DNA of 33,739 bases from Bacteroidia bacterium. GTDB taxonomy: Bacteria > Bacteroidota > Bacteroidia > M30B66. The stretch is from assembly GCA_019695235.1 (NCBI GenBank), contig JAIBAI010000034.1, forward strand, positions 1 through 33,739. The letters run 5' to 3'. Below the pieces are notes generated by a model. That model worked only from the letters and a program-made list of their open reading frames with translations. It was not told the origin of the DNA and searched no databases. The position numbers were made by a program, and so were the translations under genes. Positions 1 through 33,739 of this stretch are shown here, piece after piece. How positions within the stretch are numbered: position 1 is the first letter of the stretch; every line of letters starts with the position of its first letter.

Positions 1-297
1 TGCAATGACAATCTGAAAGGTTGTGATTTGCTTTCAGTTCCTTGAAATTCCGATATTTGCCACAACAGGTGCCATCACCAGTGCAAACGCTGTGACGTTG
101 TGATTTGCTTTCAGTTCCTTGAAATACCGATATTTGCCACAACACCCTGCACTTTGCGAAGTTTTATATCATTGTTGTGATTTGCTTTCAGTTCCTTGAA
201 ATACCGATATTTGCCACAACGGTGTTTCAAAATTTACGCTTGACAGGTTTGTTGTGATTTGCTTTCAGTTCCTTGAAATACCGATATTTGCCACAAC
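1..297 (+). CRISPR. CRISPR array A, type II-C-like (left end outside window)
   Basis: Four 47-bp direct repeats lie at 20-66, 97-143, 174-220 and 251-297. They are separated by three spacers of exactly 30 bp (67-96, 144-173, 221-250), and a further partial spacer occupies 1-19. The repeats start GTTGTGATTTGCTTTCA and end GCCACAAC, so their ends are inverted repeats (GTTGTG/CACAAC). The first repeat differs from the other three by one base (GAAATTCC instead of GAAATACC). A 47/30 geometry is typical of type II-C arrays in Bacteroidota, and from memory the first 17 bases match repeats reported there, which favours plus-strand transcription toward the 3' end of cas2. The palindromic ends leave orientation uncertain. 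The array continues beyond the left edge, so its size and the far-side leader are not visible. Confidence 0.97.
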
Positions 298-358
298 ATA
301 CTTTAATGTGTTGTACTGATATCAGGTGTTTCGGCGGTTTTTTAGGAATTAAAAACGA

Positions 359-398
359 GAACCCCCTGAGGTGTTTTACACTTCAGCCGGGGTTTTTT
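359..398. terminator. Bidirectional intrinsic terminator after array A
   Basis: AACCCC (360-365) pairs with GGGGTT (389-394), extended inside by CTGA/TCAG around a short loop. A six-T run follows on the plus strand. On the minus strand the hairpin is followed, a few bases on, by a five-T run (complement of 350-355). This would end a plus-strand array transcript and any minus-strand transcript arriving from the cas side. Confidence 0.8.
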
Positions 399-467
399 CG
401 TTTCTGGGAGGAAAGGAAAGCTTGCAAGGGCGGTGGTAGGGGACTATTTTAACCCCAAACTAAAAAG

Positions 468-485
468 CAGTTGCAATTGGTGCGG
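468..485 (-). pseudogene. Relic resembling the 3' tip of cas2
   Basis: Read on the minus strand, these 18 bases match the intact cas2 3' end (937-954) at 15 of 18 positions and would encode P-H-Q-L-Q-L where cas2 has P-Q-Q-L-E-L. The match sits at the equivalent distance after the duplicated flank, which argues against chance. The rest of the gene is missing: the relic runs straight into the first expanded repeat of array B at 485. The frame does not stop where cas2 does. It is best read as the scar left when the array flank and cas2 tip were duplicated. Confidence 0.6.
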
Positions 486-499
486 TTGTGATTTGCTTT

Positions 500-570
500 A
501 TGGATGTTGTGTTTATTTTTTAAGGTATCCATTCTTTCGCCTGAAAACCGGTGGTTTTCAGCGCTCAGGT
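500..570. repeat. 71-bp insert in first expanded CRISPR repeat
   Basis: This insert separates GTTGTGATTTGCTTT from the CCTTGAAA block of the CRISPR repeat. It contains ATGGAT (500-505) and its complement ATCCAT about 20 bases on, and a perfect nine-base hairpin CTGAAAACC (541-549) / GGTTTTCAG (553-561) with a three-base loop. No open reading frame or clear target-site duplication is visible. It could be a small palindromic mobile element or a hairpin-forming expansion. Confidence 0.75.
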
Positions 571-582
571 CTTTCCTTGAAA

Positions 583-600
583 CCCCGATAGCTATCGGGG
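583..600. repeat. 18-bp perfect palindrome inside expanded repeat 1
   Basis: CCCCGATAGCTATCGGGG replaces the TAC of the normal repeat between GAAA and CGATATTT. It may have grown from the CCGATA already present there. Palindromes of this kind are, from memory, frequent intergenic repeats in Bacteroidota genomes. Confidence 0.85.
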
Positions 601-661
601 CGATATTTACCACAACGTTCCGCTTGCGCTAAATCTTCAAGCGATTGTTGTGATTTACTTT

Positions 662-732
662 ATGGATGTTGTGTTTATTTTTTAAGGTATCCATGCTTTC
701 GCCTGAAAACCGGTGGTTTTCAGTGCTCAGGT
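662..732. repeat. 71-bp insert in second expanded CRISPR repeat
   Basis: This is the second copy of the insert at 500-570, with single-base differences. Here the following bases (CAGCTCCTTGAAA) still match the normal repeat (CAGTTCCTTGAAA), so this copy defines the insertion point most exactly, between GATTTGCTTT and CAGTTCCTTG. The same ATGGAT/ATCCAT pair and nine-base hairpin are present. Confidence 0.75.
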
Positions 733-745
733 CAGCTCCTTGAAA

Positions 746-763
746 CCCCGATAGCTATCGGGG
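746..763. repeat. 18-bp perfect palindrome inside expanded repeat 2
   Basis: Identical to the palindrome at 583-600 and at the same place in the repeat, so it was already present before the two expanded repeats diverged. Confidence 0.85.
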
Positions 764-781
764 CGATATTTACAACAATCG

Positions 782-954
782 TACTTTGATGTGTTGTACT
801 GATATCAGGTGTTTCGGCGGTTTTTTAGGAATTAAAAACGAGAACCCCCTGAGGTGTTTTGCGCTTCAGTCGGGGTTTTTTCGTTTCTGGGTGGAAGTGA
901 AAACTTGTAAGGGCAGCAGTACTTGCAGTATTTAAAACAGTTCCAATTGTTGAG
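782..954. repeat. Array flank, copy 2 of the tandem duplication
   Basis: Counterpart of 299-485. It starts just after array B and runs into the intact 3' end of cas2 (stop at 932-934), so it shows the likely original order: array, flank with terminator, cas2. At the junction ACAACA is followed by a matching TGTTGT in both copies, forming a small inverted repeat. Confidence 0.9.
842..881. terminator. Bidirectional intrinsic terminator between array B and cas2
   Basis: Second copy of the terminator. AACCCC (843-848) pairs with GGGGTT (872-877) with inner CTGA/TCAG pairing and a six-T run (876-881) on the plus strand. The minus strand also has a T run after the hairpin, so it can end the cas1-cas2 transcript as well. 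Confidence 0.8.
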
Positions 955-1270
955 GCACCCCAATTCTTGGTGCTTCTTTGCGACCATAATATATTTCAAT
1001 ATCGCCAAACTGCTTGTCGGTGATTGTTAAAATACCAATATGTCCTTTTTCGGGTAATAGTTTACGTACACGTTTTAGGTGCACTTCTGCATTCTCACGG
1101 CTGCTGCAATGGCGCATGTAAATGCTGAACTGAAACATTGAAAAACCATCGGCAAGTATCTGTTTGCGAAACTTCGCATAAATCTTGCGTTCGGCTTTTG
1201 TCTCAGTGGGCAAATCAAAAAAGACGAGAATCCACAAAATACGGTAATGGTTAAGCCGGTCGTGCGACAT
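932..1270 (-). CDS. cas2: CRISPR-associated endoribonuclease/integration factor Cas2
   Basis: Cas2 is the structural partner of Cas1 in the complex that inserts new spacers into CRISPR arrays. The 112-residue product has the normal Cas2 length. It has the N-terminal ferredoxin-like strand ending in the conserved aspartate (D19 in VFFDLP), then FRKQILADGFSMFQFSIY, a segment typical of type II Cas2. It ends P-Q-Q-L-E-L-F. It lies nine bases downstream of cas1 on the same strand, so the two are co-transcribed. Its 3' end abuts the array flank with a terminator, the usual cas2-array junction. A relic of the same 3' end is found at 468-485. The family assignment is firm. Whether the protein cuts nucleic acid is not known and is not needed for adaptation. 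Confidence 0.96.
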   Translation of the reverse strand: MSHDRLNHYRILWILVFFDLPTETKAERKIYAKFRKQILADGFSMFQFSIYMRHCSSRENAEVHLKRVRKLLPEKGHIGILTITDKQFGDIEIYYGRKEAPRIGVPQQLELF

Positions 1271-1279
1271 GGCAGTTTA

Positions 1280-2206
1280 TTACATTTCCGGGTAAATAAT
1301 TCTACGCTGCTCCCCGGCATAGCAACGTGCCAGTGAGGCTGTAGTGCGCTGCAAGGCAACCATCAACGGACTTATTTCACCATCCATCTGAATATCAAGT
1401 GCCGGTATTTTTAAAAGCCGGGCCTTTAAGTCGGTGTTTAACTCTTTGTACGGGAGCTTTTCTCTGAGAATCTCAAGTACCAGCTGATCAACATAGGGGC
1501 GGTAGGGTTCCATGATATCATCGGCAAGAGCGTAGGCATTGTACCTGTTGCGGTGAAATATGCCCAATGTTGGCAAAAGCCCTGAACCTACCAGGCTACG
1601 GGCTGTTGCAGCCCTTAAAATGGCATAACCATAATTTAGCAGGTTGTTGGGCGGGTTCCCGTCACGCTTCCGGTAAAAATCTAAAGGTGCGAAAATTCGT
1701 TGCCAGTAATAAACGGCTGCCCTTGATTCATGGTTTGCAGTATCTCCGCTTTTTACATCTTCGGCCCAATTGAACATAATTTTTGCATCACTGCCATTTT
1801 GCTGCAATAGCTGGGCTTGGTTGCGAATTTTAACACGTATCGTTTGTTGCCATAATTGTTTCTTTAGCGGAATGCTTGCTGCCAACTGATGTTTGTAGCG
1901 TTCAGCCTGGATACTGTTGCCATCTAGATTTAGCATCAGACCGGTTGGATGTCGGCTTTCATCACAGCAAATAAGGGCTACGTTATTTGCCAGAAGTTTT
2001 GCAATGGTAGGCTGACTGATGGTGATGCGGGCATGATCGAGTATTAGTACTCCAATATCTTCAATGGGAATGGTTTTTTCTGTTAAAGTTTTGAAATCAT
2101 CGGGAATGGTATCATTCTTCTCAATTTCAGGTGCCTTAACAATAAGCTGCTCATTTCGGGTGCTTAAATAAGCAGGGTTTCCAAAATAAAGGGTTCTTTT
2201 TATCAT
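1280..2206 (-). CDS. cas1: CRISPR-associated integrase Cas1, type II
   Basis: Cas1 is the metal-dependent integrase that joins prespacers to the leader-proximal repeat. The 308-residue product has the small N-terminal beta domain and the large helical catalytic domain. The expected metal ligands are visible: E160 (in NHESRAA), H218 (in GIFHRNRYN) and E233 (in ADDIMEPYRP), so it looks active. Length and motifs fit type II Cas1. It is the first gene of a two-gene unit with cas2. In type II-C loci cas9 normally precedes cas1, but 2207-2488 has no cas9 coding sequence and the next gene is a cytochrome c peroxidase on the other strand. The effector is therefore lost, elsewhere, or beyond the left edge. 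Confidence 0.96.
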   Translation of the reverse strand: MIKRTLYFGNPAYLSTRNEQLIVKAPEIEKNDTIPDDFKTLTEKTIPIEDIGVLILDHARITISQPTIAKLLANNVALICCDESRHPTGLMLNLDGNSIQAERYKHQLAASIPLKKQLWQQTIRVKIRNQAQLLQQNGSDAKIMFNWAEDVKSGDTANHESRAAVYYWQRIFAPLDFYRKRDGNPPNNLLNYGYAILRAATARSLVGSGLLPTLGIFHRNRYNAYALADDIMEPYRPYVDQLVLEILREKLPYKELNTDLKARLLKIPALDIQMDGEISPLMVALQRTTASLARCYAGEQRRIIYPEM

Positions 2207-2488
2207 GGTTGTTCAGAATTTGGTTTGAAAGGGTTTTGAAGGCTGTACATTACCGGGTTGCGACGGTTTTGACTTCAACCGAGCTGCTATTTTGTAAAGA
2301 AAATTTACATTGTAATGGGTGTTTTTATTTGCAAGTTACTGAAAATCATGAAAATATATCTGGCGACATTTTCGTTGTGAGGCGTGATCGCCTGAGATTT
2401 TATGCTACCCTGAATTTACTGATAAATGATAACGCTTGTTAATTGAGTGGCCTTTCAAAGTTTGCGTACCTTTACCCAAGGGCTTTGT
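2207..2488. other. Intergenic gap between cas1 and peroxidase gene, no cas9
   Basis: These 282 bases separate two divergent genes. Neither strand gives a recognisable Cas9 C-terminus. A small hairpin, AGGCG (2380-2384) with CGCCT (2389-2393), is followed by only a weak T-rich stretch. A 77-codon frame at 2209-2442 has no recognisable features and is judged spurious. No convincing tracrRNA anti-repeat was found here. Confidence 0.6.
2443..2474 (+). promoter_or_regulatory. Bacteroidota-type promoter for the peroxidase gene
   Basis: TTG (2443-2445), 21 bases, then TACCTTTA (2467-2474), seven of eight positions of the -7 consensus TAnnTTTG. The predicted start is about 2480-2482, just before the ATG at 2489, which supports that start codon over the in-frame GTG at 2447. 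Confidence 0.55.
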
Positions 2489-3541
2489 ATGCAGAAAAAT
2501 ATTCTAACTGTTTTTCTTTTGTTGCTTAGCTGGGTTGCCTGTCGTAAAGAGCAGGCGCAGGTTGAAATATCCGCGCCGCTGCCTTATCCCTTGGAGATTC
2601 CGAAGGGTATGCCACAGATGCAGATACCGGCGGATAATCCATTGACAGTTGAAGGGGTGGCATTGGGGCGAAAGTTGTTTTATGACCCGATTCTTTCGGG
2701 TGACCGTACACAATCGTGCAGCAGTTGTCATCGTCAGGAAGCGGCATTCAGTGATGCCGGCAAGCGGTTTAGTGTGGGCATTAAGGGTTTAAATGGCAGC
2801 AGAAATGCGCATGCAATAATCAATACAGGATTTCTAAGTCGTTTATTTTGGGACGGGCGTGCATTGGGCCTGGAAGCCCAGATTTTAGAACCGGTACCCA
2901 ACCCCCTGGAGATGAACCTGAGCTGGAAAGAGGCGGGAGTGCGTTTGAATGCTGATGAATCGTATCGCAAAGAATTCTTTCAGGCATTTGGCATCAATAC
3001 CATTGATTCTACCTTTGTTGCCAAGGCAATCGCACAATTTCTACGTACCCTGATTTCGGCAGACTCACGTTTTGATAAGCGCTTAAGAAATGAACTTAAT
3101 TTAAGTGCTGAAGAGTTAAATGGCTATGTGATTTTTAATACCGAGAGGGGAGATTGTTTTCACTGCCATCCAGCAGATGGCGGACGTTTGTTTACTGATA
3201 ACCGTTTTCATAACAATGGGCTCGACAGTGTTTTTACTGACAAGGGTTTGTTTTCCATTAGCGGCAATCCGGCAGACATGGGAAAATTTTTAACGCCTAC
3301 TTTACGCAATATTGCCTTCACAGCACCATATATGCACGATGGTCGCTTTGCCACTTTGGAAGAAGTAATTGAGCACTACAACCGGGGTGGGATTGCCTCT
3401 CCAAGCACTGACCCCTTAATGAAAAATGTGGGCAAAGGGCTGAACCTGACAGCCAAGGAGAAAGCTGATTTGCTTGCCTTTTTGCATGCTTTATCGGATA
3501 GTAATTTTGTGAAAAACAAAAATTTCAGTTCGCCTTTTTAA
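2489..3541 (+). CDS. Di-haem cytochrome c peroxidase (CcpA/MauG family), lipoprotein
   Basis: Periplasmic di-haem peroxidases reduce hydrogen peroxide using electrons from small cytochromes or quinol chains; MauG-type relatives oxidise other substrates. The 350-residue product starts with a lipoprotein-like signal (LLLLSWVAC, lipid cysteine about residue 18). It has two covalent haem sites, CSSCH (77-81) and CFHCH (223-227), and a C-terminal YMHDGRF segment whose methionine (282) is the usual distal ligand of the second haem. An in-frame GTG lies 42 bases upstream, but ATG 2489 puts the signal peptide at the N-terminus and fits the promoter. It stands alone between cas1 and the protease gene. 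The exact substrate cannot be told from sequence. Confidence 0.92.
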   Translation: MQKNILTVFLLLLSWVACRKEQAQVEISAPLPYPLEIPKGMPQMQIPADNPLTVEGVALGRKLFYDPILSGDRTQSCSSCHRQEAAFSDAGKRFSVGIKGLNGSRNAHAIINTGFLSRLFWDGRALGLEAQILEPVPNPLEMNLSWKEAGVRLNADESYRKEFFQAFGINTIDSTFVAKAIAQFLRTLISADSRFDKRLRNELNLSAEELNGYVIFNTERGDCFHCHPADGGRLFTDNRFHNNGLDSVFTDKGLFSISGNPADMGKFLTPTLRNIAFTAPYMHDGRFATLEEVIEHYNRGGIASPSTDPLMKNVGKGLNLTAKEKADLLAFLHALSDSNFVKNKNFSSPF

Positions 3542-3627
3542 GATACCTTGATTAATTTTCCGGAAGGCAGTTTAATTGCAGAGGTATGGCATTTTTTTAG
3601 ATATTGCATCTTTATCATAATTACCCC

Positions 3628-6600
3628 ATGCGATTTCTTCTTTTTTGTTCAGGTATTGTTTTTTGGCTGTTTTCAGGTGCTGCTCAGGCACAGGAAAGTA
3701 CTGTCAGGGTGCAGCGATTTGTTGAAAAACAACTTTCTGGTTTAGCGCTTACAGCGGATGACTTTTCAGATGCCATGCTGAGCGACGATTACCAATCCGG
3801 TGGTTTTCGTTACGTTTATTTTCAGCAGCAACACCGGGGCATCAGGGTTTTTAATGGCTTGCTGAATGTGGTGGTACCGCCATCGGGTAAAATGTCGGTA
3901 AGCGGGAATCGCTTTGTTTCAGATATCCGGGCAAAAGCAAAAGGACAAAAGGATATTGTAGGCCCACGGCAGGCTGTTTTATCGGCATTCAATCATTTAG
4001 GTATTCCGGCAAATACTGCGCTCACAATCAACCAGCATGAAAAAGGGCGTGGTTTTGGAAACGCCGCTCAGAAGCTTGTTTTTAGTGTTTCAGAACCTGT
4101 TAAAGAGCCTGTTACAGCAGAGCTGGTATGGGTTTCAACTGACAGTGCCCTTGCACTTGGCTGGAACATTCGGATACGTTTAGAGCATGATTGGTGGGAA
4201 GTACGGGTAAGTGCACTTAGCGGGGAGGTGATAGAAAAGAATAATTGGGTAAGTCATTGTTCATTTGATAGTCATAGCCGTCATACACAGGCTGAATGCC
4301 CTGAAACAGATAAGCAGGATGCGCTGATGGGGGCGAATGATTATCAGGTATTTGATCTTCCGCTCGCAAGTCCGGCAGCAGGCGGCAGAACAGTGATAAA
4401 CAGCCCATGGTTACGGGCCGGAAATGGCAACAATGCGATTACTTTGGGATGGCATAACGACGGTTCAACAACCTATACGCGCACCCGTGGAAACAACGTA
4501 TATGCCAAGGAAGACGTGGCAGCTGATAACGAAGCCAGTATTGGTTACAGTCCGAACCCTGCAAGTGCCGACTTCAGCTTTCCATTCACAGTGGGTGCTG
4601 CGGCAAGCGTGAACAGAGATGCTGCGATTACCAATTTGTTTTTCTGGAACAACCTCTGCCATGATGTCTTTTATCAGTATGGGTTTGACGAGCCATCGGG
4701 TAATTTTCAAAAGAGCAATATGGGCAGGGGAGGCCTTGGCAATGATTTTGTGTATGCCGATGCGATGGATGGTTCAGGAACAAACAATGCGAATTTTATG
4801 AGCCCGCCGGATGGTTCAGCACCTCGGATGCAGATGTATCTGTGGAATGCCGGTTCGGCAAGTTCAGTGCTGAAGGTGAACAGTCCTTCAGGTATAGCTG
4901 GTAATTACACCGCTGCACCTGCCTTGTTTAATCCGGCTACCCCCAGCAGTGTGACGGGTAATCTCATTCTGACCTCGCCTGCCGATGGTTGTGCTGCCCT
5001 TACAAACAGTGCAGCAGTAGCCGGAAAGATTGTGGTAATTGATCGTGGTTCCTGCACTTTTGTTACCAAGGTAAAAAATGCGCAGAATGCCGGTGCCATC
5101 GGAGTAATAATTGTGAATAATGTTTCCGGAGCCCCTATCAATATGGGAGGTACTGATGGCACCATCAATATTTTAAGCTGCATGGTTACGGGCACTACCG
5201 GAAGTACATTAAAAAACGGTATTCAGGCAGGAACTGTTAATGGCACCATTCAGGTGAGCCAAGGCAGTTCATCAGCGCTGGATGCAAGTTTCGACAATGG
5301 GGTTATTACGCACGAGTATGGTCATGGCATATCCATCAGGTTAACTGGAGGCCCGGGCACAGCTTCCTGTTTATCGAATGCCGAGCAGATGGGAGAAGGA
5401 TGGAGTGATTTTTTCGCATTGATGTTAACCACTGACTGGTCAACTGCGCAGGCAAATGATTCAAGGGCAATTGCGAATTATGTTGTTGGTGAAACGCTTG
5501 GTGGCAAAGGCATCCGTGAGTATCCTTACAGTTATGATATGGGTATCAGTCCGTATAATTATAATTATGCCCGGATGAATACAGCGGTACATGATTTGGG
5601 TTCGGCCTGGGCTTCGATGTTATGGGATATGGCATGGAATATTATTGCGATAAAACCTGCATCAACTGATATTTATCATGGAGATGGGGGCAATAATATC
5701 GCCCTTCGGCTGGTGATGGAAGGTCTGAAATTACAGCCATGTAACCCGGGCTTTGTTGATGGCAGGGATGCCATTTTGAAGGCAGATGAGTTATTGTATG
5801 GTAGTGCCTATCGTTGTGCGATATGGAACGCATTTGCACGAAGGGGGCTTGGCTTAAGTGCCTCTCAGGGTTCAAGAAACAGTGCATCTGACGGAACGCA
5901 GGCATTTGATGCGCCACAAGGACTGGCATTAAGGCTGAGTGCAGATAAAGAGCTACTTTCACCTGGAGATTCAGTGAATTTTTCATTGCAGACATTGTGT
6001 GAATGCAGCGGGAATCAGGGTTTACAATTAACTGCGAAGCTTTCTTCAAAATTAGATTATGTGAGCAGCACGGGGGGGCCGGTTCAGCCTGCAGGTACAG
6101 TTGGGTTTGATGCATTTAACCTGAATATCACAGAGAGCGACACACAATATGTAAAAACATTGGTCAACGGAAGCTTCCCCCAGCCAACCATTCAGTTGAG
6201 TGATGATGCGGAAGACGGGCCTTCAAAATGGAATTCGGTTCATTTGAGTGGTACCGGGTTTCCGGCCTTTACAATAGGAGCTAACCATGCGCATAGCGGC
6301 TTAAGTGCCTGGTTTATTCCGGCAACAACACAGGCCTCACAAACTGCATTGGTATTGAGTAATCCTGTAATAATTCAGCCGGATTCATGGTTTACCTTTT
6401 GGCATTATCAGGAGATTGAGCCGGAGTACGATGGCGGTGTTGTTGAAATTTCAAGCAATGGGGGCAGTAGCTGGCAAGACCTTGGAAGCCGTATGTCGCG
6501 CAATGGGTACAATGGTACGATTGCTGTTACAGATAATAGTTTACAGGGACGCCCGGCCTTTACTGGTGTTGTGCCTATGCGGCAAACTGCTATAAACCTG

Positions 6601-7077
6601 AGTGATTTTAGTGGTCAGGAAGTATTGTTGCGTTTCAGGTATGGTACTGACACCCAAAACGGTGCATTGCAATCAGCCACTGGCTGGTTTATTGATGATA
6701 TGCAACTTACCTATAACGATACTTGTGTTCTTGTATGGGCTACGGTGGGTAATTCACAGAACACTGCTACTGACAGTATCTGCTTATCTATCAGGGCAGT
6801 TGAGCCGGTGATTACAGAATTGCCGGAAACGGGGCAGCAGGCAACAGTAAAGATTTATCCCAACCCAACGCATGACCGTGTTTGGATTGAGCCGGGTACA
6901 TCTAACACACAGGTGCAAGCAAGGTTAATTTCTGTAACAGGTCAGGTATTGCAGAGGATGAGCCTTGATGCGAACAAAGCGACAGCACTCGATCTTTCAG
7001 GTTTTCCGCCGGCAGCTTATTTGTTGGAAGTGCAGTTAGAGGGGAAAACGCAAATGTTTCGCTTAATCAGGCTTTAA
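3628..7077 (+). CDS. M36 (fungalysin-type) metalloprotease with T9SS tail
   Basis: A secreted zinc metalloprotease of 1149 residues. It has a signal peptide ending SGAAQA, an N-terminal propeptide of FTP/PepSY type (about 20-210), and the M36 catalytic region with H562-E-Y-G-H566 as the HExxH zinc site and E590 in GEGWSDF as third ligand. A protease-associated (PA) domain is inserted before the active site (about 450-548). A beta-rich MAM-like or jelly-roll region lies at about 855-1040 (DDAEDG, SSNGGSSW, GWFIDD). The last 75 residues form a type A T9SS sorting domain (KIYPNPT near 1077), predicting export and attachment to the cell surface. A longer frame opens with TTG at 3604, but ATG 3628 gives the proper signal peptide. 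The stop overlaps the stop of the convergent barrel gene by four bases. Confidence 0.93.
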   Translation: MRFLLFCSGIVFWLFSGAAQAQESTVRVQRFVEKQLSGLALTADDFSDAMLSDDYQSGGFRYVYFQQQHRGIRVFNGLLNVVVPPSGKMSVSGNRFVSDIRAKAKGQKDIVGPRQAVLSAFNHLGIPANTALTINQHEKGRGFGNAAQKLVFSVSEPVKEPVTAELVWVSTDSALALGWNIRIRLEHDWWEVRVSALSGEVIEKNNWVSHCSFDSHSRHTQAECPETDKQDALMGANDYQVFDLPLASPAAGGRTVINSPWLRAGNGNNAITLGWHNDGSTTYTRTRGNNVYAKEDVAADNEASIGYSPNPASADFSFPFTVGAAASVNRDAAITNLFFWNNLCHDVFYQYGFDEPSGNFQKSNMGRGGLGNDFVYADAMDGSGTNNANFMSPPDGSAPRMQMYLWNAGSASSVLKVNSPSGIAGNYTAAPALFNPATPSSVTGNLILTSPADGCAALTNSAAVAGKIVVIDRGSCTFVTKVKNAQNAGAIGVIIVNNVSGAPINMGGTDGTINILSCMVTGTTGSTLKNGIQAGTVNGTIQVSQGSSSALDASFDNGVITHEYGHGISIRLTGGPGTASCLSNAEQMGEGWSDFFALMLTTDWSTAQANDSRAIANYVVGETLGGKGIREYPYSYDMGISPYNYNYARMNTAVHDLGSAWASMLWDMAWNIIAIKPASTDIYHGDGGNNIALRLVMEGLKLQPCNPGFVDGRDAILKADELLYGSAYRCAIWNAFARRGLGLSASQGSRNSASDGTQAFDAPQGLALRLSADKELLSPGDSVNFSLQTLCECSGNQGLQLTAKLSSKLDYVSSTGGPVQPAGTVGFDAFNLNITESDTQYVKTLVNGSFPQPTIQLSDDAEDGPSKWNSVHLSGTGFPAFTIGANHAHSGLSAWFIPATTQASQTALVLSNPVIIQPDSWFTFWHYQEIEPEYDGGVVEISSNGGSSWQDLGSRMSRNGYNGTIAVTDNSLQGRPAFTGVVPMRQTAINLSDFSGQEVLLRFRYGTDTQNGALQSATGWFIDDMQLTYNDTCVLVWATVGNSQNTATDSICLSIRAVEPVITELPETGQQATVKIYPNPTHDRVWIEPGTSNTQVQARLISVTGQVLQRMSLDANKATALDLSGFPPAAYLLEVQLEGKTQMFRLIRL

Positions 7078-8783
7078 AAAGAGTAGCCAATACCTGCAAG
7101 GAGGTTAAAGCGCTGCGTTGGATAGTCGCGGAATCGCTGGTACCTGACATTTAGTATGTTATTTAATTGCACGAACATACCGAGCACCTTGTTGTATTTG
7201 TATTCAATGCCAAGATTGATATCGGTGATACCTCCCAGTTTTCGGGAGTACATGCTTGGTGTTACTTTGCCGGTAGAATCTGTCTGGTAGCTAAATTCTC
7301 TTGAGAACTGATGGCCAAGATAGAGGATGGTTGGTGTGACAACTATCTTATCGCGCAGGCTGTATTTTCCGCTGAATGAGAGCCTCAGGGCAGGTGTATG
7401 CCAGGGTTTTTGGTTGGCTTCATCCATGGTATAGCCCATGTAAGTAGTTTTAGCAATTAACCAAAGGCGGTCGCTGTTTCGCCAGGAGATTTCACCATCC
7501 ACCTGCACCAGAGAAGGGTTGAGATATTCAGTAGTTAATTTGTTCAGGTTGCCACTGCTGGTGTCGTTCACAAAGAACACCTGATTGGTTAATTGCACGT
7601 AGCTAGCTTTCACCCCAAAAGCCAGTCTGGCGCCAAGAGAGCCCCTTAATCCGGCATACCATCTCATGGGCGCCCAGGTATTGGCAAGTGGCACCTGGCT
7701 AATCAGGAAGGGATTTGATACGGTAATATTTTTCCAGGAGTTTCGATATAGCCGGCTATCGGTTCCGGCATTAAGGATAATCATGTCCTTATATATATGA
7801 AAATCAAAATCTACCTCTGGTACAATGCGGAAGGCATTTGAAGAATCACCGCTAATCCATGTATTCAGGCCGGCATTAAGGCGCCATCTTTCCTGGTTAA
7901 AATTAATTGAAGGATGCAGGTTGAAAATGGTCATAGATGAGCTTGTCTTGCCTGCTGTATTGCTGTAGTAATCTAACGCTGTTTTGATGTCGAAGGCATA
8001 CGATTTGAGGTAAAATGAAACCTTTCCATTCAAATTAAAGTTGTTTTCAACCGATTCATATTTGTCTGAGTAGTTGTAATATTTTATTTGCCCCTTGTAT
8101 TTAGTTGCCTGGCTATCGAGCGGATAGTTATCGCTAAATCCGGCACTTACGCCTATCAATTGGTAATGTTGTTTTATTGCTTCCCGGTTAAGGTCATAAT
8201 TTTTGAGCAGGGTATCCAATGGATTGGTGTTGAAGCCGTAATAATGCAGGCCATTTCTTTGATAATCAATATTTCCTGAAAGGGTTGATTTGCGTATAAA
8301 GTATTTCCCATAAAGCCCCAGTTGGTTGTTATTAAAGCCGGAGTATCCTACATCTGCAATTTGTCCGGTGGAGCTCAGGTGTTTAAAGTGAACGCCGGCT
8401 CCGTATTTCTTTGAGCGCAGGTTGTTGTAAAACAATTCGGCATAGGGGGTATTGTAGGTTCCAAATCCGGCTTTGGCATAGCCACGGTACAATTTTGCCA
8501 AAGGTTCATTTTTAACAGATGCTGCCTTAATAGGGTCAATTTCGTAGGCAGTATGAATTTTCCGGCTGTTTAAATCATAGCGGATATCCATCTTCGTGCT
8601 GCCGGTATCAGCAATTTGTGGTGATTCATTGAACTTTTGAGGGTCAGGAGCAATACGTACGATATAATTATCACGTACCACCACGCTGGTGTCCTTGCGC
8701 TTTTGTGCGTATGCTTCAGTGCTTGCGAAGGCACACATCAGCAAAGAAAACAGGATTGTATAAATGTTAAGATTTTTGCTCAT
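7074..8783 (-). CDS. Plug-less TonB-receptor-like outer-membrane beta-barrel
   Basis: A 569-residue exported protein with a signal peptide ending TEAYA, then a short linker and alternating amphipathic strands to a C-terminal aromatic end (LLAGIGYSF), the usual mark of an outer-membrane barrel. It resembles the barrel part of TonB-dependent receptors, with LNNILN-type late strands, but has no recognisable plug domain. The upstream frame is open for 50 more codons, but those overlap the TPR gene and lack a signal peptide, so the start is placed at 8783. It begins one base after the stop of the TPR gene and is surely co-transcribed with it. Function is not known. A role as the membrane partner of the TPR protein is inference. 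Confidence 0.8.
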   Translation of the reverse strand: MSKNLNIYTILFSLLMCAFASTEAYAQKRKDTSVVVRDNYIVRIAPDPQKFNESPQIADTGSTKMDIRYDLNSRKIHTAYEIDPIKAASVKNEPLAKLYRGYAKAGFGTYNTPYAELFYNNLRSKKYGAGVHFKHLSSTGQIADVGYSGFNNNQLGLYGKYFIRKSTLSGNIDYQRNGLHYYGFNTNPLDTLLKNYDLNREAIKQHYQLIGVSAGFSDNYPLDSQATKYKGQIKYYNYSDKYESVENNFNLNGKVSFYLKSYAFDIKTALDYYSNTAGKTSSSMTIFNLHPSINFNQERWRLNAGLNTWISGDSSNAFRIVPEVDFDFHIYKDMIILNAGTDSRLYRNSWKNITVSNPFLISQVPLANTWAPMRWYAGLRGSLGARLAFGVKASYVQLTNQVFFVNDTSSGNLNKLTTEYLNPSLVQVDGEISWRNSDRLWLIAKTTYMGYTMDEANQKPWHTPALRLSFSGKYSLRDKIVVTPTILYLGHQFSREFSYQTDSTGKVTPSMYSRKLGGITDINLGIEYKYNKVLGMFVQLNNILNVRYQRFRDYPTQRFNLLAGIGYSF

Positions 8784-8784
8784 T

Positions 8785-11700
8785 TTATTCTCCCTTTGGT
8801 GTATCATCGAAATTTTCATCCTCCGGTTTTTGTATTGGCGCACCTTGTTGCTGGGCATTGTTTTCTTGTTGAATGATGGCATCAAGTTTTCGTCTGGCCT
8901 GTTCGCTGAGTGCATCTTCTTCGTGATTATCAATTACACTTTGTAAGGTTCTTTTTGCCTGAAAGGTATTGCCTTGTTTGAGGTAATTATCTGCGAGCAG
9001 GATAAAGCCTTTTGTAAGCCAGATGTCGTATGACGGCATTTCATCAATGAGTTCAAAGATTGCCTTTTCGCATTTTTGGTAATCGCCCTTTTGGTATTGA
9101 ATATAGGCAAGTGCATAGCGTGCTTCGGCACCGATAGCGCTGTTGATTTTCTTCAATTTCTGAAACTCTTCAGCAGCCTTTGCGTAGTCGCCATCATCAA
9201 ACCATTTGCGTGCAATAATCTGGCTGGCTTCGTTTTTTAGTTCAGTGCCTGATTTTTCTTTGGCAATAATTTTCTTTGCATAATCAAAGGCTTCACTGCG
9301 ATTACCAAGCTTATCCTGGATGCGCATGATATTGCTTTGTGCAAACATTGTCTGGTCGTTGTTCTCGGCAATTAGTTCGAGGGTTTTAAAATGTTCGAGG
9401 GCTGCCTGATAGTTTTCTTTTTGACGCTCATAAATACCCAGCATCTGGAGGCCTTCAGCAGTAAACTTATTGCGTGGTCGGCTAACGATGATGCGATAAG
9501 TGGCCGCCGCCTGATCGGTATTTTTATTGCTCAGTTCACATTTGCCTTTGTAGCCCAGTGCTTGCAGTGAGAACATGCCATCAGGGAATTCATTTAAGTA
9601 TCCGGCCAATTGTGCAATTGCTTTATCGCAGTTACCTTTCAGATAGGCATTTTCAGCGGCTTCCCAAAGCAGTGAATCCTGGGTGTTGCGTGATTTTCCA
9701 CTTAAATAAGGTTTTAAGCCCTCCTGATTTCCCTGTTCAACAAATATGCGTTTGATAGCAGTTTTGGCTTCACGTGCGGCTTCGGTACCGGGGTAATTTT
9801 CTTCTACCTTTTTGTAAAGGGCAATGGCCTCTTCATCCTCATTCTGGTTGTATTTAATCAGCGCCATTTGCAGCATTACATCAGGGGCAATTTTGCTTTT
9901 TGGGTGATTTTGAAGTATGCCATTATAGGTGGCATAAGCTTCGTCGCCACGACCAAGGTTCTGGTAGCTTTTCCCACTTTCAAAACGGGCATTGTCGGCA
10001 TAGGGTGAATTAGGAAATTCGTTGGTTATCCGGGCGAGTGTACTTATTTTACTTTCATCTTTTCCGTTAAGACCTTGTATAGTGGCTTTCTGAAAGAGTG
10101 CGTAATCAATTTCCGGGCCGGGTACTTCCAGGGCTTTTTGGTAGTTTTCTAAGGCCAGAATGAGGTTTCTTTGGGCGAAATAGCTGTCGCCTAACCGTAC
10201 CCATGCATCGTGGATGACTTTTGATTCATCGCCACTTGCAGCAGCGGTATATTTCCGAAACCATACAACCGCATTTTTGTAGTCTTTCTGTTTCAGGTAG
10301 GCATAAGCAAGGTTATAGTTTACGCGATTGTATTTCTTTTGATTAAATGCATTCAGGCTGTAAATAAAATCTTGATATTCTTTTATTGCATTTGAAAAAT
10401 CGCCCGAACGGTACAAAGCATCAGCTTTCCAGTAATGTGCCTGGCCTACAAGGTTTTTATCTTTTGGGTTTTGCAGTGATAAATCAAAATGCTGGGTAGC
10501 TTCAGTGTAATTTCTGTCGTTGAGCAGCTCAATGCCTCTGAAAAATGCCACACGTTGGTATGCTGCTTTAATTGGTTCTGTTTTTTTCTTTATGCGTTCA
10601 ATTGACTGGAGGGCGGTACGGTAGTTTCGGGTGGTGGCGTAGATATTGGCAAGGAAAGTATATGCCTCGTCCATACGTGGACTGTTTGGGTAGGCATTCA
10701 TATAATCCTGCAGCGCCTGTACAGCTTCATCGTAGGGGTCGTAACCCAGTTCGTAGGCAAGTTTTGCATAATCGAAGAGTGCCTGCTCTTTCAGCACCGT
10801 GTCGAACGAACTCTTAGCGGCCTGTTGCCAGGCATTTCGTGCAAACTTTTTATTGCCATTTTGAAGATTGCACCAGCCAAGGTGATACCATGCGCTTTGA
10901 CCTAATGCATCCTGGTCGCCGACTGCTTCCTGAAAAGCTGGAATTGCTTCGTTGAATTTCCCCAGTTTGAAATAGGTAAATCCAAGCTGATAATCATCTT
11001 CACGGGTTCTGTTTGCGGCAGGTGCTTTGTCGCGGTATTGTTCAAGGAAAGGCAGGGCTTCCTGATAGCGGTTGGTGTTGTAATACGATTCGCCAATGAG
11101 TCTTGCGATTTCAGGACCTCTTCTACTTCGGGTTGTATCTAATACCGGTGCTGCATAATCAATTACCTGGTCGTATTTCTTTTGCAGGTAATAGATTTGG
11201 CTAATGTAAAACGGAACAACCCTACCGAATACTTCGTCTTTGTCGAGTTTGCGGAAATGTTCAAGGGCTGATTCGAAATTTTTATTGCTGTATTGGATAT
11301 GGCCATAATAATAGGTCGCCGTTGTGGCATAAGGCGACTCACCGTCTTTGACAAGTGCGAAAGCACTCAGTGCCCGGTCATAATCTTCGGCTCTGAAATA
11401 GCAATAACCAAGTTTAAAGTGGTATTCATCTGTTTGTTCAGGTTCAAGAAACTCCGGGGCTGTTTGCTCGAACCATTTGCGGGCATCACGGTATTTTTTA
11501 TCGCGGAAGAAGAAAAGGCCTAATCTGTACCAGGCCTGTTGTATTAGTGGGCTTTCAGGGTTTTCATATACAAAGCTGGTAAGCAAATTTTCGGCATCAC
11601 GGTGAAACAACTCAACTGCACAAACGGCATAATAGAAGCTGGCTGTAGTTTGTGCTTCGGTATGCCTGGCCGGATTGGTTTCGAGGAATCGCCGGAAAAA

Positions 11701-11847
11701 CTCCTGTGCAGGCCCGAATTTTTCTTTGCTGTAGAGGTTCAGTCCTTCACGCAACAACTTGTCTGAATCGGTTCGTATAATAGATTGCTGCGCAAAGGCT
11801 TGCAGCATCAAGAAAAGGCCAAAGGCGGTTATGATAAGTTTTCGCAT
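8785..11847 (-). CDS. Large periplasmic TPR-repeat protein
   Basis: A 1020-residue exported protein with a signal peptide (MRKLIITAFGLFLMLQAFAQ) without a lipid-anchor cysteine. Nearly all the rest is tetratricopeptide repeats, recognisable from recurrent blocks such as AWYRLG, YNLAYAYLKQKDY, LGDSYFAQRN and ALGYKGKCELSN spaced about 34-40 residues apart. The tail is glutamine- and acid-rich. TPR arrays are protein-interaction scaffolds. It is the first gene of a two-gene unit with the plug-less barrel, which suggests the two proteins act together at the outer membrane. It resembles SprE/PorW-type TPR proteins of gliding and T9SS in style, but those are lipoproteins, and I do not assign it to them. 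An AGGAG lies seven bases before the start, unusual in this phylum. Confidence 0.85.
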   Translation of the reverse strand: MRKLIITAFGLFLMLQAFAQQSIIRTDSDKLLREGLNLYSKEKFGPAQEFFRRFLETNPARHTEAQTTASFYYAVCAVELFHRDAENLLTSFVYENPESPLIQQAWYRLGLFFFRDKKYRDARKWFEQTAPEFLEPEQTDEYHFKLGYCYFRAEDYDRALSAFALVKDGESPYATTATYYYGHIQYSNKNFESALEHFRKLDKDEVFGRVVPFYISQIYYLQKKYDQVIDYAAPVLDTTRSRRGPEIARLIGESYYNTNRYQEALPFLEQYRDKAPAANRTREDDYQLGFTYFKLGKFNEAIPAFQEAVGDQDALGQSAWYHLGWCNLQNGNKKFARNAWQQAAKSSFDTVLKEQALFDYAKLAYELGYDPYDEAVQALQDYMNAYPNSPRMDEAYTFLANIYATTRNYRTALQSIERIKKKTEPIKAAYQRVAFFRGIELLNDRNYTEATQHFDLSLQNPKDKNLVGQAHYWKADALYRSGDFSNAIKEYQDFIYSLNAFNQKKYNRVNYNLAYAYLKQKDYKNAVVWFRKYTAAASGDESKVIHDAWVRLGDSYFAQRNLILALENYQKALEVPGPEIDYALFQKATIQGLNGKDESKISTLARITNEFPNSPYADNARFESGKSYQNLGRGDEAYATYNGILQNHPKSKIAPDVMLQMALIKYNQNEDEEAIALYKKVEENYPGTEAAREAKTAIKRIFVEQGNQEGLKPYLSGKSRNTQDSLLWEAAENAYLKGNCDKAIAQLAGYLNEFPDGMFSLQALGYKGKCELSNKNTDQAAATYRIIVSRPRNKFTAEGLQMLGIYERQKENYQAALEHFKTLELIAENNDQTMFAQSNIMRIQDKLGNRSEAFDYAKKIIAKEKSGTELKNEASQIIARKWFDDGDYAKAAEEFQKLKKINSAIGAEARYALAYIQYQKGDYQKCEKAIFELIDEMPSYDIWLTKGFILLADNYLKQGNTFQAKRTLQSVIDNHEEDALSEQARRKLDAIIQQENNAQQQGAPIQKPEDENFDDTPKGE

Positions 11848-11850
11848 GAA

Positions 11851-11870
11851 TACACTCCTTCGAGGGTGTA
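11851..11870 (-). promoter_or_regulatory. Inverted repeat overlapping a Shine-Dalgarno-like site before the TPR gene
   Basis: TACAC and GTGTA flank a nearly self-complementary centre, giving about seven pairs including one G-U. Read on the minus strand the right arm contains AGGAG seven bases before the ATG of the TPR gene. A -7-like TAATTTTA lies at 11869-11876 (minus strand), overlapping the palindrome. If that promoter is used, the palindrome sits at the transcription start and is more likely an operator than an RNA hairpin. Confidence 0.4.
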
Positions 11871-12046
11871 AAATTATTTCAATGGGCTGGTAATCTTTTT
11901 GAATTGGCTTGTATTTATGAACGTTTAAATGTTGATGGGATTGTACTTCGGGCTTGAAATTTTAATCTGAAATTATTTTGGAAGCAGCCGGATAGAATAG
12001 AAATCAAAAAAGTGTTCAACTATGATGAAGATCATTGCTTAGGCTA

Positions 12047-12076
12047 TTTGGGCAATATTTCTTTGCGATATGTTTT
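12047..12076 (+). promoter_or_regulatory. Promoter of the ModE-like regulator gene
   Basis: TTTG (12047-12050), 18 bases, then TATGTTTT (12069-12076), seven of eight positions of TAnnTTTG. The predicted start lies a few bases before ATG 12087. This decides against the in-frame start at 12012, which would lie upstream of the promoter. Apart from this promoter and the inverted repeat at 11851-11870, I see nothing in the interval 11848-12086. Confidence 0.5.
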
Positions 12077-12086
12077 GGTAAGCATA

Positions 12087-12437
12087 ATGAAACGCAGGAA
12101 AGGCGATATCTCAGTAAAGTTCAGGGTTTGGTTTTTTACCAAAGACGAAAAGCTGTTAGGCAAAGGGCGGGTTGAACTGCTTGAACTGATTGATGAAAAA
12201 GGCTCAATTTCACAGGCTGCAAAAGCTATGGGCATGTCGTACCGCCAGGCCTGGCAGATGGTTCAGGAGATGAACGAGAGGGCGGGCAGATTGCTTGTTG
12301 AGAAAAAATTAGGGGGGAAATCCGGAGGGGGGGCATTTGTAACTGAAAATGGAAGGCAACTGATAGCTTCGTTTAAAGCACTTGAAAAGCGGGTAGCGCA
12401 GTTTATTGCGAAAGAATTGAAAGGGTTAAATATTTGA
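12087..12437 (+). CDS. ModE-type DNA-binding regulator (winged helix only)
   Basis: A 116-residue protein matching the N-terminal winged-helix domain of ModE, the molybdate-responsive regulator. The signature blocks are in order: LLELIDEKGSISQAAKAMGM (about 31-50), SYRQAWQMVQEMN, GGKSGGGA and the TENGRQLI wing. The C-terminal MOP domains that bind molybdate in E. coli ModE are absent, so it either senses metal another way or needs a partner. Short ModE-like proteins of this type are known in many bacteria. A longer frame opens at 12012, but its first 25 residues are not family-like and the promoter lies inside it. It is followed 62 bases later by a TonB-dependent receptor with an operator-like site between them. 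Confidence 0.85.
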   Translation: MKRRKGDISVKFRVWFFTKDEKLLGKGRVELLELIDEKGSISQAAKAMGMSYRQAWQMVQEMNERAGRLLVEKKLGGKSGGGAFVTENGRQLIASFKALEKRVAQFIAKELKGLNI

Positions 12438-12458
12438 TACACTGTTTTTTATAGATAG

Positions 12459-12482
12459 CGGTATTCATAAAAAAGCATAACG
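12459..12482. promoter_or_regulatory. ModE-box-like inverted repeat before the TonB-dependent receptor
   Basis: CGGTAT (12459-12464), 12 bases, then ATAACG (12477-12482), forming a CGNTAT-N12-ATANCG inverted repeat 17 bases upstream of the receptor ATG. From memory the E. coli modA operator is CGTTAT-N12-ATAACG, the same half-sites and spacing. Its position near the start suggests repression of the receptor by the ModE-like protein encoded immediately upstream. Confidence 0.65.
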
Positions 12483-12499
12483 AATTTAAATCGGGAAAC

Positions 12500-14512
12500 A
12501 TGAAAAAAATAGCACTAATTATTGGAATGAATTTGTTGGGTTTCGCAGCCTTTGCGCAAAAGCCCGGCAATGTAAATGAAGAAAAATCAGACAGCAGCAT
12601 ACTGAAAGTGTTTAGCCTGGGGGAGGTACTCATTTCAGCAGAGAAGCAGGAGCTCCATCAGCAGCGAATTGTTACTGCTGATATGGAGAAGCAGAACAAG
12701 ATGGAGGTTTCGCGTGCGCTCAATATGCTGTCGGGGGTGAATCTTACGGCCTCTGGTCAAAGAAATGAATCAACCTTATCGGTGCGGGGCTTTGACTTAC
12801 GGCAGACGCCGGTTTTTATGGATGGCATTCCGGTTTATGTGCCCTATGATGGTTATGTTGACCTTGCCAGGTTTACCACTTTTGATTTGGCGGCTATTGA
12901 TGTATCTAAAGGTATGGCTTCGGTTTTATATGGCCCCAATTCAATGGGGGGGGCAATTAATCTGATTTCGCGTAAGCCGCTTAAACGTTTAGAGTATGAT
13001 GGTTCTTTGGGGATAATTCAGACCAATGGCTTCAAGGGGAATGTAAATATAGGTTCGAGATGGGGTAATTTTTATGTTCAGGCTACCTATTCAATGCTTC
13101 ATCGTGATGCTTATCAGCTCTCAGCTCATTTTGATTCAACGAAGTTCGAAGACGGTAAGGAGCGGGATAATTCATATCGTGAAGATCAGAAGATACATGC
13201 AAAGGTAGGTTGGGAAAAAGAAGGAAAGGCTGAGTATGCATTGGGATATATTAACCAGCAGGGTAGTAAGGGCAATCCGCTGTATTGCGGAGAGGATAAG
13301 CTCAATGCTATGTATAGTAAGCCCAGGTACTGGCAATGGCCGAATTGGGATAAAGAAACTTATTACTTTCTTTCGAATAATGTGATAGGCAAGCATAGCA
13401 CTGTGAAACTGCGTTTGTACTATGATGTATTTAAAAACATGATAAAAAGTTTTGACGATGGAGCGTATGCTATTCAGAGCAAGCCTTATGCCTTTACCAG
13501 TAATTATAATGATTACACCTATGGAAGCAGTGTTGAATATGGTACCACTTTTATACCAAAGCATGCTTTAAAAGTTGCGGTACATTTTAAAGAAGATGTA
13601 CATAGGGAGAACAACCTCAATGAGCCTGTACGTGTGTTTGATGACCAGACTTATACCATTGCAGTAGAAGATGTATTCAGTATCAATGATAAGCTTATTT
13701 TAACGCCTGGATTTAGTTACAGTAACCGCAAAAATGTAAAGGCAGAAGATTATAATTCAAAAACAAATACAATTTCTGACTATTCGAAGGCTGCCGGGAG
13801 TCATTCTTACAACGCACAATTGGGGATTTACTATTATCTGAAATCAAATCAGCGCCTGGGTGTTTCTTATGCGCATAAGACGCGTTTTGCAACAATAAAA
13901 GATCGTTATTCTTATCGCATGGGCACTGCAATACCTAACCCCGGATTGCAACCGGAGGCCACAGATAATTTTGAATTGAATTATCAGACTAAATTATTTG
14001 AGAAGGTGCAGGTACAAATGGCTGTTTTTTACAGCCATCTTACTAATTCTATTATGAGTGTGAGCAATGTGGAGCCTGGTAAATTTCAAATGCAGAACAC
14101 CGGAACTGCTGCATTCAAAGGCGCTGAAATAGATGTACGTTACAAGCCAATTAAAAAGATTTTATTGAGCATGAATTTCACCTATCTGGAGCGCTATAAT
14201 CTTAGCAATTCAGCGCTGCGATTTACTGACGTTCCTAATGCAAAATGCTATGCATTTGTTCAATATGAACCCATTAAACGGTTAACTGTGATTGCGAGTG
14301 CCGAAAGCAATTCATTCAGATACAGTACCAGTTATGGAACCCGTGCAGATGCGTATTCGTTGGCTAATCTGATTGTTTCGTACAGGCTGTTTAAATTCAT
14401 GAGTGCCGAAGCCGGATTGAATAATATTTTCGACAAGAACTATAGTCTCGTTGAAGGCTATCCGGAAGAGGGCCGCAATTTTTTTATCAGTATCAGATTC
14501 TTTAACCACTAA
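12500..14512 (+). CDS. TonB-dependent outer-membrane receptor, candidate oxyanion/metal uptake
   Basis: A 670-residue receptor with a signal peptide ending GFAAFA, a TonB-box-like stretch (FSLGEVLISA, about 39-48), a plug domain (about 55-160 with LSVRGFDLRQTPVFMDGIPV and YGPNSMGGAINLISRKP) and a 22-strand-type barrel. Its end (GLNNIFDKNY, then RFF-N-H) is typical of the family. It lacks the carboxypeptidase-like N-terminal domain of SusC-type receptors, and its size fits siderophore, cobalamin or metal receptors. It is preceded by a ModE-like regulator and ModE-box-like site and followed after nine bases by a lipoprotein with a molybdopterin-domain signature. Molybdate, tungstate or a molybdenum chelate is the inferred substrate. 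The receptor fold is certain, the substrate is not. Confidence 0.93.
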   Translation: MKKIALIIGMNLLGFAAFAQKPGNVNEEKSDSSILKVFSLGEVLISAEKQELHQQRIVTADMEKQNKMEVSRALNMLSGVNLTASGQRNESTLSVRGFDLRQTPVFMDGIPVYVPYDGYVDLARFTTFDLAAIDVSKGMASVLYGPNSMGGAINLISRKPLKRLEYDGSLGIIQTNGFKGNVNIGSRWGNFYVQATYSMLHRDAYQLSAHFDSTKFEDGKERDNSYREDQKIHAKVGWEKEGKAEYALGYINQQGSKGNPLYCGEDKLNAMYSKPRYWQWPNWDKETYYFLSNNVIGKHSTVKLRLYYDVFKNMIKSFDDGAYAIQSKPYAFTSNYNDYTYGSSVEYGTTFIPKHALKVAVHFKEDVHRENNLNEPVRVFDDQTYTIAVEDVFSINDKLILTPGFSYSNRKNVKAEDYNSKTNTISDYSKAAGSHSYNAQLGIYYYLKSNQRLGVSYAHKTRFATIKDRYSYRMGTAIPNPGLQPEATDNFELNYQTKLFEKVQVQMAVFYSHLTNSIMSVSNVEPGKFQMQNTGTAAFKGAEIDVRYKPIKKILLSMNFTYLERYNLSNSALRFTDVPNAKCYAFVQYEPIKRLTVIASAESNSFRYSTSYGTRADAYSLANLIVSYRLFKFMSAEAGLNNIFDKNYSLVEGYPEEGRNFFISIRFFNH

Positions 14513-14521
14513 TTTTTCAGC

Positions 14522-15130
14522 ATGAAAGCGAGCAACTTATTCATTGCATTTTTGTGTTTTTGTTTTGTACAATGCAAGCAGTCAAATGAACAACATCTGC
14601 ATTCGCAAAATGATTCAATAGCAAATCATTTGAAGTCAAAGACGACAGATGCATGTGTTGTGCCGATGACAAAGGCCGACAGCGCCAGGTATATCAGCCA
14701 TGCGATAACGGTTATGGGTGAGGTAGAGCGAAATTTAACGCTCAATGTTGATTCACTAAAGAAGATGCATACCAAAACCATTGAGCACTTCAAGGTTGTA
14801 TGCCAGAGTGGGGCTACCATGAAAGAAAATGCCACATGTAAAGGGGTGCTGTTAAAAGACATATTAGAGAAGGCAGTAATTAAACAAAGCGGGCATAAAG
14901 ACCGGAATTTTTACATTGTTGCCAGAGCCAGTGATAACTATAAGGCTACATTTTCATGGGCTGAATTGTTTAATAATCCCACCGGAGAAAATGTGTATGT
15001 GCTGTTTGAAGAGAATGGAAAACCAATCAAAGAGCAGGGCGAGATGATTCTAATTTGTCAGAACGATATTAAAACAGGTCCCAGACATGTGTACTGGCTC
15101 AATCAGATTGAGGTGAAACGCGTTGAATAG
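14522..15130 (+). CDS. Lipoprotein with sulfite-oxidase-like molybdopterin-binding domain
   Basis: A 202-residue exported protein. The N-terminus (LCFCFVQC, cysteine 18) looks like a lipoprotein signal. Residues about 60-200 follow the order of the sulfite-oxidase/YedY molybdopterin-binding domain: ITVMGEVERNLTLNVDSLKK, then a VVCQSG segment whose C94 aligns with the molybdenum-ligating cysteine, then CKGVLLKDILEKA, a Tyr-containing YKATFSWAE stretch, EENGKPI, and the closing YWLNQIEVK. The protein has no Tat signal and no second domain, so it may bind cofactor or oxyanion rather than act as a full enzyme. It is nine bases downstream of the receptor and should be co-transcribed. In role it could resemble a surface lipoprotein partner of the receptor. 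The domain call is fairly good, the role is inferred. Confidence 0.7.
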   Translation: MKASNLFIAFLCFCFVQCKQSNEQHLHSQNDSIANHLKSKTTDACVVPMTKADSARYISHAITVMGEVERNLTLNVDSLKKMHTKTIEHFKVVCQSGATMKENATCKGVLLKDILEKAVIKQSGHKDRNFYIVARASDNYKATFSWAELFNNPTGENVYVLFEENGKPIKEQGEMILICQNDIKTGPRHVYWLNQIEVKRVE

Positions 15131-15192
15131 TGATGGTTTCTGGCCGGGAGTTTTAATACAATATACAGGAAACCGGGTGCTTTTATTGAGCA

Positions 15193-15735
15193 TTAAAATT
15201 TATTTATTTCTTCTTCCAGCACCTTCAGGGCTTCTTTGATAAGTGCCTTGCTTTCTTCCGGCTTACGAACAGTTGAAATAAATTTAACTTTTCTATCGCG
15301 TCCGATAATAATAAAAACGCCGGTTTCATTGGTTTCACGGAGCCCCCAGGCTTTTGATAATACATGGTCGGTGTCGAGCAATACCACTGAACCCGGAAAT
15401 TGTTCTTGTTTTTGTTTGGCTTTCATCCGGATAAGGGCATCAGGAATCCAGGTGTCGGCGCAATTGCCGATACCAATACCCTGGTACTTTGCGGCAGGGA
15501 AGTTTTTGGCTTTGATAGCGTTTGATAATTGGTCATTGATGTCTTTTACATCCGGGTCAGTATAAAAAATAGCCAGTACCTTTTCGCCCACAAATGGAAT
15601 AGGCTTTGCCTGGTTCTCTGTGTTTTTTACAATGATGGGAGCAATGGTGCTACCAATACCAACAGGAGTTTGTGCATGCAAGTGATGCAAATTCAGGCAT
15701 AGAATTGTAATAATAAGCCAGATGCTCTTTTTCAT
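15193..15735 (-). CDS. YtfJ-like secreted thioredoxin-fold protein
   Basis: A 180-residue exported protein with signal peptide MKKSIWLIITILCLNLHHLHAQ. The mature part has a thioredoxin-like order: an opening PVGIGSTIAPIIVKN segment, LAIFYTDPDVKD, a GIGNCADTWIPDALIRMK stretch, VVLLDTDHVLSKAWGL and GVFIIIGRDRKVKFIS. This matches the YtfJ family as I know it. There is no CxxC redox pair, only a single cysteine in GNCAD, so ordinary disulfide chemistry is unlikely. A longer frame reaches 15825, but its extra 30 residues hide the signal peptide, so 15735 is the start. It is convergent with the molybdopterin-domain gene and shares no operon. Role unknown. Confidence 0.7.
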   Translation of the reverse strand: MKKSIWLIITILCLNLHHLHAQTPVGIGSTIAPIIVKNTENQAKPIPFVGEKVLAIFYTDPDVKDINDQLSNAIKAKNFPAAKYQGIGIGNCADTWIPDALIRMKAKQKQEQFPGSVVLLDTDHVLSKAWGLRETNETGVFIIIGRDRKVKFISTVRKPEESKALIKEALKVLEEEINKF

Positions 15736-15902
15736 AGGATGCTTTGAGATGTTTTCGAAAATTACAACGAAAATCAATTTTATGTAGTATGTAGGCGAAA
15801 ATATTGTGCGTAAAGTTGAAAACAATTGGCTATTTCATTGGGGCAGAAGTGAAGGGAATTAAAAAGCCCCTTTCTGGTTTAACTTACATAGCATGTCAGG
15901 TA

Positions 15903-15933
15903 TTGTCTGACTGCCATATTTTCTCAATCTTTG
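15903..15933 (+). promoter_or_regulatory. Promoter of the VWA-domain gene
   Basis: TTG (15903-15905), 20 bases, then AATCTTTG (15926-15933), seven of eight positions of TAnnTTTG. The predicted start is about 15940, eleven or so bases before the TTG start codon at 15951. The remainder of 15736-15950 shows only a loose GGGGC/GCCCC pairing around 15840-15870. Confidence 0.5.
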
Positions 15934-15950
15934 CAGCTCGTTAGCATCTC

Positions 15951-18032
15951 TTGAATTTCGAATTTGTTTTTCAATATCCCGCATGGTATACGATATTGTG
16001 CATCATTGTAGGGAGCTCCTACGCATGGTTTCTTTACCGGAAGCCTTCAGCATTTAAAGAGGCACCCGCCTGGGTACGAAAAGGCTTGCCTGTACTTAGA
16101 GGGGTAACGGTGGCTGTTTTGGTCTTTTTGTTGCTCTCACCCTTGTTAAAATTTGTAAGCAGCGAGTTGGAGCAACCCTTGGTGATACTTCTGCACGACA
16201 ATACCGGTTCACTTGCGAAAACAGGGGCATCCGGTGAAGAATACCAAAAAAATATTTCTGCCATTCAAAAGCAATTGTCAGAGAAGTACACCATGGCTTC
16301 GTACACATTTGCTGAGCATTTGAATGACTCGTTCAGGCTTGATTTTAGTGGCAAGGAGACAGATATTTCGGCGGCAATAGAGGAGCTGAGTAATTTATAT
16401 GAGAACCGGAATGTAGGGGCGATCATTCTTGCCAGCGACGGGATTTATAATAAAGGGATTAACCCCCTTTATGCACAGAACAAATTGAAGGTGCCCATTT
16501 ACACTATTGCTTTGGGAGATACTACGGTGAAGCGTGATTTGTTTATTAGTAAGGTAAACCACAATCAGTTGGCCTACCTGAATAATATTTTTCCGATAGA
16601 GGTGATTGTACAGGCGAGGAAACTTCAGGGGAAACGTTCAAGGCTTAGTTTATTGCATGAAGGGAAATTGGTAGGGGTGAAGGAGGTGGAAATTAATCAG
16701 GAGCAGTTTTTACTGAACATACCATTTGAGTTGAAAGCAGAGAAAACAGGGATACAGCGTTACACAGTACAGCTTGAACAGGTTCAGGGTGAGGAGGTTA
16801 CGGAAAACAACCGAATGGATTTCTTCATTGAAGTGTTAGACAGCCGTCAAAAGATTCTGGTTTTGGCGGAGGCGCCGGATCCGGATGTGGGAGCGATTCG
16901 AATGTCATTGCGAAACAATCAGAATTACGAGGTGAGTGCCATGGGGCTTGACCAGTTTCAGGGCAATCTAAAGCAATACGGTCTGGTGATATTACATCAG
17001 ATACCAGGGCAGAACCAGCGCGGCCAACGGATTATTTCAGAAATTGAAGCAGCTGATATTCCGGTGTTATATATTGCAGGAGCTGCAAGTTCTCTGGGGG
17101 CGCTCAATACAGCACAACAGATGGTGCAGTTTAATGGGGCCAGGGGCAGTATTACAGAGGCCCAGGCTGTGCTAAATAAAGACTTCGCTTTGTTCACCAT
17201 GTCGGATGAACTGCGCAAAGCCTTGTTGACGTTTGACCCATTACAGGTGCCTTATGCTAATTATCAGGTGGCTAACGGGGCTTCGGTGATGTTCAGGCAG
17301 AAAATTGGTTCAGTTGAAACGGCGTATCCGATGCTGGTTTTTCAAGGGCAGGCCGACCGCAAATCTGCGCTTTTATTAGGAACCGGAATTTGGCGCTGGC
17401 GTTTGCAGGATTTTGCTGAGCACCAGAACCATCAGCTGTTTGATGAGTTTTTCTCGAAGGTAGTTCAATACTTATGTGTACGCAATGATCAACGTAACTT
17501 CAGGCTTATTGCAGCAAAATCATTTTTTGAGAATGAAGATATCCAGTTGGAGGCGGAGGTGTACAATGCAAGCTATGAATTGGTGAATGAGCCGGATGTA
17601 TTACTGAAAATTACAGATACGAAAAGCAGGACATATCCCTTTACTTTTTCAAGATCGGGCAAGGCTTATCGTTTAAATGCCGGACGATTTCCGGAGGGTG
17701 AGTACCGGTATGAAGCAAGGGTAAATCTTGCCGGGAAGGAGTATGTTGCCGGAGGGCAATTTATCGTAAAACCAGTACAGGCTGAGTTAATCCAAACCCA
17801 GGCTGATCATGGTTTAATGCGTTTACTTGCTACGCGTTCAGGTGGTAAAATGTTGACTATTTCAGAAATAGGTAAATTGCCTGAGATGGTAGGTGCATCG
17901 CCTGATCTGAAGCCAATTTCTCACAGCGAGATTCGTTTGGAGGATTTGATTAGTTTACCCTGGATATTTTTCTTCCTATTGCTTTTTCTTGCGCTCGAAT
18001 GGGGAGTGAGGAAGTGGCAGGGAGGCTACTGA
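15951..18032 (+). CDS. Membrane-anchored VWA-domain protein
   Basis: A 693-residue protein with two N-terminal membrane segments (about 11-29 and 48-66), a large periplasmic part and a final membrane segment (about 670-686, LPWIFFFLLLFLALEW). This is the layout of the BatA-like and glutamine-amidotransferase-like VWA proteins of Bacteroidota. A MIDAS-like metal site is present as D83-N-T85-G-S87, with T in place of the first serine, and ILASDG further on. A GATase-1-like fold region follows (about 300-380). The start codon is TTG: a stop (TAG) lies just upstream in frame at 15942, so no earlier start exists, and a promoter sits at the right distance. The stop overlaps the convergent gene by seven bases. 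The biological role of these proteins is not established. Confidence 0.8.
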   Translation: MNFEFVFQYPAWYTILCIIVGSSYAWFLYRKPSAFKEAPAWVRKGLPVLRGVTVAVLVFLLLSPLLKFVSSELEQPLVILLHDNTGSLAKTGASGEEYQKNISAIQKQLSEKYTMASYTFAEHLNDSFRLDFSGKETDISAAIEELSNLYENRNVGAIILASDGIYNKGINPLYAQNKLKVPIYTIALGDTTVKRDLFISKVNHNQLAYLNNIFPIEVIVQARKLQGKRSRLSLLHEGKLVGVKEVEINQEQFLLNIPFELKAEKTGIQRYTVQLEQVQGEEVTENNRMDFFIEVLDSRQKILVLAEAPDPDVGAIRMSLRNNQNYEVSAMGLDQFQGNLKQYGLVILHQIPGQNQRGQRIISEIEAADIPVLYIAGAASSLGALNTAQQMVQFNGARGSITEAQAVLNKDFALFTMSDELRKALLTFDPLQVPYANYQVANGASVMFRQKIGSVETAYPMLVFQGQADRKSALLLGTGIWRWRLQDFAEHQNHQLFDEFFSKVVQYLCVRNDQRNFRLIAAKSFFENEDIQLEAEVYNASYELVNEPDVLLKITDTKSRTYPFTFSRSGKAYRLNAGRFPEGEYRYEARVNLAGKEYVAGGQFIVKPVQAELIQTQADHGLMRLLATRSGGKMLTISEIGKLPEMVGASPDLKPISHSEIRLEDLISLPWIFFFLLLFLALEWGVRKWQGGY

Positions 18033-18478
18033 AAGCGCGAGAAGAATTTGACGATTTTCAGCACCTGGGGCCTGACAGCTATTGCTTTTCGATTGTTATT
18101 TTCAAAGTATTGCAACTGAGCATCTAACAGGTAAGTTTGGCCTATGTTTTCGGTTTTTGGCACATGTAGTTCATAGGCAATTTGAATGGTGTCGTTAAGT
18201 GGTATTTGTAACCAAGTAATTTGAATTTGATTTTCAACCACTTGCATGTCGGCATTGAATACCGGTAAAGGACCTGCCTGCCATCCTTTGGGGATTTTTT
18301 GAACGAACCTTATCGGGCCAGTGATGCCGTTTCTGTAAATCGTGAGTACGAGTCCGGTACCATGTCCCGGGCGTATTTGTTCAGGGCCTGACAGAAAAGC
18401 TTCGGGCTGGGCGTAAGATATTTGTCCGGCCAGGCTCAGAAGCAGGCACAGTAACTTAGTTCTGAACTTCGAAAGCAT
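18026..18478 (-). CDS. Small secreted protein of unknown function
   Basis: A 150-residue protein with signal peptide MLSKFRTKLLCLLLSLAGQISYAQ and a beta-rich remainder (SGPEQIRPGHGTGLVLTIYRNGITGPIRF, split here by loops; KIPKGWQAGPLP; ITWLQIPLNDTIQIAYEL). It resembles an Ig-like or adhesion-type sandwich, but I recognise no named family. The start is placed at 18478, giving a 23-base overlap with the preceding barrel gene, which implies translational coupling. It is the last gene of the minus-strand block 18026-24979. Confidence 0.65.
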   Translation of the reverse strand: MLSKFRTKLLCLLLSLAGQISYAQPEAFLSGPEQIRPGHGTGLVLTIYRNGITGPIRFVQKIPKGWQAGPLPVFNADMQVVENQIQITWLQIPLNDTIQIAYELHVPKTENIGQTYLLDAQLQYFENNNRKAIAVRPQVLKIVKFFSRFQ

Positions 18479-19811
18479 AGCGCAATGCATTGTTAAACAT
18501 TTCGGGAGAAAGGGCACCCGGTTGTTGGTCGAAAATTAACTGCAGGGCATGATGTAGTTCTGGCAGGCTGATAATCCGGTCGTTGTTGGTGTCAATAGCC
18601 CTGAATTCAATAGGGATTTCTCGTTCTTTTGCTGCCGATACTGCCCGCCAGGATGGATTTTGCTCCAACATTCGTGCATAAATTTCATACTGCATCTTGG
18701 GGATGAATTTTTTTACCGGATAAGGGCGGTTAACCCGATAGGCTTTTCGGAGCGGAAAGGTAAACCAGGCCAATGAATCATTGTATTGGTTCTGAATCCA
18801 TTGGTCAGAGCGGGCTACACCATTTTCATCCACCCAGGTGCCGGCAGGTGTTGCTGTTTCCTTGTCGAGGTAATCAGGTATTCCATCGCCGTCTGTGTCG
18901 GGCGGACAGCCTTGTAAATTTACAGTGATTCCGGCGGGTGTACCTAGGCACATATCGTATAAATCTGCTACACCGTCGGAATCTTCATCGGAGAAGAGCA
19001 GCAGCTGTGGATCAATGCCTGGTTCGTAGGGGATGGTTTTTTTGAGGGGTATCTGCTTAATTACTTTTTCATGCTTAACAATGTTAAAGCGCAGTGATAA
19101 GGCATAGCGGTTGAGTTGGTCCCAGCGGGCATCGTTCGTGTTGCGGTCGAGATTGTCAGACTGTAGCATGAAACGCTCCCATGAGAAGCCAAGCTGCACC
19201 TGTGGGCTTATTTGAAACGACAGGCCTAACTCAACCGGTACATAAATAGCAGTTTGCCTGATTGCCAGCGGGGTTTCATAGACAAAATCGCGCTTTAACT
19301 TTTGCGCCTGGTAAAGAAATTCGGGAATCTCTGGAAGGTTTCTCAGTGTACCATCCGACCAGGGGATATAGCCTTTCCCATCGCTGTCGTGAAGGTCGGT
19401 ATAGCTTGAGAACCATGCGTGGCCCAATCCGGCGCTGATGAAGAAAGCAAAAGGGCTTGTTTCTGACGGAAGAAGCAAGTTATATCTTGCCCGAAGGTCG
19501 AAATGGGTAATCTCTGCCCTGAAATTATCAAGATTGAGTTGTTCCTGCTGGTTCCATGAGAGTATTGCATGGTGCAGGCTTGCCATACCTTCCCATTTAC
19601 CCTTTTGATAGCCAAGTGAAAGCGATGGTGCAAAGCTTGGTTTGGTGCGGGCAATATCACCCTTAAAGGTAATCAGGCCCAGACCGGTCTCTTGCCACAC
19701 GAATGAAGGTTTTTGTTGGGCAAAAAGGAGGTTCGGCCAACTCAAAAGCAAGCAATAACAAGCAAGCCATTTAAAAACCCGGATACCCGGATGCCGAACG
19801 GTGTTACTCAT
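18456..19811 (-). CDS. Outer-membrane barrel protein with TSP3 and EF-hand calcium motifs
   Basis: A 451-residue exported protein. After a signal peptide ending LLFAQQ, residues about 35-255 form an eight-strand-type outer-membrane barrel of the OmpA/OMP_b-brl kind (FAFFISAGLGHAWF, ELGLSFQISPQVQLGFSWE, YALSLRFNIV). Then come two thrombospondin type 3-like calcium loops (DEDSDGVADLYDMC and DTDGDGIPDYLD), and near the C-terminus an EF-hand-like loop (DTNNDRIISLPEL). The peptidoglycan-binding OmpA domain that usually follows TSP3 loops in this phylum is missing, and an EF-hand segment takes its place. It overlaps the upstream glycosyltransferase gene by eight bases. Function unknown; calcium binding is inferred from the loops. 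Confidence 0.8.
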   Translation of the reverse strand: MSNTVRHPGIRVFKWLACYCLLLSWPNLLFAQQKPSFVWQETGLGLITFKGDIARTKPSFAPSLSLGYQKGKWEGMASLHHAILSWNQQEQLNLDNFRAEITHFDLRARYNLLLPSETSPFAFFISAGLGHAWFSSYTDLHDSDGKGYIPWSDGTLRNLPEIPEFLYQAQKLKRDFVYETPLAIRQTAIYVPVELGLSFQISPQVQLGFSWERFMLQSDNLDRNTNDARWDQLNRYALSLRFNIVKHEKVIKQIPLKKTIPYEPGIDPQLLLFSDEDSDGVADLYDMCLGTPAGITVNLQGCPPDTDGDGIPDYLDKETATPAGTWVDENGVARSDQWIQNQYNDSLAWFTFPLRKAYRVNRPYPVKKFIPKMQYEIYARMLEQNPSWRAVSAAKEREIPIEFRAIDTNNDRIISLPELHHALQLIFDQQPGALSPEMFNNALRYAFEVQN

Positions 19812-21714
19812 ACAAGCTATACATTTCAGGGTTTCCTTCGAGCCATTTGATGCTTATTTGTGAAACCTTTAGGTTGATTTTCTCTTTGTTCCAAATATAC
19901 ACTTTGAGTTTGCATCCTGCCAATTGCTGATTTTCTCTGAAAACATCAACAACACGGGTGCGAAGGTACAAGTTAACAGGGTTGCTTTCAGAACCTTCTG
20001 TTTGTAAGTCAGCATCTTCTGAGATATATAACAAAGGTTCGGCACTACCGTCGCGGGTAATAGTGGCAGTTAGGTTCAGCCTGCCCCTGAAAGGAGGAGC
20101 GAGTACAGCCTCACATTGTAAAATACTGTGCCGGTTGATGGGGAAAGCACTTAAAGGCGCTTCAAATGCAATTCCGAACTCATCCTGTTCGTTAAAGATG
20201 AGTTGTTGGGTGCTGTCGGTCTGGCTTATTCTTTCAGGGCGGTGTTCCCAAAAACCCGTTTGACGGTATGGGAACAGACGGCTCTCGTAAATTATTTTTT
20301 CCTGATTGCAGGAGGCGGAATTGCCAAGGGCATAAAAATCAAGTTGCGGACTTTGCTTGTGTGTAAGAACGCATTTAAAATCTTGTTGTGCTATAGGAAT
20401 TGCCAGTTGTGGCATCCAAGCCAATAAAATATAATCAGGTCTTTTATTTTCAATCAATTCTTTGAGTTCTTTTCCGTGGAAGTTACGATTATACCAGGTA
20501 ACAAATGGGAAGGTGTAATTATATTTTTTCTGATAAAACGTGATAAACCAGGCTTCTGCGTTCAGGCAGGCTAAGCTTTTTTTTCCTTCGTGTCCTTTAA
20601 AGAAGGCGATGCTTTGGCGGCACATCTCGGCAACTGGTTGATGGGCGGCAATGGTGTAATAATTTCGTTTTAGTATGAACGAACCACCTGTAAAAATAAG
20701 GATTACAAGCGGTACTATCCAGTACCTACCCGCATCATTCAATCCGGAAAAGATAAATAGGAGCAAGAGCGGGAGGATAAAGAACAGGCTTGAAAACTGA
20801 AAAATCGGGTTTACGTAAATACTGTAAAAGAAAGGGATGAAAACACATCCGGCAATAAGTATTAAAAGCACGATTTTTTTCTTTCCTGAAGAAGCCTGTT
20901 TCCACCCAAAGAGGAGCCCTGGTATAGCGGGAAGAGCAATCGCCAGGGCGCAGAAGCTTGAATAATGGGTAAACCAGGAGGCGATGTAGTAGAAAGAGTG
21001 CCAGCCGGGTTTGCCGAGCCATTCGCCCACCCCTTTTTGTTCAAACTGACTAAGTAGAATTCCTATGTTTGGCAGATACAGCACCAGGCCTCCCAAATGA
21101 GCAAAAAGCCAGGGTTTCAATTGTTTAGGTTGAATCAGCAAAAGGCTGCATGCGGCAAAGAGGGCCATCATCATTAAAGCAAGATGGTGGGTTAATGCAG
21201 CCAGGGCAAGGGAGAGAGCATACAGGAATAAGAATTTTATTTTTCCGGGTGATTGCCCCATGAAATAGCGTGTGAATGCCCATATTGCTAATAGACACAG
21301 AAAGAATCCGGCGGCGTAGGGTCTTGCCTGCTGGTGGTAATCAATAACATATTCGGAGCAAGCCAGATAGGCCATTGCTGCGAGTGCCGTTTGTTTGCTA
21401 AACCATGATTTGCCAAGGAGCCAAACCAGCCAGATGCCAGCCAATCCGGCAATAATAAATGGCAGCTTTACAATAGCCTCGCCGGTACCGAACAGCCTAA
21501 CCCAATAATTGAGCAAAATTTGTACCAATGGTGGATGGGTGTCGGTAAGTACACCTTTGCTGATTAATTCAGTAAAATGCTGGTAGCCGGTTCTGCTGAG
21601 GGCACTCAGTTCATCGTGCACGAAGTCAATATCACCCAGGTTGAGTGTCCGCAAAACGGTGGCAATCAACATGATAAGCAGTGCGTACTGATGTTCCTTA
21701 AAAAAGGATTTCAA
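19804..21714 (-). CDS. GT39-type (PMT/ArnT-like) membrane glycosyltransferase
   Basis: A 636-residue integral membrane protein of the GT-C fold, which uses polyprenyl-phosphate-linked sugars to glycosylate proteins or lipids on the outer face of the inner membrane. The diagnostic acidic pair is present in the first periplasmic loop (D34-E35 in DFVHDELS) and is followed by the THPPL motif (about 59-63). Some 11 to 12 membrane segments fill residues 10-370. The last 270 residues are soluble. It starts 33 bases after a TonB-dependent receptor and overlaps the next gene by eight bases, so it is co-transcribed. The substrate is unknown. Glycosylation of the surface proteins encoded beside it would fit but is inference. 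Confidence 0.85.
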   Translation of the reverse strand: MKSFFKEHQYALLIMLIATVLRTLNLGDIDFVHDELSALSRTGYQHFTELISKGVLTDTHPPLVQILLNYWVRLFGTGEAIVKLPFIIAGLAGIWLVWLLGKSWFSKQTALAAMAYLACSEYVIDYHQQARPYAAGFFLCLLAIWAFTRYFMGQSPGKIKFLFLYALSLALAALTHHLALMMMALFAACSLLLIQPKQLKPWLFAHLGGLVLYLPNIGILLSQFEQKGVGEWLGKPGWHSFYYIASWFTHYSSFCALAIALPAIPGLLFGWKQASSGKKKIVLLILIAGCVFIPFFYSIYVNPIFQFSSLFFILPLLLLFIFSGLNDAGRYWIVPLVILIFTGGSFILKRNYYTIAAHQPVAEMCRQSIAFFKGHEGKKSLACLNAEAWFITFYQKKYNYTFPFVTWYNRNFHGKELKELIENKRPDYILLAWMPQLAIPIAQQDFKCVLTHKQSPQLDFYALGNSASCNQEKIIYESRLFPYRQTGFWEHRPERISQTDSTQQLIFNEQDEFGIAFEAPLSAFPINRHSILQCEAVLAPPFRGRLNLTATITRDGSAEPLLYISEDADLQTEGSESNPVNLYLRTRVVDVFRENQQLAGCKLKVYIWNKEKINLKVSQISIKWLEGNPEMYSLYE

Positions 21715-21747
21715 GGCAAAGGGTTTAGAGTTGCAATATACGCAAGC

Positions 21748-24264
21748 TTAGAAAGATGCCTGAACCCTCAGATTAATCAATCTGTTGGTCAGGAAGTTGG
21801 GAACTCCATAAGTTCTGTTGGTTACATCTTTCACCCAAAGATACGATACTGTATTATTGATGCCAAGCAGGTTAAATACTTCGAGGCTTACAACAAAGGA
21901 GTTGAAATGCCTGAAGAAAGAGCCATTCTCATTGAATTTCTGCTGTTGTTCTTTGGTGATAAAATGCTTAGAGAAGCCAATATCTACCCGGCGGTACGAA
22001 GGTATGCGCAATGTATCTCGGTATCTGTTGTGGTCAGGCGGACCCATCGGCAGGCGTGACCCGAAAATCAGGGTAATTTGCATGCTGAGGGTTGGGTTTT
22101 TCGGAAGATAATCCTGGAAGTAAAGGCTGAAGTTAAAGCGTTGATCAGTAGGTCGTGGAATATATCCGGGTGAAATTTTTACCGAGTCGGTGGCCGTTTT
22201 ATTGAATGTGTATCCAGGGATAATTTTTTCACCGTCACTGTTGTAATATTCGTAATAAAAGTCATTCCGGATGTCTTCCATGGTTTTCATCAGGCTGATA
22301 CTGGCCCAGCTTTGTACGCCTTTCACAAATTCGCCATTCACTTTCATGTCGAAACCAGCAGCGTAACCATCGCTGATGTTGTCGGCGAAATATCTGATTC
22401 GCACGTTGTCAATTTCATAGGGAACCAGGTTGCGCAGAATTTTATAATATACCTCGGCATACAGGTTGAAGGGTCTTCCCCAAGATTTAAAAGTAAAATC
22501 AGTTCCGGCAATAAAATGCCAGCTTTCCTGTGCTTTTAGGTTTGGGTTGATGTGGCCATCAAAACCGCGTAATTCTCTGTAAAACGGGGGCTGTGCATAG
22601 TGTCCGGTGGCAGCCCTGAAGGTGATATCACGTTTCCAGTTGAGAGGTCTTAAAGAAAATACAAGCCTTGGGCTGACGATGGTTTGTTTGTTCAGACTCC
22701 AGTGGTTGCTGCGCAGTCCGCCTGTAATTGCCCATTCAAGGCTATCAGTTACCCATTCGTAATTGTATTGGGCATATCCCTGATAGCGCATCGAGGAAAG
22801 GCTTGTACTGGTGTGAATGTTTTGGTCAAGAATAATTGAATCGTGCGGAAACAAAGGGAGAGAGTAGTCGGCGGAGTCAACCATTTTCCACTCTTTGATT
22901 CGGTCGTCAATTGATTCAGATTGTGCTCTGAAGCCATATTGAAAAAAATGCCCTCCTTTTTCGATATATCCTTTGTGTTCAGCGTTAAGAACCAGGTAAT
23001 CAAGGCGGTTGCGGATAAACGTAATGTAGGAGCCGATTCCTCTGTTAAAGGCAACATCACCAAAATTTTCCTTTCCGATATCTCGTTCCAGTTCGTCAAT
23101 GTAGTATTGGCCCATCACATCAGAGCTTTCTGTTTCAGATGAGTTAAAGGCAGAGGTAATAAATTTCAGCCGGATGTTTTTACGTGGTCGCCAGGTGGAA
23201 GTGATGGCTGCCATTGAGGTAGCGAATCGGCTTTGTTCCTTTCCTTCGAAATACACGCGTAGTTGGAGTGCCTGGTTGATGGTGCCAAATTCAGTTGTCT
23301 GGTTCTGTGGAAAAACACGGTAGTTATTTACCGCATAGTTAGTAAGCAGGTCAATATCAAGCTTGTCGGTGATGTTAAACAGAAGGTAGCCTTGTATGTC
23401 AGTAAATGCAGGACGATATTGTCCTTTAACATCCAGGCTGTTTAGGAGATATTGAGTAGTTCGGTAGCGTGCACCAATCATACCAGAAAGGCGGTAGTTT
23501 TTTGTTGAGCCTTCTAATTGCAGGTTTCCACCGAGGATGCTGGCTCCTGCGCTTCCATGAAAACCTTTCGGGCGTTTATAGGTGATATCTAAAACAGAAG
23601 ACATTTTATCGCCGTATTTTGCTTCAAAGCCTCCACCTGAGAATTTCAAGCCTTCAATCATATCAGGGTTAGGGAAACTAAGGCCTTCTTGTTGTCCGGC
23701 TCTGACAAGGAAAGGGCGGTAAATTTCAACATCATTAACGTACACCAGGTTCTCGTCGTAGTTGCCACCCCGAACCGAATATTGCGAACTCAGCTCAGAG
23801 TTTGATTTCACCCAGGCGAGTGATTTGAGGGTCATTGCAATAGCGTCGCCCGGTCCGGTGATGGTTTGGGTAATACGAGGGTCAATACGTTGGATAAATC
23901 CTTTCCGGTCTGATTTATCAACTACTTCAAATGGGTTACGAATCATCAGTGAAAGCACATGGTTGATGTTTCGAGTTTCGCCCGGTTTAAGGAGGAAGCG
24001 AAGGGTGTCTTTTCTATAACCGAGCGAAGATATCACCAGGTGGACGGGTGTTTCGGAGGGGAGGCTCAGGTGAAACAAGCCGTCAATATCAGTGGTAGTA
24101 TTTGTTTGGTTGTTTTCGGTTTGGTAAATAAGAACGCCGGCCATCAGGTTTCCTTGTTCACCTGTAATCTTGCCCCTCACGGTTGCATTTTGGGCAAAGC
24201 TGGTAAGCGGGAGAAGCAATAGCGAGAGAAAAAAAGAAAGGGAGGCTTTAGGAAGGTACGGCAT
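21748..24264 (-). CDS. TonB-dependent receptor with carboxypeptidase-like N-terminal domain
   Basis: An 838-residue outer-membrane receptor. Signal peptide ends LTSFAQ. Residues about 25-115 form the carboxypeptidase-regulatory-like domain (VRGKITGEQGNLMAGVLIYQ, then DIDGLFHLSLP and SLGYRKDTLRF). A plug domain follows (about 140-235, QYSVRGGNYDENLVYVNDV and GGGFEAKYGDKMSSVLDI), then the barrel to an aromatic end (LRVQASF). It is shorter than SusC receptors (usually over 950 residues) and has no SusD-like partner, so a polysaccharide substrate is not implied. A carboxypeptidase-regulatory-domain protein precedes it by 76 bases and a glycosyltransferase follows by 33. Substrate unknown. Confidence 0.93.
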   Translation of the reverse strand: MPYLPKASLSFFLSLLLLPLTSFAQNATVRGKITGEQGNLMAGVLIYQTENNQTNTTTDIDGLFHLSLPSETPVHLVISSLGYRKDTLRFLLKPGETRNINHVLSLMIRNPFEVVDKSDRKGFIQRIDPRITQTITGPGDAIAMTLKSLAWVKSNSELSSQYSVRGGNYDENLVYVNDVEIYRPFLVRAGQQEGLSFPNPDMIEGLKFSGGGFEAKYGDKMSSVLDITYKRPKGFHGSAGASILGGNLQLEGSTKNYRLSGMIGARYRTTQYLLNSLDVKGQYRPAFTDIQGYLLFNITDKLDIDLLTNYAVNNYRVFPQNQTTEFGTINQALQLRVYFEGKEQSRFATSMAAITSTWRPRKNIRLKFITSAFNSSETESSDVMGQYYIDELERDIGKENFGDVAFNRGIGSYITFIRNRLDYLVLNAEHKGYIEKGGHFFQYGFRAQSESIDDRIKEWKMVDSADYSLPLFPHDSIILDQNIHTSTSLSSMRYQGYAQYNYEWVTDSLEWAITGGLRSNHWSLNKQTIVSPRLVFSLRPLNWKRDITFRAATGHYAQPPFYRELRGFDGHINPNLKAQESWHFIAGTDFTFKSWGRPFNLYAEVYYKILRNLVPYEIDNVRIRYFADNISDGYAAGFDMKVNGEFVKGVQSWASISLMKTMEDIRNDFYYEYYNSDGEKIIPGYTFNKTATDSVKISPGYIPRPTDQRFNFSLYFQDYLPKNPTLSMQITLIFGSRLPMGPPDHNRYRDTLRIPSYRRVDIGFSKHFITKEQQQKFNENGSFFRHFNSFVVSLEVFNLLGINNTVSYLWVKDVTNRTYGVPNFLTNRLINLRVQASF

Positions 24265-24340
24265 GTATCCGGGCTATGACAAAGAAATCAAAAGGGGCAA
24301 AGGTTGTAATGCAAAGAAAAAATAAAGCATATAGCCTGAC

Positions 24341-24979
24341 TCATTTTCCCGCGTTATTTTTTTTAAAATCACCATTGCGCCATGATTGAACAAAACGAGC
24401 CCAGGCAATTGGATTCAGCAGGTTGTTCATAGGTATTTGCCCGGCATTGTAAAGGCGGGTATTGAATTGCTGGGAGGTGTAATCCTGATTCATTGAAGGG
24501 TCCATCTGCATATTCAGAGCGGCTTCGAATAGTTTTTCTCTTGAGAGGTTTTTCTGTGCTGTAGCCAGGTGGTCGTCGGGTATTTTAAGTTCAATGAAAG
24601 CGCGGTCGAACTGTTCACGTGTAGGCCAGGGGTAAATCACTGTTTCTTTGAGCAGAATGGTATCTTTTTGCAACATTTGGATGATAGAGTACCTGTTTTC
24701 TTTCAAATCGCCGGGAATAATATAACGTGTGTCGCGGTATCCGATTGCTGAGAACTCAATTGTATCGTTCACATGCGAAACAAATGAGAAGAACCCGTAA
24801 TAATCACTAATGGTACCCCGGTAGGTGTTTTTCACCATTACATTCACGTAAGGTACAGGTTTTAGGCTGTCGCCACTTACAATAACGCCGGAGAACTGTA
24901 TTACTTTTCGCTGCTGTGTTTGGGCGAAGGTACTAAGGGCAGAAAAGAGGATGCCTGCAACAAGAAAAAACTGCTTCAT
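24341..24979 (-). CDS. Secreted carboxypeptidase-regulatory-like domain protein
   Basis: A 212-residue exported protein with signal peptide MKQFFLVAGILFSALSTFAQ. Residues about 28-115 form a transthyretin-like carboxypeptidase-regulatory domain (FSGVIVSGDSLKPVPYVNVM, GTISDYYGFFSFV, FSAIGYRDTRY), as found at the N-terminus of TonB-dependent receptors. The last 100 residues (YPWPTREQFDRAF, LNPIAWARF, QSWRNGDFKK) have no barrel and resemble the tail common to small Bacteroidota proteins of this type. It is the first gene of the minus-strand block and has a consensus promoter five bases before its start. A role beside the receptor that follows is suggested by position only. Confidence 0.8.
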   Translation of the reverse strand: MKQFFLVAGILFSALSTFAQTQQRKVIQFSGVIVSGDSLKPVPYVNVMVKNTYRGTISDYYGFFSFVSHVNDTIEFSAIGYRDTRYIIPGDLKENRYSIIQMLQKDTILLKETVIYPWPTREQFDRAFIELKIPDDHLATAQKNLSREKLFEAALNMQMDPSMNQDYTSQQFNTRLYNAGQIPMNNLLNPIAWARFVQSWRNGDFKKNNAGK

Positions 24980-24984
24980 TGGAG

Positions 24985-24992
24985 CAAAGGTA
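24985..24992 (-). promoter_or_regulatory. Perfect -7 element five bases before a start codon
   Basis: On the minus strand TACCTTTG matches TAnnTTTG at all positions and lies five bases before the ATG of the carboxypeptidase-regulatory-domain gene. An ATG, one mismatch from the upstream TTG element, lies 19 bases before it. It predicts a nearly leaderless mRNA for the block 18026-24979. Confidence 0.55.
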
Positions 24993-25065
24993 ACGTGTAT
25001 CTAAAGTTAAACATGTGAAGTTACATATCTTTTTCAACGTCTGCCGGGTAAAACGCAAAATGAAC

Positions 25066-25073
25066 TATGTTCG
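25066..25073 (+). promoter_or_regulatory. -7 element seven bases before the DUF218 gene
   Basis: TATGTTCG matches seven of eight positions of TAnnTTTG and lies seven bases before ATG 25081. No convincing upstream TTG was found, so this is a weaker call than the others. Confidence 0.35.
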
Positions 25074-25080
25074 TACCTGA

Positions 25081-25716
25081 ATGCGCAATAAAATCATCAA
25101 ATGGCTTGGTATTTCACTGGGGATAATGCTCTTGCTGCTTCTATGGGTGTACCTTGAACGCCGGTCACTGATGCAGACTTTGGGAGATTATTTGATAGAA
25201 GAAGACCCCCCTGCAAAGTGTGAAGCATTGTTTATTCTTAGTGGCGGGCCGGTTGACCGGCCTGCCGAAGCGTTTCGTTTGTTTCAGGCCGGATATGCGC
25301 CATATATTGTCTGTACGGGTGAGAATGTGCCGGTATTGTTTGAGGTACTTGATATGGATATCACTGAATCAGAGCTAAGCAGAAAGGCATTGAACAAGCT
25401 GGGGATGCCCGATTCACTCATTATTGAATTACACAATGGCACCAGTACCAGAGAGGAGGCGGTGCTTATCCTGAATTACTGCATTGCAAACAAGCTCCGG
25501 AAGATTATGGTTGTTACCGACCGTTTCCATACACACCGGGTGAACCAGGTGCTTAGGGAGAGGTTGGCGGAAGCTGGTGTTGAGATGGTGCTCAGGGGTG
25601 CGCCCAGCAGTCGCTATCGTGAAGATGCCTGGTGGTATGGAGAAGCTGGCTTGTTGATGGTCAACAATGAATATGTGAAGTTGGTTTATTACTTTTTATC
25701 CGGCCTTAACAAATAA
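25081..25716 (+). CDS. YdcF/SanA-like DUF218 membrane protein
   Basis: A 211-residue protein with one N-terminal membrane anchor (about 8-25) and a DUF218 domain facing the periplasm. The family blocks are visible: ALFILSGGPVDRPAEAFRLF, YAPYIVCTGE, STREEAVLI and VVTDRFHTHRV near the C-terminal half. SanA and YdcF relatives in E. coli affect the cell envelope and, in some members, bind SAM-like ligands, but the biochemical reaction is not settled. Its last 28 bases overlap the 3' end of the convergent methyltransferase gene. It stands alone on the plus strand. Confidence 0.85.
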   Translation: MRNKIIKWLGISLGIMLLLLLWVYLERRSLMQTLGDYLIEEDPPAKCEALFILSGGPVDRPAEAFRLFQAGYAPYIVCTGENVPVLFEVLDMDITESELSRKALNKLGMPDSLIIELHNGTSTREEAVLILNYCIANKLRKIMVVTDRFHTHRVNQVLRERLAEAGVEMVLRGAPSSRYREDAWWYGEAGLLMVNNEYVKLVYYFLSGLNK

Positions 25717-26480
25717 TATACGGTAGTGGTGAAGAAATCACGCAACCAGGGGACTGCGCTGATTATTTTAAATTGTTCACGCGGGGTATATCTGAATTTA
25801 TAGCGGTAAATTGGGTTAATCAGATAATGTCGTTTACGTACAACCATTAGTTGAAGGTGCCGGATAATCCGTTCAAAGCGGTTGATAGAAATGCGGGTAT
25901 CGTATATTTCGGTCAAAGAGAGGATGGTACCCTCGTTTTCACCGGCTTTTTTCAGGTAATTGATATAAGTCTTGCGTGGTAAAAGGTGTATCCAGGGGAA
26001 TTGGGCTTTTTTATTGACTGCTGTTTGCTGGTGGCCGCCAAATGGCATTCTCCAGGGAGGGAAGGCGAAAAACAACATTCCGCCTGGTTTTAGGAAGAAA
26101 GGCAGGTGCTCCATGATTTTTTCCTGTTCGGGGATATGTTCGATGGTATCTTTCAATACAATCAGGTCGAAGCTGCTCTTGTATTCATCCATGATTTTAC
26201 GGTCGTAGATATCAGCGGTGAACAGGTGAATTTCGGGTTGGTCTTTCAAAAGTGTTTTGCCACTGATAATTTTACTTTCAGAAAGGTCCATGCCGGTACA
26301 GTGGCATCCTTTTTCTGCAAAGGCAAGTAAGACGCCCCCCTCGCCACAACCAATCTCCAGAACCCGGGTATCACGTGAGAGTGGTTTTGCTTTTTCAATA
26401 AAGGGGATGATATAATCTCTGGTTACCAGGTACTGGTGTTGAAATTTCAAAGGGGCATTTCCGTGAAAGTAAAGCGACAT
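25689..26480 (-). CDS. Class I SAM-dependent methyltransferase
   Basis: A 263-residue cytoplasmic protein of the Methyltransf_11/25 type. Motif I is RVLEIGCGEGGVLL (39-52), the ribose-binding acid is D65 in GMDLSES, and the post-motif region DLIVLKDTIEHIP (105-117) and LKPGGMLFFAFPP follow. The last 100 residues are basic and rich in tyrosine and arginine (RHLQLMVVRKRHYLINPIYR), as seen in methyltransferases linked to cell-surface polysaccharide or lipid modification. Substrate not known. The gene is 29 bases downstream of the large histidine kinase gene's neighbour on the same strand and overlaps the DUF218 gene tail to tail by 28 bases. Confidence 0.85.
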   Translation of the reverse strand: MSLYFHGNAPLKFQHQYLVTRDYIIPFIEKAKPLSRDTRVLEIGCGEGGVLLAFAEKGCHCTGMDLSESKIISGKTLLKDQPEIHLFTADIYDRKIMDEYKSSFDLIVLKDTIEHIPEQEKIMEHLPFFLKPGGMLFFAFPPWRMPFGGHQQTAVNKKAQFPWIHLLPRKTYINYLKKAGENEGTILSLTEIYDTRISINRFERIIRHLQLMVVRKRHYLINPIYRYKFRYTPREQFKIISAVPWLRDFFTTTVYYLLRPDKK

Positions 26481-26509
26481 CGTCTTTTGGGTTGTTTTTG
26501 ATAGATGGG

Positions 26510-29500
26510 TTATTTTATAAGAGGCAGGTAAACATAAAACGTGCTACCCTGGTTCAATGCAGTACTAAATTCGACCGAACCGCCAGAGCTTTCAATGATG
26601 CTTTTTACAAGAGCGAGTCCAAGCCCCATACCTCCGGTGCGGGTTGTAAAATTGGGATAAAATATTTTTTCACGAATCTCTAGGGGGATACCGCTTCCAT
26701 TGTCACTTACTGCGATGACCCAGGCTTTTTCATTGTGTGTCAAAGAAACCTGAATAAGTCCTTTATTGCCTTCTGGAATACTTTGTATTGCATTTCTAAT
26801 CAGGTTATTAAACACGCGCAGTAATTGTTCGCGGTCTGATAAGGTGAGGCATTTCCCTGTTTCTGTTGTGGTAAATTCACATTCAATGTTATTGTCTTTT
26901 GAGAAAAAGTCAACCACATTGTGCAGCATTTCGTGAAGGTCAACCTGTTCGATGACCATTCGTGGCATTTGGGCGAAGTTTGAAAATTCGGTTGCAATAT
27001 GGCTGAGCGTATCAATTTGTTCAATTAATGTTTTCGCGAATCTGTCGAGGCGCTGTTCAAAATCGGGTGCATTATCGTGCCATGCCCTGTTAAGGTGCTG
27101 AATGCTCAGTTTAATCGGTGTTAAGGGGTTTTTTATTTCATGAGCCACTTGTTTAGCCATTTCGCGCCAGGCTGACTCACGCTCTGAGCGAGCCAGTTTC
27201 TCTGCACTTTCGGCCAGTTCGGCGACCATCCGGTTGTATTCACCAATCAGGCTGGCGATTTCATCGTTTCCTTTCCAGGCAATTATTTCATTTTGGCGGC
27301 CTAAGCGGATGCGCCCCAATCGTTCCTGTATAAGGCGTAGTGGCTCTGTAATCCTGTTGGAGAGGAAGATGGCTGCGATGACAACCAGCACAATCAGCAA
27401 GACATAAATATTGATAATTGTTACCAGAAACACAGATATTTCGCGCTTCAGTTCTGACTGACGCGCAAAATAGGGAAGGTTCAGGTAGGCAATCAGTTTA
27501 TTTTCATTGTTCCTTACTGGTACGTAGGCTGAAAGGTATTTCAGTTTGCCGGTTTTTTCTTCGTGGATGAACTCTGTGTTTTGTTTGAATTTCATTTCGA
27601 ACAAGGCAGCCGGGTGCATTTTCTTAGACATGAGACCTTCTTCAAAGATTTTTGGTCTTGATGAGGCAAATAATTGACCGGAGGGGTCGAAAAGGTTGAT
27701 ATCGGCAAAAAAGATATTTGCCTGTTTTGTCAGAAGATATCCCAGGTCATTGGCTTTGAAGGGGTTTAATTGCTCATCACGTGCAAGGTTGTATTCAGTT
27801 TCTACAAGTACTGAATGTATTTTCTCTGAGAGCGCCTGTTGGTTCTTGCTGATATTGTTTTTTGTTAAGAACACCAAAGTTCCTACGCTTACCATGAACA
27901 AGGCGATGAGTAATATACCGATGATGAAAAACTGAATTTTCAGTTTAAAGCTAAGTGCCAATGTACTGGGCGTCTGAAGCTCAATGAGTAAAATGGTAAG
28001 AAGAACAAGAATGCCGGAAATCAGCATCAGGTAAGAGAAAGGACTTAAGAGGGCAATCAGGCTGCGTTCAGGAAGGCTTAGTACCACGGTTGAGTGAGGA
28101 GAGGCCTGGTAAAAAAGATGTTCAAATCCTCCTTTATGTTCTAATCTGAATGGTTGTTCGGCTGCGAAAGTATTGTTGTTGTTCTGAAAAGGGTAGGAGT
28201 AGGTGCCAAAATGTGAAACCAGATTTCCTTCCCTGTAGCGGGCATACGAGTAGTTCGACATATCGGTTTTACTGCTTACCATTTGGTCGAGCAATAGCTC
28301 CGGATAGCCAATTTCTTCGGGGGTATAACGGCTAAGAAATTCAATATAGAGGGTCCCCAGCACCTGATTGGGCGTGGTGTCAGGGATTTGCAAACGCGCC
28401 ATGTAACTAATGCGCCCTGAACCTTTGTCCATGTAAAAAAAGTGGTGGCTCTGTGTAGGGATACCGATTGAGTCAATCTGCCGGTCAAATATTAGTGGGT
28501 CGCTGATGGGCGTGGTATAAAGGTTTGTAAGCGGGCATTCGTCGGTGCCAAAAACATTCACAACGATATTGTATTTTTCCCAGTAACCATTGAAATACAA
28601 TTGTGCTAGGTCGCGCACCTGCCCCGGAGGGATTATGGTTGTTGGCCTGAGATAACTTTTTAAGAGTGTATCGCTCAATAATTGGCCTTCAATCTCATGA
28701 AAGAGGCTTTCGGCGATAGGGTCTCTCTCGGCAGAAATTTTCGCAGCAAGCAATTTTCTTTTTTCCAGCTCCCTGTTGGAGGTTTCGTGCAAAATCAGGT
28801 AGTTCCCCGTAAGTGCAAAAAGAGCCATCATGCTGATGATGCGTGTATGACTGTATGGAACTTTTGTTTTGCCAAGTGCCAATAAACATATCAGAAGAAA
28901 AGCAGCCAGAATGTATGGTTCAACATCACCAATGAAAGGGATGAAAATGATGCCTGCAATGGTAAGCGCAGCTATTGTAGCAAGAGAAAGATATATTGGT
29001 GTTTTATTATATCCGGCACTAATTCTGAAAACTTCTGAAATAAGAAAGATAGCGGCAAAGCAGAGTACGAAAATCAGAAACGCAATAAAACTGCTGCTGC
29101 TGATATTGAAAATATCAGAAAAGTCAAGTGAGATACTTGAATGGATAATCAGGCCACGCAGGTTATTGAGGGTAAATACGGTGAAAAAATAATTCAGGCA
29201 AAGCAGTAGCAGGGCAGAATGCTTAAGCCGGATGCGGGCGATGCGTTCACGGTGCTTAAAGAAAAGCATACATCCGTATAAAGCCAGTATTACGTTAACA
29301 AGCAGGTCACCCAAAGTGGGCAACCAATCGGATGCTGCGTAGTCATTTGGACTAAATAAGGGCAAATCATAAAGGGCAATAGGGGTCTGATAAATAAACG
29401 AACAAATTCGAGCTGCAAGCAATGTAAGCCACCAGATGCCAGCGTAAAGTGGCTTCTTCTTTGCCCACAGGCGATGACCTCCGACAAAAAACAACAAGCA

Positions 29501-30151
29501 GCCGGCAAGAAACAGCCACAGTGCAGGGTTGTCAGTTGCTGATGCGCTTTTTATTAAGGGCAAGCCCGGCTGGTCTGTATCGGCGGGCGATATGGCCATG
29601 AGGTTCGCGCTAAGTGGTTCGCGCCAGATGATTTGCCTGGGTACTTTATCACCAGGCAGGTGCAGGTCAAGTAAAAAATTATTGCTACCGTACCAGTCGT
29701 TTTCGAGGTATTCATTTTGGTAAGAATATTCGTTACGAAGCAGTGCAAGCCCGAGGATGGTGCAGTTTTTGCTGGGGTATCTTTTTGCCAGGTACCAACC
29801 GTTTTTAAGTTTCCAGATCAAGGTATCTGGTTTGTTCCGAATCATATCGGAGGTTAAGGGTACTTCATTTGACGACCAGAAGAGGATGTCTTCACTTGTA
29901 TAAACAAACCAAAAAAGCCCGTTTGCAGCTGCTGATTTAAAGCGGTCGGTTTGGCTAAAATCAGGGCAAGTGGAGTCGGATAACCTTTTGGTTTCCAGGT
30001 CTAATGTTTGTGAACGATTACTTGCAAACTGCTTGAATGCTTCCAATGAATAGGCAAAGGTGTGCTTGTCGTATGCCACATTTTGGTATATAGCAGTTGC
30101 AAGCAGCATCAGCATTCCGGTAACAAGCAAAAGCAGAGCTGGGCGCTTCAT
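26510..30151 (-). CDS. NtrY-like multi-pass sensor histidine kinase
   Basis: A 1213-residue sensor kinase. After one N-terminal membrane segment and a periplasmic part (about 25-205) comes a cluster of seven or so membrane segments (about 210-450), a second extracytoplasmic domain, two more segments (about 705-770), a sensor region, a further segment near 920-945 and a HAMP linker (SNRITEPLRLIQERL). The kinase core is intact: phospho-acceptor H1004 in VAHEIKNPLTP, N box NLIRNAIQSI, G1 DNGSGIP, F box FYPNFTTRT and G2 GGMGLGLALVKS. HEIKNPLTPIKLS is the NtrY-type sequence. No response regulator is present in the window, so the partner is elsewhere. The signal sensed is unknown. A perfect -7 element lies nine bases before the start. 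Confidence 0.92.
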   Translation of the reverse strand: MKRPALLLLVTGMLMLLATAIYQNVAYDKHTFAYSLEAFKQFASNRSQTLDLETKRLSDSTCPDFSQTDRFKSAAANGLFWFVYTSEDILFWSSNEVPLTSDMIRNKPDTLIWKLKNGWYLAKRYPSKNCTILGLALLRNEYSYQNEYLENDWYGSNNFLLDLHLPGDKVPRQIIWREPLSANLMAISPADTDQPGLPLIKSASATDNPALWLFLAGCLLFFVGGHRLWAKKKPLYAGIWWLTLLAARICSFIYQTPIALYDLPLFSPNDYAASDWLPTLGDLLVNVILALYGCMLFFKHRERIARIRLKHSALLLLCLNYFFTVFTLNNLRGLIIHSSISLDFSDIFNISSSSFIAFLIFVLCFAAIFLISEVFRISAGYNKTPIYLSLATIAALTIAGIIFIPFIGDVEPYILAAFLLICLLALGKTKVPYSHTRIISMMALFALTGNYLILHETSNRELEKRKLLAAKISAERDPIAESLFHEIEGQLLSDTLLKSYLRPTTIIPPGQVRDLAQLYFNGYWEKYNIVVNVFGTDECPLTNLYTTPISDPLIFDRQIDSIGIPTQSHHFFYMDKGSGRISYMARLQIPDTTPNQVLGTLYIEFLSRYTPEEIGYPELLLDQMVSSKTDMSNYSYARYREGNLVSHFGTYSYPFQNNNNTFAAEQPFRLEHKGGFEHLFYQASPHSTVVLSLPERSLIALLSPFSYLMLISGILVLLTILLIELQTPSTLALSFKLKIQFFIIGILLIALFMVSVGTLVFLTKNNISKNQQALSEKIHSVLVETEYNLARDEQLNPFKANDLGYLLTKQANIFFADINLFDPSGQLFASSRPKIFEEGLMSKKMHPAALFEMKFKQNTEFIHEEKTGKLKYLSAYVPVRNNENKLIAYLNLPYFARQSELKREISVFLVTIINIYVLLIVLVVIAAIFLSNRITEPLRLIQERLGRIRLGRQNEIIAWKGNDEIASLIGEYNRMVAELAESAEKLARSERESAWREMAKQVAHEIKNPLTPIKLSIQHLNRAWHDNAPDFEQRLDRFAKTLIEQIDTLSHIATEFSNFAQMPRMVIEQVDLHEMLHNVVDFFSKDNNIECEFTTTETGKCLTLSDREQLLRVFNNLIRNAIQSIPEGNKGLIQVSLTHNEKAWVIAVSDNGSGIPLEIREKIFYPNFTTRTGGMGLGLALVKSIIESSGGSVEFSTALNQGSTFYVYLPLIK

Positions 30152-30160
30152 GATTTATTG

Positions 30161-30168
30161 CAAAAGTA
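30161..30168 (-). promoter_or_regulatory. Perfect -7 element of the histidine kinase gene
   Basis: TACTTTTG on the minus strand matches TAnnTTTG fully and lies nine bases before the kinase ATG. No good TTG was found at the right distance upstream. It shares the 73-bp divergent gap with the promoter at 30190-30220. Confidence 0.5.
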
Positions 30169-30189
30169 TACAATTCAGCTGCTAACCAC

Positions 30190-30220
30190 TTTGTCTGCTC
30201 ATTTAGCCGACTTATATTCG
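30190..30220 (+). promoter_or_regulatory. Promoter of the DUF5686 gene, abutting its GTG start
   Basis: TTTG (30190-30193), 19 bases, then TATATTCG (30213-30220), seven of eight positions of TAnnTTTG. The element ends four bases before the GTG start codon, so transcription should begin at or within a base or two of it, giving a leaderless mRNA. Confidence 0.6.
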
Positions 30221-30224
30221 CCAC

Positions 30225-32630
30225 GTGCGGTATTTGTTAAGTATTGTTTTTTGTTGCGGCATTCTAAGTTGCTTATACGCTCAGGAGCAGGTTTTACAGG
30301 GTATTGTAATTGATTCTGTGAGCAGAAATGCATTGGCATTTGTAAGTATTCAGGTAGATGGCAAGCCAGAACTGGCTGGGATGAGTGATATTGATGGCAA
30401 ATTCAGGCTTGTTGTGCCCGCTCTTCCGGCGCAGGTAAGGTTTTCTTATATTGGATATAAAATTAAAACACTTACAGTTGAAAATGCTTCGGCAGGTCAG
30501 ATAGGTGTTCTGATGAGCCCTACAAGCTTGGTATTGCGCGAAGTACAGATTAAAGCAGGTGAAAATCCGGCACATCGGATTGTCAGAAAGACCTGGGAGT
30601 ACAGAGCCAGGCACGACCCGGCGCAATTAGACGCCTATCGCTGTAATACGTATAATAAACTGATACTTACCGGAAGAAAAGATACAGTAAGGCTTGCTTC
30701 AGATGAGGCGGCAATAAGAAAAACGGCTGCAATGGATAGTTTATTCGGGCAGCAACATCTTTTCATGATTGAGTCGTACAGCACACGGCTTTTCAAGAAA
30801 GGGCGTTCAAAAGAAATCGTGAAAGCATCGAAAGTATCCGGCTCAAAGGATGCCTCTATTTTTATGATGGCACTTGAATATCAGCCATTTACATTTTATG
30901 AGCCCTTGGTAGAGGTTTCCGGCAAGAAATATGTAAATCCAATTAGCCGAAACAGCGATGAAATTTATTTCTTTTCATTGGAGGATACACTTTTCAGCGG
31001 CAGGGATACGGTGTATGTTATCAGTTTCAAGCCGAGAAAGAACAAAATTTTCGATGCATTCAGAGGGCTGTTGTATATATCGGCGCCAGATTTTGCCATT
31101 CAGAATGTGATTGCAGAGCCGGATAAAGCTGAGGGGATTTTTAGGATTAAGGTGCAGCAACAATACAGCCGGCTAAGTAGTGGACAGTGGTTTCCGGAAC
31201 AATTAAATACTGATTTGCGATTTCCGTCAATTTCAATACCCGGGAATATCATGGTGGGTGAAAGCCGTACCTATGTAAGCTCGCCTGAGATTAATCCGGC
31301 AATCAGAGACCGTGAATTTGATGAGGTAGCGCTTGAGGTGGCCTCTGATGCTTCAAATCAAACAGACGCATATTGGGACAGTGTGCGTATTCAAAAGCTC
31401 AGTTCGCAGGAAAAACGAACGTATTTGGTAATTGACAGCATTTCAAAAGCATCAAATCTGGAGTTGAAGTTGAAACTTGCTGAATCAGTAGCAAGGGGCT
31501 ATTGGCCGGTTAAATTTTTTGATCTTGACATATCAAGGCTCATAGCGTTTAATCAGTATGAGGGGTTTAGGCTGGGGCTTGGCGGCATTACCAATGACCG
31601 CTTGAGTAAGCGTTTCGGCTTGGGTGGTTATTATGCTTATGGGTTTAAAGACGTACACAGCAAATACAAAGCCGAAGGTCGTCTGTACCTTACGCTTGAC
31701 CGTGATTTCTATCTGGGTTTATCATGGGGTAGGGATGTTTATGAAACTGGCGGGATGGAAATTGTTAATGATCGGAAGCCTAAGCTTTCTGAGAGTGTTC
31801 GTATGATTTTAATTGGCCGGATGCATCAGGAAGAACGGAGTCAGGCAGAGTTAGGCTTCAGGGTGCTTCGCTATGTGAATGCCACAGCCTTTATACGGCA
31901 AACTCATAACAGGGCATTGTTTGATTATCAGTTTAAGGCCGATGCAACAGGCAGGCAATATTCCTGGCTCGAACCAGGCCTGGCTTTGCGCATTGCCTGG
32001 GGTGCGAAATATTATCAAAGCGGCAGCCTCAAGTTAGATTTGGGCACGAAATACCCCTTGGTTTACGCCCAATTGGTGTATGGTAAAGCACTTGGCGGCA
32101 GTACAGGGTATGATTACGTACGTACTGAACTCAAGATAGAGAAAACCATAGATACAAGACGTGTCGGACAGATGCATATTCAGTTTGCCGGAGGCTATGT
32201 AGCGGGCGAGGTTCCTGCAATGCGTCTTTTTACCGGACGTGCCAATGCCTTGGGAAAAGATATACTTAAAGTGTCAGCTTTTAATGCCTTTGAAACCATG
32301 TTGATGAATGAGGTGCTGTGTAATCAATATGCCTCCTTGTATCTTCAGCAGGATTTGGGTTCATTTTTCCGGATAAAATCCTGGAGTCCGCGTTTTTCAA
32401 TTTCTCAGGCCAGTATGTGGGGCAGTTTGGCCGGAAAGAATGAGCATAAGGGATTAAATACCAGCGATGCACAGAACGGTTTTTTTGAAGCAGGCCTGAA
32501 ACTCAGCGAATTATTACGCTTTTCTACCGGTTCGTATGGTGCAGGCGGGTTTTACAGGTTTGGCCCCTTTGCAGATGCAAACTGGAAAAAAAATGTATCT
32601 GTGAAGCTCAATGTTGGCTTGGTATTTTAA
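30225..32630 (+). CDS. DUF5686 outer-membrane protein with carboxypeptidase-like domain
   Basis: An 801-residue exported protein starting with GTG. The signal peptide (LLSIVFCCGILSCLYAQ) needs this start, since the next in-frame methionine is near residue 54 inside the first domain. Residues about 23-105 are a carboxypeptidase-regulatory-like domain (QGIVIDSVSRNALAFVSIQV, SDIDGKFRLVVP, FSYIGYKIKTL). The rest matches the DUF5686 family, with blocks such as AHRIVRKTWEYRARHDP and AYRCNTYNKL, followed by a C-terminal barrel ending KLNVGLVF. This family is common in Bacteroidota and distantly resembles Omp85-like barrels; no function is established. It is divergent from the histidine kinase gene. 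The VWA gene begins 66 bases downstream on the same strand. Confidence 0.85.
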   Translation: MRYLLSIVFCCGILSCLYAQEQVLQGIVIDSVSRNALAFVSIQVDGKPELAGMSDIDGKFRLVVPALPAQVRFSYIGYKIKTLTVENASAGQIGVLMSPTSLVLREVQIKAGENPAHRIVRKTWEYRARHDPAQLDAYRCNTYNKLILTGRKDTVRLASDEAAIRKTAAMDSLFGQQHLFMIESYSTRLFKKGRSKEIVKASKVSGSKDASIFMMALEYQPFTFYEPLVEVSGKKYVNPISRNSDEIYFFSLEDTLFSGRDTVYVISFKPRKNKIFDAFRGLLYISAPDFAIQNVIAEPDKAEGIFRIKVQQQYSRLSSGQWFPEQLNTDLRFPSISIPGNIMVGESRTYVSSPEINPAIRDREFDEVALEVASDASNQTDAYWDSVRIQKLSSQEKRTYLVIDSISKASNLELKLKLAESVARGYWPVKFFDLDISRLIAFNQYEGFRLGLGGITNDRLSKRFGLGGYYAYGFKDVHSKYKAEGRLYLTLDRDFYLGLSWGRDVYETGGMEIVNDRKPKLSESVRMILIGRMHQEERSQAELGFRVLRYVNATAFIRQTHNRALFDYQFKADATGRQYSWLEPGLALRIAWGAKYYQSGSLKLDLGTKYPLVYAQLVYGKALGGSTGYDYVRTELKIEKTIDTRRVGQMHIQFAGGYVAGEVPAMRLFTGRANALGKDILKVSAFNAFETMLMNEVLCNQYASLYLQQDLGSFFRIKSWSPRFSISQASMWGSLAGKNEHKGLNTSDAQNGFFEAGLKLSELLRFSTGSYGAGGFYRFGPFADANWKKNVSVKLNVGLVF

Positions 32631-32696
32631 ATAGCTGGCTTGATGGGAATCTGAGTTCAGACGGGCAATTTTAAAATTTTATTGCGTTTAGGATTT

Positions 32697-33739
32697 ATGT
32701 TGCGTTGCATCGTGATTTTACTTCTTCTGCCGCTGGTATTAAAAGCACAGCCAGTAGTTATTTCGCCCCAGACCCTTGATGCCGGGGTGGTGGAAGAAGC
32801 CGGTTCGCTTACAAGTTATACTATTATTCATAACCGCTCTGCTGAGGTGCAATATATGCTGCGCACATCGGGCAATAAAAATATTGAGGTTGTTGTTTCA
32901 AAGAAAAAGCTCTTGCCCGGTGATACAGTGCATCTACGTATGCGTTACCTACCTAAAGATGCAGGTCGTTTCAACGAAGCTATCGGCGTTTGGGTGAGTG
33001 GCATGAACAGCCCGATAATGCTTGCGATGAAGGGCGAGATAAAAAAGCTGCTTCAGGATGAGTTACAGGCTTGTGTTTCGTTTGCACCAAAGAAACAGGA
33101 GAAGGAACCTGAAATGGTGTTTGTTGAGACTCCGGTACCGCTTGTTCCGATGCCTGCTACCACTCATAGTGAGTTGCTTGATGCGGAGAAATATCTGCCA
33201 GTGAATCTGGTTCTGCTGCTGGATGTTTCAGGGTCAATGAAGGAAGAAGACAAGCTTCCGGTTTTGAAAGCTTCTATGAGGCAGTTGTTCAGTGTGCTTC
33301 GACCATTTGACAAGGTGAGTATCGTTACTTATGCCAGCGAGGTGCGGGTAGTAGCCAGTGGCATAAGTGGTAACCAGAAAAATAAACTCGAAAGACTCTG
33401 TGATACGCTGGTCGCTAGTGGGTTAACAGCGGGTTCACAAGGCTTGCGTCAGGCTTATATTTTGGCCGATAGTCTTTACATACCAGGAGGTAACAACCAA
33501 ATTATTTTAGCAACTGATGGTAATTTCGGGGTAAGAGCTGCAGAGAAGAAGATCATCAAAGCCCGCTCGGGCGATACTCTGCGGCAATTAAAGCTATCGG
33601 TGATGGCTTTTGGTAATGAGAAAAACTACCATAAACGCTTAAAGCAGCTTTGCGAATTGGGCATGGGGAGCTTCATCCCTATTAGTAAGGCCGGTCAGGG
33701 CGATCAAGTTCTCCTTGATGAAATCAAGAGGCAGTCGCT
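32697..33739 (+). CDS. VWA-domain protein, 3' end beyond window
   Basis: An open reading frame from ATG 32697 to the window end, 347 codons without a stop. The N-terminus is a signal peptide (LRCIVILLLLPLVLKAQ). Residues about 20-115 form an Ig-like (DUF1573/ASH-type) domain (ISPQTLDAGVVEEAGS, RYLPKDAGRFNEAI). A proline-rich linker leads to a VWA domain with an intact MIDAS: D176-V-S178-G-S180 (LLLDVSGSM), a threonine in SGLTAGSQG and the aspartate of ATDGNF. The VWA domain resembles the Ca-activated-chloride-channel-like (YfbK) type. It is 66 bases after the DUF5686 gene on the same strand and may be co-transcribed. What follows the VWA domain (often an OmpA domain in this phylum) cannot be seen. 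Confidence 0.85.
   Translation, partial: MLRCIVILLLLPLVLKAQPVVISPQTLDAGVVEEAGSLTSYTIIHNRSAEVQYMLRTSGNKNIEVVVSKKKLLPGDTVHLRMRYLPKDAGRFNEAIGVWVSGMNSPIMLAMKGEIKKLLQDELQACVSFAPKKQEKEPEMVFVETPVPLVPMPATTHSELLDAEKYLPVNLVLLLDVSGSMKEEDKLPVLKASMRQLFSVLRPFDKVSIVTYASEVRVVASGISGNQKNKLERLCDTLVASGLTAGSQGLRQAYILADSLYIPGGNNQIILATDGNFGVRAAEKKIIKARSGDTLRQLKLSVMAFGNEKNYHKRLKQLCELGMGSFIPISKAGQGDQVLLDEIKRQS

What the first reader, a model, noticed from the sequence alone, without database searches (positions are those of the whole stretch)
485..779. CRISPR array whose repeats grew to 132-133 bp yet still enclose a 30-bp spacer
The normal 47-bp repeat is split by a 71-bp insert and an 18-bp palindrome, and this expanded form exists twice around a spacer of exactly 30 bp. 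The simplest reading is that an interrupted repeat was itself copied by Cas1-Cas2 during acquisition. That would challenge the fixed ruler distance for repeat cutting. The inserts are strongly palindromic (ATGGAT/ATCCAT, a nine-base hairpin, the 18-bp palindrome), so folding out could restore the distance between repeat ends. The alternative is copying by recombination after a spacer was lost.
Basis: partly seen in the sequence, partly recalled or inferred. Interest (0 to 1): 0.8.

Follow-up and report, generated by a model that had tools for sequence, protein, structure and literature searches.

The report
CRISPR repeats carrying a hairpin insert
Some bacterial CRISPR arrays contain repeats about twice the normal length, split at one fixed point by a hairpin-forming insert, and related bacteria suggest that these long repeats were once copied normally when new virus memories were stored, which would mean the copying enzyme does not need a fixed repeat length.

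Summary
Window 485-616 and 647-779 are 132/133-bp versions of the 47-bp type II-C repeat and enclose a 30-bp spacer. They are not a private accident. The same long unit stands three times on the contig that carries this genome's cas9. Repeats split at the same point, 15-19 bp from the spacer-side end just beyond the tracrRNA-pairing stretch, occur in at least 14 other Bacteroidota genomes. They cluster at the old, leader-distal end of arrays. The insert usually forms a 6-8 bp stem with compensatory changes, is often flanked by a TTT duplication, and was found only at CRISPR or CRISPR-remnant sites in the genomes checked.

The strongest evidence comes from relatives. Sphingobacterium rhinopitheci has seven 98-bp repeats among 29, with 29-30-bp spacers. 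A substitution arose inside its long-repeat block and was inherited by every later short repeat, so the long form was probably the copied template.

Unit 1 resembles the cas9-contig units at least as closely as its neighbour, and spacerless tandem copies show that recombination also multiplies them. Hairpin extrusion does not restore canonical length. I found no earlier report. New variant of a known kind.

The parts
20..297 (+). CRISPR array A, four 47-bp repeats (20-66, 97-143, 174-220, 251-297), 30-bp spacers; truncated by contig start
298..438 (+). leader of array A at its 3' end (variable end in II-C); contains a terminator-like hairpin + T run
   Evidence: orientation also PMC12080349, PMC10309648
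485..616 (+). long repeat B1 (132 bp)
500..532 (+). conserved first hairpin of the insert, stem ATGGAT/ATCCAT, 21-nt T-rich loop; the stem covaries across genomes
500..570 (+). 71-bp insert in B1, directly after the 15-bp tracrRNA-pairing handle
541..561 (+). second hairpin of the insert, CTGAAAACC-GGT-GGTTTTCAG; the C111 copies keep the stem and change the loop
583..600 (.). palindrome CCCCGATAGCTATCGGGG in B1, one of nine places of its 16-mer core in this genome
617..646 (+). 30-bp spacer between the two long repeats; no protospacer found
647..779 (+). long repeat B2 (133 bp), leader-proximal; insert 662-732, palindrome 746-763; last bases decayed (CAACAAT)
780..921 (+). leader of array B, nearly identical to leader A over the first ~80 bp
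932..1270 (-). cas2
   Evidence: PF09827, 3.7e-17
1280..2206 (-). cas1
   Evidence: PF01867, 4.8e-30

Best explanation
The units at 485-779 are a small type II-C CRISPR array built of long repeats: a canonical repeat carrying a hairpin-forming insert between its tracrRNA-pairing handle (the spacer-side 15 bp) and its leader-side half. Shown: the same architecture recurs at the same site in many Bacteroidota II-C arrays, mostly as their oldest repeats, with normal 29-30-bp spacers. Inferred: the long form was at one time the leader-proximal template, and Cas1-Cas2 duplicated it whole because each cut is set by sequence near its own end of the repeat (leader junction on one side, handle-side ruler on the other) while the middle can loop. 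Later the insert was lost precisely between its short flanking direct repeats (TTT or TT), giving the short repeats now used by array A. Array B, sitting between a duplicated leader and cas2, is a surviving long-repeat copy. Local recombination also multiplied and mixed the long units. How the insert first arrived, and whether the hairpin does anything for the cell, is open.
For: Same long unit beside cas9 on C111 and nowhere else in the genome. The insert at the same site in G098 (3 of 32 repeats), G166, G221 (two oldest), L083 (7 of 29), G619 (3 of 32), G589 (orphan array of three long repeats), L042, L045, L108, L111, L035, L094 and its relative G425, and a remnant in G062. Leader at the 3' end: first repeats more degenerate in 15 arrays, last in 1, 22 ties, in line with PMC12080349 and PMC10309648. 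In L083 the substitution AACG to AATG falls inside the long block and is carried by all later repeats, and G098 shows the same with GAATTT to GATTTT. Chance that the first six of 29 places are all long if seven long repeats fell at random: 1.5e-5. Inserts flanked by TTT/TTT in G098, G221, L042, L035, L094. Stem: 100% paired, two pairs with double changes in A1; seven different perfect 6-7-bp stems at the same place, combined p 7.6e-5. Short repeats in the clade already range from 36 to 57 bp with related Cas1-Cas2. C. gambrini has the same layout array-leader-long repeat-leader-cas2.
Against: B1 is not B2's closest relative. L083 has one duplicated spacer, and a lone later long repeat (no. 10) whose insert differs from the block; in G098 long and short repeats alternate and the third insert is diverged although the repeat parts are identical, so insert and repeat do not always travel together. 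Long units expand without spacers in C111 and C. gambrini. No protospacer was found for the long-repeat spacers tried, and no acquisition was observed. C111 and C39 are not proven to be neighbours.
Confidence: 0.6

Rival explanations
1. Recombination alone: one interrupted repeat was multiplied by unequal crossing-over and gene conversion in an ageing array; Cas1-Cas2 never used the long form, and the spacers between long repeats are older spacers whose flanking repeats were converted.
For: Spacerless tandem long units in C111 (146-bp period) and C. gambrini (111-115 bp); B1 resembles the C111 units; duplicated spacer in L083 and alternating long/short repeats in G098; duplicated leaders.
Against: Block of six long repeats with almost all distinct spacers in L083, and unique spacers between the long repeats of G619, G589 and G221. 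Unequal exchange would copy spacers too. The order of substitutions matches successive acquisition.
Confidence: 0.25
2. A small site-specific mobile insert lands independently in TTT of the repeat or anti-repeat sequence, so each long repeat is a separate insertion.
For: Three-base TTT flanks in five genomes; same site in unrelated repeats and in the tracrRNA-like remnant of G062; lone internal long repeats in G166 and G098; diverged inserts in one array.
Against: No terminal inverted repeats seen; no copies outside CRISPR sites in G000, G098 or G395; first-six clustering in L083 (p 1.5e-5 under random placement); TTT flanks equally fit precise loss.
Confidence: 0.2
3. The insert is a functional feature of the oldest (extra) repeat: a hairpin that stops the extraneous crRNA, like the leader-repeat hairpins of II-A and VI; internal copies are spill-over.
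For: The first repeat is long in L035, L042, L045, L083, L094, L108, L111, G166 and G221; conserved stems; PMC12080349 reports mutations and hairpins at this repeat in II-C.
Against: Handle pairing with the insert is no higher than with shuffled inserts in nearly all cases; array B and G589 consist only of long repeats; several spacers would be silenced in L083.
Confidence: 0.15

Closest known systems
Type II-C CRISPR arrays of Bacteroidota (Flavobacterium, Riemerella, Chryseobacterium)
   Same: Handle GTTGTGAWTTGCTTTCA, 30-bp spacers, cas9-cas1-cas2, tracrRNA upstream of cas9, leader at the 3' (variable) end
   Different: Some repeats are 89-136 bp because of a mid-repeat insert, usually hairpin-forming
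Molecular-ruler spacer integration (type II-A, Kim et al. 2019, PMC6895254)
   Same: Second cut placed at a fixed distance from a motif near the spacer-side end; length changes between the leader end and that motif shift the cut
   Different: Only 1-3 nt changes were tested there; here natural inserts are about 43-90 bp and the array polarity is reversed
Extra-repeat (ecrRNA) silencing in II-C (Feussner et al. 2025, PMC12080349)
   Same: Concerns the oldest repeat, which is altered or carries structure
   Different: They describe point mutations, terminators and guide hairpins upstream; not insert-bearing repeats, and the insert does not sequester the handle in my folds

Membership tests
Type II-C CRISPR-Cas | cas1 and cas2 next to array | tested here: met
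Type II-C CRISPR-Cas | cas9 of the II-C kind, with tracrRNA whose anti-repeat matches the repeat | tested here: met
   Cas9 1471 aa on contig C111, 55-86% identical to Bacteroidota cas9 genes; tracrRNA at L010 about 5533-5615, anti-repeat GAAAGCAAATCACAA
Type II-C CRISPR-Cas | no csn2 or cas4 in the locus | tested here: inconclusive
   none recognised among the ORFs listed around cas1-cas2 or cas9, but cas9 and cas1-2 lie on separate contigs and no profile search for them was run
CRISPR array (for units 485-779) | at least two repeats, unique spacer of the system's length, leader | tested here: met
CRISPR array (for units 485-779) | spacer matches a mobile element | tested here: inconclusive
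   no hit in phages or IMG/VR
Miniature transposable element (MITE) | target-site duplication | tested here: met
   TTT in five relatives, not clear in G000
Miniature transposable element (MITE) | terminal inverted repeats | tested here: not met
   insert ends compared by eye on the sequences
Miniature transposable element (MITE) | dispersed copies in the genome | tested here: not met
Handle-sequestering (ecrRNA) hairpin | insert pairs with the tracrRNA-binding handle | tested here: not met

The most novel reading that the evidence does not exclude
A class of type II-C arrays has worked with two-part repeats of about 90-136 bp, duplicated whole by a Cas1-Cas2 that anchors separately on each repeat end and tolerates a large hairpin loop between them; arrays switch between long and short repeat forms by gain or precise loss of the insert.
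Probability: 0.5. Interest if true: 0.8.

Novelty: new variant of a known kind. Interest (0 to 1): 0.6.

Why it matters
How Cas1-Cas2 keeps repeat length constant is only partly understood; rulers have been mapped with changes of 1-3 nt. Natural arrays in which repeats double in length, keep 30-bp spacers and then revert give ready-made substrates to separate end recognition from end-to-end distance. They also show a reversible repeat-length change inside living arrays, which array-finding software that assumes one repeat length may cut off or misread.

Tried and rejected
Rfam: no hit. Idea that the long unit is the tracrRNA gene: rejected for G000, whose real tracrRNA lies upstream of cas9 with an ordinary promoter-like upstream region; only the G062 remnant joins the two. 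RNA sequestration of the handle: not supported. Hairpin extrusion restoring canonical length: residuals of +13, +15, +15, +5, +11, +15, +11, -3, +10 bp (arms chosen by eye). Dispersed-element model: insert searched in G000, G098, G395 and found only in CRISPR loci; only the 18-bp palindrome is dispersed. Protospacer searches: none convincing; a 25/30 IMG/VR match for one L083 spacer is near chance. DNA pattern for the unit in IMG/VR: none. Close strains of the source genome: none held; nine same-family genomes lack the unit. MAFFT could not align the short covarying arms of all families, so covariation rests on A1 and the listed arms. Literature searches found no report of insert-bearing repeats; open-access library only.

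Full report
What is there. The window is contig C39 of a 2.8-Mb Bacteroidota MAG (116 contigs). Its left end is a type II-C CRISPR region: array A with 47-bp repeats and 30-bp spacers (20-297), a 140-bp flank, two 132/133-bp units around a 30-bp spacer (485-779), a second copy of the flank, then cas2 and cas1 on the other strand. The cas9 gene and the true tracrRNA sit on contig C111. C111 ends in three more long units in tandem, in which the palindrome CCCCGATAGCTATCGGGG stands where a spacer should be.

Orientation. In 38 untruncated II-C arrays from 80 fetched cas9 loci, the first three repeats on the crRNA strand carry more mutations in 15 cases, the last three in one, with 22 ties. The leader is therefore at the 3' end, as published for II-C (PMC12080349; PMC10309648). 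The two 140-bp flanks are then leaders A and B, almost identical over the ~80 bp next to the arrays.

The long repeat is a recurring form. Scanning the cas9 loci for irregular spacing gave long repeats in L083, L042, L045, L035, L108 and L111; an upstream scan added L094. A DNA search of relatives gave G098 and the G062 remnant. A covariance model of handle plus insert added G166 and G221. Searches of relatives of the best examples added G589, G619 and G425. The insert always begins 15-19 bp from the spacer-side end of the repeat, just beyond the part that pairs with tracrRNA. In G098, G221, L042, L035 and L094 the same TTT stands on both sides of it, and in G166 and L083 a TT. In the main family (G000, G098, G062, G221, G166, L083, G619) it starts with a stem of 6-7 bp whose sequence differs in each genome but always pairs (ATGGAT/ATCCAT, ATTGAT/ATCAAT, ATGAAT/ATTCAT, ACGAAT/ATTCGT, TTTCAT/ATGAAA, ATCTAT/ATAGAT, AGCTAT/ATAGCT), with a T-rich loop of 18-28 nt. 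In alignment A1 all cells pair and two of six pairs show double changes. The L042 and L094 inserts have no such stem at this place, and the families L035/L094 and L108/L111 are not clearly homologous to the main one.

Was the long form copied by acquisition? In L083, repeats 1-6 and 10 of 29 are 98 bp and the rest 46 bp; spacers are 29-30 bp throughout. The change AACG to AATG occurs between long repeats 3 and 4 and is then present in every later repeat, long or short. In G098 the change GAATTT to GATTTT likewise occurs between two adjacent long repeats and is inherited. G619 has three long repeats (plus a truncated one) followed by short ones, with its own spacers and a complete cas locus; G589 is an orphan array of three long repeats only. 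Independent insertion into random repeats would fill the first six places of 29 with probability 1.5e-5. The simplest reading is that the long repeat was the leader-proximal template at the time and was duplicated whole.

The pair in the window is weaker evidence. B1 is 96.1% identical to C2 and 94.7% to B2 and to C1, and B1 shares C-TTTCC with the C111 units while B2 has CAGCTCC, close to the short repeat's CAGTTCC. These are not fresh sister copies; age and gene conversion have blurred them. Long units are also amplified without spacers, in C111 and in C. gambrini, where seven units of 111-115 bp stand in tandem before the array. C. gambrini shares another trait with the window: array, leader, a long repeat, a second leader-like stretch, cas2. 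A duplication of leader plus long repeat, after which one copy lost its insert and grew as the short array, explains both layouts (inference).

Mechanism. In II-A the second integration site is set 8 bp from a motif near the spacer-side end, and length changes upstream of that motif shift the cut by the same amount (PMC6895254). Here the insert lies between the leader end and the spacer-side 15 bp, so both ends stay intact and a two-anchor integrase could still cut correctly if the middle loops (inference). Folding the stems out leaves -3 to +15 bp relative to the canonical repeat, so exact restoration of distance is not the explanation. Normal repeats in this clade already vary from 36 to 57 bp, with Cas1 about 61% identical to the window's in the 36-bp case, which also argues for a flexible middle.

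What is not known. The origin of the insert, whether it is ever active, and whether the long repeats make crRNA. A role in silencing the oldest repeat's extraneous crRNA was considered; pairing of the insert with the handle is no stronger than in shuffled controls. I found no earlier description in the open-access library.

Noticed in passing
window 583-600, 746-763; L010 77-96, 112-130, 223-242; L025 and L026 ends: The palindrome CCCGATAGCTATCGGG occurs at nine places in the genome and in other genomes of the class. In C111 it replaces the spacer and the GTTG of the next repeat; at the end of C108 it replaces AATT within a partial copy of a tRNA-Trp region.
   Followed up: partly
L080 revcomp 1480-1615: A different palindrome (TCCCTACTATGTCGTAGGGA) has replaced a spacer plus parts of both flanking repeats, ending at the same TGATTTGC position as in C111.
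   Followed up: no
L032 (G062:C8) about 16160-16345: Solitary remnant in which a long repeat runs directly into a tracrRNA tail whose nexus is interrupted by a TCCCGAGTACTCGGGA palindrome; no recognisable cas gene among the ORFs printed nearby.
   Followed up: partly
L206 (G589) 9768-10130: Orphan array of three long repeats and two 30-bp spacers ending in a tracrRNA-like terminator, with no cas1, cas2 or cas9 match within the 20 kb fetched.
   Followed up: partly
L094 revcomp about 897-1640: Tandem satellite of seven long CRISPR repeats without spacers upstream of the C. gambrini array, also present in a relative (G425).
   Followed up: partly
L067 upstream of first repeat: The handle of the oldest repeat is mirrored into a perfect hairpin (GAATGAAAGCAAATTTTCGCGAAGCGAAAATTTGCTTTCATTC), a possible extraneous-crRNA blocker.
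   Followed up: no
L061 13068-13119 and 13258-13309: Weak matches to the insert model in the opposite orientation next to the old end of the Aureispira array.
   Followed up: no
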